From assembly GCA_021789595.1 (NCBI GenBank), contig JAJYJJ010000011.1, positions 1 to 64,000 of the forward strand: DNA of 64,000 nucleotides. The letters run 5' to 3'. Shown piece after piece: positions 1 through 64,000 of the stretch. A program made the position numbers and the translations under genes. The notes under the pieces were generated by a model. It was not told the origin of the DNA and made no database searches. It worked only from the letters and a program-made list of their open reading frames with translations. Source of the stretch: Nitrospirota bacterium. Lineage in GTDB: Bacteria; Nitrospirota; Thermodesulfovibrionia; UBA6902; JAJYJJ01. Position 1 is the stretch's first letter; each line of letters starts with the position of its first letter.

Positions 1-1
1 C

Positions 2-646
2 GTCTATTACAGCTATGACGCTCTAAGGCATCTCACAAAGAAGACATATCCTGATAGAACTACAGTGACATTCACATACAACCCGAAGGGCAACATCCTC
101 ACAGCCGCAAACCACAAGGAAAAGGGGTCAGGTCTTGAAATTTACATTTATATAATGAAAGTAGAGGCAGATACAAAATACACTTACTCCTACGATTCGA
201 TCTACAGACTCTTACAATCCACTCCTACCAAGCTCCAGGGTAAAGACCAGGATAAGAAGCCGGAGACCTTCACCTATGACCCTGTAGGCAACAGGCAAAC
301 AGGGCCAGAAACAAAAGATACCTACAGCTACAATTCAGGCAACCAACTAACAAATGACAGCAGGCATCAATATCAATATGACAGAAACGGCAATCTGATA
401 AAGAAGACAGAGACAGACGATGATGGAAAGACCACCACATGGACATACTCTTATGATTACGAGAACAGATTGACACAGGTAGTCAAACAGGAGGAGGCTG
501 AAACAGAGACCATATCCTTTGGATACGACCCGTTTGGAAGGAGGGTATGGAAACAAGTCACAGAAACCTCCTCGCCTCTTGAGGGAGATGGTCAGGTTTA
601 CCTGTTGAAAAACTCTCCTGACAAAATCCCCTGTTACCTCACATAA
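2..646 (+). CDS. RHS/YD-repeat protein, C-terminal fragment (5' partial, probably truncated)
   Basis: Open from the window edge; repeated YD motifs (YYSYDALRHLTKKTYPD, YTYSYDSIYRLLQST, YQYDRNGNLIKK, FGYDPFGRRVWK); ends abruptly with no core domain. Confidence 0.8.
   Translation, partial: VYYSYDALRHLTKKTYPDRTTVTFTYNPKGNILTAANHKEKGSGLEIYIYIMKVEADTKYTYSYDSIYRLLQSTPTKLQGKDQDKKPETFTYDPVGNRQTGPETKDTYSYNSGNQLTNDSRHQYQYDRNGNLIKKTETDDDGKTTTWTYSYDYENRLTQVVKQEEAETETISFGYDPFGRRVWKQVTETSSPLEGDGQVYLLKNSPDKIPCYLT
119..160 (+). repeat. Short insertion-like segment inside the RHS fragment, resembling sequence associated with RAYT/Y1 transposase elements
   Basis: AAAAGGGGTCAGGTCTTGAAATTTACATTTATATAATG interrupts the YD-repeat pattern in frame (KEKGSGLEIYIYIMK); similarity to RAYT-linked motifs is from memory. 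Confidence 0.4.
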
Positions 647-717
647 GAATCTAAACGAAATCAAATGCAATTTTTTTACAATTTCTGGTAAAATTATTCC
701 CATGTGAAAGGAGTATT

Positions 718-1722
718 ATGAAACAGTTCAAACAGCTCAATAAGTTCAAATCGTTCTTTTTAGCGGTTTTCTTTGTCCTGATCGGTTCTTCTCTTTCTAT
801 GGCAAACGATCTATGGAAGGGGCCATTTGAGATAAAAAACCAGTTTCCCCTTACATCTGACCTCCTTTCCCCCGAACCAGAGAAGGCATCCATCTATGAT
901 AAGGATACAGGGGATGGCACATTGAGCCTTTCATATTCAAGCATCTACATCTTCAATAGCTCGCCTTCATGGGATGTTGGTATGGATATGGAGATAGCTG
1001 AACTTACATATAGCTACAGAAGGGGTATTACGGATTACCTTGAGGTTGGAGGAGAGGTGCCTGTGTTGTCCTTCAGGGGAGGTTTTATGGATTCCTTTCT
1101 TTCTGATTATCACAGGCTATTTGGCTTCCCTGATTACGGCAGGAGTGAAAGGCCGAGGAATTCCTTTCTTTATTATCTGAGGAGGGATGGAAAAGACATA
1201 ATACTGCCAGAGGATAATAAGATAGGGCTTGGAGACATATCCCTCTATGGAAAGTTTGCCCTGAAAAAGGGCGACCCTAACATAAGTGTAAAACTCATGG
1301 TCGAGGCGCCTACTGGTAATGCAAAGAAGGGGTTTGGCAATGGCAGTTGGGATTATGGGATATCCCTTCTCATGGACAAAGAGCTATTGCAATCAGTAAA
1401 ACTCTATGGAGGTGTCGGCCTCATATTACCAGGTAACCTGAAGGGCTATGAAAAGATACATCTTAATCCATACCCATATGGTTTTATTGCATTGGAAAAG
1501 TCTTTTGGAGATTGGAGCCTCATAGGTCAGATGCAGGTAGCAAAATCACCATTTCCAAAGACAGGCATCAAGCAGATTGATAATATAGCTGTCTCTGGCA
1601 CAGGTGGTGTTAAATACAGGATATCCAATAACCATATCTTAAGCTTTTCACTGAGCGAAGATGTAAACCTCTCAGGCGCACCTGATGTAACATTCAACCT
1701 CAGCCTTAAGGAGTTTTTTTAG
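718..1722 (+). CDS. DUF3187-like outer-membrane protein
   Basis: Signal peptide (FFLAVFFVLIGSSLSMAN) and beta-barrel-like pattern; resembles DUF3187. Confidence 0.6.
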   Translation: MKQFKQLNKFKSFFLAVFFVLIGSSLSMANDLWKGPFEIKNQFPLTSDLLSPEPEKASIYDKDTGDGTLSLSYSSIYIFNSSPSWDVGMDMEIAELTYSYRRGITDYLEVGGEVPVLSFRGGFMDSFLSDYHRLFGFPDYGRSERPRNSFLYYLRRDGKDIILPEDNKIGLGDISLYGKFALKKGDPNISVKLMVEAPTGNAKKGFGNGSWDYGISLLMDKELLQSVKLYGGVGLILPGNLKGYEKIHLNPYPYGFIALEKSFGDWSLIGQMQVAKSPFPKTGIKQIDNIAVSGTGGVKYRISNNHILSFSLSEDVNLSGAPDVTFNLSLKEFF

Positions 1723-1723
1723 G

Positions 1724-2458
1724 ATGATTGTAATCCCTGCCATTGATCTAAAAGACGGTAAATGCGTCCGCCTTGTTCAGGGTAAAAAGGAAGCTGTAAC
1801 CATCTATTCTGATGACCCGGTATCCACGGCAAGGCATTGGGCAGCCCTTGGCGCAAAACTCCTTCATGTTGTTGACCTCGATGGAGCATTCGATGGCATA
1901 CAGAAAAACCTTGATGTCATTATTGCTATAAGAAGGGCTGTAGATATAGGGATAGAGATTGGCGGCGGTATAAGGGATATGGATAGGATTGATGCCCTTT
2001 TAAATGCAGGGCTTGACAGGGTTGTCCTTGGAACTGCTGTTGTTGAGAAACAAGAACTTGTTGAGAAGGCATGCAAGAAATTCCCCGGCAGGATCCTTAT
2101 CGGCATAGATGCAAAGGATGGCTGGGTTGCTGTAAGGGGATGGCAGGAGGTTACCGATATAAAGGCTGTATCACTGGCAGAGGATATGATGGACAAAGGG
2201 GTTGCTGGCATTATATATACGGACATCTCAAGGGATGGGATGCTTAGCGGGCCGAATCTTGATGCTGTGCAGGAGATGGTAAATGCCGTTAATCTGCCTG
2301 TCATAGCCTCTGGCGGTATCAAAACCATAGATGACATCAGGACACTGATGGGGGTTAAGGGATTATGGGGTGCAATAACAGGCAAGGCCATATATTCAGG
2401 AAGTCTCGATCTAAAAAAGGCTATTGAGCTTACATCTGAAATATCGCCCTCCTCTTGA
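1724..2458 (+). CDS. hisA: Phosphoribosylformimino-5-aminoimidazole carboxamide ribotide isomerase
   Basis: MIVIPAIDLKDGKCVRLVQG, EIGGGIRD, YTDISRDGML, IASGGI motifs. Confidence 0.97.
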   Translation: MIVIPAIDLKDGKCVRLVQGKKEAVTIYSDDPVSTARHWAALGAKLLHVVDLDGAFDGIQKNLDVIIAIRRAVDIGIEIGGGIRDMDRIDALLNAGLDRVVLGTAVVEKQELVEKACKKFPGRILIGIDAKDGWVAVRGWQEVTDIKAVSLAEDMMDKGVAGIIYTDISRDGMLSGPNLDAVQEMVNAVNLPVIASGGIKTIDDIRTLMGVKGLWGAITGKAIYSGSLDLKKAIELTSEISPSS

Positions 2459-2501
2459 CGAATGCATCAGAAACTCCTTATCCTTAAATAAGGAGGCACA
2501 C

Positions 2502-3446
2502 TTGAACACAAGGCTTTTACAGGCAAGGTATAATTCCTTCAACGACTTCTGCAGGGAGAGGTTCGGACACAGGGTCTATAAGGTAAATGTAGATGCAGGT
2601 TTCACATGCCCCAATAGGGATGGGACAGTCTCTGTCGGCGGATGTATATACTGCAACAATGATTCCTTCAGGCCGGATGCCTGCAGGCATGCCATCCCCA
2701 TAGAGGAGCAGATAAAAAACGGAATAGAGTATATCAGAAGAAGATACAAGGCAGATAGATTTATCATCTATTTTCAGCCATTTACCAACACCTATGCGCC
2801 TGTAGATGAGCTTGAAAGGCTTTACAAAACAGCCCTCATGGATGATAGGGTTATTGGTCTTGCCATCGGTACAAGGCCTGATTGCATAGATGATGAGAAA
2901 CTATGTCTGTTGGAGGAGCTGTCCAAGAGGTATTTCATCCTTATAGAGTATGGCGTCCAATCCATATATGATAAGACATTGAGGTTTATAAACCGTGGGC
3001 ATAACTATCAGTGTTTTAAAGACGCCCTAAAAAAGACGAAGGGCAGGGGGATATACATAGGCTCGCACATAATCCTTGGCTTTCCAACAGAGACTATGGA
3101 TGAGATGCTTTACATGGCAGATGAGCTTTCAAGACAGCCAATAGATTTTCTAAAGATACATCAATTACAGATTGTCAGGGACACTGCCTTGTCTGTAATG
3201 TATGAGAGGCATCCGTTTCATGTCTTTTCCTGCGATGAATATATTGGCCTTGTGTGTGATTTTTTTGAAAGGCTCTCTCCGGATATTTATATACAAAGGC
3301 TTTTTGCCACTGCCCCTGATAATGTCCTGATTGCACCACACTGGGATAAAAGCAGGCACCAGCTTCTTATAGATATAAACATTGAATTTGATAGGCGGGA
3401 TGCCTATCAGGGCAGACTTTACAAAAAACAGGCACCTGTATATTAG
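2502..3446 (+). CDS. TIGR01212-type radical SAM protein (YhcC-like)
   Basis: VDAGFTCPNRDGTVSVGGCIYCNNDSF cluster motif; TTG start at 2502 preceded by AAGGAGG. Confidence 0.85.
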   Translation: MNTRLLQARYNSFNDFCRERFGHRVYKVNVDAGFTCPNRDGTVSVGGCIYCNNDSFRPDACRHAIPIEEQIKNGIEYIRRRYKADRFIIYFQPFTNTYAPVDELERLYKTALMDDRVIGLAIGTRPDCIDDEKLCLLEELSKRYFILIEYGVQSIYDKTLRFINRGHNYQCFKDALKKTKGRGIYIGSHIILGFPTETMDEMLYMADELSRQPIDFLKIHQLQIVRDTALSVMYERHPFHVFSCDEYIGLVCDFFERLSPDIYIQRLFATAPDNVLIAPHWDKSRHQLLIDINIEFDRRDAYQGRLYKKQAPVY

Positions 3447-3455
3447 ACCTTTAAC

Positions 3456-3845
3456 ATGAAACTCGGTGATGATGGATATTGTTTTGTATGTGGCGATAAA
3501 AACCCGATAGGCCTCAAGCTCAGGTTTATCCCTGAGGGCAGGGATATAAGGGCCGAGTTCACAGCATCAAAGAACCATCAGGGTTATAAGGACATTGTCC
3601 ACGGAGGCATTGTTTCAACCCTTCTTGATGAGGCAATGGTAAAGCTTGCCATCTCTATGGGGATAATGGCAGTGACAGGCAGGATGGAGATTAGATTCAG
3701 AAACCCTTTGATGGTCGGAGAAAGGGCACTCCTTGCGGCAAGGCTTATAAAAGAGGGGAAGAGATTTATCGAGGTTGAGGCATCCCTGTCAAAGGCCGAC
3801 AATGTTATCATTGCAGAGGCAACAGGGATATTGATAAAGACATAA
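3456..3845 (+). CDS. PaaI-type hotdog thioesterase
   Basis: CFVCGDKNPIGLKLRF, HGGIVSTLLDEAM motifs. Confidence 0.85.
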   Translation: MKLGDDGYCFVCGDKNPIGLKLRFIPEGRDIRAEFTASKNHQGYKDIVHGGIVSTLLDEAMVKLAISMGIMAVTGRMEIRFRNPLMVGERALLAARLIKEGKRFIEVEASLSKADNVIIAEATGILIKT

Positions 3846-4919
3846 TTACTTTATCCTTATTGATTCTATGTCTATGAGGGGGTCTTTGAGTTTCTTTATA
3901 TCTTCTGGCCTGAAAGCCCCCTTTTCCGTGATTATTGCAGTGACATATCTATGCGGCGTGACATCAAATACCATATTTCTTACCATTACTCCCTCGGGTG
4001 CAATTTGACACCTTCCCAAGATGTTTGTCACCTCTTCATGACCTCTCTCCTCGATTGGTATCATATCCCCTGATGGTATGGATAGATCTATGCTGCTCAA
4101 TGGAGCTGCCACATAAAAGGGGATACCATGCTCTTTACATAAGACAGCAACAGAGTATGTGCCGATCTTATTGGCCACATCACCGTTTCTCACTGTTCTG
4201 TCAGTGCCAACAATGCACAGGTCTATCTCACCTGCCTTCATAAGGGCGCCTGCGGAATTATCAGTAATCAGTATTACAGGAATATCTTCCTGCATAAGCT
4301 CCCATGTTGTAAGCCTTGCTCCTTGAAGCACAGGCCTTGTCTCATCAACAATCACACGAACCTTTTTACCCTGTTTTTTTGCAGTATATATAGCTGCTGT
4401 TGCCGTTCCATAGCCGCCTGTTGCAAGGCTGCCTGCATTACAGTGGGTAAGGATATTACTGCCGTCGCTGATGAACTCAGCCCCCCATCTGCCTATAGCC
4501 TTATTCACCTCGATGTCTTCTGTAAGGATCTTGTTTGCCTCCTCGATAAGAAGGGACGCAGCATGCTGTATCCCTGCGGATATAATCTCCTCCCTTTTAG
4601 CATGCAAAAGCCCTTTAATCCTTTCTACAGCCCATCTTATATTTACAGCAGTCGGTCGTGTTGAAAGCATCGTGTTAAATATCGGCTCAAGTCTTTCCAT
4701 AAACCCATCGAAATCCCTTGCCTTTATGTCCTGTGCACCAAGGGCAACGCCCATGGCTGCTGCAATGCCTATGGCAGGAGCGCCCCTTATCTTCATGGTC
4801 TTGATACATTCTGCTACCGTCTGATAATCCATACACTCTATATACACAACCTCCAGGGGCAGCCTTGACTGGTCAAGCATCCTTACCTTTCCATTGCTCC
4901 ACTCTATGGTCTTAAGCAT
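3846..4919 (-). CDS. mtnA: S-methyl-5-thioribose-1-phosphate isomerase
   Basis: MKIRGAPAIGIAAAMG, NILTHCNAGSLATGGYGTA, DETRPVLQGARLTTWEL, GTDRTVRNGDVANKIGTY motifs. Confidence 0.95.
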   Translation of the reverse strand: MLKTIEWSNGKVRMLDQSRLPLEVVYIECMDYQTVAECIKTMKIRGAPAIGIAAAMGVALGAQDIKARDFDGFMERLEPIFNTMLSTRPTAVNIRWAVERIKGLLHAKREEIISAGIQHAASLLIEEANKILTEDIEVNKAIGRWGAEFISDGSNILTHCNAGSLATGGYGTATAAIYTAKKQGKKVRVIVDETRPVLQGARLTTWELMQEDIPVILITDNSAGALMKAGEIDLCIVGTDRTVRNGDVANKIGTYSVAVLCKEHGIPFYVAAPLSSIDLSIPSGDMIPIEERGHEEVTNILGRCQIAPEGVMVRNMVFDVTPHRYVTAIITEKGAFRPEDIKKLKDPLIDIESIRIK

Positions 4920-4970
4920 CCATCCTCCTAAGTTTTTTCGATATTATTTTATGGCAGGAGTCTGATTTAA

Positions 4971-5045
4971 TGGTAGGCGATGTAGGTTTCGAACCTACGA
5001 CCTCTGCCGTGTGAAGGCAGCGCTCTCCCACTGAGCTAATCGCCC
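4971..5045 (-). tRNA. tRNA-Val(CAC), CCA encoded
   Basis: Minus strand GGGCGATTAGCTCAGTGGGAGAGCGCTGCCTTCACACGGCAGAGGTCGTAGGTTCGAAACCTACATCGCCTACCA folds as a cloverleaf; anticodon loop TTCACAC; G1-U72 pair. Confidence 0.93.
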
Positions 5046-5114
5046 ACCGTAAGGAGATTATATTAAATATCTAATTGCGTAGTCAAATTTGATCATTTAT
5101 TCCACTGAAGATAC

Positions 5115-5729
5115 TTATTCTTTTAATGCCTCATGGACCTTCCCGACCATCTTAGCAGAAGGCTTAAGGGTTTTATCCCCTTCGTCTTTCCATTTAGCCG
5201 GACAGCCTTCATTTGTATGTTTTGCAAGGTGAAGATTTGCCTTAAATTTCCTCATCAGTTCATCAATGTTCCTGCCCATGTTATAGTAGTTGACCTCGGC
5301 ATTTAAGAGCTTGCCATCAGGATTGATAATGAATGTTCCCCTTAGTGCAAGGCCTGTTGCCTCGTCATAAACGCCAAAGTCTCTTGCAAGCTTCCCTGTT
5401 GGATCTGAGCCCATAGGATATTTGACATTTGCAAGCTCTTTTTCGTCCCTTTGCCACGCAAGATGGACATATTTTGTATCCGTGCTTACTGTAATTACCT
5501 CTGCACCCATCTTTTTAAACCTGTCGTACTGCTCTGCCAGAGCAGCAAACTCGGTAGCTCAGACGAATGTAAAATCAGCAGGATAGAAGAAAAGTATAGT
5601 CCATTTCTTCTTTGCTTTTTGCGCCTCAAGGCTTATCTCTCCAAAGTCGCTTTTTGATGGCTCATAGATTTCAAGTTTAAAATCAGGGACCATCTGTCCT
5701 ATCTGAAGTCCGCAGCAATTCTCTGACAT
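5115..5729 (-). CDS. Peroxiredoxin (AhpC/TSA, Prx1-type) with in-frame UGA (probable Sec) at the peroxidatic Cys position
   Basis: Translation from ATG at 5729: MSENCCGLQIGQMVPDFKLEIYEPSKSDFGEISLEAQKAKKKWTILFFYPADFTFV(UGA)ATEFAALAEQYDRFKKMGAEVITVSTD..., continuous with ORF 5115..5510; UGA at 5559-5561; C-terminal GCPAKW Cys retained. Confidence 0.88.
5529..5545 (-). promoter_or_regulatory. Candidate bacterial SECIS hairpin downstream of the UGA
   Basis: Minus strand CTGCTCTGGCAGAGCAG, starting 13 nt after the UGA; 6-7 bp stem with G in the apical loop. Confidence 0.6.
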
Positions 5730-5745
5730 ATCATCCTCCTAAATT

Positions 5746-6168
5746 TTAATTAGCAAAGAACCTATCAAGGAGACCTTTAAGCATCCTTGCATGTCTTGCC
5801 TCATCCCTTGATGACTCATCAAAGAAGTCATGTGCGGGGTCTATGTTGTTCTCTTTTGCCTTGGTTGCAGCCTGTTTTTTACCGTTGTTAGCACCGATCT
5901 CTCCTGCAAGCATCTTCTCAAGATTATCCTTTGTATTTGTAGATACCAGGCCGTTTAACTCTGCGAATTGCGCTGCATGCTCGGCCTCTTCCCATGCGAT
6001 TGTCTTTAGTGCACCTGCTATCTCTGGATAGCCGTCCCTCTGGGCCTGTCGTGCCATGGCGAGGTAAAGCCCCACCTCTGTGCACTCACCCTTAAAGTTA
6101 GCCATTACCTCATCCTCAACTGCTGTTCCCTTTGATACCCCTATTTTGTGTTCATTGATGATCTCCAT
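5746..6168 (-). CDS. Rubrerythrin/ferritin-like diiron protein
   Basis: Ferritin-like helices with [37 protein letters not shown]. Confidence 0.8.
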
Positions 6169-6230
6169 GTTCAGACCTCCAGTATAAATCTTTAATCAAG
6201 AGTCAAAGACTCTTTTATAAGTGAAAATTC

Positions 6231-6755
6231 TTAAGACTTCTGCATTGTTCTCTTCTCGCCACATTTGGGACATTTCTGTGGCTTGCATCTCCCCTCTTTT
6301 GTTGCCCCGCATTTACTGCATTTAAATACTGCCATTTTCATCACCTCCTTTAAAGTCTTACACTTTGGGCATACTCCATAGAACTCAATATGGTTGCCTA
6401 TCAATTCAAAACCATTTCTTTTTTCCTTTGGTATATCTACCCTATAATCCTGATGTAGATCAACTATAGACTTGCATCTGACGCATATAAGGTGGTGGTG
6501 AGGCTTTGTATTGGGGTCAAACCTCTTTCTTGCAGGGTCGATGGTTAACTCCAGAATCCACCTGTTTCTTTTTAATGCCTCAAGTGTATTGTAGACCGTG
6601 GCAAATGACATGGTCGGAAATCGCCTTGAGATACTTCTGTATATATCCTCTGCCGACGGATGGCTTTTATTGCCATCGAGATAATCGAGTATTGCCAGCC
6701 TCTGTGGTGTTAACTTCAGTCCGAGATCCTTATACCTTTCCATCTCTGTCCTCAA
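6231..6755 (-). CDS. Fur/PerR-family regulator with C-terminal RCKP-type zinc-ribbon/rubredoxin-like domain
   Basis: LTPQRLAILDYL, HPSAEDIYRSI, PHHHLICVRCKSIVDL (Fur) then MAVFKCSKCGATKEGRCKPQKCPKCG. Confidence 0.88.
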   Translation of the reverse strand: MRTEMERYKDLGLKLTPQRLAILDYLDGNKSHPSAEDIYRSISRRFPTMSFATVYNTLEALKRNRWILELTIDPARKRFDPNTKPHHHLICVRCKSIVDLHQDYRVDIPKEKRNGFELIGNHIEFYGVCPKCKTLKEVMKMAVFKCSKCGATKEGRCKPQKCPKCGEKRTMQKS

Positions 6756-6786
6756 TAATTACTTTTTATAAATAAATAGTATCATA

Positions 6787-6801
6787 TTAGAATAATTCTT
6801 G
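6787..6801. promoter_or_regulatory. Candidate PerR/Fur box upstream of the PerR-like gene
   Basis: TTAGAATAATTCTTG, near-palindrome close to a PerR-box pattern, 32 bp upstream of the start at 6755. Confidence 0.5.
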
Positions 6802-6904
6802 TCAAGAAAAATTTTAAAAAATTTTAACCATTGGCCGAGATATTGAATTGCAAAAAATATAGATGCATTTGATATAATATGCAAAATTGGCTATTAAGGC
6901 GTCT

Positions 6905-7405
6905 ATGATCAAGAGGAATATAAGGGTTATCGGCATTGACCCAGGTACTGTGCACTGCGGTTATGGGATAGTTGAGGGCTTCGATGGAAAACAGTATTAT
7001 CTTAAGGCAGATAGTGTAAATATCCCACGAGGAGGATCATTCCCTGAGAGGTTAAACAGGCTTTATACAGGGCTTGAAGATATAATAGACCAATACAGCC
7101 CAGACCAACTGGCCATTGAGAGGATATTCTACTCAAAAAGCATACGCTCTGCCCTGGCCCTTGGACATATGAGGGGGATTGCCCTCCTTCTGGCTGCAAA
7201 GAAAGGCATAGAGGTATTTGAATACAGTCCCCTTGAGGTAAAAATGGCTGTGGTTGGCTATGGAAGAGCGGAAAAAAGGCAGGTGCAGGAGATGGTTAAG
7301 GCAATATTCAACCTTGGAGAAAGACTTAAAGAAGATGCCTCAGACGCCCTTGCTATTGCCCTTTGCCATCTGAATTCAATGAAGCTTAAAGGGGTTGGTC
7401 TATGA
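6905..7405 (+). CDS. ruvC: Holliday junction resolvase RuvC
   Basis: IRVIGIDPGTVHCGYGIV, AIERIFYSKSIRSALALGHMRG, KEDASDALAIALCHLN. Confidence 0.95.
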   Translation: MIKRNIRVIGIDPGTVHCGYGIVEGFDGKQYYLKADSVNIPRGGSFPERLNRLYTGLEDIIDQYSPDQLAIERIFYSKSIRSALALGHMRGIALLLAAKKGIEVFEYSPLEVKMAVVGYGRAEKRQVQEMVKAIFNLGERLKEDASDALAIALCHLNSMKLKGVGL

Positions 7406-7986
7406 TTGCCTCGCTGAAGGGAAAGGTATTACACAAATCCCCTGAACAGGTTATTGTTGATGTCGGTGGTGTTGGCTATCAGGTTCTTGTGCCCCTAAGC
7501 TGCCTGTGCAATATACCTGATCCAGGCAATGAGGTATTTCTGCATACCTATACATATGTAAGGGAGGACGCCCTTCACCTTTATGGATTTTCAACAGATG
7601 AAGAAAGAAAGGTATTTACAACCCTCCTCGGAATAAATGGCATAGGGCCTAAACTCGCTCTTGCCATACTTTCAGGTATGCCCCTTGAGCGGTTTATAGA
7701 GGCTGTCGGTTGCGAGGATGTTGCTGCAATAACCTCTATCCCGGGTCTTGGAAAGAAGACGGCAGCGAGACTTATACTGGAGCTGAAGGAGAAGCTGCCA
7801 AAGTCCTCAGCTATTGCATCGGGCAAATTGATTGCCGATGACGCTGTTTCCGCCCTTGTAAATCTCGGCTATAAAAAATCCCTCGCAGAGGAGGCTGTAA
7901 AGATGGGAATGAGGGATGATAATGCCTCCATCGAGATTATTATCAGAGACGCCCTTAAGTATCTTACAGGCACAAATACAGAATAG
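7402..7986 (+). CDS. ruvA: Holliday junction helicase subunit RuvA
   Basis: MIASLKGKVLHKSPEQVIVDVGGVGYQV, LYGFSTDEERKVFTTLLGINGIGPKLALAILS. Confidence 0.96.
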   Translation: MIASLKGKVLHKSPEQVIVDVGGVGYQVLVPLSCLCNIPDPGNEVFLHTYTYVREDALHLYGFSTDEERKVFTTLLGINGIGPKLALAILSGMPLERFIEAVGCEDVAAITSIPGLGKKTAARLILELKEKLPKSSAIASGKLIADDAVSALVNLGYKKSLAEEAVKMGMRDDNASIEIIIRDALKYLTGTNTE

Positions 7987-8027
7987 ATGGAGGGTTTATC
8001 ATTACATTAAGCGATCTATATAACGAT

Positions 8028-8393
8028 ATGCTGGAAAAGGGGGCAGTCGTTAGATTTGTCAGAGAGACCCTCGGTTGTCAATGTCCTGACGAGGTTTTTG
8101 AGAGGATTGGCATTGGCTTTAGAAATAAAGGCGGTGCCTCTCAGGGGATACCGGATGTTGAAAAGATAATCTTAAATATTGGCAACAGGCTGCTTGTCCA
8201 TATAATCTCAGGTGACGGAATAGAGGAGGATATGGTATGGGGTTTTCTAAACGATGGAAGGGTAAAAAGGGATATACTTGGATTAAACCGCTTCAGGCTT
8301 GTTCTTGTGTCCTCTCCCCCCATTAAAATAGGGCAGATGGAGATCTCAAAAAGACTTGATGACAGGATTCATCTGCACTTGATTACGAAATAG
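8028..8393 (+). CDS. Uncharacterised protein (121 aa)
   Basis: ORF between ruvA and a sigma-54 regulator, same strand, tight spacing; no family recognised. Confidence 0.6.
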   Translation: MLEKGAVVRFVRETLGCQCPDEVFERIGIGFRNKGGASQGIPDVEKIILNIGNRLLVHIISGDGIEEDMVWGFLNDGRVKRDILGLNRFRLVLVSSPPIKIGQMEISKRLDDRIHLHLITK

Positions 8394-8396
8394 GCA

Positions 8397-9761
8397 ATGG
8401 AAACCATTCTCATAGTTGAGGACAGAGAATCAATGGCCCAGATGCTCAAGGAAACCCTTGAGGCAGAAGGCTATATAACGATTATTGCAAGGGATGGGGC
8501 AGAGGGTGTAAAAAGGATAAAGAGCTCCAAGATTGACCTTGTCCTGACAGACCTGAAGCTTCCTAAGAAAGATGGCATAGAGATTTTAAAGGCGTCCAAG
8601 GAGGAAAATCCCCTTGTCCCTGTCATAGTTATGACTGCCTATGGTTCTATAGAGACCGCTGTTACTGCCATGAAAGAAGGGGCATATGATTTTATTACAA
8701 AGCCATTTGATACAGACCATCTGTTTGTCCTTATAAAGAGGGCACTGGAGAATCAGAGGCTCCTTACAGAGAATATCCTTCTAAAGGAAGAGTTTTCAGG
8801 CATGGTAGGCCGTCCGAGGATTATCGGCAAGGACCCCAAGATGCTTGATGTGGCCCAGAAGATTCAGAAGGTCGCACCTGCCAGGACAAGCGTGCTGCTT
8901 CTTGGAGAATCTGGCACTGGCAAGGAACTTTTTGCCAGGGCTATCCACTATATGAGCCCAAGAGAGGATTATCCATTTATACCGATAAACTGCGCTGCAA
9001 TCCCAAAGGACCTGCTTGAATCAGAGCTTTTCGGCCATGAGAAGGGCTCTTTTACAGGTGCTGAGGATAGGAAACTTGGTAAATTTGAGCTTGCAGACAA
9101 GGGTACCATATTCATGGATGAGATCGGCGAGCTTGACCTGTCACTTCAGGCAAAGCTCCTAAGGGTCCTGCAGGAAGGTGAGATAGAACGGGTTGGAGGG
9201 ACGAAGGTAATAAAGATAGATATAAGGATAATTGCTGCAAGCAATAAAGACCTTGAAAGGGCTGTCGCGGCCAAGACCTTCAGGGATGACCTCTACTACA
9301 GACTTAATGTATTCCCCATACTTATTCCCCCGTTAAGGGAGAGGAGGTCTGATATACCTGCACTGGTCGAACACTTTATATGTAAATTTTCTCCTGAACT
9401 AAAGACCTCCGTAAAGACCGTTTCTAAGGAGGCAATGGAACTGCTGGTTAATTACCCATGGAGGGGCAATGTAAGGGAGCTTGAAAATGCCATTGAAAGA
9501 GCACTTATCCTTTGCGACAATAATGAGATAAGACCTGAGCACCTCGGCCTGAGTGTTATAGGCGACATGGAGTCCCTTGATATGACAGATATGGAAGGGA
9601 GCCTGGATGAGGTTTCGCGAAGGGCACTAAGGATTGTTGAGACCGAGAAGATCAGGAATGTCCTTTCAGAAACAAAATGGAATAAGAGCAGGGCAGCCGA
9701 GATCCTTGGTATAAGCTATAAAACCCTTCTCACAAAGATAAAGGATTACCACATAGAATGA
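8397..9761 (+). CDS. NtrC-family sigma-54-dependent response regulator
   Basis: Receiver domain plus AAA+ (GESGTGKELFARAIH, GAFTGA-type ELFGHEKGSFTGAE) plus Fis-type HTH. Confidence 0.95.
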   Translation: METILIVEDRESMAQMLKETLEAEGYITIIARDGAEGVKRIKSSKIDLVLTDLKLPKKDGIEILKASKEENPLVPVIVMTAYGSIETAVTAMKEGAYDFITKPFDTDHLFVLIKRALENQRLLTENILLKEEFSGMVGRPRIIGKDPKMLDVAQKIQKVAPARTSVLLLGESGTGKELFARAIHYMSPREDYPFIPINCAAIPKDLLESELFGHEKGSFTGAEDRKLGKFELADKGTIFMDEIGELDLSLQAKLLRVLQEGEIERVGGTKVIKIDIRIIAASNKDLERAVAAKTFRDDLYYRLNVFPILIPPLRERRSDIPALVEHFICKFSPELKTSVKTVSKEAMELLVNYPWRGNVRELENAIERALILCDNNEIRPEHLGLSVIGDMESLDMTDMEGSLDEVSRRALRIVETEKIRNVLSETKWNKSRAAEILGISYKTLLTKIKDYHIE

Positions 9762-9792
9762 TTTTAGACGCTGAATGAAGTAGCGATAAATA

Positions 9793-10149
9793 CTAAAAGT
9801 TTACACACTTCTTTACTGCGTGCAGGAGCTCATCTATCTTGAAGGGCTTTCTTATTGTCTCTATTCCCCTGTCTTTAAGGGTATCGCTCATCTCCGGGGT
9901 AATAAATGCTGAGAACACAATAGTCCTTGGAGATTGGGCGAAATCCACCAGTTTGTCAATGAGATATGTGCCATTTTCCTCAGGCATTCTTATGTCTGTA
10001 AGCAGTATGTCTATGGTGTTTTCCTGAAGAACCTTTATGGCCTCCTTCGCGCTTGAGGCAGTAATAACCTCAAAGCCGGCCTTTTTAAGCGCCCTTTCAA
10101 CAAACCACCTTACAAGCTTTTCATCATCAACAACGAGAACTTTTGTCAT
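9793..10149 (-). CDS. Single-domain response regulator receiver
   Basis: VLVVDDEKLVRWFVERALKKAGFEV, LLTDIRMPEENG, KPFKIDEL. Confidence 0.93.
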   Translation of the reverse strand: MTKVLVVDDEKLVRWFVERALKKAGFEVITASSAKEAIKVLQENTIDILLTDIRMPEENGTYLIDKLVDFAQSPRTIVFSAFITPEMSDTLKDRGIETIRKPFKIDELLHAVKKCVNF

Positions 10150-10176
10150 AATACCCTATATAATTTTAAGCAAAAA

Positions 10177-11580
10177 TCATGCCGATTCCCTATCCTGTTT
10201 GATAAGACCAAACTTCTGCATCCTGTAACGGAAGGCATCCCTTGAAAGATGTAAAAGCCGTGCAGCCCTTGACTGATTCCCCTTGCTCATTTCCAATGCC
10301 TGCTGTATGAGGTGCTTCTCAACCTCTTCTATATCTATTCCCTGCGGCGGTATCCTCATCGTAATGTCTCTATGTTTTGTATCTTTTGTATCTGTGGAAT
10401 ATCCTGAGGTCAACTCCACAGGAAGGTGTTCTATCAATATGTATTCATCGCTTTCAAGTATCATTGCACGCTCAATGATATTCTTTAGTTCTCTGACATT
10501 TCCAGGCCAGTTATAATTAAGAAACAGTTTTTCTGTTTCCCCGTCGAGACCCCTTACATTTTTTCTGAATTCCCTGTTAAATCCATCTATAAAATATTTT
10601 GATAGAAGCGGTATATCCGCTGGTCGTTCCCTTAGAGGCGGCAATAAAACAGGAATTACCTTTAACCTGTAGTAAAGGTCTTCTCTAAAACCTCCGCTCC
10701 TTACATTCTCCCCAAGGTTTTTGTTTGTTGCTGCAATGAGCCTTACATCTATGGTTATGTCCTTTGTTCCGCCGATCCTCTTAAAGCTCTTGCCCTCAAT
10801 AACCTTTAAGAGCTTTGCCTGCGTTGTAAGGCTCATATCTCCAACCTCATCGAGAAATATGGTTCCTCCATCTGCCAGTTCAAAGAGACCTTTCTTTGTG
10901 GTCTTTGCATCAGTAAATGCCCCTTTTTCATATCCAAACAGTTCGCTCTCTATGAGATTTTCTGGAAGGGCAGTGCAGTTTATTTCCATAAATGGTTTAT
11001 CCGCCCTTCTACTCTGGTAGTGTATTACCTTTGCTGCAAGGTCTTTCCCCGTACCGCTTTCTCCCTGAAGCAGCACTGTGGTTGCATTACTCCTGGCAAT
11101 CTTCTTTATAACCTCAAATATCTCTCTCATCTTTTCAGATTGTCCTATCATACTGTTAAAGCCATATCTGAGGGCAAGCTGTTTCCTGAGCTGTGAGACC
11201 TCCTTCTTAAGGCGTATAGTCTCTATGGACTTTCCAATAAGGATATTTAATTTTTCCATATTGAAAGGTTTCTCTATAAAATCATATGCCCCGAGTTTGA
11301 TGCTCCTTACAGCCGTCTGGATGTCGCCAAAGGCGGTTACCATTATCACAAGTGCCTCTTCATCTAGGCCTTTGATCTGTTCGAGAACAGACATCCCCGA
11401 TAGATCAGGAAGATTGATGTCAAGAATAGTAAGGTCAGGGGTGTCTTCTTTAAAGCGTTTGATCCCTTCAAGTCCTTTTTCTGCTGTCAGGACTTCATAT
11501 CCCTCCTTTGAGAGGTTTTGCTGCAATGACCATCGCAGCAGCTTCTCATCGTCTATCACAAGGATTTTTGCCTCAAGCAT
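10177..11580 (-). CDS. NtrC-family sigma-54-dependent response regulator
   Basis: Receiver plus AAA+ (GESGTGKDLAAKVIH, ELFGYEKGAFTDAK) plus Fis-type HTH. Confidence 0.95.
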   Translation of the reverse strand: MLEAKILVIDDEKLLRWSLQQNLSKEGYEVLTAEKGLEGIKRFKEDTPDLTILDINLPDLSGMSVLEQIKGLDEEALVIMVTAFGDIQTAVRSIKLGAYDFIEKPFNMEKLNILIGKSIETIRLKKEVSQLRKQLALRYGFNSMIGQSEKMREIFEVIKKIARSNATTVLLQGESGTGKDLAAKVIHYQSRRADKPFMEINCTALPENLIESELFGYEKGAFTDAKTTKKGLFELADGGTIFLDEVGDMSLTTQAKLLKVIEGKSFKRIGGTKDITIDVRLIAATNKNLGENVRSGGFREDLYYRLKVIPVLLPPLRERPADIPLLSKYFIDGFNREFRKNVRGLDGETEKLFLNYNWPGNVRELKNIIERAMILESDEYILIEHLPVELTSGYSTDTKDTKHRDITMRIPPQGIDIEEVEKHLIQQALEMSKGNQSRAARLLHLSRDAFRYRMQKFGLIKQDRESA

Positions 11581-12754
11581 AACTACCCTCCTTGACAGGC
11601 AACCTCACTATAAAAATACTGCCTATCCCCGGCTTGCTTTCGAGCAATATATCGCCATGATGGCTTTCAATAATATTATAGGTTATTGCAAGGGAAAAAC
11701 CTGTAGTAAGGGATCTCGCATCTGAAGAAAACGGTTTAAATACACCTGTCTTTCCCCTTATAACCTGTCCTGTATCTGAAAAATATATCTTAACCAGTCT
11801 GTCTAAAGGAGAGAAGTTAGTCCATATCTCGAGGATTCCCCCATCTGTCATGGAGCAAATGGCATTCATGGATAAACATAGAAATGCCTGATACATCTGT
11901 TCCACATCTATCTCTATCTCAGGTATTGAGCTGTCAAGCCTTGTAATTATCTTAACCCCTTGCTTTATGCCATCCTGTTGAATCCCTGCTTCTACCTGTT
12001 TGATAATCTCGTTTATCTGAAATGGCACCTTATGGGGTTCCTGCGGCCTTGCAAGTAATATCAGCTCTTTTACGGTCTTATCCAGCCTTTCTATCTGTTT
12101 TAAGACCTCTGCTATTATCTCCTTTCTGGGGTCATTTTCCTGCAGATCCTCAGCAATAACCTGAACCGCTCCACTTATGCCGGCCAGGGGATTTTTTATC
12201 TCGTGTGCTATACCTGTTGCTATCTCGCCCAATGCGGCCATCCTCTCCATCCTACTTAGCTCTTTCTGGTGACATCTATCCACATCGTTCCTTACCCGCT
12301 CAAACTCTGACGCCATAGAATTAAATCCCCGTGCTAATATGCCTATCTCATCTGTGCGATTAGCGCCAAAACAGACCTTATAATCTCGATGCTCTGCAGC
12401 CTTCATATTTCTTATAAGGCTATCGATGGGTCTTTTTACTAGAATAGTTACAATGATGCCAGAGGAAAGGACGATTGCTATTGCTGTTAAGATTGATATA
12501 ACGACTACCCTGATTCTGAGAGCCTCTAATGCCTTTTCAGATTCTTCTGCCCACATTGCACTTGCAGGTCGACTGGCATATCTCTTAACGATGGTTTTAA
12601 ACTGGTCTTCTTCTATGCGGAGTATCTGCCATGAGAACAGCCCTATCAGGACAGAGACGATTATTGCTATCAGGAGGATGGATCTTCCTCTTAAACCGAT
12701 GGATTTCTGCATCTCCATTAATGTCTCCCCCTGTTGTGTATTGTCTAAGGGCAA
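11573..12754 (-). CDS. Membrane sensor histidine kinase (HAMP, HisKA, HATPase)
   Basis: TM segments, HAMP-like region, ALGEIATGIAHEIKNPLAGISGAVQVI H-box, ATPase region. Confidence 0.92.
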   Translation of the reverse strand: MPLDNTQQGETLMEMQKSIGLRGRSILLIAIIVSVLIGLFSWQILRIEEDQFKTIVKRYASRPASAMWAEESEKALEALRIRVVVISILTAIAIVLSSGIIVTILVKRPIDSLIRNMKAAEHRDYKVCFGANRTDEIGILARGFNSMASEFERVRNDVDRCHQKELSRMERMAALGEIATGIAHEIKNPLAGISGAVQVIAEDLQENDPRKEIIAEVLKQIERLDKTVKELILLARPQEPHKVPFQINEIIKQVEAGIQQDGIKQGVKIITRLDSSIPEIEIDVEQMYQAFLCLSMNAICSMTDGGILEIWTNFSPLDRLVKIYFSDTGQVIRGKTGVFKPFSSDARSLTTGFSLAITYNIIESHHGDILLESKPGIGSIFIVRLPVKEGSYA

Positions 12755-12797
12755 CCACAGTGAACCAGCCTCAATGGTTGATCTTGGTACTGAATCT

Positions 12798-13868
12798 CTA
12801 TTTCATCGAGCCATAGCTGTGCAGACCTGACAGCAGCAGGTTGACTCCTAAATATGTAAATATAACAGCCACAAAGCCAAGTACTGAAAGAACAGCAACC
12901 TTCTTGCCCCTCCAACCCCTGACAAACCTGCCGTGTAGATATACAGCATAGATAAACCAGGTTATAAGAGACCATGTCTCTTTTGGATCCCATGACCAAT
13001 ATACCCCCCATGCAGTATTAGCCCATACCGCGCCTGTTATAACCCCGAGTGTAAGAAGGGGAAAACCAATGGCTATTGTCTTGTATGTTATCTCGTCAAG
13101 GATTTCTACTGATAAAGAGAAGGAGTGGAGTAATCTTTTCAAAGCAAGGCCGTATCTCCATAGGATAAAAATCAGTCCGGCGGAGACAAGCCAGCTTACT
13201 GTATCTATTGCAAGGGATGGATTTTTAAAGGTTGACTCAAAGAGATGTTCCTTTATAATCATTTCCTGGCCTGAAGATACAGCCTTATAGTGGATGTAAT
13301 CGATTCCGAAGGCAGCAAGGATTATTATAAATATGCTTACGCATATCGTCCAGAATATATATATCCCCTGTCTTCTGTTATCTGACCTCAGGATAAGATA
13401 CATGAGTCCTGTGGCAAAGGATACGCCAAAGGCAGCATAGCCGAGAAAGCTTATCATAACATGGGCAATCAGCCAATTGCTCTGAAGTGCAGGGACAAGA
13501 GGCTCGATATTCTTTGACATGCCAGAGAGCTCTATAAATGCAAGGGCGAGACCGGCTATTGGCGTTACAAAGGCGCCGAATACATGGGTTTTGTATTTAA
13601 ATTCTATTATCAGGTATATCAGGATAAGCGTCCATACGAAGAATATCAAGGATTCATAGAGGTTTGTCAGAGGAGCACGGCCTATCCCAAGCCTGTATGA
13701 TTCTGACCATCTGAGCAACAGTGCAATGGTCTGGTTTATGAAACCAAAGACAGTGACAGATGTTGCAAATATACCGATGCCTTTTTTCTTAAAGGCAAGA
13801 TAGCTTATATATATTGCCATTGCCGCTATATAGGACAATGTCGAAATCCCAAAAAATGTCGAGCTCAT
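12798..13868 (-). CDS. ccsB: Cytochrome c biogenesis protein CcsB/CcsA family
   Basis: Multi-TM with WANTAWGVYWSWDPKETWSLITWFIYAVYLHGR motif. Confidence 0.92.
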   Translation of the reverse strand: MSSTFFGISTLSYIAAMAIYISYLAFKKKGIGIFATSVTVFGFINQTIALLLRWSESYRLGIGRAPLTNLYESLIFFVWTLILIYLIIEFKYKTHVFGAFVTPIAGLALAFIELSGMSKNIEPLVPALQSNWLIAHVMISFLGYAAFGVSFATGLMYLILRSDNRRQGIYIFWTICVSIFIIILAAFGIDYIHYKAVSSGQEMIIKEHLFESTFKNPSLAIDTVSWLVSAGLIFILWRYGLALKRLLHSFSLSVEILDEITYKTIAIGFPLLTLGVITGAVWANTAWGVYWSWDPKETWSLITWFIYAVYLHGRFVRGWRGKKVAVLSVLGFVAVIFTYLGVNLLLSGLHSYGSMK

Positions 13869-15292
13869 TTTCTACCTCCTTCTAACACCCTTACCATTCG
13901 TTCTATCTCCCTTTCAAATGCCAGTTTATTCTTGTTTGCCGAACCTCCGAAGATTACCCTTGTTGAACCGCCTTCCTCTGACAGTCGTACCCAGAGCCTC
14001 TTATGATTTATAAAGAAGGCTATTATAAGGCCGAGGGTTATAGTTATACATCCAATGTAAACTACCCAGACCCCAGGGTCATTTCTTACCTGAAGCCCTG
14101 TATATTTTACACCCCAGTAATCAACGAATTCTATCTTATGCCCTTCAGGGAGATTACTTGTTTCTGGATAACGCTTCAATATCCACCCGCGGTATTTCTC
14201 CGCGCCTTTGTCATAAACGCCGATATATATAGCTGGATTTACAAGCTCATCAGAGTATGTGTAAGGTTTGCCTGTCTTGTCATTAATTGCAAGCGCTGGA
14301 GAAAAATCAAGTATCTTAGCACTCATTGACGTCCCGGGGATGTCAAAGGAGTCTCCTAATTTGAGGTTATCATATACCTTTTCGATGCCGTTCTTTGAGA
14401 CTACCTTCAGGATGAATTTTCCATCAGCACCAGGGACCATTCCATAGCTTGATTGATAGAAGGTTATGCCGTTATATGTCAATGGATCATTGACCACAAT
14501 GGTTTTTCTTTCTACCTCCTTGCCATCTACAATTATGGAAAGGTCGCTCTTGTATGCCTTTGGCATATCCATATTTTTATAATACTCAACATCAAAGCTG
14601 TTGCATCTTATTGCAAATCCGAGGGGTATCGGGTTTCCATTCCTCGAATAGGCAACGGTTGATGTCTCTCCCTCTGGAAGATTAAGGAAACCCTTGAAAC
14701 CGAAAAGTCCACCGATTAATGCCCCTGTAAGGATGAGTAATATACTAAAATGGGTTATGTATACTCCAAGACGGCTGTAGCGGCCTTTCTGTGTAAGAAA
14801 CTGTATGTTTTTTTCCTCTTTTATCTCTGCAAAGTTATACCTGAAGGATTTGAGAACATGTGCGGTCTCATTACTTACCTTTATAAGATTCCCTTTTAAT
14901 CTTAGTTCCCTCTTGATAGCTACGCCTTTAAAAGATTCATCCTTTATCGGAACCATAGGCTCCCTTATGATCTTCAATATCCTTGGAAGCCTGTCAAAGG
15001 AACATATAATCAGGTTGCAGCAGAACAACAAGAGGAGGGCAACAAACCACCACGAATGATACATATCCATAAAACCCATCTTCAGGAAGATATTATAGAG
15101 TGTTGGGGCTATGGATTCACCAAAGAGCCTTGAGATGACTTTTATATTTTCCTCAGGCGCTGCCTGCTGCTCAATAACTGTTCCTATAATGGATGTTAGT
15201 GAGATGGTGATGAGTAGAACAATTGCCAGCTTGACCGAGGCAAAAAAATTCCAGACTCTATCTATAAAACCTGTGTCTTCTTTTTTTGTCAT
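13865..15292 (-). CDS. resB: ResB/Ccs1-like cytochrome c biogenesis protein
   Basis: FFASVKLAIVLLITISLTSIIGTVIEQ, GRYSRLGVYITHFSILLILTGALIG, YQSSYG. Confidence 0.9.
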   Translation of the reverse strand: MTKKEDTGFIDRVWNFFASVKLAIVLLITISLTSIIGTVIEQQAAPEENIKVISRLFGESIAPTLYNIFLKMGFMDMYHSWWFVALLLLFCCNLIICSFDRLPRILKIIREPMVPIKDESFKGVAIKRELRLKGNLIKVSNETAHVLKSFRYNFAEIKEEKNIQFLTQKGRYSRLGVYITHFSILLILTGALIGGLFGFKGFLNLPEGETSTVAYSRNGNPIPLGFAIRCNSFDVEYYKNMDMPKAYKSDLSIIVDGKEVERKTIVVNDPLTYNGITFYQSSYGMVPGADGKFILKVVSKNGIEKVYDNLKLGDSFDIPGTSMSAKILDFSPALAINDKTGKPYTYSDELVNPAIYIGVYDKGAEKYRGWILKRYPETSNLPEGHKIEFVDYWGVKYTGLQVRNDPGVWVVYIGCITITLGLIIAFFINHKRLWVRLSEEGGSTRVIFGGSANKNKLAFEREIERMVRVLEGGRK

Positions 15293-15332
15293 AAGGGTAT
15301 TTTGTTTTTATAACATGAAAAAACGGGGTAAG

Positions 15333-15776
15333 TCAACGGTCCGTTTCGGACTTCCTTTTTGTGATGTGCTCCAACAGTATTTCATCCATAGTTTTTTTTG
15401 CCTGCTGCTTATGTTTGTTCTCGTTGACCTTGAGAACTATATTATTATGTCTAACATGCATGTCGTTGGATGGCTGTTCATCGTTTGAGGCGGATGCATT
15501 ATCCTTGGATAACAGCTTATCCATAATGTTATCGAATCTTCCCATCAGAACGGCCTTGATCATTGACTTATGCTGTTTTTCCATAATCTCCCTGACCGTC
15601 TCCTGAAAGTCAGTGATACTCAGGATATCTGCATAGCTTGTTTTTTTAGATGCAAGTATGGCCCCTTTATAATATAGGTGTGTTATCACCAATGGATTTT
15701 TGATCCCTCCATCCTCGGTCTGTATGTGGAAAACCATCTCTTTGTAAGAGAGATTTGTATTGTAACCAAGAAGCAT
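15333..15776 (-). CDS. Conserved uncharacterised protein
   Basis: MLLGYNTNLSYKEMVFHIQTEDGGIKNPLVITHLYYKGAILASKKTSYADI; ATG at 15776. The longer ORF to 16085 is not supported. Confidence 0.6.
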   Translation of the reverse strand: MLLGYNTNLSYKEMVFHIQTEDGGIKNPLVITHLYYKGAILASKKTSYADILSITDFQETVREIMEKQHKSMIKAVLMGRFDNIMDKLLSKDNASASNDEQPSNDMHVRHNNIVLKVNENKHKQQAKKTMDEILLEHITKRKSETDR

Positions 15777-15894
15777 ATGAAAATTATATAATCTTTTTGA
15801 TTGTAAATACAATAGCTTTAGTTTGTTCTCGGCCGGCCTTGACAAACCATCAGACGACCTATTATAATTTTTAAATTTTAAGGGGATATCTTCG

Positions 15895-16398
15895 TTGAAG
15901 ATAAATATACTTGAACTTCCAGAAGAGGGCCTTGCACTTGATGTAAAGGAACTCCTTGAGATAGCGGGATATAAGCTCGACAGAGAAGTTGCTGCAACGC
16001 TACGCATTTCAAAGGTAGCTGAGAGGCTTGAGCTGAGGGGAAGGCTTGATACGGGAGTAATCCTCCAGTGCAGCAGATGTCTCAAGGAATTCTCTGTAGA
16101 TGTAGAGGCCGATTTTAGTGTCGAATATCATCCCATATCTATGTTGAGGACAGAAGAAGAACATGAGCTAAGGAAGGATGAGATAGACATTGATTTTTAC
16201 ACAGAGGATACATTTGACATAGATGAATTACTAAAGGAACAGGTCATCCTTAATATACCCATGAAACCCCTTTGCAACCCAAACTGTAAAGGGATCTGCC
16301 CACACTGTGGCAGGGACTTGAACAAGGGTTTGTGTGGATGTGAAACAAAGGAGATAGACCCAAGGCTATTGGCCTTAAAAAAACTTTTAAAGAACTGA
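15895..16398 (+). CDS. DUF177/YceD family protein
   Basis: LQCSRCLKEFSVDVEADF and CNPNCKGICPHCGRDLN; directly upstream of rpmF. Confidence 0.9.
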   Translation: MKINILELPEEGLALDVKELLEIAGYKLDREVAATLRISKVAERLELRGRLDTGVILQCSRCLKEFSVDVEADFSVEYHPISMLRTEEEHELRKDEIDIDFYTEDTFDIDELLKEQVILNIPMKPLCNPNCKGICPHCGRDLNKGLCGCETKEIDPRLLALKKLLKN

Positions 16399-16409
16399 AG
16401 GGAGAGAAA

Positions 16410-16601
16410 ATGGCTAATCCAAAACATAGACATTCAAGGGCAAGAAGGGACAAGAGACGAGCCAACTGGAAGTTTGAGGCACCCAACCTGTCAATATGCC
16501 CTGAGTGTAAGGAACCAAAGTTGCCTCATCGCGTTTGCCTCAGCTGCGGTAGCTATAACGGTAAAAAGATAATTGAGATAATAGAAAAAGCAGCTGTATG
16601 A
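16410..16601 (+). CDS. rpmF: 50S ribosomal protein L32
   Basis: MANPKHRHSRARRDKRRANWK, CPECKEPKLPHRVCLSCGSYNGK. Confidence 0.97.
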   Translation: MANPKHRHSRARRDKRRANWKFEAPNLSICPECKEPKLPHRVCLSCGSYNGKKIIEIIEKAAV

Positions 16602-17623
16602 GGATTGCCCTTGATGCCATGGGGGGGGACTATGCCCCTGCTGTAAATGTGGAAGGGGCGATTGAAGCAGTTATAGAGCATGGTTTCGAGGTAATCCTCG
16701 TAGGCAACCAGGAAATCCTCAAGGGTGAATTAGAAGCAAAGAACTATCCACGCCCTCTAATATCCATCAGGCATTCATCTGAGGTTGCTGGAATGGATGA
16801 ATCAACAATAACAGCGCTCAGGAAGAAGAAGGATTCCTCAATAAGGGTTGCAGTCAATCTTGTGAAATCTGGTGAGGCAGATGCCGTAGTCAGTGCAGGG
16901 CATTCAGGGGTGGCGATGGCAACTGCCCTATTTGTTCTTGGCGCTCTGCCAGGAGTAGCCCGACCTGCTATAGCTGCTACCATGCCGACCTTAAAAGGGC
17001 CGTTTATCCTCATCGATGCCGGCGCAAATGTGGATTCAAAGCCTCTGCATCTACTCCAGTTCGCCCTTATGGGAGACGCCTATGTAAAGGCAATCTTTCA
17101 GAGAGAAGATCCGAGGGTGGGGCTTCTTGGCATAGGCGAGGAGGATATAAAGGGCAATGAACTCACAAAGGAGACATTCAAACTCCTCAAGGAGTCAGAC
17201 ATCAATTTCATAGGCAACATAGAAGGCAAGGATGTCTTTACAGGCATAGCTGATGTAGTTGTATGCGATGGCTTTATAGGCAATATAACGCTGAAGATAA
17301 GCGAGGGGCTTGCAGATGTCATCACAAAGATGCTAAAAAGGGAGATAGCAGACAAGACAACAGGAAGGCTTGGCTATCTGTTCTTAAAATCAGCCCTGAG
17401 AAACTTCAGAAAAAAAACAGATTATGCCGAATACGGCGGCGCACCACTGCTGGGTATAAATGGTACATGCATTATAGGTCATGGAAGGTCAACAGCAAAG
17501 GCAATAAAGAATGCGCTGAGGCTTGCATCTGAGTTCTCATCAAAAAGGGTAGCAGAGATGATTGCAGGTGAGATAAATGAGAGGATCCCGCAGTCAATGA
17601 CCCGTAAAGGGAAGGGAGCATAA
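16598..17623 (+). CDS. plsX: Phosphate acyltransferase PlsX
   Basis: MRIALDAMGGDYAPAVNVEGA, DAVVSAGHSGVAMA, VVCDGFIGNITLK. Confidence 0.96.
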   Translation: MRIALDAMGGDYAPAVNVEGAIEAVIEHGFEVILVGNQEILKGELEAKNYPRPLISIRHSSEVAGMDESTITALRKKKDSSIRVAVNLVKSGEADAVVSAGHSGVAMATALFVLGALPGVARPAIAATMPTLKGPFILIDAGANVDSKPLHLLQFALMGDAYVKAIFQREDPRVGLLGIGEEDIKGNELTKETFKLLKESDINFIGNIEGKDVFTGIADVVVCDGFIGNITLKISEGLADVITKMLKREIADKTTGRLGYLFLKSALRNFRKKTDYAEYGGAPLLGINGTCIIGHGRSTAKAIKNALRLASEFSSKRVAEMIAGEINERIPQSMTRKGKGA

Positions 17624-18610
17624 TTGATAAGGAGTAGGATTACAGGAACCGGCTCCTATGCCCCGGAAAAGGTTTTGACCAATCTTGACCTTGAAAAGAT
17701 GGTAGAGACATCTGATGAATGGATAAGGGAAAGAACAGGAATAAGGGAGAGAAGGATAGCAGGGCAGGAGCAAACAACCTCTGATATGGCATATGAGGCA
17801 TCACGAAGGGCACTTGATGCCTCAGGGATAAAGGCAAAGGATATTGATCTGATAATAGTTGCCACTGTTACGCCTGATATGCCGACGCCGTCTGCTGCCT
17901 GCATACTGCAGCACAAACTTGGTGCAAAAAGGGCTGCTGCCTTTGACATCAATGCAGCCTGCTCGGGTTTTATATACGGCCTTTCAGTAGCCGACAGCTT
18001 CATAAGAGGCGGCTCTTATAAAAAGGTGCTTGTAGTTGGCTCAGAGACCTTGAGCAAGATAACAGACTGGGAGGACAGGACAACCTGCGTCCTGTTCGGA
18101 GATGGTGCCGGGGCTGTAATCTTAGAGCCAACAGAGGGCAACAATGCAATACTTTCAACCCACCTGCATACAGATGGCTCTATGTGGGAGCTGATACATA
18201 TGCCTGCCGGAGGCTCAAGGAATCCTGCCTCAGAAAAAACAATAAAGAAAAGACTGCACTATATCAAGATGAAGGGCAATGAGATATTCAAGGTTGCTGT
18301 AAGGACACTTGAGGATATCGTTATTGAGACGATAAAGGCAAATGGCTTAAAACCATCGGACATAACCCTGCTCATACCTCACCAGGCAAACCTGAGGATA
18401 ATCCAGGCAACTGCCAAAAGGCTTGATCTTCCCATGGACAGGGTAGTTGTAAATCTTGATAGATATGGAAATACATCAGCAGCGTCAATACCCATTGCCC
18501 TGGATGAGGCAGTGAGGCAGAAGAGGATAAGGAAGGGTGATATTATCCTGCTTGAGGCATTTGGCGGAGGACTTACATGGGCATCTGCCCTTATAAGATG
18601 GCCATTATAA
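17624..18610 (+). CDS. fabH: Beta-ketoacyl-ACP synthase III
   Basis: DEWIRERTGIRERRIA, FDINAACSGFIYGL, IPHQANLRII, YGNTSAASIPIAL; TTG start. Confidence 0.96.
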   Translation: MIRSRITGTGSYAPEKVLTNLDLEKMVETSDEWIRERTGIRERRIAGQEQTTSDMAYEASRRALDASGIKAKDIDLIIVATVTPDMPTPSAACILQHKLGAKRAAAFDINAACSGFIYGLSVADSFIRGGSYKKVLVVGSETLSKITDWEDRTTCVLFGDGAGAVILEPTEGNNAILSTHLHTDGSMWELIHMPAGGSRNPASEKTIKKRLHYIKMKGNEIFKVAVRTLEDIVIETIKANGLKPSDITLLIPHQANLRIIQATAKRLDLPMDRVVVNLDRYGNTSAASIPIALDEAVRQKRIRKGDIILLEAFGGGLTWASALIRWPL

Positions 18611-18630
18611 GATGGTAGGTAAGGATATAT

Positions 18631-20031
18631 TTGTACATGAGAAGATATAGACAGCTATATAGGATAGAGAAAGATACCTTGGGTGAGGTAAAGGTTCCAA
18701 TCAATGCCTATTACGGCGCACAGACCCAGAGGGCAGTAGAGAATTTCCCTGTAAGCGGTATGCGCCTTAACCGAAGATTCATCAGGGCACAGGGCATAAT
18801 AAAGTTCGCTGCTGCAATGGCAAATACAAGCATCGGGCTCATTGATAAAAGAATCGGCAATGCAATAATGAAGGCCGCTGAAGAGGTGATCAAGGGGAAA
18901 TGGGATGAGCAATTTGTTGTTGATGTGTTTCAGGCAGGTGCAGGGACATCACAGAACATGAATGCCAATGAGGTAATAGCAAACAGGGCATCTGAGAGCC
19001 TCGGATTAAAAAAGGGGGATTATTCCCTTGTCCATCCCAATAACCATGTGAATATGGCCCAGTCCACAAATGATACAATCCATGCTGCAATACATATCGC
19101 ATCTATCGAGGCCGTAGATGACAGGCTTCTCCCATACATGTTACTTCTTGAAAGGGCACTGAAGAAGAAGGCAAGAGAGTTTAATGGCGTTGTAAAGATA
19201 GGGAGGACACATCTACAGGATGCTGTGCCGATAAGAATGGGGCAGGAATTTTCAGGCTATGCAGAGATGGTGACAAAGGGGATAGACAGGCTCAGGAGGG
19301 CGAGGGCATCTGTCCTTGAGATAGGCATAGGTGGAACTGCCGTTGGCACAGGGCTCAATGCGCATCCAGGTTTCCAGGGCATTGCAATAAAGGCGATAAA
19401 CAGGATTACAGGTAAGCGATTCAGAAGGCCAGGGAATATCTTTGAGTTTATGCAGAATACAGATGGGGTTCTTGAACTCAGTTCTGTGCTTAGGGGGATT
19501 GCTGTCAGCCTGACAAAGATAGCAAACGACATGAGGCTTCTGAGTTCAGGCCCAAGGGCAGGACTTGGAGAGATAATGCTTCCACCCATGCAGCCAGGCT
19601 CATCCATAATGCCAGGCAAGATAAACCCTGTGCTTGCAGAGATGCTGAACATGGTCTGTTATCAGGTGATTGGAAATGACCAGGCAGTGATGATGGCATG
19701 TCAGGCAGCACAACTTGAGCTTAATGTGATGATGCCTGTTATAGCACATAATATCCTGCAATCCATAGATATCCTTTCAGAAGGGATAAAGGCATTTACC
19801 GAGAAATGTATTGTTGGCATTAAGGTCAATAAGGAACGCTGTAAGTCGCTGTCAGATGACAGTACTGCTCTGGCAACAGCGCTCAATCCGAGGATCGGTT
19901 ATTACGAGGCAGCAGAGATAGCAAAAGAGGCATATATAAAGGGGAAGACTGTAAAGGACATCGTTATAGAGAAGGGCATCATGACAGAAAAAGAGGCCCA
20001 AAAAATCCTTGACCCAAGAAGACTGACATAG
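18631..20031 (+). CDS. Aspartate ammonia-lyase / class II fumarase superfamily enzyme
   Basis: YYGAQTQRAVENFPVSG, GSSIMPGKINPVLAEMLNMV signature; substrate not decided. Confidence 0.9.
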   Translation: MYMRRYRQLYRIEKDTLGEVKVPINAYYGAQTQRAVENFPVSGMRLNRRFIRAQGIIKFAAAMANTSIGLIDKRIGNAIMKAAEEVIKGKWDEQFVVDVFQAGAGTSQNMNANEVIANRASESLGLKKGDYSLVHPNNHVNMAQSTNDTIHAAIHIASIEAVDDRLLPYMLLLERALKKKAREFNGVVKIGRTHLQDAVPIRMGQEFSGYAEMVTKGIDRLRRARASVLEIGIGGTAVGTGLNAHPGFQGIAIKAINRITGKRFRRPGNIFEFMQNTDGVLELSSVLRGIAVSLTKIANDMRLLSSGPRAGLGEIMLPPMQPGSSIMPGKINPVLAEMLNMVCYQVIGNDQAVMMACQAAQLELNVMMPVIAHNILQSIDILSEGIKAFTEKCIVGIKVNKERCKSLSDDSTALATALNPRIGYYEAAEIAKEAYIKGKTVKDIVIEKGIMTEKEAQKILDPRRLT

Positions 20032-20045
20032 CGCAGGGTGTTTCC

Positions 20046-21044
20046 TTACCTCGGATGCTCAAGTGTTGATGCAATTGGTATGAGTTTCTTATATTCGTTA
20101 TAGGATACGGATGATTTCCAATAGCCACTTACTTTACCGATGGTGATTACCCCAAAAAACACTGAAACACACAGGGCAGTGAATAGCCACGGCTGTATCT
20201 TCCTTTTGCCTATCATGGCCATGTCAAGTGCACCTTTTGCCGGGCAATGACTTATGCATGTCAGACAACCTGTACATTCAGGAGAGATGACCCTGTATTT
20301 TTGTTCGACCACAAGATATGATGGGCAGTTTTCAGTGCACTTGCCACAGTGGATACAACTCTGTTCATCCCGTGTTACCTTTATCGGGCTCAGGCAGCTT
20401 AAAAGGCCGAGAAGCGCTCCATAGGGACAGAGATAACGGCACCAGAAATTCTTGTTAACTATGGATAAGACTGTGAGGATTGATAATGTTATCATGGTGG
20501 TTGTTGACATCTCTGTAAAAAACTTAAGCAGCTTTATATCTGCTATCTTGTAGTATGGACCAGAGAGAAATGCATTCAGGGAATGGGCATCCATCCTGAT
20601 AATGATCACATAAAGGAAAAACGACATAAGAAGGTACTTGATAGACCTCAGCCCATAGTCAATAGCCTTTGAAAACGATATATTCCTGCCAAAGACCTTT
20701 TTGCCGATCTTCCACATGGCCTCTGATATGGTTCCAACAGGGCAGATATGGCTGCAAAACCCCTTTTTCAAGAAGATGGAAACGACAATGATTGCTATAA
20801 ATATTACGATTGCTGCAGGATGGATGGGGTTAAAGGCCCCTGTCAAGATCCAGTATTTAAAACCCATGAGCGCTCCTATGGGGAGGAAACCCTCCACTGA
20901 CGGCGGCCTTGAGACATACGGGGATGATGATTCAAAGTGTAATGCAAAACGATAAAACTGATAGCCTGTGTATATGATAAGGCATAGGATGCTCCAACCT
21001 ATAATATGTCGAATTATTCTCAGATAAGTCCGTGGCATCTTCAT
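20046..21044 (-). CDS. NapH/CcoG-like membrane 4Fe-4S ferredoxin
   Basis: Multiple TMs, CSHICPVG, CRYLCPYGA, CIHCGKCTENCP, CTGCLTCISHCP. Confidence 0.85.
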   Translation of the reverse strand: MKMPRTYLRIIRHIIGWSILCLIIYTGYQFYRFALHFESSSPYVSRPPSVEGFLPIGALMGFKYWILTGAFNPIHPAAIVIFIAIIVVSIFLKKGFCSHICPVGTISEAMWKIGKKVFGRNISFSKAIDYGLRSIKYLLMSFFLYVIIIRMDAHSLNAFLSGPYYKIADIKLLKFFTEMSTTTMITLSILTVLSIVNKNFWCRYLCPYGALLGLLSCLSPIKVTRDEQSCIHCGKCTENCPSYLVVEQKYRVISPECTGCLTCISHCPAKGALDMAMIGKRKIQPWLFTALCVSVFFGVITIGKVSGYWKSSVSYNEYKKLIPIASTLEHPR

Positions 21045-21101
21045 AAAAAATATTAACCTTTATGGAATAAAATGGATATGATGAAGGTCATATAAAGATA
21101 T

Positions 21102-22358
21102 CTATCTCTTTATATTCGGTCCGCCGCCGCGAACAAAGTGTATGAGGATAAGTCCAGCGATGAAGAATGCGGCCACAGAGAGGATGGCAGGCCTCTGGCT
21201 CTTAAAGGCAGAAGATACCTGGCCAAATACTAATGGGCCAATGATCGCTGAGGATTTTCCTACGAGTGAATATACACCAAAATACTCGCTTTCTCTTTCT
21301 TCTGGTATGAACTGTGTATAGAATGCCCTTGTTGCAGCCTGTACTGTCCCAAGGCCAAGACCTGCTATACATGCAATTCCCCAGAACTCGGGCTTTGTTT
21401 TTACAAAAAAGGCAAGTATGGAGACTGCACTCCACATGATAAGAGAGGAATAAACGATCTTCTTTGGCCCAAACAGGTCTGTAGGTTTTGCCATTGCAAA
21501 TGCGCCTATGAGGGCAGTAACCTGGACAACGATATAAAGCCATATCAGCTCCTCTGGCTTAAAACCAAGGGTTGTGGATGCAAAGATGCTTGAAAATACA
21601 ATTACTGTATTGACACCGTCCTCATAGATGAGATAGGCGAGAAGAAATTTTCTCTGTTCCTTTCTATGCCAGATCTCCATGAGCATGTTCCATGTATGCC
21701 TGAAACCTAATGTTGCCGCCATGTATACGGGCATCCTGCCAGGCCTGTCAGGCGGAAGGAAAAGAAACGCAGGCGCTGAGAATATGGCAAAAAAGACTGC
21801 TACCATAATCCATGTCGTCCCAAGATATCCTGCCTTAACAAGCGGTAAGGCCAAAACAAGGGATGCAATTGAACCTGCATAGCCTACTGCAAATCCCCAT
21901 CCAGAGACCCTGCCATGATACTGGCTCGGCGCAATCTCAGGCAGAAAGGAGTTGTAAAAGACCAATCCTCCTTCCATCCCGATATTGGCAAGGACGATCA
22001 TGCAAAAACCGGTGAAGACCATGCCCTTTTGAAGCAATGACAGGGCTGAAACCGAAAGTATGCAAAGGGCTGTATAGGCAAACAGCAGTCTTTTCCTTTT
22101 ACCTGTATAGTCTGCTATGCCGCCAAGAAATGGTGAGCTAAAGGCTATTATTGCCATACTTAAAGAGATAGCTCTTCCCCACCATACATCTCCCATGCCT
22201 GTCTCATTGCCGACAATGGTTTTAGCATAATACACAGGAAAGATTACAGATGCTATAACCGCAGAATAACTCGAGTTGGCAAAGTCAAATAGCGCCCAGC
22301 TTATGATCTGTTTTCTATCCATCGAACTCATCGAGAAACCATCGGTGTTCGACCTCAT
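21102..22358 (-). CDS. MFS transporter, UMF1/Atg22-like
   Basis: SWALFDFANSSYSAVIASVIFPVYYAK, multi-TM; true start may be 22331 or 22322. Confidence 0.85.
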   Translation of the reverse strand: MRSNTDGFSMSSMDRKQIISWALFDFANSSYSAVIASVIFPVYYAKTIVGNETGMGDVWWGRAISLSMAIIAFSSPFLGGIADYTGKRKRLLFAYTALCILSVSALSLLQKGMVFTGFCMIVLANIGMEGGLVFYNSFLPEIAPSQYHGRVSGWGFAVGYAGSIASLVLALPLVKAGYLGTTWIMVAVFFAIFSAPAFLFLPPDRPGRMPVYMAATLGFRHTWNMLMEIWHRKEQRKFLLAYLIYEDGVNTVIVFSSIFASTTLGFKPEELIWLYIVVQVTALIGAFAMAKPTDLFGPKKIVYSSLIMWSAVSILAFFVKTKPEFWGIACIAGLGLGTVQAATRAFYTQFIPEERESEYFGVYSLVGKSSAIIGPLVFGQVSSAFKSQRPAILSVAAFFIAGLILIHFVRGGGPNIKR

Positions 22359-22536
22359 CGTAGTGTATTAAAAACTCCATACCGTCCTTTGTCTTTACCT
22401 TGAAATATCGTCTCTCAGGCTCTACCCATGCCTTGAGTATCTCTGCTACCTCATGGATAATTCCATCTATGAAAAGGCTCTGTGGCCTTTGCTCCGCCCT
22501 GTAGCCTGAATAGGATTGGACCTCTATTTCAACCAT
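22315..22536 (-). CDS. Small uncharacterised protein (73 aa)
   Basis: Compact ORF upstream of and overlapping the MFS ORF. Confidence 0.55.
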   Translation of the reverse strand: MVEIEVQSYSGYRAEQRPQSLFIDGIIHEVAEILKAWVEPERRYFKVKTKDGMEFLIHYDEVEHRWFLDEFDG

Positions 22537-22640
22537 AAAGAGACCTGCCTTTCATCTGGCATCCTCAGATTATATCATACCCCTGCATGCTCTTGGGTCG
22601 TTGACCAGCATCATCCATTCATGATATTCTTTATCTTCTT

Positions 22641-23558
22641 ATGAAAAGGGTAGGTCTTATATACAATGATGTCTTCCTTCTGCATGAGACCCCTGAGTGG
22701 CATCCTGAGTCAAAGGAAAGGCTTATTGCCATTATAACCACGCTAAAGGGCTCGGATGTCTGGGAAAGGCTTGTTCACATAAGGCCTCGAAAAGCCACAT
22801 TTGAGGATATCGAGTCTGTCCACACCCATGGGTATATAGAACGTATTAAAGGATTCGGCACAGGCTATGCAGACCCTGATACATACATATCAAAAGGCAC
22901 GGTTGAGGCAGCACTTTATGCTGCAGGCGCGGTGATGGAGGCCATTGACAGGTGCAGGACAGGTGAGATGGACAGGGCATTCTGTGCAGTGAGACCACCG
23001 GGGCATCATGCAGAGGTAGACAGGGCTATGGGTTTCTGCATATTCAATAACATTGCAGTAGGTGCAAGATATGCCCAGAGGATTGGATACAAGAGGGTCT
23101 TCATCGTGGACTTTGATGTTCATCATGGGAATGGCACACAGCATATGTTTGAACAGGACAATACAGTATTTTACTTCAGCACCCACCAGTATCCGCACTA
23201 TCCAGGCACAGGGGATGAATCAGAAAAAGGCCGCGGCAGGGGGCAGGGTTTTACATACAACCTGACCATGCAGGCAGGCTTTGGCGATAAGGAATATCTA
23301 TTTGCCTACCAGGACATCCTCCATCAGCTTATGAGCAATTTCAGGCCTGACTGTATCCTGGTGTCTGCTGGATACGATATTCATTTAAGAGACCCACTCT
23401 CGCAGATCCGTGTTACAGGTGATGGGATAAGAAACATTGTCAGATGTATTATCTCAGGACAGAACATACCTGTTGTTTTTGCCCTTGAGGGAGGATACGA
23501 TTTAGATGCCCTAAGTGAGTCTGTGCTGATTACCCTGAGAGAGATGATGGAGATATAG
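22641..23558 (+). CDS. Histone deacetylase superfamily (acetylpolyamine amidohydrolase-like)
   Basis: VRPPGHHAEVDRAMGFCIFNNIAVGA, IVDFDVHHGNGTQ, SAGYDIH. Confidence 0.93.
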   Translation: MKRVGLIYNDVFLLHETPEWHPESKERLIAIITTLKGSDVWERLVHIRPRKATFEDIESVHTHGYIERIKGFGTGYADPDTYISKGTVEAALYAAGAVMEAIDRCRTGEMDRAFCAVRPPGHHAEVDRAMGFCIFNNIAVGARYAQRIGYKRVFIVDFDVHHGNGTQHMFEQDNTVFYFSTHQYPHYPGTGDESEKGRGRGQGFTYNLTMQAGFGDKEYLFAYQDILHQLMSNFRPDCILVSAGYDIHLRDPLSQIRVTGDGIRNIVRCIISGQNIPVVFALEGGYDLDALSESVLITLREMMEI

Positions 23559-23559
23559 A

Positions 23560-24810
23560 TTATTCCGAGTAAATTAGTGTCATTATTTTTTCCTTAATCT
23601 TTATCTCTTTTGCCAGTGTAGAAGCGGTCTTTCTATCGTCGAATCTACCGACAAGCACCCTATATATTGTCTTGCCCTGCCTTGAGTCTTCTTTAAAAAC
23701 TGCCTCATATCCCTTGTCTTTCAATTTCTTTGCAAGATTCTCCGCGTTGTTTTTATCCCTGAAGGCGCCAGCCTGAACAGAATAAACAGGCTTTGATGAT
23801 AAAGGTTTCTCAGCTTTTGGCTTTAAAACCTGTTTTGCAGTAGTTTCACTTTGAGGCAATGCTGCCTTATCTGTATGTTGAACTGCCTCTGGGATAACCG
23901 ATGTTCTGGGTTGAGGGTTCTGGACTGATTTTTGGGGAACAGGGGTTGCAGGTTTTTCATATGGCCTAAAGACTATATAAGCCGCAGCTATCAGCACACC
24001 AATGGCTGATAAGGAAATGGCTGCAAACACAATACCCCGTTTCCTTCCTTTCTTCGTGAGCCTGCCCTTCATCGCATCGTTTCTTAAAATAGGGCATTCT
24101 ATTTGCTTTCTCCTACGAACCTCATCAAAGGCCATATCTTTGATCTCAGTATGGACTGCGTCCTGTTTTATCTCTTTCTTGCCTTCATCTCTGATCTGCA
24201 ACCCTTCTGCCTCTGCCTGAGGCGGCTGTGCCTCTATTTTAATCTCCTCTGTAACTGCTTCTTTATCTGTCAGTTCCTGAGCTTCTGCGGATGTGAGTTC
24301 CTCTGATTCCCAGAGATCTTCTTGTAAAACCTCTGCTAAATGGGGCTCTCCTGCCGCAACCTCCTCAGCCCCTTGGAACTCGACTTCTCTGTCCGGTGAC
24401 TCTTCTGTCCCGTAATCCCTTTGAACTGTAACATCTTTCGTATCTGCAAGGGCTTTATTCGTCTTAGAAATGAGTTTCTCCGGGATGAGCGGTTTTTTAA
24501 GGAAGTCTATAATACCATATGTCTTCTGGTATCTTGGTTCATAGCCCTCCTCATGAGCAGTAAACAGGATTATAGGCACATTACTGAGTGATCTTATATT
24601 ATGTATGTCCCTGCATATCTGTAACCCGTTTGTATTAGGAGTGGTGAGATCCAAGAAGATGAGTAATGGATTTATCTTCTTGGCCATCATTATTCCTATA
24701 GGCCCGCTGGATGCAGTAAAAACGAGATAGCCTTCAGGCTCGAGTGTCTTTGAGATGAGCCTGGCTGACTCCATGTCATTGTCTATTACAAGGATGCATT
24801 TATCCTTCAT
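23560..24810 (-). CDS. Receiver domain - TM - SPOR domain protein
   Basis: N-terminal receiver (VIDND, FLDLTTPNTNG, FTAHE, FLKKPL), acidic linker, one TM (GIVFAAISLSAIGVLIAAAYIVF), C-terminal SPOR (YSVQAGAFRDKNNAENLAKKLKDKGYEA). Confidence 0.85.
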   Translation of the reverse strand: MKDKCILVIDNDMESARLISKTLEPEGYLVFTASSGPIGIMMAKKINPLLIFLDLTTPNTNGLQICRDIHNIRSLSNVPIILFTAHEEGYEPRYQKTYGIIDFLKKPLIPEKLISKTNKALADTKDVTVQRDYGTEESPDREVEFQGAEEVAAGEPHLAEVLQEDLWESEELTSAEAQELTDKEAVTEEIKIEAQPPQAEAEGLQIRDEGKKEIKQDAVHTEIKDMAFDEVRRRKQIECPILRNDAMKGRLTKKGRKRGIVFAAISLSAIGVLIAAAYIVFRPYEKPATPVPQKSVQNPQPRTSVIPEAVQHTDKAALPQSETTAKQVLKPKAEKPLSSKPVYSVQAGAFRDKNNAENLAKKLKDKGYEAVFKEDSRQGKTIYRVLVGRFDDRKTASTLAKEIKIKEKIMTLIYSE

Positions 24811-24841
24811 GATGGTCTTGTTTTATCAAAAACCTCCATCA

Positions 24842-25867
24842 TTAAAGCTCCTCCCAGTATTTTTCAGGCATATCTGCTGCAAGCTTTAATGCGCCGTCTG
24901 AGCCGGCATACAGGGGCTCTTCGACACATCTCACATTGCAGGGTCCGTATTCCTTTAATGCATTGCTGATGTATTGTGCGATACCCCTAATCAGGCTTCC
25001 TCCTCCTGCTACAACAATATTGCGCTTTATCTTGGCCTGGAATTCAGGATCGAACCGTGCAATCATCTCAGAGGTTGTATCTATGATAGCTGGAAGAATG
25101 CTTTCGCATGCGCGCCTTATCTCATTTGTTATGTCGTGCATTACAGGCCTTCCATTAACAGGTATCTCTACATGAATTGCTTCCTCTGTGTCTCCAACAA
25201 AGCTGTATCTCTCCTTAAACTGCCTTATCATATTCAGATTGAAAGTGGAGTCGGGGTATTTCTCGCTCATGTAACTGTAAAGCTGTTCGTCAACATAATC
25301 CCCGGCAGTGAGTATTGTCTTTTGATCATTCTCATCAGGTATGGAGCCGTGCATAATGCAGAAATCAACCGTACCTGCACCGAGATCTATTATAAGGGCA
25401 TTATTAAGTAAGTTCAGGCCATAAGCCACCGAAAATGGCTCTGAGACCACCATCAAGGAATTCACATACTCAGAAACAGCCTTTCTTATTGCAAGCTTGT
25501 TTATCTTCAATGTATCGGCAGGCACACCGACTATAGCGTATATCTTCTGCTCTGGCTGGGGTTTCACTAATCCTATCATGTATCGGATAAGCTCCCTGAC
25601 AGCCTCCTCGTTCCTTTCTATCCCCTCTTTTATCACGCCTCTTTCCAACGGCCTGTAAAGTTCGAGAGAAAGCCTGTTTTCCAATGCCTCTGAGCCGAAA
25701 AGAACATCCTTGCCGAGCACCTTGGCTGCTATAAAGTCCTTTGGCCATCCCACATAGCTTTCAACCCAGTCTTTTATGTCATTGCTTGCTGAAATGGCGC
25801 TCCTTGATGTTCCAAGGTCTATTCCCACATACAGTGCGCTGTCCTTCTTTCCTGTTTGCTGTTTCAT
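24842..25867 (-). CDS. MamK-like actin-family ATPase
   Basis: YVGIDLGTSRSAIS, VGWPKDFIAAKVLGKDVLFG, IIDLGAGTVDFCI, AGDYVDEQL, VAGGGSLIRGIAQYI, GALKLAADMPEKYWEEL; recalled similarity to MamK. Confidence 0.75.
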   Translation of the reverse strand: MKQQTGKKDSALYVGIDLGTSRSAISASNDIKDWVESYVGWPKDFIAAKVLGKDVLFGSEALENRLSLELYRPLERGVIKEGIERNEEAVRELIRYMIGLVKPQPEQKIYAIVGVPADTLKINKLAIRKAVSEYVNSLMVVSEPFSVAYGLNLLNNALIIDLGAGTVDFCIMHGSIPDENDQKTILTAGDYVDEQLYSYMSEKYPDSTFNLNMIRQFKERYSFVGDTEEAIHVEIPVNGRPVMHDITNEIRRACESILPAIIDTTSEMIARFDPEFQAKIKRNIVVAGGGSLIRGIAQYISNALKEYGPCNVRCVEEPLYAGSDGALKLAADMPEKYWEEL

Positions 25868-26886
25868 GAATTACTCCTTCCATTTAGTAGATATTGGATT
25901 ATCCCCGCTTCAAGGTAACGGGCTATATCCTCCCTATAGTTTGGATTGTTGAGTTTATATTCTTCTTCCTTGTTGCTGAGGCATGCCACCTCAACCAGTA
26001 TACCGGGCATATCAACGCCCAGAAGCACAAGGAAAGGAGCCCGCTTTACGCCAAAATCTAAGACATTCTTATTCAGCGTTTTCATATGCAGAAACAGATT
26101 CTTCTGAATCTGAGCCGCAAGGACCCTTGATTCCTGTAGTTTCAATGTATTGCCAATCTTCTGAATAACTTCATTGTAATCGCTCAGGCTGTATCTTGAC
26201 CCTTCGTTCTCCTTAGCAGCAAGTCTCAGTGTATTTTCGTCAGAAGAAGGTCCAAAATAGTATGTCTCGATAATATCTATCGGCTTTGCAGGGAGGTAAT
26301 TCACATGTATGGAAATGAAGATATCTGCCTTGCTTGAGTTTGCTATTTCTATTCTCCGTTTTAGAGACAGCGACTTATCCTTTTCCCTTGTCATGAGAAC
26401 ATTATACCGCATGTGTTCTTCAAGCCTCTCCTTAAGCCTCTGTGCTATATCTAATGTGATGTTCTTCTCCATCGTACCCAGTGTGCCTATTGCGCCAGGG
26501 TCATCTCCGCCATGCCCTGCATCTATGATAATGGTCTTTACCTCAAGACCAAACACCCTTTTTAAAGGCACTGCTGTTTCATTCAGCAAAGAGCTATAGT
26601 CCGAGGGGAATATCTCGTCTGGGTAATCTCCTGCATAATTTCTATGTTGAATGGTGGCGTTGATTACCGCATCGTTGCTGGAGACGAGGGGATTTAAATA
26701 GTCCGTATAACCAAAAGAAAACAGTAGCAGCATTACATAGAGAAACAACAAACGACCCTTTAAAAAAGGAAATCTGCTTGCTTTTGTAGCAGGCTTTTTG
26801 CCTATGACCCTCAGGTTTTCATCATACAGAGCTTTAAGGAGTGTCTGTCTTAGTTGTGTTTCTCTCCTAAGTAACTTCATCATCAA
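25864..26886 (-). CDS. N-acetylmuramoyl-L-alanine amidase (Amidase_3), membrane anchored
   Basis: TIIIDAGHGGDDPGAIG, EKNITLDIAQRLKERL, ISIHVNY, VLVEVACLSNKEEE; N-terminal TM. Confidence 0.92.
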   Translation of the reverse strand: MMMKLLRRETQLRQTLLKALYDENLRVIGKKPATKASRFPFLKGRLLFLYVMLLLFSFGYTDYLNPLVSSNDAVINATIQHRNYAGDYPDEIFPSDYSSLLNETAVPLKRVFGLEVKTIIIDAGHGGDDPGAIGTLGTMEKNITLDIAQRLKERLEEHMRYNVLMTREKDKSLSLKRRIEIANSSKADIFISIHVNYLPAKPIDIIETYYFGPSSDENTLRLAAKENEGSRYSLSDYNEVIQKIGNTLKLQESRVLAAQIQKNLFLHMKTLNKNVLDFGVKRAPFLVLLGVDMPGILVEVACLSNKEEEYKLNNPNYREDIARYLEAGIIQYLLNGRSNS

Positions 26887-27143
26887 CTAAAAATCACCGC
26901 TGTCAGGGCTTAAAAGGTTTCTTTTAAGAATAATCAGGCATCATCTCCTATTTGATAGCAGATTATCTCATAAAGCTAAAAGGATTTCAAGCCCTCGATT
27001 GATCTTGCAAGTCTAAAATTTTATCTTGACTTTTTTATTAAATGTAATAATATAGAAAGGGGAATAGAAGAATTTTTAGGTTTAAGACATATAAGGCATA
27101 AAGACACGCGATGGATTTTATTTAAGCTGTAAGGAGGAGAAGA

Positions 27144-27920
27144 ATGAAGAGGCTCTCTATCGTTATGGTGTCGGTGCTGTTTGTAATAGCCCTATCGCTA
27201 ATGGCCTATGCGGGAAGCATTGTTTATTCAAAGCATAATTTGAGCTACATCCTTACTGCCGCTCCACCGAATGGCATGGGAGGGACAGTGGGAGCACAGT
27301 CCTTTAACCAGTATAACCAGATCTGCGTTTATTGCCACACACCGCATAATAGCGTGCCTCTTTCTGCAGGCGGGGGTTATAACTATCTCTGGAACAGGTA
27401 TGCATCTACAACAACATATCAAGTCTATACCAGTAGCACATTGAATGCCACTGATGAACCAAGCACACTGTCATCAAGCGTATCAGGTATATGCATGAGC
27501 TGCCATGATGGGTCAATCGCAGTGGATATGGTTGTAAATACACCGCTGAACAACTGGAGCCCTGCACCTTATCATAGAAAGATGAGCACAGATACCTCCG
27601 ATATTAATAGTTGCTCATATTGTCATAATGGCTCCTTTGCAATTGACCTACGGAAATCCTTCCTCGGCACAGACTTAAGGAATGACCATCCAGTTGGTTT
27701 TACATATAATGCAGCCTTAGCCCTTAGCGATGGAGGCCTTGAAACTCCTGGAACAAACTCTATCACAGGGACTACCAATGGCACAGGTATAACTCTGCCG
27801 CTCTATAATCAAAGGCTTGAATGTCCCACCTGCCATAATGTCCATGATCCAACATTTACACCTTTTCTAAGGGCATCAAATGATTCGAGTCTCCTATGCT
27901 TTACATGCCATCTAAAATAA
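27144..27920 (+). CDS. Secreted pentaheme c-type cytochrome
   Basis: Signal peptide and five CXXCH: CVYCH, CMSCH, CSYCH, CPTCH, CFTCH. Confidence 0.9.
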   Translation: MKRLSIVMVSVLFVIALSLMAYAGSIVYSKHNLSYILTAAPPNGMGGTVGAQSFNQYNQICVYCHTPHNSVPLSAGGGYNYLWNRYASTTTYQVYTSSTLNATDEPSTLSSSVSGICMSCHDGSIAVDMVVNTPLNNWSPAPYHRKMSTDTSDINSCSYCHNGSFAIDLRKSFLGTDLRNDHPVGFTYNAALALSDGGLETPGTNSITGTTNGTGITLPLYNQRLECPTCHNVHDPTFTPFLRASNDSSLLCFTCHLK

Positions 27921-28218
27921 AAGCTCATGATAGATTAGGGTGAATGGGTTAGGAAATAGCCGAACAAGTCATCTTGCCATAGAGATGTAAATCAGCGCCA
28001 TAGCATCTTCGCTGCTTCCCATGTCATGACCTGGTATATATTCAACCCGTTCTTTAGGTTACTATGATAGCTAATGTAAAGGCATACAGTCTCTGATACA
28101 GCTTTGGTAGCTGAAGCTTGACGAATACTTGAAAAAATAACAGAAAGGCTGTTATAATTCCATGCCGTAAAATGGAAAATCTATTTTTGGTCTTTTATAA
28201 AGACCTTATACAGAAGCT

Positions 28219-30000
28219 ATGACAAGTGCAACAAGGGATAAGGTGACATCAGAAGGAACTAAGATATTGCCATTTTCTTCAGGGGAAGGAAGAGAGATAT
28301 ACAGGCACAGTGCTGCCCATATAATGGCGCATGCACTAAAAAAGCTTTATCCTGATGTTAAACTCGCAATAGGCCCTGCTACTTCAGAGGGTTTTTATTA
28401 CGACTTTGATTATGATACCAACTTTACCCAGGATGAGCTCATAAGGATAGAGGAGAAGATGCGGGAGATAATCAAGGCAGACAATCCATTTATCCGCAAG
28501 GAACTTACAAGACAGGAGGCAATGGAGCTATTCAGGCATGCTGGAGAACCCTATAAGGTTGAGCTGCTTGATGAGATACAGGACGAGATAGTCTCGATAT
28601 ATCAAGAAGGCGATTTTGTTGATCTCTGCCGTGGGCCTCACCTGCCTTCGACAGGCAGGATAAAGGCATTCAAGCTTTTAAGTATTGCAGGTGCATACTG
28701 GCGCGGTGATGAAAGGAACAAGATGCTCCAGAGGATATATGGGACTGCCTTTGACAGCAAGGACGAACTAAATGAATACCTAAACTATCTGGAGGAGATA
28801 AAAAAGAGGGACCACAGAAGGCTCGGGAAAGAGCTTGATCTGTTTAGCATAAGCGATGATATAGGTCCTGGCCTTGTGCTCTGGCATCCGAGAGGCGCAA
28901 TTATAAGAAAGACCATTGAGGATTTCTGGAGGGATGAACACTACAAGGCAGGTTATCATCTATTGTTTACCCCCCATATTGCACGGCTTGACCTCTGGAA
29001 GAAGAGCGGCCACTGGGACTTCTACAGGGAAAACATGTATTCTCCAGTTGATGTAGAAGGTCAGGAATACGAGATAAAGCCGATGAATTGTCCATTTCAT
29101 ATACATATATATAAGAGTCATCTGAGGAGTTATAAGGAATTACCAATACGGTTTGCAGAACTCGGCACAGTTTACAGGTATGAGAGATCAGGTGTGCTTC
29201 ATGGACTTTTGAGGGTAAGGGGTTTTACACAGGACGATGCCCATATCTTCTGCAGGGAAGAGCAGATTGAGGATGAGATACAGAGGGTTCTGGATTTTAC
29301 CCTGTTCATTCTAAGGACATTCGGCTTTGATAGATATGACATATATCTTTCAACGAGGCCCGAAAAGTATGTGGGCACGCTGGACGGCTGGGAACGTGCC
29401 ACAAGTGCCCTAAAGCAGTCCCTTGAGGCAAAAGGGCTATTACATAATATAAAGCCAGGGGAAGGTGCCTTCTATGGGCCGAAGATTGATATAGAGATTA
29501 AGGATTCCATCAACAGGGCATGGCAGTGTAGCACTATACAGGTGGACTTCAGTATCCCTGAGAGGTTTGACATTACATATCGCGGCAGTGATGGGAAGGA
29601 ACACAGGCCCATAATGATACACAGGGCACTAATGGGCTCCCTTGAGAGATTCTTTGGTGTCCTGATAGAGCATTATTCCGGGTCATTTCCATTATGGCTT
29701 TCGCCTGTTCAGGCTGTTGTGTTCAGCATTGCTGAAAGACATGCGGGATATGTCTCCAGCGTTGCTATGAAACTCAGGGATGAAGGTTTAAGGGTAGAAC
29801 TGAATGTAGACAACGAAAAGATTGGTTATAAGGTCAGACAGGCAATAGCATCAAGGATTCCATATATACTTGTTGCTGGCGATAAGGAGGTAGAGGATAA
29901 TACTATAAATGTAAGAAGGCGGGATGGAACCAATCTTGGGGCATTATCCATCCAGGAAACAAGCAGCATCCTTATGGATGATCTGAAAAACAGGAGGTGA
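28219..30000 (+). CDS. thrS: Threonyl-tRNA synthetase (no N-terminal TGS domain visible)
   Basis: HSAAHIMAHALKKLYPDVKLAIGPATSEGFYYDF, FVDLCRGPHLPSTG, MNCPFHIHIYK, RVRGFTQDDAHIFC, HRALMGSLERF. Confidence 0.96.
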   Translation: MTSATRDKVTSEGTKILPFSSGEGREIYRHSAAHIMAHALKKLYPDVKLAIGPATSEGFYYDFDYDTNFTQDELIRIEEKMREIIKADNPFIRKELTRQEAMELFRHAGEPYKVELLDEIQDEIVSIYQEGDFVDLCRGPHLPSTGRIKAFKLLSIAGAYWRGDERNKMLQRIYGTAFDSKDELNEYLNYLEEIKKRDHRRLGKELDLFSISDDIGPGLVLWHPRGAIIRKTIEDFWRDEHYKAGYHLLFTPHIARLDLWKKSGHWDFYRENMYSPVDVEGQEYEIKPMNCPFHIHIYKSHLRSYKELPIRFAELGTVYRYERSGVLHGLLRVRGFTQDDAHIFCREEQIEDEIQRVLDFTLFILRTFGFDRYDIYLSTRPEKYVGTLDGWERATSALKQSLEAKGLLHNIKPGEGAFYGPKIDIEIKDSINRAWQCSTIQVDFSIPERFDITYRGSDGKEHRPIMIHRALMGSLERFFGVLIEHYSGSFPLWLSPVQAVVFSIAERHAGYVSSVAMKLRDEGLRVELNVDNEKIGYKVRQAIASRIPYILVAGDKEVEDNTINVRRRDGTNLGALSIQETSSILMDDLKNRR

Positions 30001-30004
30001 TAGC

Positions 30005-30508
30005 ATAAGTAAAGAGGCAAGAATCAACGAAGAAATAAGGACAAAAGAAGTAAGACTTATAGACCCGGAAGGTAAACAGTTAGGGGTAGTTCCTATAAGG
30101 GAGGCATTGAGGATAGCAGAAGAACATGGTCTTGACCTTGTTGAGGTTGCGCCGCTTGCAAACCCTCCGGTCTGTAAGATAATGGACTTTGGAAAATACA
30201 GGTATCAACTTAGTAAAAAGACGGCAAAACACAAGGTCACCGAGGTTAAAGAGATAAAGGTAAGGCCTCAGATAGATGAACACGATCTTGATTTGAAGAT
30301 ACGAACCATCGAGCGATTTTTAAAGGATGGAAACAAGGCTAAGGTTACCATGATGTTTAGAGGCAGAGAGATAGTCCATTCGGCACTTTCAAGGAAGGTC
30401 TTTGAAAGGATAACAGATGCCCTTTTGGGAAAGGTTAATATAGAGCAAATGCCGAAACTTGAAGGTCACCATATGACAATGGTCCTTGCGCCAAAAACAA
30501 GCAAATAG
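30005..30508 (+). CDS. infC: Translation initiation factor IF-3 (probable AUA start)
   Basis: From ATA at 30005: (M)SKEARINEEIRTKEVRLIDPEGKQLGVVPI..., in frame with ORF 30107..30508; AGGAGGTGA immediately upstream. Confidence 0.92.
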   Translation: MSKEARINEEIRTKEVRLIDPEGKQLGVVPIREALRIAEEHGLDLVEVAPLANPPVCKIMDFGKYRYQLSKKTAKHKVTEVKEIKVRPQIDEHDLDLKIRTIERFLKDGNKAKVTMMFRGREIVHSALSRKVFERITDALLGKVNIEQMPKLEGHHMTMVLAPKTSK

Positions 30509-30551
30509 TCTAAGGCCAGTAAATACTCTAAGGATTGAACAGGAGGTATAA

Positions 30552-30749
30552 GTGCCAAAACTAAAAACACACAGAGGGGCTGCCAAGCGGTTCAAGATTA
30601 CCGGGACAGGAAAGGTCAGGAGGAGAAAGGCATACAAGAGTCATCTCCTCACCGGCAAGCCTGCAAAAAGGATGAGACGGTTAAGGTCAGGCGATACTGT
30701 TAATGATGCAAATAAGGACGCCATAAAAAAACTATTACCATATGCATAA
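30552..30749 (+). CDS. rpmI: 50S ribosomal protein L35
   Basis: [37 protein letters not shown] start. Confidence 0.97.
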
Positions 30750-30758
30750 AAAATGATC

Positions 30759-30785
30759 CCCTAAAAAATCAGAGGGTTTTTAGGG
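30759..30785 (+). promoter_or_regulatory. Hairpin between rpmI and rplT
   Basis: CCCTAAAAA-atcagaggg-TTTTTAGGG, 9-bp perfect stem. Confidence 0.6.
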
Positions 30786-30802
30786 TGGAAAGAGGTGAGA
30801 TA

Positions 30803-31162
30803 ATGCCAAGAGCAAAAGGTGGATTCAAGACAAGAAGGAGAAGGAAAAAGATTCTTAAGATGGCAAAGGGCTACTATGGCGGCAAAAGTCGCCTCTACAG
30901 GATTGCCACAGAAGCTGTTGACAGGGCATTGCTCTATGCCTATAGAGACAGGAGGAATAAGAAAAGGGAGTTCAGGTCATTATGGATTATCAGGATAAAT
31001 GCGGCTGTTAGAGCATTCGGCATGAGCTATAGCCAGTTTATGGCTGGCATAAAGAAGTCCAATATTGCGCTGAACAGAAAGGCCATTGCCGATATAGCAG
31101 TTAATGACCAGAAGGCGTTTTCAGACCTCATGGATACGGTGAAGAAGGCTGTAAATCAGTAG
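30803..31162 (+). CDS. rplT: 50S ribosomal protein L20
   Basis: [50 protein letters not shown]. Confidence 0.97.
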
Positions 31163-32179
31163 ATGCATGAAGAACTACTCAGGCTGAAGGAAGAGGCATT
31201 AAAGGATATAGCTGAGGCAGAAGAACTAAAGAGCCTTCAGGATATAAGGGTAAGATATTTAGGTAAAAAAGGTCTTGTTACAGAAAAACTTAAGGGCATT
31301 GCAGGACTTTCAAAACAGGAGAGGCCTGAATTTGGAAGGGTTCTTAATGAAATCAAGGCATTAATCGAGTCATCCATATCCAGAAAAGAAGACATCCTCA
31401 AGGCTGCTGACAAGCAGAGGATGCTCAGGTCTGAGGCAGTTGACATAAGCCTGCCTGGGTACTTTACTACCATTGGCAGGGAGCATCCCATAAGCAAGAT
31501 CCTCTCTGAGATTACCCAAGTCTTTACATCCCTTGGTTTTACAGTGGAGGAAGGCCCTGAGGTGGAATCTGATTATTACAATTTTGAGGCACTTAATATA
31601 CCAAAAGACCATCCTGCAAGGGATATGCAGGATACCTTTTACATATCAGATGACATATTGCTCAGGACCCATACATCCCCTGTCCAGGTCAGGGTTATGG
31701 AAAGGCAGAGACCTCCGTTACGTGTTATAGCCCCTGGGAAGGTCTATAGATGCGATTCTGACATCACACATACTCCGATGTTCCATCAGGTCGAGGGCTT
31801 TATGGTGGACACTGATATCCGTTTCAGCGACCTTAAAGGCATCCTTGAGCTTTTTATACATGCCATGTTTGGGCCAGAGACCTCTATACGGTTTCGACCA
31901 AGTTTTTTCCCCTTTACAGAGCCAAGCGCTGAGATTGACATAGGATGTGTGTTATGTTTTGGTGCAGGATGCAAGGTCTGTAAGGACACGGGCTGGCTTG
32001 AGATACTTGGTGCAGGCATGATAAATCCACGGGTTTTTGAGATGGTTCATTACGACCCTGAGATATACACAGGTTTTGCCTTTGGCATGGGTGTTGAGAG
32101 GATAACAATGCTTAAATATGGCATTGATGATATAAGGCTCTTTTTTGAAAACGACATACGGTTCCTGGAGCAGTTCTGA
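31163..32179 (+). CDS. pheS: Phenylalanyl-tRNA synthetase alpha subunit
   Basis: VRYLGKKGLVT, HPARDMQDTFYI, LLRTHTSPVQVR, GMGVERITMLKYGIDDIR. Confidence 0.97.
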   Translation: MHEELLRLKEEALKDIAEAEELKSLQDIRVRYLGKKGLVTEKLKGIAGLSKQERPEFGRVLNEIKALIESSISRKEDILKAADKQRMLRSEAVDISLPGYFTTIGREHPISKILSEITQVFTSLGFTVEEGPEVESDYYNFEALNIPKDHPARDMQDTFYISDDILLRTHTSPVQVRVMERQRPPLRVIAPGKVYRCDSDITHTPMFHQVEGFMVDTDIRFSDLKGILELFIHAMFGPETSIRFRPSFFPFTEPSAEIDIGCVLCFGAGCKVCKDTGWLEILGAGMINPRVFEMVHYDPEIYTGFAFGMGVERITMLKYGIDDIRLFFENDIRFLEQF

Positions 32180-34266
32180 TGAGGGCGTCTTTCATCTGGC
32201 TCAAGGAATTCGTATACCTTGACAGGGATGTCAAAGAGGTTGCGCATGCACTTACCATGACAGGCCTTGAGGTGGAGGGCATTGACGATATAGATGGCGA
32301 CAGTATCCTTGAGATTAATGTAACGCCGAACAGGCCTGATTGCCTGAGTATCCTCGGCATTGCAAGAGAGCTTTCAGCCATATACGAAATCCCGCTTAAT
32401 CTTAAAACTCATGCAATTAATGAGGTCAAGGGAAAACTCCCTGATATAAGAATACTGCAACCTGAGTTGTGCCAGAGGTATGCGTGCAGGCCAATACTTG
32501 ATGTCAATGTACAACCCTCTCCCCTGTGGATGCAGAAAAGGCTTGAGGCACATGGCTTCAGACCAATAAATAACATCGTAGATGTAACAAACTATGTCCT
32601 TATTGAGATGGGACATCCTTTGCATGCCTTTGACTACGACAGGATAAAAGGCAATGAGCTACTGGTTGGAAGGCTGAAGCACAAAGACAATTTTTTAACA
32701 CTTGATGGCATTGAAAGAGAGATATCGCCTGATATGTTACTTATAATGGACAGGGAAAGACCTATTGCAATTGCAGGTGTCATGGGCGGGGAAAATACTG
32801 AGGTTACATCTGATACGCGCAATATCCTCCTTGAATCAGCGTATTTCTCACCTTCATCCGTAAGAAGGACTTCAAGGGCTCTTAATCTGAGGACAGATGC
32901 ATCCTACAGGTTTGAAAGAGGAACCGACATAGAAGGCCTTGTAATGGCATTAAACAGGGCTGCACAACTTATATCTGAGCTTGCAGGCGGCAGTGTCCTT
33001 GAAAAGATTGATGTATATCCTGATGTCTATATATATCAGACAATAGATCTCTCAACCAAGAAATTAAACAGTGTCCTTGGAACAGGACTTAGAACCGATT
33101 ATATTGCAGATACCCTGAAGAGATTGAATCTGACGATTGAAGGAGTAGGGGAGGACATGAAGGTTACTCCCCCTACCTACAGGAGGGATATTAGGCGTGA
33201 TATAGACCTGATTGAAGAGGTTGCAAGGCTTTATGGTTATGACAGGATTCTGACCACACTGCCTGCTGGTAGAATGCTGCCGTTGAAAAGCAGCGAAAGG
33301 GCAATTGTCCAAAGGATAAAAGATATCGTGAGGGGCTGTGGTTATACAGAGGTAATAAACTATAGCTTTCTCGATCCTGTTTCGCTGGATACGCTGCATT
33401 TACCCGAAGCGGATAGGAGGATGCGGCTGATAAGGATATTAAATCCCCTGAGAAAGGAAGAGGAGGCTCTGCGGACAACACTTGTGCCGGCACTGATAGA
33501 TAATCTTATTCTTAATATCCGAAGGGCACAAAAGGATATAAGGCTGTTTGAGGTCTCCAAGGTCTTTTTCTCAACGAAGGATGAAATGTCAACTGGCTCT
33601 CCAAAGAATCTTTCACCTTCGGGGGTCAAGGAGGTTTTGACATTAGCAGGCATCCTCTTTAAGGGTGAACAACATCTCCTGTGGAAAAACAATGTGGGTG
33701 AGTTTTTTAGGCTGAAGGGCTGTATTGAGTCTATTTTCTTTGACCTGAAGATAACAGATTACTCATTCCAGACCGTATCGGGGAACCATGTAGAGCCGTT
33801 TCTCCACCCTAATAAATCTGCAAGGGTTGCTGTTGCTGGAGAGTTCATCGGTTATCTTGGAATACTCCATCCTGACATTGAAGAGTCTATGGGGGTAGAT
33901 GGTGAAATAGCAATCTTTGAGATAGATATGGATAGGCTTACTGCCCTTTGTCCAAAACAGATAAAATACAGGGCAATCCCAAGGTATCCGTCGGTTGATA
34001 GAGACGTGGCTGTTGTTGTGGATGATACCCTGCCAGCCATTGAGATTGAAAAGGCCATAAGGGCGTTTCCCGCAAGCATTATTGAATCTGTGAGGCTCTT
34101 CGATGTATACAAGGGTGCTAACATACTGGAAGGTAAAAAGAGTCTTGCATTCTCCATATGCTACAGGGCAGATAACAGAACACTTACTGCAGAGGAGGTA
34201 GATGACCTGCATATGAAGATAGCAGGATACTTAAAAAAGACCTTTGGTGCATGGTTAAGGTCTTAG
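32179..34266 (+). CDS. pheT: Phenylalanyl-tRNA synthetase beta subunit lacking the tRNA-binding OB domain
   Basis: VTPNRPDCLSILGIAREL, NNIVDVTNYVLIEMGHPLHAFDYD; MTGLEVEGIDDIDGDSILEINVTPNRPD shows the OB insert missing. Confidence 0.95.
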   Translation: MRASFIWLKEFVYLDRDVKEVAHALTMTGLEVEGIDDIDGDSILEINVTPNRPDCLSILGIARELSAIYEIPLNLKTHAINEVKGKLPDIRILQPELCQRYACRPILDVNVQPSPLWMQKRLEAHGFRPINNIVDVTNYVLIEMGHPLHAFDYDRIKGNELLVGRLKHKDNFLTLDGIEREISPDMLLIMDRERPIAIAGVMGGENTEVTSDTRNILLESAYFSPSSVRRTSRALNLRTDASYRFERGTDIEGLVMALNRAAQLISELAGGSVLEKIDVYPDVYIYQTIDLSTKKLNSVLGTGLRTDYIADTLKRLNLTIEGVGEDMKVTPPTYRRDIRRDIDLIEEVARLYGYDRILTTLPAGRMLPLKSSERAIVQRIKDIVRGCGYTEVINYSFLDPVSLDTLHLPEADRRMRLIRILNPLRKEEEALRTTLVPALIDNLILNIRRAQKDIRLFEVSKVFFSTKDEMSTGSPKNLSPSGVKEVLTLAGILFKGEQHLLWKNNVGEFFRLKGCIESIFFDLKITDYSFQTVSGNHVEPFLHPNKSARVAVAGEFIGYLGILHPDIEESMGVDGEIAIFEIDMDRLTALCPKQIKYRAIPRYPSVDRDVAVVVDDTLPAIEIEKAIRAFPASIIESVRLFDVYKGANILEGKKSLAFSICYRADNRTLTAEEVDDLHMKIAGYLKKTFGAWLRS

Positions 34267-35082
34267 CTCTGCCTTAACCCTCTGTACCGTTTCCTGAACC
34301 CTGCTCTCATAAAATCCCTGGAGGATTTCCGAGATGCGGGGATATTTCCCTGTCAACTCCTCAAGGTCTGCCCTGCCAATCTCGAAGACCTCAATATCTG
34401 TGCTTGCTATTACACTCGCTGTTCTCGGCCTTCCTGTGAGAAAGGCAACCTCGCCAAATATGTCGCCGTCAGAGAGGGTTGCAAGCCCTATCTCTTTTCC
34501 ACCTATGTGCGTAATAACCTTTGCAATGCCTTTCTTGATTATGAACAGAGAATCGCCCGAATCCCCTTCCTCAACAATCCTGTCTTCAGACTGAAAAGAA
34601 AGGGGGATAAGTTTGCCTTTAAGCTCTGAAAGCTCCTCGGCAGACATTCCCGAAAAAAGCGATAACTCTCCTATTGCACCAGACTCCGATGTGAAAGGCT
34701 CCTCCACAGGCTCTATTTCTTCCATGGGTTTGCCCAATGCCGATATAGTAGCAGGCCTGAGTGTCTCCTGTTCCTTCAGTATCTCATCAAGCCTTTTAAG
34801 TGAAACAGAATCATCAGTGTCTATCTTCAGTATCATCTTGTAAAGGGCCAATGTCTTGTCCTTGAAGCCTTCCTTATACAGGATGGCTGCTGCCTTATGG
34901 TAGGATGACACAGCCATCTCCTTTTGCCCTGTCTTCTGATAGGCATCACCCATCCTGAGATAGACCAGGTGGTTTTTTGGTTCAAGGCTGCTGATTGTAT
35001 AGAGCAGTTCAATTACCTTATTCCATCGCTCCTTTTTTACAAGATCAGAATAGTCTTCCCACAGTTCTTCCTTATTTTTCAT
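34255..35082 (-). CDS. TPR-like / cyclic nucleotide-binding domain protein
   Basis: TPR-like repeats then GELSLFSGM...IVEEGDSGDSLFIIKKGIAKV...GDIFGEVAFLTGRPRTASVIA. Confidence 0.88.
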   Translation of the reverse strand: MKNKEELWEDYSDLVKKERWNKVIELLYTISSLEPKNHLVYLRMGDAYQKTGQKEMAVSSYHKAAAILYKEGFKDKTLALYKMILKIDTDDSVSLKRLDEILKEQETLRPATISALGKPMEEIEPVEEPFTSESGAIGELSLFSGMSAEELSELKGKLIPLSFQSEDRIVEEGDSGDSLFIIKKGIAKVITHIGGKEIGLATLSDGDIFGEVAFLTGRPRTASVIASTDIEVFEIGRADLEELTGKYPRISEILQGFYESRVQETVQRVKAELRP

Positions 35083-35286
35083 CTAATCACCTACCTTATA
35101 GCCTGATTTCTCTATAGCCCTTTTTATTATGCCATCATCCACAGCCTCCTCATCATATTTCACCTCTGCCTCTCCTATAGTAACCTTCGAGTCCTTTACA
35201 GCGTTGAGACTATCCAATGCCTTTTTAACCCTCATTACACAGTGCTGACAGCTCATGCCATGGATCTTTATAGTCTTTGTAATCAT
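35083..35286 (-). CDS. Heavy-metal-associated (CopZ-like) protein
   Basis: IKIHGMSCQHCVMRVKKAL. Confidence 0.9.
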   Translation of the reverse strand: MITKTIKIHGMSCQHCVMRVKKALDSLNAVKDSKVTIGEAEVKYDEEAVDDGIIKRAIEKSGYKVGD

Positions 35287-35384
35287 CCTGCCTCCCCTTT
35301 TTATATTTTAACTACAAAATTTGATATAATCAATACAGGTTTATTCAGCGGTTGCAGAAACAGTAAAAACCTCTGGAGGGGAAT

Positions 35385-36383
35385 ATGATCTTATGCAGAA
35401 ATATCTTTTGTTTTTTTGCTGTCTTAACAATAGCCCTATCAGGATGCGAATCCCTCAAGTCTTCCAGGCCTATCATTCCGATAAAAGAATATGAGCGGAT
35501 GATCGTCGGGAGGCTCGATGCCCAATATGTTGGAACTCAGAATTGTCTTTCTGCCTGCCATTATCATGACAAGATAAGGCGTGACTTTGAGGCAAGCACA
35601 ATGGGGCTTCAACTTTCAAGAAAATCTGGCCTACCTATAGTTGATTGTGAGTCATGCCATGGGCCAGGAAGCCTTGCCATAGAAGGGATAACCCCTGAAA
35701 AGGTCGCGATGGATGCAAAGCAGGGAAAACAGACTGCGTGCAACTATAAAACCCTAATCGACCTGAATAACCTTCCTGCTCAGGCAAAATCCCTCATATG
35801 TCTTAAGTGTCACACTGCCAATGCAACCTTCAATCTTCATAATTGGAATGCGGGTGTTCATGCGATCAATGATGTCTCATGTTTTGACTGCCACAAGATT
35901 CATGCGGGACCTGATCTAACGGTTAAACCAAGGGAAATATCTGAGATGTGTTACAAATGCCATCAGGAGATTAAGGCGGAGTTTTCACTGCCGAGTCATC
36001 ATCCGGTACCCGAGAAAAGGATGTTCTGCACAGACTGTCATGACCCGCATGGGACATCCAACGATAAAATGTTAAGAAAAGATACTGTGAAACAGACATG
36101 TACCCAATGCCATGCAGAGAAGGAAGGCCCATTTGTATACGAGCATGCTGAAAACACAGAGGACTGTCGGACATGCCACAGCCCTCACGGCTCGATAAAC
36201 AACAATCTGCTTGTACTGCGGGTGCCCTTTTTATGCCTCCAGTGCCATTCAGGGCACAGGACATCGAGCACCTCTGCAATAGAATCAAAAGGGGCGTTTT
36301 ATACAAGATGCACAGACTGCCATTCACAGATTCACGGCACAGACCTTCCATCTCCAAGTGGTAGTGGAAGGTTTATCCAGTAG
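35385..36383 (+). CDS. Decaheme c-type cytochrome lipoprotein
   Basis: Lipobox ALSGC; nine CXXCH plus one CX3CH (CLSACH). Confidence 0.9.
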   Translation: MILCRNIFCFFAVLTIALSGCESLKSSRPIIPIKEYERMIVGRLDAQYVGTQNCLSACHYHDKIRRDFEASTMGLQLSRKSGLPIVDCESCHGPGSLAIEGITPEKVAMDAKQGKQTACNYKTLIDLNNLPAQAKSLICLKCHTANATFNLHNWNAGVHAINDVSCFDCHKIHAGPDLTVKPREISEMCYKCHQEIKAEFSLPSHHPVPEKRMFCTDCHDPHGTSNDKMLRKDTVKQTCTQCHAEKEGPFVYEHAENTEDCRTCHSPHGSINNNLLVLRVPFLCLQCHSGHRTSSTSAIESKGAFYTRCTDCHSQIHGTDLPSPSGSGRFIQ

Positions 36384-36394
36384 GGGAGGGTGAG

Positions 36395-38362
36395 ATGAAA
36401 AAGATATTTATCTCTCTTTTGTTCGTTATAATTTCTGGCAGTACGGTTTTAGCTCAGGGGGTTGATACAGGCGAGGTTACTTCAGAAGAGGTATATACAT
36501 TCCCTGTGATAAAGCCAGAGGTATCCACATTTGGCGGCTACAGGTTTGTTGACCTCAGCGGCTCTGAAAGGGCTGACGAATATGAATACCTGCACGACTC
36601 CATCTCATTGGGTGGCGAGGCAAGGATATTTTCATTTCCCCATAGATTCCACCTCGACCTTGATCTAAAAGACAGAAAGGACTATTTCAGTGATATCAGT
36701 TATTCATATAAGGATATTGTTCAGTTCAGGTGGATAAACAGGACGCTGTTCCATAACCTGGATAACATCAGGCTTATAGACCTTGATCCTGCAACACCAT
36801 CCCCTGGTGTTGATGCCAGAGACATGGATGAGAAGTATGGTGTAAAGGTTGGCATGAACACTGTCTTCTTAAGATTTAAGACGCCTGATTATCCATTTCA
36901 TATCTATGCAGAAGGCAGCCTCGTAGAAAAAGACGGAACACAACAGCAGAGAAGCCTGTTAGGGGCAGGTTATTTTAACGATATTGTAAGAACTTCTCAG
37001 AGCAGGAATATAGACTGGCAGACGAGAAACCTTGTTATTGGAGTAAACAGCCATCTCGGACCAATCGAAGTTGATATATCCCATGGTGAAAAGAGATTTA
37101 CTGCAGGCGGTGATACGGTTCTCTACGATACCTATTCGGCCGCAGGCTCTCCCCCTGGTTCAACAAGGGCGGCAGGTGTATTCCCTCATAATCTGATCCC
37201 CGATCTTACAGGCTCGTCAAATACTATAAAGATTCACACCTCTTATACAGGAAGCATTGTTGCCGCTGCAACCATCTCAAAAACAGACAGAAAGAATGAG
37301 GACAGCGGAGCAAGGGCAGGTTATTTTATGGGCGCGGGCGAGGTGACATGGATGCTCACGACAAGACTCGCATTCTTTCTGAATTACAGGCATAAAGAGG
37401 CCGATATAGATAATCCAGGCAGTATAACTATAGCAGATATATCAAATCCTGCAAACACCTATACCTATCAGGTAAGACCCTCCATCTCATCAATGACCGA
37501 CACAGTTTCAGGAGTACTACGCTACAGACCAATCTCGTTTTTAACTCTCAGGACAGAGTATTCTTACGAGAATATCCACAGAAAAAATGCCCACGAATGG
37601 AATATTCCTGACTCGACAAAAAGGGACATCCTATCTTTATCGGCAGATACGAGGATTTTAAAGGGCGTAAATCTCAGGGCAAGGTATATACATAAGGAAA
37701 TAGATAATCCTGCATATAATATAGAGCCTAACCGTTGCAATGAGGGCAGGGTATCGGTCTCATGGATACCGATCCCGAGGATAAATACACTGTTAAGCTA
37801 CAGCATTGTAAGGGAGAAGCGGAATGATCTGTACTATGATGGTGTCCAAGATGCAGGAGACAGGGATGCAAAAAGGGATAGGCTGCTGGGCAGTATTACA
37901 TTCCTCATCTTAAAAAACCTTTCGCTTACTACAAGCTATGCCTATATGCATAACAAAGTTACGCAGGATATAGTCTATGGTTCAAGCATTTCCCCGTTCC
38001 CTGAACTGCTCGATCCAGCGGTTCCATATAAAGATATGGCTCATAATTATGCAATTGATGTCAACTATATGCCGAAGAACAACATAACTGTTAATGCAGG
38101 CATCAGCTATTCAATAAGCAGCGGGATGTTCTATCCTAACAGCCAGGATCTCCTGCAACCAGTGTCTGTTGCGTCATTCTCTGAACTCAAGTTAAGAGAA
38201 ACCGTCTATTCTGCCTCAGGAGAATATAGATTCAGAAATGGTTTTGCAGCAGGTCTCCAGCTTAGATATACTGTTGTCAAGGATGTTTTAGATAATCCCA
38301 ATGACGATTTGAATAATGGCAAGGCGCATATCATATTGCTGACGCTCTCAAAGAGGTGGTAA
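36395..38362 (+). CDS. Outer-membrane beta-barrel, MtrB/PioB-like porin partner of the decaheme cytochrome
   Basis: Signal peptide, long alternating aromatic strands, terminal LSKRW; directly follows the decaheme gene. Confidence 0.65.
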   Translation: MKKIFISLLFVIISGSTVLAQGVDTGEVTSEEVYTFPVIKPEVSTFGGYRFVDLSGSERADEYEYLHDSISLGGEARIFSFPHRFHLDLDLKDRKDYFSDISYSYKDIVQFRWINRTLFHNLDNIRLIDLDPATPSPGVDARDMDEKYGVKVGMNTVFLRFKTPDYPFHIYAEGSLVEKDGTQQQRSLLGAGYFNDIVRTSQSRNIDWQTRNLVIGVNSHLGPIEVDISHGEKRFTAGGDTVLYDTYSAAGSPPGSTRAAGVFPHNLIPDLTGSSNTIKIHTSYTGSIVAAATISKTDRKNEDSGARAGYFMGAGEVTWMLTTRLAFFLNYRHKEADIDNPGSITIADISNPANTYTYQVRPSISSMTDTVSGVLRYRPISFLTLRTEYSYENIHRKNAHEWNIPDSTKRDILSLSADTRILKGVNLRARYIHKEIDNPAYNIEPNRCNEGRVSVSWIPIPRINTLLSYSIVREKRNDLYYDGVQDAGDRDAKRDRLLGSITFLILKNLSLTTSYAYMHNKVTQDIVYGSSISPFPELLDPAVPYKDMAHNYAIDVNYMPKNNITVNAGISYSISSGMFYPNSQDLLQPVSVASFSELKLRETVYSASGEYRFRNGFAAGLQLRYTVVKDVLDNPNDDLNNGKAHIILLTLSKRW

Positions 38363-39339
38363 TGGACAATAGGATTAGGAACCTGGGATTAAGGATTAAA
38401 AACAATAGAAATCCGTATCTTTTAATCCTGCTTTTTGTCCTTTTAATCCCCCAACTAGTTTTCGCCTCTCATTGTTTTGCAGCCAAAAAGACAATTGGAG
38501 TGATAATGACAGGGGATATCCCATACTACAGGGATATGGAAAATGCATTTGTGTCAAAACTTAGCAGAGATGGTTATCTGGACAATGTGGATATAATAAT
38601 ACAGAGGCCGTATCCTGATCCCATCTCTTTGAGCAATGCTGCAAGGAAGCTCATAGCTTTAGATGTTGATATAATCGTTGCGTATGGCGCACCTGCGGTC
38701 ATTGCAGTTCTGAGAGAGAAAACAACGATACCTGTTGTCTATACTGGTGTATATGAGCCGCTCACCTTGAAGATCAGGGCAAAAAATATTACAGGTACAT
38801 CTTCAAGGATATCGATCTCGAGCCTGTTGCGATATCTGAAAGGAATGCGTACTATCACAACCCTCGGGGTTATCTATAGCACAAACGAAGAGGATTCTAT
38901 ATATCAGATGGAAGAATTGCTCAGGTTCTCAAATCAGTATGGATTTAAGATTGAAAAGATAAATCTTAGGAGGCCTCAGGATGCAAAACTGTTACTTTCA
39001 GGCAAGAGGTTTGATGCGATCTTCATTACCACCAGTTCCATAGCGAATATGGCATCTTATTCGATCATGGATTTCTCAAGGGATTATCGGATCCCTACTG
39101 CCTCTTTGCTTCCTGATAAGAGTTCGCATGCGATAATTACCCTCTATGCAAGTCCTAAGGAGCTGGGCGAAAAGGCTGCCGAGAAGGTTATAAAGATACT
39201 TAATGGGACCCCACCTGAGCGGATTCAGGCGGATTCTTCAAGCAATACAGAATTAGTCTTCAATCTAAAGGAGACAATTGCTATGGGTTTAAGGATACCA
39301 ATGGAGTTGACAACGGAGGCAACTAAACTAATTCAATGA
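38356..39339 (+). CDS. ABC transporter substrate-binding protein (TrpX/DUF534-like)
   Basis: KKTIGVIMTGDIPYYRDMENAFVSKL, VAYGAPAVIAVLREKTTIPVVYTGVYEP. Confidence 0.75.
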   Translation: MVMDNRIRNLGLRIKNNRNPYLLILLFVLLIPQLVFASHCFAAKKTIGVIMTGDIPYYRDMENAFVSKLSRDGYLDNVDIIIQRPYPDPISLSNAARKLIALDVDIIVAYGAPAVIAVLREKTTIPVVYTGVYEPLTLKIRAKNITGTSSRISISSLLRYLKGMRTITTLGVIYSTNEEDSIYQMEELLRFSNQYGFKIEKINLRRPQDAKLLLSGKRFDAIFITTSSIANMASYSIMDFSRDYRIPTASLLPDKSSHAIITLYASPKELGEKAAEKVIKILNGTPPERIQADSSSNTELVFNLKETIAMGLRIPMELTTEATKLIQ

Positions 39340-40220
39340 AAATGAATAGACTGCCGAGATTCATAATTGTCTTTTTGCTTGTGCTTTTCATGCCCGTAAA
39401 GGCGTTCTGCCAGAACGAGGTACTTATAGGACTTATACCAGAAGAGAATATTTTCAATCAGATGGAGAGATATAGACCACTTGCGGCCTATCTGTCCAGT
39501 AAGCTCGGTATCAATGTGAAACTGACAATACTGAGCAGGTATGGAGACATTATTGATAGGTTTAAGGCCAGGGGGATGGACGGTGCGTTCTTTGGTGTAT
39601 TCACAGGTGTCCTTGCCATGGAAAAGCTGGGAGTAGAACCAATAGCAAGGCCTGTAAACCTTGATGGAACATCAACTGTCAATAGTTTAATATTTGTAAG
39701 AAAGGACAGCGGGATAAAAAATGTGAAGGATATGAAGGGTAAAAGGATAGCCTTTGTTGACAGGGCAACAGTAACGGGCTATCTATATGCAATAGCATTC
39801 CTGCGGGACAAGGGCGTTAAAGACATTGATAGATATTTTAAGGAATACTATTTCACAGGAAGTCATGATTCTGCAATATACTCTGTCCTTGACAATAGGG
39901 CTGACATAGGTTCTGCAAAGAGCAAGGTTTACCAGAGGATGATAGAGAAAGACCCTGTCATCAAAGACGAACTGACTATCATTGCGAGGTCCAGCGAGTT
40001 TCCAGATACAACCCTATGCCTTAGGAAGGGCCTGCCTGCAGGCATAAAAGCAAGGATTAAGGCAATACTCTTGAACATGGACAAGGAGCCCGAAGGCAGA
40101 GAGGTCTTAAGAAGACTGAGGGCCTTAAGATTTGTCGCTGCCAGCAGGAACGACTTCCTGCCTTTTTTTGAACTGGCAAGAAAGACAGGCATAAATTTAA
40201 AGCGCTACAGATATAAATGA
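39336..40220 (+). CDS. PhnD-like periplasmic binding protein
   Basis: VLIGLIPEENIFNQMERYRPLAAYLSSKLG, DMKGKRIAFVDRATVTGYLY. Confidence 0.85.
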   Translation: MKMNRLPRFIIVFLLVLFMPVKAFCQNEVLIGLIPEENIFNQMERYRPLAAYLSSKLGINVKLTILSRYGDIIDRFKARGMDGAFFGVFTGVLAMEKLGVEPIARPVNLDGTSTVNSLIFVRKDSGIKNVKDMKGKRIAFVDRATVTGYLYAIAFLRDKGVKDIDRYFKEYYFTGSHDSAIYSVLDNRADIGSAKSKVYQRMIEKDPVIKDELTIIARSSEFPDTTLCLRKGLPAGIKARIKAILLNMDKEPEGREVLRRLRALRFVAASRNDFLPFFELARKTGINLKRYRYK

Positions 40221-42181
40221 GGAAACGACTTATATATTCTCTGTCCATCCTGTTTCTCCTGTTCACTGCAGGAATAGCACTGAGTATGCTTTATATATAC
40301 AAGATAACTGCAAACCTTGAATCTGTCATAAATCTTCACAGGGTTGAAATAATTCGCCAGAATCTTGTTATCAACACCCAGACCGTACAGTCTAACCTAT
40401 ACGCAGAAGGAACTGCCTTTGGCAAGGAAGTCGATGTGATAGTTAACAATGTTACAGCCCTTGACAATTCTGTCCATACCTGTAGCGCCTGTCATCACAA
40501 CAAACAGATGACAGCGAGGCTTAAAGATCTCGGAGACACGGTGGAGCAGTATAAGGATGCAATAAGTTATTTACTAACAACTACAGCAAATCCAGAGAGG
40601 ATAAAGCGGCTTAAGACAGTTGCAGTGGATATTGGAGATTCGCTTTTATCAAAAACGCAGGAGATGGCCTTTATTGCAGACAAGAGTCTAAACGCTAAAA
40701 CCATCCAGGCTATTAGGGATATAAACAATTCGAGGGTTATACTGATTGTAACTCTCATCCTTGCCTTTATTATCGCCCTAACAACTGCCGTTACACTTAC
40801 AAGACAGATAACAAGGCCTGTATATGAGCTTGTCAATGCAGCAAGGATGATAGCATCAGGGAACCTTGGATATCAGACATCATATAAGGATAAGACAGAG
40901 TTTGGAGAACTTGCCAGCAATTTTAATGCAATGAGTACTGCCCTTAAAGATGGACATGAAAAAGTTCTTCGATATATAAGACAGCTCTCGGGTCTGTACA
41001 GCATAACCCTTTCCTTTTACAGAATCACAGACATGGAGGATGTATACAGGGAGATATGTCAGCAGGTGGCTGACCTATTAAAGGTCGGGCAATGCGGCCT
41101 TATCCTTTATGACAATGAGAGGGATATGTTTATCCATCAGCCCTCTGCCTTTGGTTTGAATAATGATGAGATTGGCCTTCTAAGATTCAAAAGGCAGAGG
41201 ATCGAAAATCTATTTAAGTTTTCAAACGGTCTTCCCATTGTCTCAAATAATCCTGCAAACGATGACCGCTTTGACCCAAGGATAGCAAATGCCCTTAATG
41301 AGCGTTCGCTCTTGATAGCATGGCTCTATAGAAAGGGGAAAATACTTGGAGCTATCAGGGCCGCAAATAAAGATAGGGAATTTACAGAGGAGGACGCAAG
41401 GCTTTTAACAATCCTGGGAAATCATATGGCAGTGGCTATAGAAAATGCCGAGCTTTATAAGAACCTGCAAGAGCAGATGATTGAATTAAGAGAGACCCAG
41501 GAACAGCTCGTCCAGTCTGCAAAGCTTGCTGCGATAGGAGAGCTTGCATCCAATGTTGCCCACGAGATAAACAATCCCCTGACAAGCATCCTCGGCTATA
41601 CTGAACTGATAAAGGACGAGAGGGATATTGACCTTATCAGGGAAGACCTCAGTATAATTGAGAGGGAATCCCTGAGGGCAAGGGAGATTGTAAGACAACT
41701 GTTAGAATTCGCAAGAAGAAGACCATTGCAGGTTACAGATGTTGATATAAATGAAGTGCTGAAGGATGTAATCCCTCTTGTAAGCAACCAGGCAAGGCTG
41801 AATAATGTTGAGCTATTTGAGGAGTATGAGGATCTGCCGAAAACAATTGCAGATTCAAATCAATTGAAGCAGGTCTTTATCAACATAATCAATAATGCCA
41901 TCTTTGCAATGCCAGAAGGCGGCAAGCTCTCTATAAGGACATCACGACTTGGAGAATATATCCTGGTCATTTTTAAGGATACCGGTATTGGCATTCCAAA
42001 AGAGGTCATACCAAAGATATTTGAACCATTCTTTACAACAAAACAGGATGTAGGAACAGGCCTTGGTCTGTCTATAAGCTACAGCATAATACAGAATCAT
42101 GGTGGAAGGATTGATGTGGAAAGCCAGGAAGGGAAGGGTTCAACATTCACGGTCAGGCTGCCTATAAAGGGCTTTAGTTAA
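40217..42181 (+). CDS. Sensor histidine kinase with periplasmic CXXCH, HAMP and GAF domains
   Basis: TCSACHHN between two TMs, HAMP, GAF-like region, AAIGELASNVAHEINNPLTSILGYTELI, HATPase. Confidence 0.9.
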   Translation: MRKRLIYSLSILFLLFTAGIALSMLYIYKITANLESVINLHRVEIIRQNLVINTQTVQSNLYAEGTAFGKEVDVIVNNVTALDNSVHTCSACHHNKQMTARLKDLGDTVEQYKDAISYLLTTTANPERIKRLKTVAVDIGDSLLSKTQEMAFIADKSLNAKTIQAIRDINNSRVILIVTLILAFIIALTTAVTLTRQITRPVYELVNAARMIASGNLGYQTSYKDKTEFGELASNFNAMSTALKDGHEKVLRYIRQLSGLYSITLSFYRITDMEDVYREICQQVADLLKVGQCGLILYDNERDMFIHQPSAFGLNNDEIGLLRFKRQRIENLFKFSNGLPIVSNNPANDDRFDPRIANALNERSLLIAWLYRKGKILGAIRAANKDREFTEEDARLLTILGNHMAVAIENAELYKNLQEQMIELRETQEQLVQSAKLAAIGELASNVAHEINNPLTSILGYTELIKDERDIDLIREDLSIIERESLRAREIVRQLLEFARRRPLQVTDVDINEVLKDVIPLVSNQARLNNVELFEEYEDLPKTIADSNQLKQVFINIINNAIFAMPEGGKLSIRTSRLGEYILVIFKDTGIGIPKEVIPKIFEPFFTTKQDVGTGLGLSISYSIIQNHGGRIDVESQEGKGSTFTVRLPIKGFS

Positions 42182-42824
42182 TGCTCTTCACATATATCTC
42201 CCTTGCAATCTCCGGGTCAAGGGCAATTGTTGTCTCATCCACCTGAATGACATAGGATGGCCTTTTCTGGGTTAATCTGAGTATGTTGCCTGCAATTACA
42301 CCAAGTGCTGCAAGCTTGCTGAGCCGTTCACGCTCTGTGGGTACAATAAAGACTATCCTTCCCATTTCTCCTACCTCAAAATCAGTAAGCCTCATAACCA
42401 GAGGTCTCAATTCCACATTGTATTTTTTGCAGCATTCTCCCCTTGGTATGGGTTTGCCGTGAGGACAGGTCGGAGGGTGGCCAAGAAAGGTGCAGACGCT
42501 GTCTGTTGTATCTTCCGACAGGATATGCTCAAACTGACAGGCGTTGGACTCTGTCTGGTTTGCGTCAAGCTCAAAGACCTCTGAAAAGAGCCTTTCGACA
42601 AGGCGGTGTCTGCGCACAATGCCTTCTGCCCTTTGCTCACCAGCCTGGGTCAATGTCACAAGCCCATTTTTCGTGCTTATAAGACCTTCTTCCATAGCCC
42701 CTTCCATAACCTCCAAAGCATTGTCATCTACAAGCCTTTCAACAAGGTTCTTGCAGTTTAATACACCCTGTTCCCTCAAGATCCAGGAGAGTTCTAATAG
42801 CTCATCAACACGTTCTTTCTGCAT
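42174..42824 (-). CDS. DtxR/MntR-family metal-dependent regulator with FeoA-like C-terminus
   Basis: EEGLISTKNGLVTLTQAGEQRAEGIVRRHRLVERLF, CQFEHILSEDTTDSVCTFLGHPPTCPHGKPIP. Confidence 0.88.
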   Translation of the reverse strand: MQKERVDELLELSWILREQGVLNCKNLVERLVDDNALEVMEGAMEEGLISTKNGLVTLTQAGEQRAEGIVRRHRLVERLFSEVFELDANQTESNACQFEHILSEDTTDSVCTFLGHPPTCPHGKPIPRGECCKKYNVELRPLVMRLTDFEVGEMGRIVFIVPTERERLSKLAALGVIAGNILRLTQKRPSYVIQVDETTIALDPEIAREIYVKSIN

Positions 42825-42855
42825 GATTAATAATATAGGAATCTATCGTCTATTT

Positions 42856-44022
42856 TCAAGGCATACCAACAAACTCTTTTTTCCTCAACTCCTCTATCAT
42901 AGCTCCGAGCTCTGGCCCAGGTTTAAGACCAAAGACCTTCTGGATATGCTCAGAAGACATAGAAACAGATGAGGAGATGCTTTCATATCGTTCAGCCATA
43001 TCAATGAGTTTTATATCTCCGATCAGTAGAACCACATCATAAAGGGCGTTACCTGCATTCTTAAAGGTGTCATATAGATTGGGCTTATCTCTACCACCCT
43101 TATAGGTGGCAATTGCCCTGTTGCATCTCAAGAGCCTTTTTCTTATATCACTGCTAAATCGTAGTCTCTTTGATATCGCTGTTACATTTGTGCCATGTAA
43201 CAGCGCCTCAAGATGTAAAAGACCTTTAATTGTCAAGCCATGAGAGTAGATTTCTTCAAGTCCTGTCTTAAATTCTGATGGCATTTGTTTTATCGTATTA
43301 TTAAGAGTATAAACAGCTTGAAGATTCACACCTAATATATTTGTTGATAAATCAAATATCTTCTCCAGGATACCATCAGATAAGGCCATCCTGAGATATT
43401 TCTCTGAATGTTCTGAGCTTAAGATATTGAATAATTCAAAAGTAATCCTTTCAGGAGAGGGAAGGGATACAAGTTCTGCAAGTTCCACTATATAACCTCT
43501 TGTTACCTCCTCAATAATGCCATTTATCTCAGAGGCCATTCTATATGCCCGTAAAAGCCTTAATGGATCTGCTATAAGGTTATCTCTTTTAATAGCCCTT
43601 ACAATCATCAAATCAATATCTTGAAGGCCGTTAACAATATCAATAAGCCCTTTGCCAGGTGACCAGGCCAGGGCATTAATAGTGAAATCTCTGCTTTTAA
43701 GATTCTCATTTAACTCTTCAGTAAACAATGAAAAATCAATTGTATGACTGTCCTTTAAGACAAGCCGGAATACCTTCTCATCTCTTAAACTGACAACAGT
43801 TGCATCGAAATCAACAGCAAGCTGTTTAATGAGGGGGGGGAGATGGTTTTTTATTATAAAGTCCATATCCTTTGAAGGTTTACCCAAGAACATATCACGC
43901 AAATAGCCGCCAATAAGATATACTTCAAAACCAGGTGTTAGTTTAAAGATGTGGCCTACAATAGGATCTGAAAGGAGTTTTTCTGATAGGGCAGAGTATT
44001 TCATCTTCTTGCCATAGGGCAT
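42856..44022 (-). CDS. CCA tRNA nucleotidyltransferase / poly(A) polymerase family
   Basis: YLIGGYLRDMFLGKPSKDMDFII, RDFTINALAWSPG, DPLRLLRAYRMASEI. Confidence 0.9.
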   Translation of the reverse strand: MPYGKKMKYSALSEKLLSDPIVGHIFKLTPGFEVYLIGGYLRDMFLGKPSKDMDFIIKNHLPPLIKQLAVDFDATVVSLRDEKVFRLVLKDSHTIDFSLFTEELNENLKSRDFTINALAWSPGKGLIDIVNGLQDIDLMIVRAIKRDNLIADPLRLLRAYRMASEINGIIEEVTRGYIVELAELVSLPSPERITFELFNILSSEHSEKYLRMALSDGILEKIFDLSTNILGVNLQAVYTLNNTIKQMPSEFKTGLEEIYSHGLTIKGLLHLEALLHGTNVTAISKRLRFSSDIRKRLLRCNRAIATYKGGRDKPNLYDTFKNAGNALYDVVLLIGDIKLIDMAERYESISSSVSMSSEHIQKVFGLKPGPELGAMIEELRKKEFVGMP

Positions 44023-44183
44023 GCCTGCCTATAATTTTTTTGTAATTCCAACATACATCTATTTTTAAAAAACTTTACATAATATATATTATCAGACATA
44101 AGCTTTTTACACGAAATGTGTAAAAGTTGTTATTAAGCATGTTTGTTTGCACGATGGAAATCGCTCCAACCTTAGAAAATCAA

Positions 44184-44210
44184 CCATATGCCCAAGTTTT
44201 AGGCATATGG
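44184..44210. repeat. Intergenic hairpin (mtaB-cca gap)
   Basis: CCATATGCC-caagtttta-GGCATATGG, perfect 9-bp inverted repeat. Confidence 0.6.
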
Positions 44211-44232
44211 AAAAATCTTATAATATAAGGAC

Positions 44233-45522
44233 TTACAATATTGTTGTGCAGTTTCCTATCTCCCTGCCTGATAATCCGCCATTTCGAAGGTCATGTATTT
44301 GAACGGTGATTATATCGCCTTTTTTCTCTGTTGATTGTTCTATATTGACCTCAAGATAATTTTCTGAAATTCCCTTAAGATACATAGAATTATTGTCTGT
44401 TTCCTCTATTATCACATTCACAAATCTTCCTAATTGCCTTTGTTTATAAATATTTTTCTTATTTATTGAGAGTGTCCTTAGTGCCATTGCCCTTAACCCC
44501 TTTGTGTTATTCCTTACCTGCCCATCCATGGCTGCAGCAGCAGTGTTGTGTCTCCGTGAAAATGGAAATACATGGATATAACTAAAGGGTAATTCCTCTA
44601 TAAACCTGTAGCTCCTCTGGAAGCTCTCCTCTGTCTCGCCTGGAAATCCGACAATAACATCGGTTCCTATACAGATATTGGGAACCCTTTTGACAATCCT
44701 GGAGATTACCTTTCTATAAGATGATGTGTCATATCTACGATTCATAAGTGTTAGTATGTCATCGTCTCCGCTTTGCAGTGGTATGTGAAGATGCGGGCAT
44801 ACCCTGCCTGTCTCTATCAGTGATATAAGGTCGTCGTTTACCTCATTTGGTTCAAGTGAGCTTATCCTTATCCTTGGAATAGCTGGGTCATTTGTAAGCT
44901 CTGTAAGTAATTCTATTAGACTACTTTTAGGCAACAAGTCCTGACCATAAGAGCCGATATGTATGCCTGTAAGGATAATCTCATTATAGCCTTTATAATA
45001 AAGCGCTTTTGCATGTCTTACAGCATCCTCAATACTGATGCTTTTACTCCTGCCCCTTGCCATTGGCACTATGCAGTATGAGCATCTGTAATTGCATCCA
45101 TCTTGCACTTTAAGATAGGCACGAGATCTTGTTGAATAATAACAAAATTCACGCTTTTTAGCATCACCTTTGTGCTCGCCTATAAGATAGTTGATTATAG
45201 AATCCTTTTCTGTATTGTTAAAAACAATCACATCACCGAGTGTCTCGATCTCCTTGTGGTGCAATTGGGCATAGCAGCCTGTTACAATAACCTTTGCCTT
45301 GCCACTGGCTTGTCTGAGTGCCCTTCTTATTAACTGCCTTGCCTGGTAATCGGTCTTTCCTGTAACTGTGCATGTATTTATGATGTAAACATCTGCCATC
45401 TCATTAAACGGGATGATCTCAATACCATTTGAAAACAATGCACCCTGTATACAGGTACTATCTGCCTGATTTGTCTTACACCCGAGGGTTGACAATGCCA
45501 CCTTCATAGAGAAATCTAACAT
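44233..45522 (-). CDS. mtaB: tRNA t6A37 methylthiotransferase MtaB
   Basis: ALSTLGCKTNQADS, NTCTVTGKTDYQARQLIRRA, VQDGCNYRCSYCIVPMARG. Confidence 0.93.
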   Translation of the reverse strand: MLDFSMKVALSTLGCKTNQADSTCIQGALFSNGIEIIPFNEMADVYIINTCTVTGKTDYQARQLIRRALRQASGKAKVIVTGCYAQLHHKEIETLGDVIVFNNTEKDSIINYLIGEHKGDAKKREFCYYSTRSRAYLKVQDGCNYRCSYCIVPMARGRSKSISIEDAVRHAKALYYKGYNEIILTGIHIGSYGQDLLPKSSLIELLTELTNDPAIPRIRISSLEPNEVNDDLISLIETGRVCPHLHIPLQSGDDDILTLMNRRYDTSSYRKVISRIVKRVPNICIGTDVIVGFPGETEESFQRSYRFIEELPFSYIHVFPFSRRHNTAAAAMDGQVRNNTKGLRAMALRTLSINKKNIYKQRQLGRFVNVIIEETDNNSMYLKGISENYLEVNIEQSTEKKGDIITVQIHDLRNGGLSGREIGNCTTIL

Positions 45523-45571
45523 TTAACCAGGTATTTGTTCAAGCAGATTGGAATTTCTGGTATAATCTATT

Positions 45572-46336
45572 ATGAAGGTTGCCTTAACCATAGCAGGCTC
45601 TGACCCGACAGGTGGCGCAGGACTACAGGTGGATTTGAAGGTATTTAATGCCTATGGCATCTATGGGATTAGTGTTCCATCAGTCCTTACTGCCCAGAAT
45701 ACAAAGACAGTCCTTGATATATACGAACTGCCTGCAAACTTCTTCTCTTTACAGATGCAAGGCCTCTTACAGGATATAATACCTGATGCTACAAAAACAG
45801 GTATGCTCTATGATCCCGAGATAATCAGGATTACCGCACAGATGGTCAGGGCATTTGACTTAAGACACCTTGTAATCGATCCTGTCACTGTGTCATCTAC
45901 AGGGACGGCATTGATAAAGGATAAGGCGCTTGAGACACTTAAAAAGGAGCTTTTCCCTCTCGCAGAGGTGATTACGCCAAATATATATGAGGCATCTCTA
46001 TTAGGTGGAATTAAGATTGAAGATGAGGAGGACATGAAAAAGGCAGCAAAGATATTAAAGGATTCTGGGGCTCAGACTGTTGTTATTACAGGCGGCCATC
46101 TATCTGATAGAACCATTGACATTTTATATGACGGAGTGGAATTTCTTCGGATAGAGGGCAATAAGATGCCCGGCGAATACCATGGAACAGGATGTGTTTA
46201 CTCTGCTGCCTTGACTGCCAATCTTGCCCTTGGGCAGGATATAAAAACCGCTGCCTTAAATGCAAAGGGGGTTGTGGACAAGGCCATAATGTCATCATTG
46301 AGGCTTGGGAACGGCCTCAGCCTTCTCAATCTATAA
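45572..46336 (+). CDS. thiD: Hydroxymethylpyrimidine/phosphomethylpyrimidine kinase
   Basis: ALTIAGSDPTGGAGLQVDLKVFNAYG, GTGCVYSAALTANLALG. Confidence 0.95.
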   Translation: MKVALTIAGSDPTGGAGLQVDLKVFNAYGIYGISVPSVLTAQNTKTVLDIYELPANFFSLQMQGLLQDIIPDATKTGMLYDPEIIRITAQMVRAFDLRHLVIDPVTVSSTGTALIKDKALETLKKELFPLAEVITPNIYEASLLGGIKIEDEEDMKKAAKILKDSGAQTVVITGGHLSDRTIDILYDGVEFLRIEGNKMPGEYHGTGCVYSAALTANLALGQDIKTAALNAKGVVDKAIMSSLRLGNGLSLLNL

Positions 46337-47660
46337 GCCTCCCACAGAGTGAGTGCTGTTTTGCCTCTATAATAAGGACATTAACCAACCTTCCCTTTAG
46401 AGCCTCATCACCTTCAAGATTGACTATCTTATTTGTCCTTGTCCTTCCTGTAAGCCTGTGTGGGTTTGTTTTACTTTTCCCCTCTATCAGTATCTCAAGG
46501 GTCTTGCCTTCAAGTTCCTTGTTCTTTTTCGATGTTATAGATTCCTGAAGCTCAAGGACATTTTCAAGCCTTTTCCCCTTTGTATCTTCAGGTACCTTTC
46601 CATCGAGTTTTATAGCGGCAGTATTAGGTCTTTCTGAATACTTAAAGGCAAATATCCCATCGTACTGTATCTCCTTTAGCGCATCTATGGTCTTTTCAAA
46701 GTCCTCCTCGGTCTCGCCTGGGAAGCCAACGATTATATCTGTTGTTATAGATAAATCATGGATTGTCTGCCTCAGCATATCCACCATAGATTTATACTTC
46801 TGATAGGTATAGCCCCTGTTCATAAGTTTTAGAATCCTGTCAGAGCCCGACTGTACCGGAAGGTGGATATGCTCGCATAGTTTTGGCAATTCTGCCATTG
46901 CTTTTAGCAAAGCCGCGGAAATGTCCTTTGGATGCGATGCGACAAACCTTATCCTTTCTATTCCATCAATTTGATGAAGCATATAAAGAAGACCAGGGAA
47001 GTCTACTATTGTAGTCCCGGCATCATCCCTATATGAATTAACATTCTGGCCGAGAAGGGTTACCTCCTTATAATCCATATCTGACAGGTCTTTGACCTCC
47101 TGATAGATATCAATGCCCGGTCTGCTTATCTCTCTTCCTCTTGTATAAGGAACAATGCAGTAGGAACAGAAATTATTGCAGCCGTACATAATAGATACAA
47201 ATGCCCTTACCTCCTCTGCCCTCTTTGAAGGAATCTTCTGGAGATGGTATCCTGTGTTATCTCCGATGGCAACAGGGACTGGTTCGCTGCCATCAATCCA
47301 GAGGTCAAGTTTGTCAATATTCTGCGGGCCAAGGACAAAATCAACAGAGGGAAACCTTTTCCTGATACCCTCTCCGTGCTGTTGAGCTATGCATCCTGCA
47401 ACCGCAAGCCTGAGAAATGGATTCTTTTTCTTGAGGATGCTGAGCCTTCCGAGCTCGCTATAGAATTTCTGCTCTGCCTTTTCCCTGATGCTACAGGTAT
47501 TAAGGATAATCACACCTGCCTTCTTGATGTCCTCTGTTGGCTCATAGCCGTGAAGCTCAAGGATTCCAGCCATCCTCTCTGAGTCCTGGACATTCATCTG
47601 ACAACCAAAGGTCTCTATGAAGAATTTCTGTTTTTCAGTCATAATTAAAAATAACATCAA
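46326..47660 (-). CDS. miaB: tRNA i6A37 methylthiotransferase MiaB
   Basis: FIETFGCQMNVQDSERM, NTCSIREKAEQK, SIMYGCNNFCSYCIVPYTRGRE. Confidence 0.96.
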   Translation of the reverse strand: MMLFLIMTEKQKFFIETFGCQMNVQDSERMAGILELHGYEPTEDIKKAGVIILNTCSIREKAEQKFYSELGRLSILKKKNPFLRLAVAGCIAQQHGEGIRKRFPSVDFVLGPQNIDKLDLWIDGSEPVPVAIGDNTGYHLQKIPSKRAEEVRAFVSIMYGCNNFCSYCIVPYTRGREISRPGIDIYQEVKDLSDMDYKEVTLLGQNVNSYRDDAGTTIVDFPGLLYMLHQIDGIERIRFVASHPKDISAALLKAMAELPKLCEHIHLPVQSGSDRILKLMNRGYTYQKYKSMVDMLRQTIHDLSITTDIIVGFPGETEEDFEKTIDALKEIQYDGIFAFKYSERPNTAAIKLDGKVPEDTKGKRLENVLELQESITSKKNKELEGKTLEILIEGKSKTNPHRLTGRTRTNKIVNLEGDEALKGRLVNVLIIEAKQHSLCGRLID

Positions 47661-47689
47661 TTATGTATTTGATGCAAGTAAAGTAGGTA

Positions 47690-48057
47690 GCTAATGTTCT
47701 CTATCGGGTGAGTTCCAGTGCTAAAGCAGCCTTTCGGTTACACCCGTAACACCTTTGTATCCGCCATCACGCCATTCTTTGACCCTCTGCCGTATCTTGC
47801 TCTAATATCCTTAAGCGTCCCGTCCTTGTTTCAATATCAAGCCTGAATATTTTCCCTACGAGTTCAATAGGAGTTTTATCTACAAATGTGGATGGATTGA
47901 ATATTTTATTTTCTTTTGAAGTTAGAATAATACCATCATTGCGGTGTTTGTCTTCTTTGCCTCCAGTAGCCCGCTCAATATCAAAGTTGTCACCAAGGTG
48001 GTTCTTGAATTTTTTGACTGTTTGAGCCGCCAAGGCATCCCTATCAACTAAGAACAA
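47690..48057 (-). pseudogene. Remnant of a restriction/helicase (Res-type) gene
   Basis: MFLVDRDALAAQTVKKF then, in another frame, VKEWRDGGYKGVTGVTERLL*HWNSPDREH; frameshift and internal stops. Confidence 0.65.
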
Positions 48058-48065
48058 TACTCTAC

Positions 48066-48365
48066 TTACTTATGCTGCAACTTGATAATCAGACGAGCGT
48101 CCAGAGCTTCTGCAATCTTATTCAGAGTTTCGACAGTCGCTTTCTTAAAGCCGCCCCTTTCAAGCCTCGACAACGCAGGCTGCTTTGTCCCTATTTTTCT
48201 TGCCAGTTCATCCTGTGTGAGCCCTGCCTTTTCCCGCGCCTTAATCATGCTCTCCAGGAGTTCAAATTCGGTATCAAGTTCGTGCCAAGCCTTTTTGAAC
48301 TCAGGGTCCTTCATCTGTTCTTTGATATACGTATCGAGGGTTGTCCCTCTCACATACTTTTTCAT
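48066..48365 (-). CDS. XRE-family antitoxin (HigA-like)
   Basis: AREKAGLTQDELARKIGTKQPALSRLERGGFKKATVETLNKIAEAL. Confidence 0.88.
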   Translation of the reverse strand: MKKYVRGTTLDTYIKEQMKDPEFKKAWHELDTEFELLESMIKAREKAGLTQDELARKIGTKQPALSRLERGGFKKATVETLNKIAEALDARLIIKLQHK

Positions 48366-48721
48366 GTTTTCACCTCCTCCTGTCTTTCAAGAAAATCGTT
48401 CATTCTCCTTTCGGCTGTTTCTATCTCCCTAACAGGCGTCTTTTCAGTCTTCTTTACAAAGCCGTGGAGGAGAATGAAGCGCTTGCCCGTGTGAGTAAAA
48501 TAGAAAACTCTGACGTTACCTTGACTGTCCTTTATCCTCAGCTCTCTGATCTTGCCCTTTACCTGTCTGGTGTATGGCTCTTTTAGTAAAACGCCATATT
48601 CCTTCAAAAGGGCTAACGTTCTAACAACTTTTGCTCTTGCAGATCTGGGAAGAGAATTGAAGAAACTCTTCACCGGTTCATGTCCGTCAGGATCTCTGTA
48701 AAACTCGACGGTCCAGTCCAT
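48362..48721 (-). CDS. RelE/HigB-like (Gp49-type) toxin
   Basis: VEFYRDPDGHEPVKSFFNSLPRSARAKVVRTLALLKEYG, KGKIRELRIKDSQGNVRVFYFTH. Confidence 0.88.
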   Translation of the reverse strand: MDWTVEFYRDPDGHEPVKSFFNSLPRSARAKVVRTLALLKEYGVLLKEPYTRQVKGKIRELRIKDSQGNVRVFYFTHTGKRFILLHGFVKKTEKTPVREIETAERRMNDFLERQEEVKT

Positions 48722-48732
48722 CTCGATTTAAT

Positions 48733-48750
48733 TATAACGCATATGTTATA
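48733..48750. promoter_or_regulatory. Candidate toxin-antitoxin operator
   Basis: TATAAC-gcatat-GTTATA inverted repeat 12 bp upstream of the toxin start. Confidence 0.4.
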
Positions 48751-49042
48751 TAACAAGCAAGGGTTCTTTGGAGTTCGTGTTGTTTGGAGTTCGGTCAGTG
48801 GCAAAAATATTGAATTCATGTTTGAAAAAATCCTCGCAAGAATAGGATCAGTTCTAACAAAACACACTATACTTAAAAACCTTTGAGCAAATACTGAGAG
48901 ATTTATGAGAATTGATAAGACAGAGATTTGGATAACCTGCAAAAATGCTTTACAGCGTTGAGCTTGCACAATTCCATTATATGAGTTATATTTACAGTAT
49001 AAGATTATAGATATTGAGCAAATCTAAAACAGGAGGTGTGTT

Positions 49043-49384
49043 ATGACATTCGTTGAGGTTGTCAGACGGGCATTGCTTGCTGGTTTTGGGGTTCAGGAGA
49101 AGGTAAAGGAGCTTATTGATGACCTTGTCGAGAAGGGTGAGCTCAGCGAAACCCAGGGGGCAAAGCTTGTAAAGGAATGGACAGAAAAGGCAGAGAAATC
49201 TACGAAAGACATGAACAGAAGCATTAGTGAACTTACCAGTAAGACCCTTGAGAAGATGAATATCTCTACAAAGGATGATATCGACAAGCTCAACAGAAAG
49301 ATTCAATCCCTCTCGGCAAGATTGAAGAAACTCGAAGAGGGAAGACCAGAGGCGCAGGAAAAGGCACAGGAAGAAATAGAATAG
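49043..49384 (+). CDS. Phasin-like / PHA-regulator-like coiled-coil protein
   Basis: FVEVVRRALLAGFGVQEKVKELIDDLVEKGELSETQGAKLVKEW then coiled coil. Confidence 0.7.
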   Translation: MTFVEVVRRALLAGFGVQEKVKELIDDLVEKGELSETQGAKLVKEWTEKAEKSTKDMNRSISELTSKTLEKMNISTKDDIDKLNRKIQSLSARLKKLEEGRPEAQEKAQEEIE

Positions 49385-51091
49385 ATGCCGATAAGTTTCT
49401 TGGGTCTTCGCAGGACATACAGGAGTGTAAACCGCATAAGGCAGGTAGTAAATGTACTCCTGAGGCACGGCTTTGGGGCATTTATCGAGCAGATAAACCT
49501 CCAGCGATTTATACCGATAGGCAAAAGGTTCAGGGCATTTGGGCACTGGCCATACTTAGAAAAACATACCATTCCTGAAAGACTCAGGATGGCATTTACC
49601 GAGCTCGGCCCATCCTTTATAAAACTTGCCCAGATCCTCTCATCTCGGCCTGACCTTATAACAAAAGCTTTTGCAGATGAGTTTAAAAAACTTCAGGATG
49701 AGGTTCCGCCGTTTCCTTTTGAGGATGTAATGAATATTATAAGGGAGGAATTCAACGCCCCACTTGATGATATTTTCATGGAGTTTGAAAAAACGCCAGT
49801 TGCAGCCGCATCCATTGCCCAGGTCCACAGGGCAACACTCAATGATGGGAATAAGGTCGTCATAAAAATCCAGAGGCCTGACATAAAGGGACAGATAGAG
49901 ACAGACATTGATATCCTCAGGAACATTGCAAGGCTTATGCTTAGATATATCCCTGAAAGTCAATTCTACAATCCAATGGGTATTGTGGAGGAATTCTCAA
50001 AGACAGTAAGAAAAGAGCTGAATTTTATAGAGGAAGGCAGAAATGCCTGCAGATTCAGGGGCAATTTTTCAGACAACCCGAACATCTGTATACCCAAGAT
50101 ATTTCCAGACCTGCTGAGTGAACGGGTCATCGTGATGGAGAGATTAGAAGGGGTGAGGATAGATAATATAAAGGCTATTGATGAGATGGGCATTGACAGG
50201 AAAGAGCTTGCAAGGGTCGGCGTTGATGCCTATTTCAAGATGATGCTCGAGGACGGCTTTTTCCATGCCGATCCGCATCCAGGTAATATCTTTGCGCTTC
50301 AGGATGGACGGATTGGTCTTGTTGACTTCGGCATTGTAGGATGGCTTACTCCTGATATTATGGAGAGCATTGCAAATGCCTTTCTTGCCATAGTAAATAA
50401 GGACTTTGATAAACTCGTTGATGAATATGTTGCCCTCGGCCTTGTATCAGAGGATGTTGATATAGAGACATTCAGGGCAGAATTTAAGGCAGACCTTATG
50501 GAATTCTTAGTTCCGATGTACGGCCTTACATTAAGGGAGATAAACTTTCCAGAATACCTTGATACAATAACCCATCTCGCAATCAAACACAACCTTAAGA
50601 TACCATCAGACCTACTCCTTGTAAATAAGGCAATGCTCATCCTGGACAGCATAGGAAGGGAGCTTGACCCAGATTTTAATTTCATGTCTATAGCAGAACC
50701 CTATGCATCGAAACTTATACGGAAGAAATACAGTCCGTCAAGGATCATTGAGAGGGCAAGAAAACAGATGGTAGAACTTGGCGACTTCTTCGTGACAACA
50801 CCCAAACAGTTAAAACTTCTCCTTAGAAAGGCACTGAAGGATGAATTGAATATAAAGATAATCCCTGTGGGCCTTGACAGATTAATAAGAAATATAGACC
50901 GTGCAAGCAACAGGGTTGCCTTTAGCGTTGTTATAGCAGCCATCATAATCGGCTCATCGATCCTTAACCTTTCAGGTATTGGCGGTAGACCCTTATTTGG
51001 TATTTCATCCCTCGGGGTGATCGGCTTTACAGTTGCCTTTTTCTTTGGACTGTGGCTGCTAATATCTATACTAAAATCCGGGAGGCTGTAA
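49385..51091 (+). CDS. ABC1/AarF/UbiB-family kinase
   Basis: LGPSFIKLAQILSSRPDLI, AAASIAQVHRATL, GFFHADPHPGNIF, GLVDFGIVG. Confidence 0.93.
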   Translation: MPISFLGLRRTYRSVNRIRQVVNVLLRHGFGAFIEQINLQRFIPIGKRFRAFGHWPYLEKHTIPERLRMAFTELGPSFIKLAQILSSRPDLITKAFADEFKKLQDEVPPFPFEDVMNIIREEFNAPLDDIFMEFEKTPVAAASIAQVHRATLNDGNKVVIKIQRPDIKGQIETDIDILRNIARLMLRYIPESQFYNPMGIVEEFSKTVRKELNFIEEGRNACRFRGNFSDNPNICIPKIFPDLLSERVIVMERLEGVRIDNIKAIDEMGIDRKELARVGVDAYFKMMLEDGFFHADPHPGNIFALQDGRIGLVDFGIVGWLTPDIMESIANAFLAIVNKDFDKLVDEYVALGLVSEDVDIETFRAEFKADLMEFLVPMYGLTLREINFPEYLDTITHLAIKHNLKIPSDLLLVNKAMLILDSIGRELDPDFNFMSIAEPYASKLIRKKYSPSRIIERARKQMVELGDFFVTTPKQLKLLLRKALKDELNIKIIPVGLDRLIRNIDRASNRVAFSVVIAAIIIGSSILNLSGIGGRPLFGISSLGVIGFTVAFFFGLWLLISILKSGRL

Positions 51092-51115
51092 TAAGGTGAG
51101 AAATACAATGGAGCC

Positions 51116-51874
51116 TTACTGTTGATTAACCCTGTGCATCACCTCATCTGATACATCAAAATTGGCGTATATATTCTGCACATCGTCGTGGTCCTCAATG
51201 GCATCCATCAGCTTCATCATCTGCTCTGCATCCTTTTCATCAAGTTTTATATAGTTTTTTGGAAGCATTGTTACCTCGGCCATAGCAAGCTCAATCCCTG
51301 CCTTCTCAAGGGATTCCTTTACCTTCCTTAGATCCTCAGGGACAGTTATGATCTCGTAGTTTTCCTCTCCAGGATCGTTTCTCATATCCTCTGCACCGGC
51401 ATCAAGGGCTAAAGACATAATCGCATCCTCATCGACCTTTTTTTTATCCACGAGGATATAACCCCTTTTTTCAAAGAGCCACGCTACACATCCTGCCTCG
51501 CCAAGGTTGCCTCCGTGTTTGCTCATCACATGCCTTATTTCAGATACAGTCCTGTTCTTGTTGTCTGTTAGAACCTCAATCAGCATGGCAACACCTCCAG
51601 GACCATAACCCTCATATACGCTCTCCTCATAAGATACACCTGGCAGTTCCCCTGTACCTCTCATAACAGCCCGCTTGATATTATCAGATGGCATATTTGC
51701 ATCCCTTGCCTTTTCCATAGCAAGCCTTAGCCTTGCATTGCCATCGGGATCTCCTCCGCCAGTCCTTGCGGCTATTATTATCTCCTTTGTTAACTTAGTG
51801 AAGAGTTTCCCCCTCTTGGCATCAATCGCTGCCTTTTTATGCTTTGTCTGTGCCCATTTTGAATGTCCTGACAT
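51116..51874 (-). CDS. YebC/PmpR-family regulatory protein
   Basis: [32 protein letters not shown]. Confidence 0.97.
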
Positions 51875-51895
51875 ATATTGCCCCCCTCTTCAATC

Positions 51896-53224
51896 CTATC
51901 CTGCCTTTGGAAGTCCTTCGAATATCTTCCATGTCTTTAAGAGGTCTATTGCCCTCTGAAGCTGGGTGTCGTCCTTCCCTCCAAGCTCTGAAGGCATTAC
52001 ATCTTTCTCTAATTTTTCACCCTCGCCTTCCTCTTTTTTCTTACCTTCCTTCTGTTCGTTGCTCAGATGGTGTTCGAGGTCTTTTTCCCTTATCACAGGG
52101 TGCTCAGCCTCGCCCTTTTTGGGAATGAGCTTCACCACTATATCAGGGGTTATACCTGTGGACTGGATGGATATACCCTTTGGCGTATAGTATTTTGCAG
52201 TGGTAAGCCTGAGGCCTGAGCCGTCGCTCAACGGTATAACTGTCTGAACAGAGCCCTTACCAAATGTCTGTGTGCCGAGGATTGCAGCCCTTCTCCAATC
52301 CTTTAATGCGCCTGCAACTATCTCTGAGGCGCTTGCACTGCCTTCATTGACAAGCACGATCATGGGCATGGAATAATCAGGATATTTGTTGTTCGTGTAA
52401 TACTCGGAGCGCTCTCCCGTTCTTCCCTGTATATATACAACAAGCTTACCCCGCGGAAGGAACTGCTCTGCCACATCAACGGCAGAATTTAAAAGCCCGC
52501 CAGGATTATTCCTCAAATCAAGGATAAGGGAATTTATCTTATCCTTCTCTGTCAGATCTTTCATAGCAGCAGCAAGGTCATCTGCCGTATGTTCCTGAAA
52601 TTGATTTATCTTCACATACCCCATACCTTTTTCTATCACCTTTGACTTAACACTCTGAATCTTTATTACCTCCCTTATTATTGTGAAGTCCTTTGGTTCC
52701 TTCCAGCCTTCTCTCAGTATTGTCAGAGTAACAGATGTGCCTTTTGGCCCGCGCATCTTCCCAACAGCATCCTGAAGTGACATGTCCTTGGTCAGCTCAT
52801 TATTTATCTTTACTATCCTGTCGCCTGCCTTTATACCTGCCTTATCAGCAGGGGTATCTTCAATTGGGGCTATGACTGTAAGGGCGCCGTCCTTTATAGC
52901 AATCTGAAGGCCAAGGCCGCCGAATTCACCCCTTGTATCCACCTGCATCTCCTTATATACATCAGGCGGCATAAAGGCAGAATGCGGGTCAAGGGAGGCC
53001 AGCATCCCCTTTATTGCCCCGTAGATAAGGTCCTTTGTCTTTACATCCTCTACATAGTTCTTTTTTATAAGCGTCAAGACCTCTGTAAAGGTCTTGAGGT
53101 CGCCATAGCCTTCTGTCTCTGCAGTCACATTCCTGATGCTCCATCTTCCAACCGCTATGCCTGAAAGTGCAACAATTAAAACTAATGCGGTAATGAAGAT
53201 GGTCTTTTTTGTATGCCTAAGCAT
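51896..53224 (-). CDS. S41 carboxyl-terminal processing protease
   Basis: GEFGGLGLQI, PDZ, LILDLRNNPGGLL, VNEGSASASEIVAGALKD, TFGKGSVQ. Confidence 0.95.
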   Translation of the reverse strand: MLRHTKKTIFITALVLIVALSGIAVGRWSIRNVTAETEGYGDLKTFTEVLTLIKKNYVEDVKTKDLIYGAIKGMLASLDPHSAFMPPDVYKEMQVDTRGEFGGLGLQIAIKDGALTVIAPIEDTPADKAGIKAGDRIVKINNELTKDMSLQDAVGKMRGPKGTSVTLTILREGWKEPKDFTIIREVIKIQSVKSKVIEKGMGYVKINQFQEHTADDLAAAMKDLTEKDKINSLILDLRNNPGGLLNSAVDVAEQFLPRGKLVVYIQGRTGERSEYYTNNKYPDYSMPMIVLVNEGSASASEIVAGALKDWRRAAILGTQTFGKGSVQTVIPLSDGSGLRLTTAKYYTPKGISIQSTGITPDIVVKLIPKKGEAEHPVIREKDLEHHLSNEQKEGKKKEEGEGEKLEKDVMPSELGGKDDTQLQRAIDLLKTWKIFEGLPKAG

Positions 53225-53245
53225 GTTTAACCTCCACGGATTATC

Positions 53246-54382
53246 TTATTTCCTCCTCAACCACTTTATCGGGTCAAGAGGCTTGCCCTTATATCTCAAT
53301 TCAAAGTACAGTGCAGGTGTATTCATTGTACCAGAATCACCCACCTTCCCTATTGGTTGATACTCCTTTATAGAATCACCTACCTTTGGATATATGTCAG
53401 AAAGATGTGCATATAGACTATAATAACCCGCTCCATGGTTTATTATCAAGAGTTTTCCATAACCCTTAAACCAGTTGGCATATGCAACCCTTCCGCCATA
53501 AACAGCCTTTGCATCCTCCCCTATCTCTGCCTTAATCTCAATGCCGTTGTTAAACACAGGCATGTTGAACTCAGGGTCTCTCTGTCTTCCAAAGAAGGAT
53601 ATCACCCTTCCATCTATCGGCCACGGCAGTCTGCCCAAAAGGCTTGAAAAGCCTCTCCCCTCTATAGGCGGAGGTAATGACCTGCGCTCGGATTCTTTTA
53701 TTATCTCAAGCAGCCTTGCTGATGCAGCCTCCATCTCTTTTACCATCCTTTCGTAAGAGGCCCTTTTAGTCCTGATACTTGCAAGGATGATGTTCTTCTT
53801 ATTCTTTTCCTCGGCAATCTCGTTCTCCTTTAATACAAGGGCATTTTTATCTGTTTCAAGCTCCTTCATTGCAGATTCCATCTCCTGCTTCTTTCTCTTT
53901 AATCCTTCCATATCAGCATTGTAGCCATTAATAAGACCCCTGTCATAGCGGGCAATATCGCTCATATACCTTGAAAGACGTAGAAACTCCTGGTAACTTG
54001 AGACGGATACGAGGGCTGCCATCATACCCTCCTTCTCCTGTTTGTAAAGTGCCCTTATCCTTTCCATTAACAATGATCTCCTGCTCGATAGCCTGTTTTC
54101 AAGATCCTCTATCTGCGATGTAAGGATCTGTATCCTAACCTTGTTTTCTTTTATCCTCTTCTCATATGCCATACGCTCCTGCCTCTTATTTGCCAGTGCA
54201 GCATCTATTTCTTCGAGGGCATTCAGGATTGAACCTTCCTGTTTCCTTGTCTGCTTTACCTTTTGCCTTCCTTCGCGAAGTCTCTTTTGTATACTCTGGA
54301 ATTCTTCCCGTGGTCCTGCAAAAGTAGATGCAGAAGGGATGCCGATAATCAGCAGGCAGAGAAATAGACAGAGACCATTCAA
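53246..54382 (-). CDS. EnvC-like murein hydrolase activator (coiled coil plus M23)
   Basis: Long coiled coil, C-terminal LLIINHGAGYYSLYAHLSDIYPKVGD...YFELRYKGKPLDPIKWL; downstream of ftsX. Confidence 0.9.
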   Translation of the reverse strand: MNGLCLFLCLLIIGIPSASTFAGPREEFQSIQKRLREGRQKVKQTRKQEGSILNALEEIDAALANKRQERMAYEKRIKENKVRIQILTSQIEDLENRLSSRRSLLMERIRALYKQEKEGMMAALVSVSSYQEFLRLSRYMSDIARYDRGLINGYNADMEGLKRKKQEMESAMKELETDKNALVLKENEIAEEKNKKNIILASIRTKRASYERMVKEMEAASARLLEIIKESERRSLPPPIEGRGFSSLLGRLPWPIDGRVISFFGRQRDPEFNMPVFNNGIEIKAEIGEDAKAVYGGRVAYANWFKGYGKLLIINHGAGYYSLYAHLSDIYPKVGDSIKEYQPIGKVGDSGTMNTPALYFELRYKGKPLDPIKWLRRK

Positions 54383-55260
54383 TACCTTATCCTCCCCAAG
54401 GCAATAAAACTACCTGTCAGCCCCAGGGTGATACCGCTCAACAGGAATACAAACCATGACCATACAGGCAAAAACGAAACAGGATAAGCCATGAGGCCTG
54501 GGAACATAGAAATTATCTGAAAAGAAAAAAGCCTGTAAACACCCCGGAGTGCAAGCAGGGATACTGCACCGCCTAAAAACCCTATTATCCCTCCCTCTAT
54601 CAGAAATGGGCCTCTTATAATAGCTTTTGTGGCACCAAGGAGTTTGAGTGTCTCCACCTCCTCGGTCCTTCTATAAAAAAGCACCTTTATACTGCTGTAG
54701 ATTATGAAGATTATACCAAGGGCTATCATAGTGCCTAATAATATGGCAAGTGCCCTGAGCCCCTTATTTACAGAGCCCAGTATTGAAACCCATCTTTCAC
54801 CGTACTGGACATCGTCAACACCATCCATTTTTTTTATCTTAAGCGCTATGGACTTTACCTTCGACGGTTCAAGAGCTTCAGGCCGGAGTTTAATCTCGAA
54901 GGAAGACGGCAATGGATTCTGTTCAAGTCCGCTTAGGACATCGCCAAATGAGCCAAGCTGGCTTTTGAGTTCATTCAGGGCATCATCCTTTGATATGAAC
55001 CTCACATTTAGAATATCCCTGTTACTGGTCAGGGCATTGTCAACTGCCTTTATGGATGATTGGTTAATGTCATCCTTGAGGTATACGATAATACCAAAAC
55101 CCTCAGACCAGTGTCTTAGTGCAAGATTGAGATTAAAAAGCAGCATTGAGAAGATACCTATTATGATCAGGGCAACTGCTACAGTAAGGGTGGTCAGGAG
55201 GTTTATCCACTTTCCTTTCCACAGGCTGTCAATAGCAGAGTTGAACAAGAAAAAGGACAT
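54379..55260 (-). CDS. ftsX: Cell division protein FtsX
   Basis: FtsX-like four-TM layout; IIYSSIKVLFYRRTEEVETLKLLGATKAIIRGPFLIEG. Confidence 0.93.
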   Translation of the reverse strand: MSFFLFNSAIDSLWKGKWINLLTTLTVAVALIIIGIFSMLLFNLNLALRHWSEGFGIIVYLKDDINQSSIKAVDNALTSNRDILNVRFISKDDALNELKSQLGSFGDVLSGLEQNPLPSSFEIKLRPEALEPSKVKSIALKIKKMDGVDDVQYGERWVSILGSVNKGLRALAILLGTMIALGIIFIIYSSIKVLFYRRTEEVETLKLLGATKAIIRGPFLIEGGIIGFLGGAVSLLALRGVYRLFSFQIISMFPGLMAYPVSFLPVWSWFVFLLSGITLGLTGSFIALGRIRY

Positions 55261-55922
55261 CAGCCCAGCGCCTCCCTTTCAATCTCTCCATCCCTTAGAT
55301 AGATAACCCGTTTGCCTGTCTCTGCGAAGAGATCCCTGTTGTGGGTTGCAATAAGTACGGTAGTGCCTCTTGTATTTATGTCCTTAAATAACTTCAATAT
55401 GCCCATAGCTGTATCAGGGTCAAGATTACCTGTAGGCTCATCTGCCAGAAGCACTGTTGGGTCTCCTACCAATGCCCTTGCAATAACGGCTCTCTGCTGC
55501 TCTCCGCCGGAAAGGTCTTTCGGAAGGCTGTCTGACTTATGCCTTATACCGACAAGCTTGAGAATATTTGAAACCCTTGTCTTTATATCACCTTCACCCA
55601 CTTTAAGTATTCTCAGGGTAAGGGCAATATTGTCGTATACTGTCTTTTCCTGAAGAAGCCTATAATCCTGAAATACAAGACCAATATTTCTCCTCAGGTA
55701 TGGAATACTCCTATCCTTGAGTTTACCCACATCCCATCCTGCAACAATAATCTGCCCCTCGTCAGGATGTTCGGCCCTGTAAATCAACCTCAGAAGTGTG
55801 GTCTTTCCGGCACCGCTTGGCCCTGTTATAAAGACCATCTCGCCTTTTTCTATATTGAGATTTACTGCCCTGATGGCTATGTTGGAGTCATAGGATTTAG
55901 TGACATTTACAAACTGTATCAT
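55260..55922 (-). CDS. ftsE: Cell division ATP-binding protein FtsE
   Basis: VFITGPSGAGKTTLLRLIYR, LSGGEQQRAVIARALVGDPTVLLADEPTGNLD. Confidence 0.95.
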   Translation of the reverse strand: MIQFVNVTKSYDSNIAIRAVNLNIEKGEMVFITGPSGAGKTTLLRLIYRAEHPDEGQIIVAGWDVGKLKDRSIPYLRRNIGLVFQDYRLLQEKTVYDNIALTLRILKVGEGDIKTRVSNILKLVGIRHKSDSLPKDLSGGEQQRAVIARALVGDPTVLLADEPTGNLDPDTAMGILKLFKDINTRGTTVLIATHNRDLFAETGKRVIYLRDGEIEREALG

Positions 55923-55931
55923 TGATGTAAA

Positions 55932-56867
55932 CTAACAATTGGAGATAGTAATAGTCTCCTTTATAAGTTTTACCATATCCTCTGATGTAAGACCGTACAG
56001 CTTTAACAGCGCCCCTGGCTCTCCAGAGGTTCCAAAGCTGTCCTTTACCCCGACCCTTTTTATGACAACTGGATAATTCTCTGAAAGGAATTCGCTAACA
56101 GCCCCTCCAAGCCCGCCTATGATCGAATGTTCCTCGGCAGTAACTATAAACCCCGATGTCCTGGCAGCCTGAATAAGCACATCCCCATCAAGTGGCTTTA
56201 TTGTTGACATGTTTATAACGCCTACATCTATACCATCATTTCTAAGGGCCTCTGATGCCTTTAACGCCTCTGCCACCATAATCCCGCAGGCAATTATATT
56301 TGCATGCCTGCCAAGATTAAATGTGTATGCCCTGCCGATATGAAATCTATAACCTTCTGGCATAATCTCCTTGACCTTTGCCCTGCCAAGCCTTACATAG
56401 GTCGGGCCATAGCTCTCTGAAATAACATCCACAACGCCTTTTGTCTCATAGGCATCCGCAGGCACAACCACAGTCATATTAGGTAATACCCTCATAAGGG
56501 CAATGTCCTCAACAGACTGATGCGATGCACCGTCTTCACCAACTGTAATACCGCCATGCGTTGCAACAATCTTGACATTGAGGTTTGAATAGCATATGGT
56601 CTGCCTTATCTGCTCCCATGCCCTGCCTGTTGCAAATATGGCAAATGTAGAGGCAAATGGCAGCTTGCCTGAAAGAGAAAGACCTGCGGCAGTGCCAATC
56701 ATATCCTGTTCAGATATTCCGATATTGAAAAACCTTTCAGGGAATGCCTTTGCGAATTCCCCTGTTTTTGTAGACCCTGAAAGGTCTGCATCAAGAACAA
56801 CAACATCAGCCCTTCTTTTGCCGAGTTCCAAGAGGGCCTCTCCGTATGCATCCCTTGTTGCCTTCAT
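55932..56867 (-). CDS. Transketolase C-terminal subunit
   Basis: RFFNIGISEQDMIGTAAGLSLSGKLPFASTFAIFATGRAWEQIRQTICY. Confidence 0.93.
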   Translation of the reverse strand: MKATRDAYGEALLELGKRRADVVVLDADLSGSTKTGEFAKAFPERFFNIGISEQDMIGTAAGLSLSGKLPFASTFAIFATGRAWEQIRQTICYSNLNVKIVATHGGITVGEDGASHQSVEDIALMRVLPNMTVVVPADAYETKGVVDVISESYGPTYVRLGRAKVKEIMPEGYRFHIGRAYTFNLGRHANIIACGIMVAEALKASEALRNDGIDVGVINMSTIKPLDGDVLIQAARTSGFIVTAEEHSIIGGLGGAVSEFLSENYPVVIKRVGVKDSFGTSGEPGALLKLYGLTSEDMVKLIKETITISNC

Positions 56868-57703
56868 TCTCCAAGCTCCTTTAGTGCCCGCTTCAGTTCA
56901 TCACTGGTTGGCGCCTTACCGTGGTATTCAACCCTGCCTTCAAAAAACGATACGCCCTTACCCTTAATTGTGTGGGCAATTATTACTGTCGGTCTTCCCT
57001 TAATCTTCTCTGCCTCATCAAGGGCCGAGAGGATTGCCGCCATATCATGGCCGTCTATCTCGATAACATTCCATCCGAATGCCCGCCACTTGTCATTCAT
57101 CGGAGAGACCCTCATAATCTCCTCTACAGGGCCGTCGATCTGAAGGCCGTTATTGTCCACAATCGCACAGAGGTTGTCGAGGCCATAGTGTGCAGCAGTC
57201 ATGGCTGCCTCCCACACCTGTCCCTCCTGCGTCTCACCATCACCGAGCAGGCAATAGACCCTTGCAGGTATATTATTGAGTCTTAAACCGAGGCAGATAC
57301 CGCTTGCAACAGAAAGACCCTGGCCAAGTGAGCCAGTGGAGACCTCAATGCCAGGAAGGCTCTTTGAATTCGGATGGCCCTGAAGCGGGCTTCCAAGCCT
57401 TCTCAATGTTGACAGAAGAGAGGGATCAAAATATCCTGAGCGTGCAAGCACAGCATAAAGAAGCGGGGCAGCATGTCCCTTGGAAAGGATAAACCTATCC
57501 CTCTCCTTCCATGCCGGGTCTTTTGGATTATGCCGCATCTTATGAAAATAAAGTGCAGTTACTATATCTGTAGCTGAGAGCGAACCGCCGGTATGGCCTG
57601 AACCTGCCTCAGCAAGCATCTTCAGTATATCTATCCTGATACCTCGGGCAATATCCTCAAGCCTCTTGATGTCGCTGACCTTTTCCCCTTCTATAACCGC
57701 CAT
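56864..57703 (-). CDS. Transketolase N-terminal subunit
   Basis: GSGHTGGSLSATDIVTALYF, LSKGHAAPLLYAVLA, LLGDGETQEGQVWEAAMTA. Confidence 0.93.
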   Translation of the reverse strand: MAVIEGEKVSDIKRLEDIARGIRIDILKMLAEAGSGHTGGSLSATDIVTALYFHKMRHNPKDPAWKERDRFILSKGHAAPLLYAVLARSGYFDPSLLSTLRRLGSPLQGHPNSKSLPGIEVSTGSLGQGLSVASGICLGLRLNNIPARVYCLLGDGETQEGQVWEAAMTAAHYGLDNLCAIVDNNGLQIDGPVEEIMRVSPMNDKWRAFGWNVIEIDGHDMAAILSALDEAEKIKGRPTVIIAHTIKGKGVSFFEGRVEYHGKAPTSDELKRALKELGE

Positions 57704-57737
57704 CTACTCCCCCTAAAAAATAGATTTCTGGAATTAT

Positions 57738-57769
57738 AAACCTATTGCCTTTGTATAAGCAATAGGTTT
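57738..57769. repeat. Perfect 11-bp inverted repeat
   Basis: AAACCTATTGC-ctttgtataa-GCAATAGGTTT. Confidence 0.7.
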
Positions 57770-57775
57770 ATTATG

Positions 57776-57818
57776 GTTTTGACATCCTCCCTCGCCTAAA
57801 GGCGTGGGATTCCTACTG
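57776..57818. mobile_element. IS200/IS605-family-like terminal relic
   Basis: TTTTGACATCCTCCCTCGCCTAAAGGCGTGGGATTCCTAC matches the recalled pattern GACATCCTCCCCGCCCTAAAGGGCGGGGATTCCTAC; no transposase nearby. Confidence 0.6.
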
Positions 57819-57864
57819 CCTATAAAGAGGCTTCGGTGGGTTCCTGATGGAAAGGAGGATTTTA

Positions 57865-58102
57865 ATGCAAAAAAAGTTGACCATAACCATAGATGAGGAA
57901 GTTTATGAAGGCCTTCATAAGGCCATAGGCCATCGGCCCCCGCAAGATCAGCAAATTTGTTGAGGAATTAGTTCGTCCGCACGTAGTTCGCCCAAATCTG
58001 GAATTGGCATACTCCAAAATGTCAAAGGACAAAAAGAGAGAAGCAGAAGCCTTGGATTGGGCAGAAACAACTTTTATGGACATAGCGCATGAAAAGAGGT
58101 GA
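57865..58102 (+). pseudogene. Frameshifted antitoxin of a MazEF/PemIK-type module
   Basis: MQKKLTITIDEEVYEGLHKAIGHRP then +1 frame PRKISKFVEELVRPHVVRPNLELAYSKMSKDKKREAEALDWAETTFMDIAHEKR*; break at CCCCC 57937-57941. Confidence 0.75.
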
Positions 58103-58340
58103 GGTCTGGTGGGTTAATTTTGATCCTTCCATCGGCGGAGAAATTAGGAAAAAACGTCCTGCCGTGATCGTTAGCAATAACGCATCAAATAAGTTCCTCA
58201 ATCGAGTTCAAGTTGTTCCTCTTGAAAATTTTAAATTGAAAATTTGCATTTGCTCCGAAAATAACCTTTTTTGTCATTGCGGCTTGTCCGCAATCCTTCT
58301 GGAAAAGAAAGATTCCCGACAAGCGGGAATGACATCTTGA
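58089..58340 (+). pseudogene. Truncated MazF/PemK-like toxin
   Basis: MKRGEVWWVNFDPSIGGEIRKKRPAVIVSNNASNKFLNRVQVVPL, then unrelated sequence from a palindromic repeat. Confidence 0.8.
58273..58333. repeat. About 60-bp palindromic repeat (MITE-like)
   Basis: GTCATTGCGGCTTGTCCGCAATC ... GATTCCCGACAAGCGGGAATGAC. Confidence 0.65.
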
Positions 58341-58497
58341 TTCCCCTGTGCCAGGGCACAGGGCCCTCGCGGCCCCCGCCCGCCCGGGGCTCCAACATAA
58401 TTAAAACTCAATATTATATTCTAACAATATAATAGTTAATATTGCATGATTATATTGCAAAATGCCGCCTTTTTCAAGAGTTTTTTCGGTTTTTTAC

Positions 58498-58527
58498 TTG
58501 ACTATACATTCTCCCCTTCACTATAAT
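58498..58527 (+). promoter_or_regulatory. Sigma-70-type promoter for the cassette ATPase gene
   Basis: TTGACT - 18 nt - TATAAT. Confidence 0.55.
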
Positions 58528-58588
58528 TCATCATATTATTGAAGTAACATAAAATATAATGTTATGTGCAAGGATGGAGGCCCGCCAT

Positions 58589-59980
58589 ATGAAGAAGTTT
58601 GACCTCAATATCGAAAAAATACTTGAAGACTGGGAGATGCATCATGCGATTAGAGAAATAATCGCAAATGCGATAGACGAGCAGCTTTTGACGAAAACGA
58701 ATGATGTAGTAATTGCCAAAAATGGCAATTCCTGGGTCATTCGTGATTTTGGTCGCGGGCTCAAGTATTCACACCTTACACAAAATGAAAATCAAGAGAA
58801 ACTTTCTAGCACAAATGTAATTGGAAAGTTCGGTATTGGACTGAAAGATGCTCTAGCGACTTTTGACAGAAGAGGAGCGATAGTATCTGCAAAATCACAA
58901 TATGGCCGAATAACCATTGAGAAGTCGCCAAAAGAGGGCTTCCAAGACATCAGTACATTGCATGCAATAATCGAAGATCCGATTGACGCCGACTTTGTGG
59001 GTACAGAGTTTGCGTTAAATGGCGTAACAGATAATGAGGTTGAAGCGGCAAAAAAACTTTTTCTCAAATTCTCTGACGAAGAGGTAATCGAAACCACAAG
59101 ACAAGGACAAGTTGTCAAACGAAATGGAAATCATGGGAATATTTATATAAACGGCGTAAAAGTATCAGAAGAAGAGAATTTTTTGTTCAGCTACAATATC
59201 ACGAGGTTGAGCACCTCAATAAAAAAGGCTCTTAATAGAGAGCGGTCGAATGTTGGACGTGGTGCCTACACGGATTCTGTCAAAAAAATATTGCTCAATT
59301 CAAAAGAAAAAGAAGTTGCAGAAATACTTGCGAAAGATTTAACGAATATCAACAGAGGAACCGCGCATGATGAGTTGACGTGGATTGATGTTCAAGAACA
59401 CTCAGTTAAGATTTTGAATCAAAATGGAAAATATCTTTTTATCACTTCCCTTGAAGCGATGCAGCATCCTGACATGATCGACCATGCGAGAAGTAGCGGT
59501 CATGAGATTATTACCATACCTGAGAATTTGAAAGATAAAATTCAAGGGGCAAGAGATTTATCTGGAAACCCTATCATCGACATTGGTCAATTTGTTGAAA
59601 ATTATAACGATAGTTTTGAGTTCAATTTTGTTGACCCAGACAAATTGAACAACAAAGAAAAGGCTGTTTATCAATTCACACCAAAGATACTTGGTTTATT
59701 TGGCCAAGTACCAAAGAAAGTAAAGGAAATTAGAATATCCTCTACGATGAGGAAAGATTTTTTTGATGAAGCAGAGACGCTTGGCTGTTGGGATCAGAAA
59801 ACGAGTTCAATTGTCTTAGCTCGCAAAACATTAAAGTCACTCTCTGACTACTCTGGTACACTGATTCATGAGTTAATACACGCCAAGACCGGACATGATG
59901 ATGTCTCAAGAGCATTTGAGAACTCTTTGACGGAAAAGATCGGCGATCTTTGCAGTCAAGTTCTTGAAAGATCGGGATGA
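58589..59980 (+). CDS. GHKL ATPase (HSP90-like) with C-terminal HExxH metallopeptidase domain
   Basis: EIIANAIDE, DFGRGL, IGKFGIGLKDAL, GTEF (Bergerat fold); C-terminal TLIHELIHAKTGHDDVSRAFENSLTEKIGD; ATG 58589 with GGAGG upstream. Confidence 0.8.
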   Translation: MKKFDLNIEKILEDWEMHHAIREIIANAIDEQLLTKTNDVVIAKNGNSWVIRDFGRGLKYSHLTQNENQEKLSSTNVIGKFGIGLKDALATFDRRGAIVSAKSQYGRITIEKSPKEGFQDISTLHAIIEDPIDADFVGTEFALNGVTDNEVEAAKKLFLKFSDEEVIETTRQGQVVKRNGNHGNIYINGVKVSEEENFLFSYNITRLSTSIKKALNRERSNVGRGAYTDSVKKILLNSKEKEVAEILAKDLTNINRGTAHDELTWIDVQEHSVKILNQNGKYLFITSLEAMQHPDMIDHARSSGHEIITIPENLKDKIQGARDLSGNPIIDIGQFVENYNDSFEFNFVDPDKLNNKEKAVYQFTPKILGLFGQVPKKVKEIRISSTMRKDFFDEAETLGCWDQKTSSIVLARKTLKSLSDYSGTLIHELIHAKTGHDDVSRAFENSLTEKIGDLCSQVLERSG

Positions 59981-60007
59981 TCAAACAACCACCGTAATAA
60001 TACCGGC

Positions 60008-60078
60008 ACATAACAAGGCGCTGCACCGGACGGCTTTTCCGCTGCGCTTCGCGGCGCAGGTGAAGCCAACCGTTAGGC
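60008..60078 (+). other. attC-like integron recombination site 1
   Basis: ACATAACAAGGCGCTGCACCGGACGG...GGTGAAGCCAACCGTTAGGC with imperfect palindrome and GTTAGGC core. Confidence 0.8.
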
Positions 60079-60112
60079 TGATTGATGATTTCATGAAATA
60101 TGCTACAATTAT

Positions 60113-60343
60113 ATGGATTTCAAAGTAGTCGGAGAAATAAGGGAAATTGAAACTATTGCTATTGGACATGGAATTAAGAATTTGAATCGGTTGAACAAGC
60201 TGTATGGCAAAACAAATTGGAGGAAATTAAAGGGAAAATGCCGTGTAAGATTGGCAGATGGTGCAATCCTTGATGCTGAAGTGCATTGGTATGAAGGACA
60301 TGGCGTAGGCAAGAAAGAAATGAAAATTAAGAAGTATTTATAG
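60113..60343 (+). CDS. Cassette-borne small uncharacterised protein (76 aa)
   Basis: ORF between two attC-like sites. Confidence 0.6.
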   Translation: MDFKVVGEIREIETIAIGHGIKNLNRLNKLYGKTNWRKLKGKCRVRLADGAILDAEVHWYEGHGVGKKEMKIKKYL

Positions 60344-60353
60344 GAGAAAGATT

Positions 60354-60575
60354 ATGAAAAGACATTTTATGGTTTGTGTAAATAATCTTGGGTATGAAGC
60401 CTCGTTGGAGGTTAGAAAGATATATGAGGTTTTGACAGATCGAGCGGCAGAGAAACATCATCAGATACGAGTGATAGATGATTCTGGTGAAGATTATTTA
60501 TACCCTGTAGATTATTTTGCCCCTGTGCGGCTTCCTACCGAAACAAAAGAAAAATTAGAATTGATAGCAGCCTAA
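60354..60575 (+). CDS. Cassette-borne small uncharacterised protein (73 aa)
   Basis: MKRHFMVCVNNLGYEASLEVRKIYEVLTD...; stop codon lies in the next attC. Confidence 0.65.
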   Translation: MKRHFMVCVNNLGYEASLEVRKIYEVLTDRAAEKHHQIRVIDDSGEDYLYPVDYFAPVRLPTETKEKLELIAA

Positions 60576-60628
60576 CAAATCACTACACGGGACGGGCTAT
60601 TGCCCGCCCGTGATTTCAGGCGTTGGGC
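60570..60628 (+). other. attC-like site 2 (59 bp)
   Basis: GCCTAACAAATCACTACACGGGACGGGCTATTGCCCGCCCGTGATTTCAGGCGTTGGGC; RYYYAAC and GTTRRRY ends. Confidence 0.88.
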
Positions 60629-60669
60629 TGCCAGATTATTATCTCATCTGATCTGAAAATTGGAGGCTT

Positions 60670-61347
60670 ATGATTGCACCGAAACATATAGGTCTGATTA
60701 TGGATGGCAACGGACGTTGGGCTCAACAGCGGGGGCTATCCAGAAGCGCAGGTCATAAAGCCGGATTTGAGCACATTCCTCCTGTATTAGAAATTTGCCA
60801 TGATCTTGGTATTCAAATCGTCTCGGCATATGCATGGTCTACAGAAAACTGGAATCGCCCTAAAGCGGAGGTAGGCTATATCATGAGTTCTCTGGAAAAA
60901 CATTTGCCTGAGTTTGTAAGCAAATTACATCAAAGAGGCGTCCGTTTTATGCATAGTGGTCGGCGTGATGAGCTCACACCAGAGGCATTACAAGCCCTTG
61001 ATGAAGCAGCCACCTTGACCCAACAAAATGGGCCTGAAATTTTCAATTTTGTTTTCAATTATGGAGGACGGGCTGAATTGGTAAATGTAACTCGCAAATT
61101 ATTAGCAGAAAAAGTTGAGTCGGAAGTAGTTTCTGAGTCTACAATCAATCATTATTTATGGACAAATGGCTTACCTGATGTCGACTTGGTTATTCGTACC
61201 AGTGGTGAGCAACGTCTAAGTAATTTTTTGTTATGGCAAAGTGCCTATGCTTGTATTTATGTCACCCAGGCATATTGGCCCGATGTAAGTCGAGATGATG
61301 TTGAAGCAGCTGTCAAATACTATAATCGGGTAATGGCAAAGATATAA
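60670..61347 (+). CDS. Cassette-borne isoprenyl transferase (UppS-like)
   Basis: HIGLIMDGNGRWAQQRGLSRSAGHKAG, AYAWSTENWNRP, VIRTSGEQRLSNFLLWQSAYACIYVTQAYWPD. Confidence 0.9.
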   Translation: MIAPKHIGLIMDGNGRWAQQRGLSRSAGHKAGFEHIPPVLEICHDLGIQIVSAYAWSTENWNRPKAEVGYIMSSLEKHLPEFVSKLHQRGVRFMHSGRRDELTPEALQALDEAATLTQQNGPEIFNFVFNYGGRAELVNVTRKLLAEKVESEVVSESTINHYLWTNGLPDVDLVIRTSGEQRLSNFLLWQSAYACIYVTQAYWPDVSRDDVEAAVKYYNRVMAKI

Positions 61348-61379
61348 GTCCAAGTGAAACGCTCCTTCTCCAGCGAGCA

Positions 61380-61503
61380 GCCCAACACAGCGTGCACCGG
61401 ACGGGGCTAACGCCCCACGATTCAGAGCGCGTTTTGCAAAATTTCGTGCAGTAATATCAGGAGTCTTGCCAATCCGCCCCGCCGGTAACGCAAACCGTTC
61501 GGC
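61380..61503 (+). other. attC-like site 3 (124 bp)
   Basis: GCCCAACACAGCGTGCACCGGACGGGGC...GCCCCGCCGGTAACGCAAACCGTTCGGC. Confidence 0.75.
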
Positions 61504-61505
61504 GT

Positions 61506-62000
61506 ATGCATGCGTATGACTCTCCAGAGGGCCGGGCGAATGTGGCAGCCATCGAGTCAAAACTCAAAGAGCTTGACGAGGTGTTCCTGCGGTTCTGCTC
61601 TCGTGAGAACTATACATTCCGCCCAATGGTGGATCTTTGGCCTCGGCGTCGAGTGTGGCGTCGACAGGAGATTGATCGGTGCATGGACCTCACAATGGTC
61701 ATTGGAGTCGTTGGAGTCCAAGATGTCCTGGATCGCGGCTTCTATCCGGAGTTACCGTGGTCGCTTTACGCCAGCGGATCACTTCCACCGGGGACAGATC
61801 CAGATATCCGCATCTTATCACGCCCGGTTTTCGGCTCAGTGCCGTTCTCTCGCTTGGCATCGGTTCTCGCCAATAGCATAGATCGCGGATTGGAAATCTT
61901 GAATGCTATGACCGAAACTGAAATTCTCAGGCACGGAAAGAAATATGGGCGAGGCGCCGAACCCGGCGCTGCACCGAATGCGGCTCCGCCGCATCTGTGA
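61506..62000 (+). CDS. Cassette-borne uncharacterised protein (164 aa)
   Basis: Visibly GC-richer ORF starting just after attC 3 and ending inside attC 4. Confidence 0.6.
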   Translation: MHAYDSPEGRANVAAIESKLKELDEVFLRFCSRENYTFRPMVDLWPRRRVWRRQEIDRCMDLTMVIGVVGVQDVLDRGFYPELPWSLYASGSLPPGTDPDIRILSRPVFGSVPFSRLASVLANSIDRGLEILNAMTETEILRHGKKYGRGAEPGAAPNAAPPHL

Positions 62001-62014
62001 GCTGTTCATTAAGT
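61957..62014 (+). other. attC-like site 4, degenerate core, overlapping the rnc stop
   Basis: GCCGAACCCGGCGCTGCACCGAATGCGGCTCCGCCGCATCTGTGAGCTGTTCATTAAGT. Confidence 0.72.
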
Positions 62015-62752
62015 TGCTTGCATCTTTTTTAATGCAACCTCGGCAGCATGCTGTGCTGCCTCCTTCTTGCTCTTTCCTCTGCCAGAGCCGTAGACCATAT
62101 CTTTTATAAAAACGACAACCTCAAATGTCTTCTCGTGCTCAGGGCCTGTTTCGCTTGTTATCGTGTATCTTGGAAGCACGCCAAATATTGCCTGGGCTTT
62201 TTCCTGAAGCTCTGTCTTAAAGTCAAACCTTAATCCTTTCATCCCCATGGTTGGGATTATATCCTTAAAAAACCTGTGGATAAACGATCTTGCCTTCTTG
62301 AGTCCACCATCAAGGTAGATGGCGCCTATAAGGGCCTCAAGGGCATCAGCAAGCACTGAGGACTTTTCCCTCCCGCCTGTTGATTCTTCACCTTTACCGA
62401 GCAGCAGAAAGTCTCCCAGTCCAATCCTTAATGCGACATCTGACAGTGTATGTTCCTGGACAATATATGCCCTTAGCTTTGAAAGCTCTGCCTCGGTGTA
62501 TTCAGGAAAACTCCCGAACAGATAATCCCCGATTACAAGCTCAAGCACAGAGTCGCCAAGAAACTCAAGCCTCTCATTATAGGATATGCATTTATCCATA
62601 TTTTCATGGAAATAGGACTTGTGTGTAATGGCCTCTCTCAGGAGACCCTTGTCCTTAAAGCTGTATCCCATCTTTGATTCAAGATGTGCTGTATCGTTTG
62701 AAGACAAGGCAGGCATTGGTTCCCCCAAAACCAAAGGAGTTAGACATGGCAA
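62009..62752 (-). CDS. rnc: Ribonuclease III
   Basis: [58 protein letters not shown]; start may be internal. Confidence 0.95.
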
Positions 62753-63923
62753 TATTTACATCCATCTTTCTATGCTTATGGGGGACATAGTCAAGGTCGC
62801 ATTCAGGGTCGGGATTATCAAGGTTTATAGTTGGCGGGACGAGACCCCTCGCAATGGAAAGAACGCTTATTACTGCCTCAACACCGCCGGCTGCACCAAG
62901 GAGATGACCGGTCATGGATTTTGTTGAGCTGACAGCAACTCTATAGGCATGATCGCCAAAAACCGTCTTTATTGCGACTGTCTCAATCTCATCACCATAT
63001 TTTGTTGAGGTGCCGTGGGCATTGATATAGTCAACGGCATCAGGGGTAATGGCTGCATCCTTAAGGGCAACAGCCATACATCTTGCAGCCCCCTCGCCAT
63101 TAGGGGCAGGGGCAGTAATATGGTAGGCATCAGATGTCATCCCATAACCTACTATCTCGGCATAGATCCTTGCTCCCCTTCCAACGGCATGGTCAAGGTC
63201 CTCCATGATTACCATGCCTGAGCCCTCACCCATAATAAAGCCGTCTCTGTCCCTGTCAAAGGGCCTGCTTGCCTTTTCCGGCTCATTATTTCTTGTGGAG
63301 AGGGCCTTCATCGCATTAAAACCTGCCATGCTAAGGGGTGTTATAACGGATTCTGTCCCTCCTGCAATCATGGCATCTGCATCCCCTCTCTGGATAATCT
63401 TGAAGGCATCGCCTATGGCATGGCTGCCTGATGCGCATGCAGTTACAACTGAGGAGTTTGGCCCCTTGGCACCAAACCTGATAGATATCTGTCCTGATGC
63501 GAGGTTTATGATGAGCATCGGGATAAAGAAGGGGGAGACCCTTCTATGACCCTTTTCAAGCAAGACCTTGTGATAGTGTTCGATAGCAGGAAGTCCTCCA
63601 ATGCCAGAGCCGACAATGACTCCCACCCTATCGGCATTATCCTCTGTAATCTTAAGCCCTGAGTTATCCAGGGCCATCTGGGCAGAGGCAACTGCAAAGT
63701 GGATAAACCTGTCCATCTTCTTCTGCTCTTTTATCTCTATGAAGGCAGATGGATCAAAATCTGAAACCTCTGCAGCAATCTGTGTTGGAAAGCCGGTGGC
63801 GTCAAAGTGTGTAATCCTTCTAACCCCTGATTTCCCCTGAAGCAGTGCCTCCCATGTCTTTTCAAGACCCGTGCCCAGGGGGGTAACAAGCCCCAGCCCC
63901 GTTATTACTACCCTTCTTTTCAT
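62679..63923 (-). CDS. fabF: Beta-ketoacyl-ACP synthase II
   Basis: [60 protein letters not shown]. Confidence 0.96.
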
Positions 63924-64000
63924 CTACGCCTGAGATTTTGCCTTTATATAGTTTATAGCGTCCTGGACCTTTGCGATCTTCTCTGCATCCTCATCAGGGA
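63924..64000 (-). CDS. acpP: Acyl carrier protein, C-terminal part (runs off the window)
   Basis: Minus strand encodes ...PDEDAEKIAKVQDAINYIKAKSQA*, next to fabF. Confidence 0.85.
   Translation of the reverse strand, partial: PDEDAEKIAKVQDAINYIKAKSQA

Follow-up and report, generated by a model that had tools for sequence, protein, structure and literature searches.

The nearest described idea to the protein reported here is that of the phage RIIA proteins, counter-defence proteins in which a GHKL domain is joined to a C-terminus that varies (PMC7824862). With RIIA, for which a conflict role has been proposed (PMC7824862), it shares a GHKL/Hsp90-like N-terminal module followed by a different C-terminal module, but it is cellular, borne on plasmids and cassettes, and its C-terminus is a conserved HExxH domain. 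Among the PHROGs no RIIA-named family matched, the strongest matches being the unnamed PHROGs 6077 and 8203; the resemblance is structural. Hsp90/HtpG chaperones also have a Bergerat ATPase with catalytic Glu and Asn of the RELIxNAxD type and then a middle (M) domain; here, however, the N and M parts comprise only about 345 aa, the family is sparse and mobile, and a metallopeptidase-like domain stands in for the C-terminal dimerisation domain. A genuine Hsp90 was therefore rejected, also for want of a Pfam HSP90 match. Small HExxH domains are found in minigluzincins (abylysin, selecase) and WLM/SprT proteases (Wss1, SPRTN), the best neighbours of the C-terminal half, yet without an attached Hsp90-like ATPase. 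Wss1 and Spartan have been grouped with the minigluzincins, Wss1 being a minigluzincin-like protease that is activated by DNA (PMC4559962). Bacterial MORC/MutL-like GHKL conflict proteins and MzaB have a GHKL ATPase in a defence context but lack a metallopeptidase; the match to MzaB had an E-value of 0.1, and the MORC fold matched less well than Hsp90. In AAA+ proteases (FtsH, Lon, ClpXP) an ATPase and a protease cooperate as well, in FtsH within one chain with HExxH, but their ATPase is an unfoldase ring and not a Bergerat-fold clamp. The fusion is thus ordinary by its parts, while the combination is new to us among GHKL/Hsp90-like conflict ATPases. None of the curated defence models of PADLOC-DB 2.0 matched it, the Pfam, NCBIfam and PHROG names gave partial matches only and none for the whole protein, and it was undescribed in the openly available papers (PMC) on GHKL with metallopeptidase or SprT domains, Hsp90 in defence and phage defence in integrons. 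The sequence-only reading, which had recognised no characterised system with this architecture, is borne out on this point by these searches.

The gene lies in the window analysed, 64,000 nucleotides of a Nitrospirota contig (JAJYJJ010000011.1), and is present in one copy in the host genome (Table 1). The start codon at 58589 is preceded by GGAGG at a distance of 7 nt, and homologs likewise start with MKKFDLN; an alternative in-frame ATG at 58559 is unlikely because it straddles the cassette boundary. The fusion of an ATPase and a metallopeptidase in one protein of 463 aa, as proposed from the letters of the DNA, is real and conserved: of 88 full-length homologs, all kept the core ATPase motifs and 87 the HExxH motif. 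In comparison to the closest relative, dN was about 0.10 and dS about 1.1, and purifying selection acts on both halves. Chance motifs are ruled out by this conservation together with the dN/dS of about 0.1.

Table 1. Features of the fusion gene and the cassette array (positions in the window)
Feature	Position	Strand	Basis
Candidate Pc promoter, sigma-70-like TTGACT-N18-TATAAT, in attI-like leader	58498..58527	+	11/12 consensus; position relative to 58561
attI-like junction (tentative), CATAAAATATAA before crossover	58545..58561	+	12-nt identity with the C4 intI site
Integron gene cassette 1	58561..60072	+	GTTATGTGC / GCACATAAC, 9-nt exact reverse complements
CDS, Hsp90-like ATPase-minigluzincin fusion, 463 aa	58589..59980	+	ORF, Pfam, alignment, AlphaFold, dN/dS
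N-terminal Bergerat/GHKL ATPase domain, residues about 1-145; catalytic E23, N27, D53xGxG57, G79-K86	58589..59023	+	
Hsp90-M-like transducer and alpha/beta domain, residues about 150-345; LNRERSNVGR motif 215-224	59036..59623	+	
C-terminal minigluzincin-like metallopeptidase domain, residues about 355-463; H427-E-L-I-H431, D438, E444	59651..59977	+	
attC1, R'' GCACATAAC ... R' GTTAGGC	60006..60078	+	complement test
Cassette 2: ORFs 60113-60343 (76 aa) and 60354-60575 (73 aa), no family match; attC2 60568-60628	60072..60622	+	
Cassette 3: UppS-like prenyltransferase 60670-61347; R'' GCAGCCCAAC at 61377, R' GTTCGGC at 61497	60622..61497	+	R' by eye
Probable cassette 4: 164-aa ORF 61506-62000, no family match; R'' GCCGAAC at 61956	61497..61962	+	by eye

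The N-terminal half has intact N, G1 and G2 motifs of the GHKL/Bergerat fold: REIIANAIDE (22-31), DFGRG (53-57) and GKFGIGLKD (79-87). Nine core residues (E23, N27, D30, D53, G55, G57, G79, G84, K86) were invariant in the 88 homologs, and Pfam HATPase_c_3 matched residues 16-127 above its gathering cut-off (E=1.1e-6). The AlphaFold model had a mean pLDDT of 88.7. Its best fold matches in the PDB were full Hsp90 chains over the N and M domains (8fx4, E=4e-10), followed by weaker ones to gyrase/topo IV B (7.5e-5), MORC (1.5e-4) and topo VI-B (5.6e-4). Profile comparison with HtpG by hhalign matched the N domain with 93% probability; the in-register segment of the HtpG M domain scored too low to count, so that this method supports the N domain alone. 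A profile of the C-terminal 202 residues, compared with all PDB sequences, ranked the Hsp90-beta M domain first, if weakly (E=0.14). The LNRERSNVGR motif, mostly invariant among the homologs, may by its resemblance correspond to the catalytic Arg loop of the Hsp90 M domain.

In the C-terminal half, H427, E428 and H431 of the HELIH motif (427-431) were kept in 87 of 88 full-length homologs, as were D438 and E444, the latter located on the helix after HExxH. Minigluzincins draw their third metal ligand from a Glu on that helix, so E444 is a candidate for this role, with D438 equally conserved. Similarity to described peptidases was low. The Pfam SprT-like match (residues 399-434, E=0.0035) reached 17.6 bits against a gathering cut-off of 25.6, Wss1 came second with the 202-residue profile (E=0.33, weak), and Foldseek ranked proabylysin and selecase first and second with the weak probabilities of 0.69 and 0.54 (best E=0.19). 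The third metal ligand of Wss1 is a His. The aligned column 437 is variable across the fusion homologs, which have the invariant D438 and E444 in place of a WLM-type His ligand; a genuine SprT/WLM protease was rejected on this ground and on the Pfam score. Separate lines of fold and sequence evidence, each weak, thus point to the same arrangement, with an Hsp90-like N+M module first and a minigluzincin-like domain after it. The GHKL ATPase and the HELIH zinc peptidase-like domain of the sequence-only reading thus both persist in refined form, the first as more than a bare GHKL domain. Two plasmids carry altered forms. A homolog in Halorussus (L013, 7986-9428) has lost HExxH, D438 and E444 together and has kept the ATPase motifs, therefore proteolysis is not always needed; it presents a natural comparison for a protease-independent function. 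On plasmid pF217-3 of Citrobacter braakii (L010, 6001-6348) a remnant of 115 aa, the protease end alone, is located between IS elements with 61% identity over 83 aa.

The fusion gene is cassette 1 in an array of four attC cassettes, the fourth being probable by eye. Arrays were searched for end complements of 8 nt or longer, a test with a null rate of about 1% that replaced an earlier scan for strict attC cores (null 11%). The 5' core GTTATGTGC at 58561 is the exact 9-nt reverse complement of GCACATAAC at 60006, a pairing of ends that a circularised cassette must show; GCACATAAC is followed by the R' site GTTAGGC at 60072; thus attC1 extends from 60006 to 60078. Cassettes 2 and 3 pass the same test with 9-10 nt, whereas for cassette 4 a complete attC was not found automatically. 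The attC3 site has a length of about 127 bp, with R' assigned by eye. Cassette 3 encodes an UppS-like undecaprenyl diphosphate synthase (Pfam Prenyltransf, E=3e-71; core complement of 10 nt), an unusual cargo. Just 5' of the array, an N-terminal fragment of a MazF-like toxin (57866-58340, 83 aa, E=1.5e-5) lies beside a seemingly broken partner frame. No integrase is located beside the array; the only clear integron integrase of the host genome is on another contig (C4:162436-163368, L116; TIGR02249, 427 bits, over cut-off). It is situated close to where the contig ends, next to an attI-like site; the remnant of a first cassette and then transposase-like sequence come after, and its array was probably cut by the contig break. 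Directly before the crossover, the 12 nt of CATAAAATATAA are common to the C4 attI-like site and the cassette 1 junction at equal distance, a short match on which we tentatively consider the junction attI-like. The sequence-only reading had described a cassette-borne gene with its own promoter. The cassette was confirmed, here and in several relatives. The promoter, matching 11 of 12 consensus positions, is placed 5' of the boundary at 58561 and is therefore not the cassette's own; it is more likely a Pc-type promoter in the attI-like leader.

The family is ancient, horizontally spread and of patchy distribution. Among 85,462 species genomes, 244 relatives were detected in Bacteria and Archaea, of which the best 80 were retained, and the fusion is conserved in at least two dozen bacterial and archaeal phyla. 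Among these best 80 of 244 are, besides others, Pseudomonadota, Bacteroidota, Nitrospinota, Campylobacterota, Chloroflexota, Acidobacteriota and Planctomycetota and, on the archaeal side, Lokiarchaeota, Thorarchaeota, Aenigmatarchaeota, Nanoarchaeota and Nitrosopumilus. Within the phylum of the host, 295 genomes yielded only two matches beyond the host itself, one of them weak, and the nearest relatives, with 73-81% identity in the aligned part, come from different phyla. On the homolog tree, 37 switches of phylum and 6 of domain are required, hence horizontal transfer is rife, though errors in MAG binning may account for some of these switches. Integron cassettes carry relatives in several phyla, five by the automatic test (L017, L020, L022, L054, L075) and two by eye (L014 with one mismatch, L056), and plasmid copies occur in Priestia, Croceicoccus, Salinibacter, Euzebya and haloarchaea. 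The great majority of close homologs come from cells, and the near family was present on a handful of viral contigs only. Distant GHKL-HExxH proteins are encoded by phages (Moorella phage MTATph1, L009, 7962-9302; L101, 9971-11245; L102; L104), two of which keep the D...FE signature and two of which have a differing HEFAH motif.

Neighbouring genes were taken from a simple ORF scan and pooled. The 97 neighbours of family members matched 453 PADLOC families at E<=1e-8, compared with 11 over 53 ordinary proteins of the host genome, a crude measure in which related models inflate the family counts and a single genome serves as control. The gap is large, and the neighbours are strongly enriched for defence genes. 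In Salinibacter the fusion is inside a type I restriction-modification (R-M) operon in the order hsdM-hsdS-[fusion]-hsdR; in Halorussus it is near hsd genes, in Natrinema near pAgo (Piwi) and SIR2. Other neighbours are a DrmD/BrxH-like (DISARM/BREX-like) helicase, a type IIG R-M enzyme, TmtA (Tiamat), PDC-S37, a type III methylase, an LmuB-like SMC protein, an AriA/OLD-like (OLD/PARIS-like) ATPase, AAA_13 and OLD-TOPRIM proteins, a Schlafen AlbA_2 protein and PrrC-like ATPases. A run of four genes in Lokiarchaeota (L045, 4175-11395) encodes an SMC-like ATPase, a JetD/TOP6A-Toprim-like protein, a TPR protein and then the fusion; it looks like a Wadjet-like or topo-VI-like module plus protease. 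The contexts of the homologs had been named beforehand as the point on which a defence role could fail. They are largely mobile or defence contexts, and the objection of a housekeeping gene therefore fails.

The conserved fusion is often found among anti-virus genes and is therefore probably a defence protease under ATP control, of a kind not yet characterised. To the full reading, a self-contained ATP-gated metalloprotease of prokaryotic conflict that acts as a one-protein defence, we assign a probability of about 0.47, inferred from anatomy and gene neighbourhood. Two Hsp90-like N+M arms would bind ATP, dimerise and close on a client protein. Closure would present the client to the minigluzincin domain, or open this domain, at the position of the Hsp90 dimerisation domain. 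The client or trigger would probably be an invader protein or nucleoprotein complex, possibly bound to DNA, and its cleavage would either put the invader out of action or bring the infected cell to a halt. Against a defence protease stand the varying neighbourhoods, the many copies that stand alone, the weak fold matches of the protease half and the Halorussus homolog without HExxH.

The recurrence of one neighbour suggests another function. SbcD/Mre11-like genes occur near 12 family members, in 10 of these at most four genes away, and in Aenigmatarchaeota, Nanoarchaeota, Nitrosopumilus and Novosphingobium SbcD and an SbcC/Rad50-like protein are encoded in operon order with the fusion (SbcD-SbcC-[fusion], gaps of -3 to 61 nt). 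Sphingomonads have SbcCD plus a CoiA-like gene beside it, the SbcC proteins of sphingomonads and Nitrosopumilus carry the zinc-hook CxxC, and the association is found in separate parts of the tree (6 changes). An Hsp90/topo-VIB-like clamp might thus load at protein-blocked DNA, where the Wss1/SPRTN-like domain would degrade the block and let SbcCD or restriction nucleases work, whether during repair or as a defence against invader DNA that is capped with protein. Cutting by SbcCD close to protein blocks has been described (PMC6265447), and the protease half resembles Wss1, if weakly. But most members, cassette 1 included, have no adjoining SbcCD, column 437, aligned with the third metal ligand of Wss1, varies, and a DNA-binding domain was not found in the protein. 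An obligate partner gene was rejected, as no partner is common to all members, with SbcCD the sole recurrent one. We regard a protease of DNA-protein complexes as unlikely, though the main rival, and the two readings would overlap should the conflict protease have a DNA-bound invader protein as its client.

Two further readings fit the distribution less well. In a chaperone-protease for stress or quality control, an HtpG-like arm would pass misfolded proteins to the attached peptidase. The Hsp90-like fold would suit this, as would the host genome, in which the HSP90/HtpG family gave no match (it is present in 9 of 61 genomes sampled from the phylum); but the sparse, horizontal and mobile spread and the defence-rich neighbourhoods are unlike those of a proteostasis gene and a heat-shock operon context was not seen, which makes this role improbable. 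Still more improbable is a counter-defence or selfish-element protein in RIIA style, captured by cassettes and plasmids, as the described RIIA architecture, the distant phage relatives with HExxH...D...FE (Moorella phage, L101) and viral fold matches mainly to phage GHKL proteins and RIIA are outweighed by the scarcity of close viral homologs and by the fusion inside an R-M operon, which better suits a host-side role.

To our knowledge, ATP-dependent proteolysis in prokaryotes is the work of AAA+ machines. Coupling of an Hsp90-type clamp to a protease in one chain would, if true, be a different way to control proteolysis. That the fusion is both the first ATP-dependent protease to run on an Hsp90/Bergerat clamp in place of an AAA+ ring and a one-gene immune effector that Bacteria and Archaea share and exchange on integron cassettes is a tentative proposal, with a chance of about one in three, and it is less likely than not that the fusion starts a separate mechanistic class. 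As an immune effector it would represent a compact single-gene system, portable on cassettes and spread over Asgard archaea, DPANN and numerous bacterial phyla. Judging by the branch linked to SbcCD, Mre11-Rad50 nucleases may be tied to SPRTN/Wss1-like proteolysis in prokaryotes.
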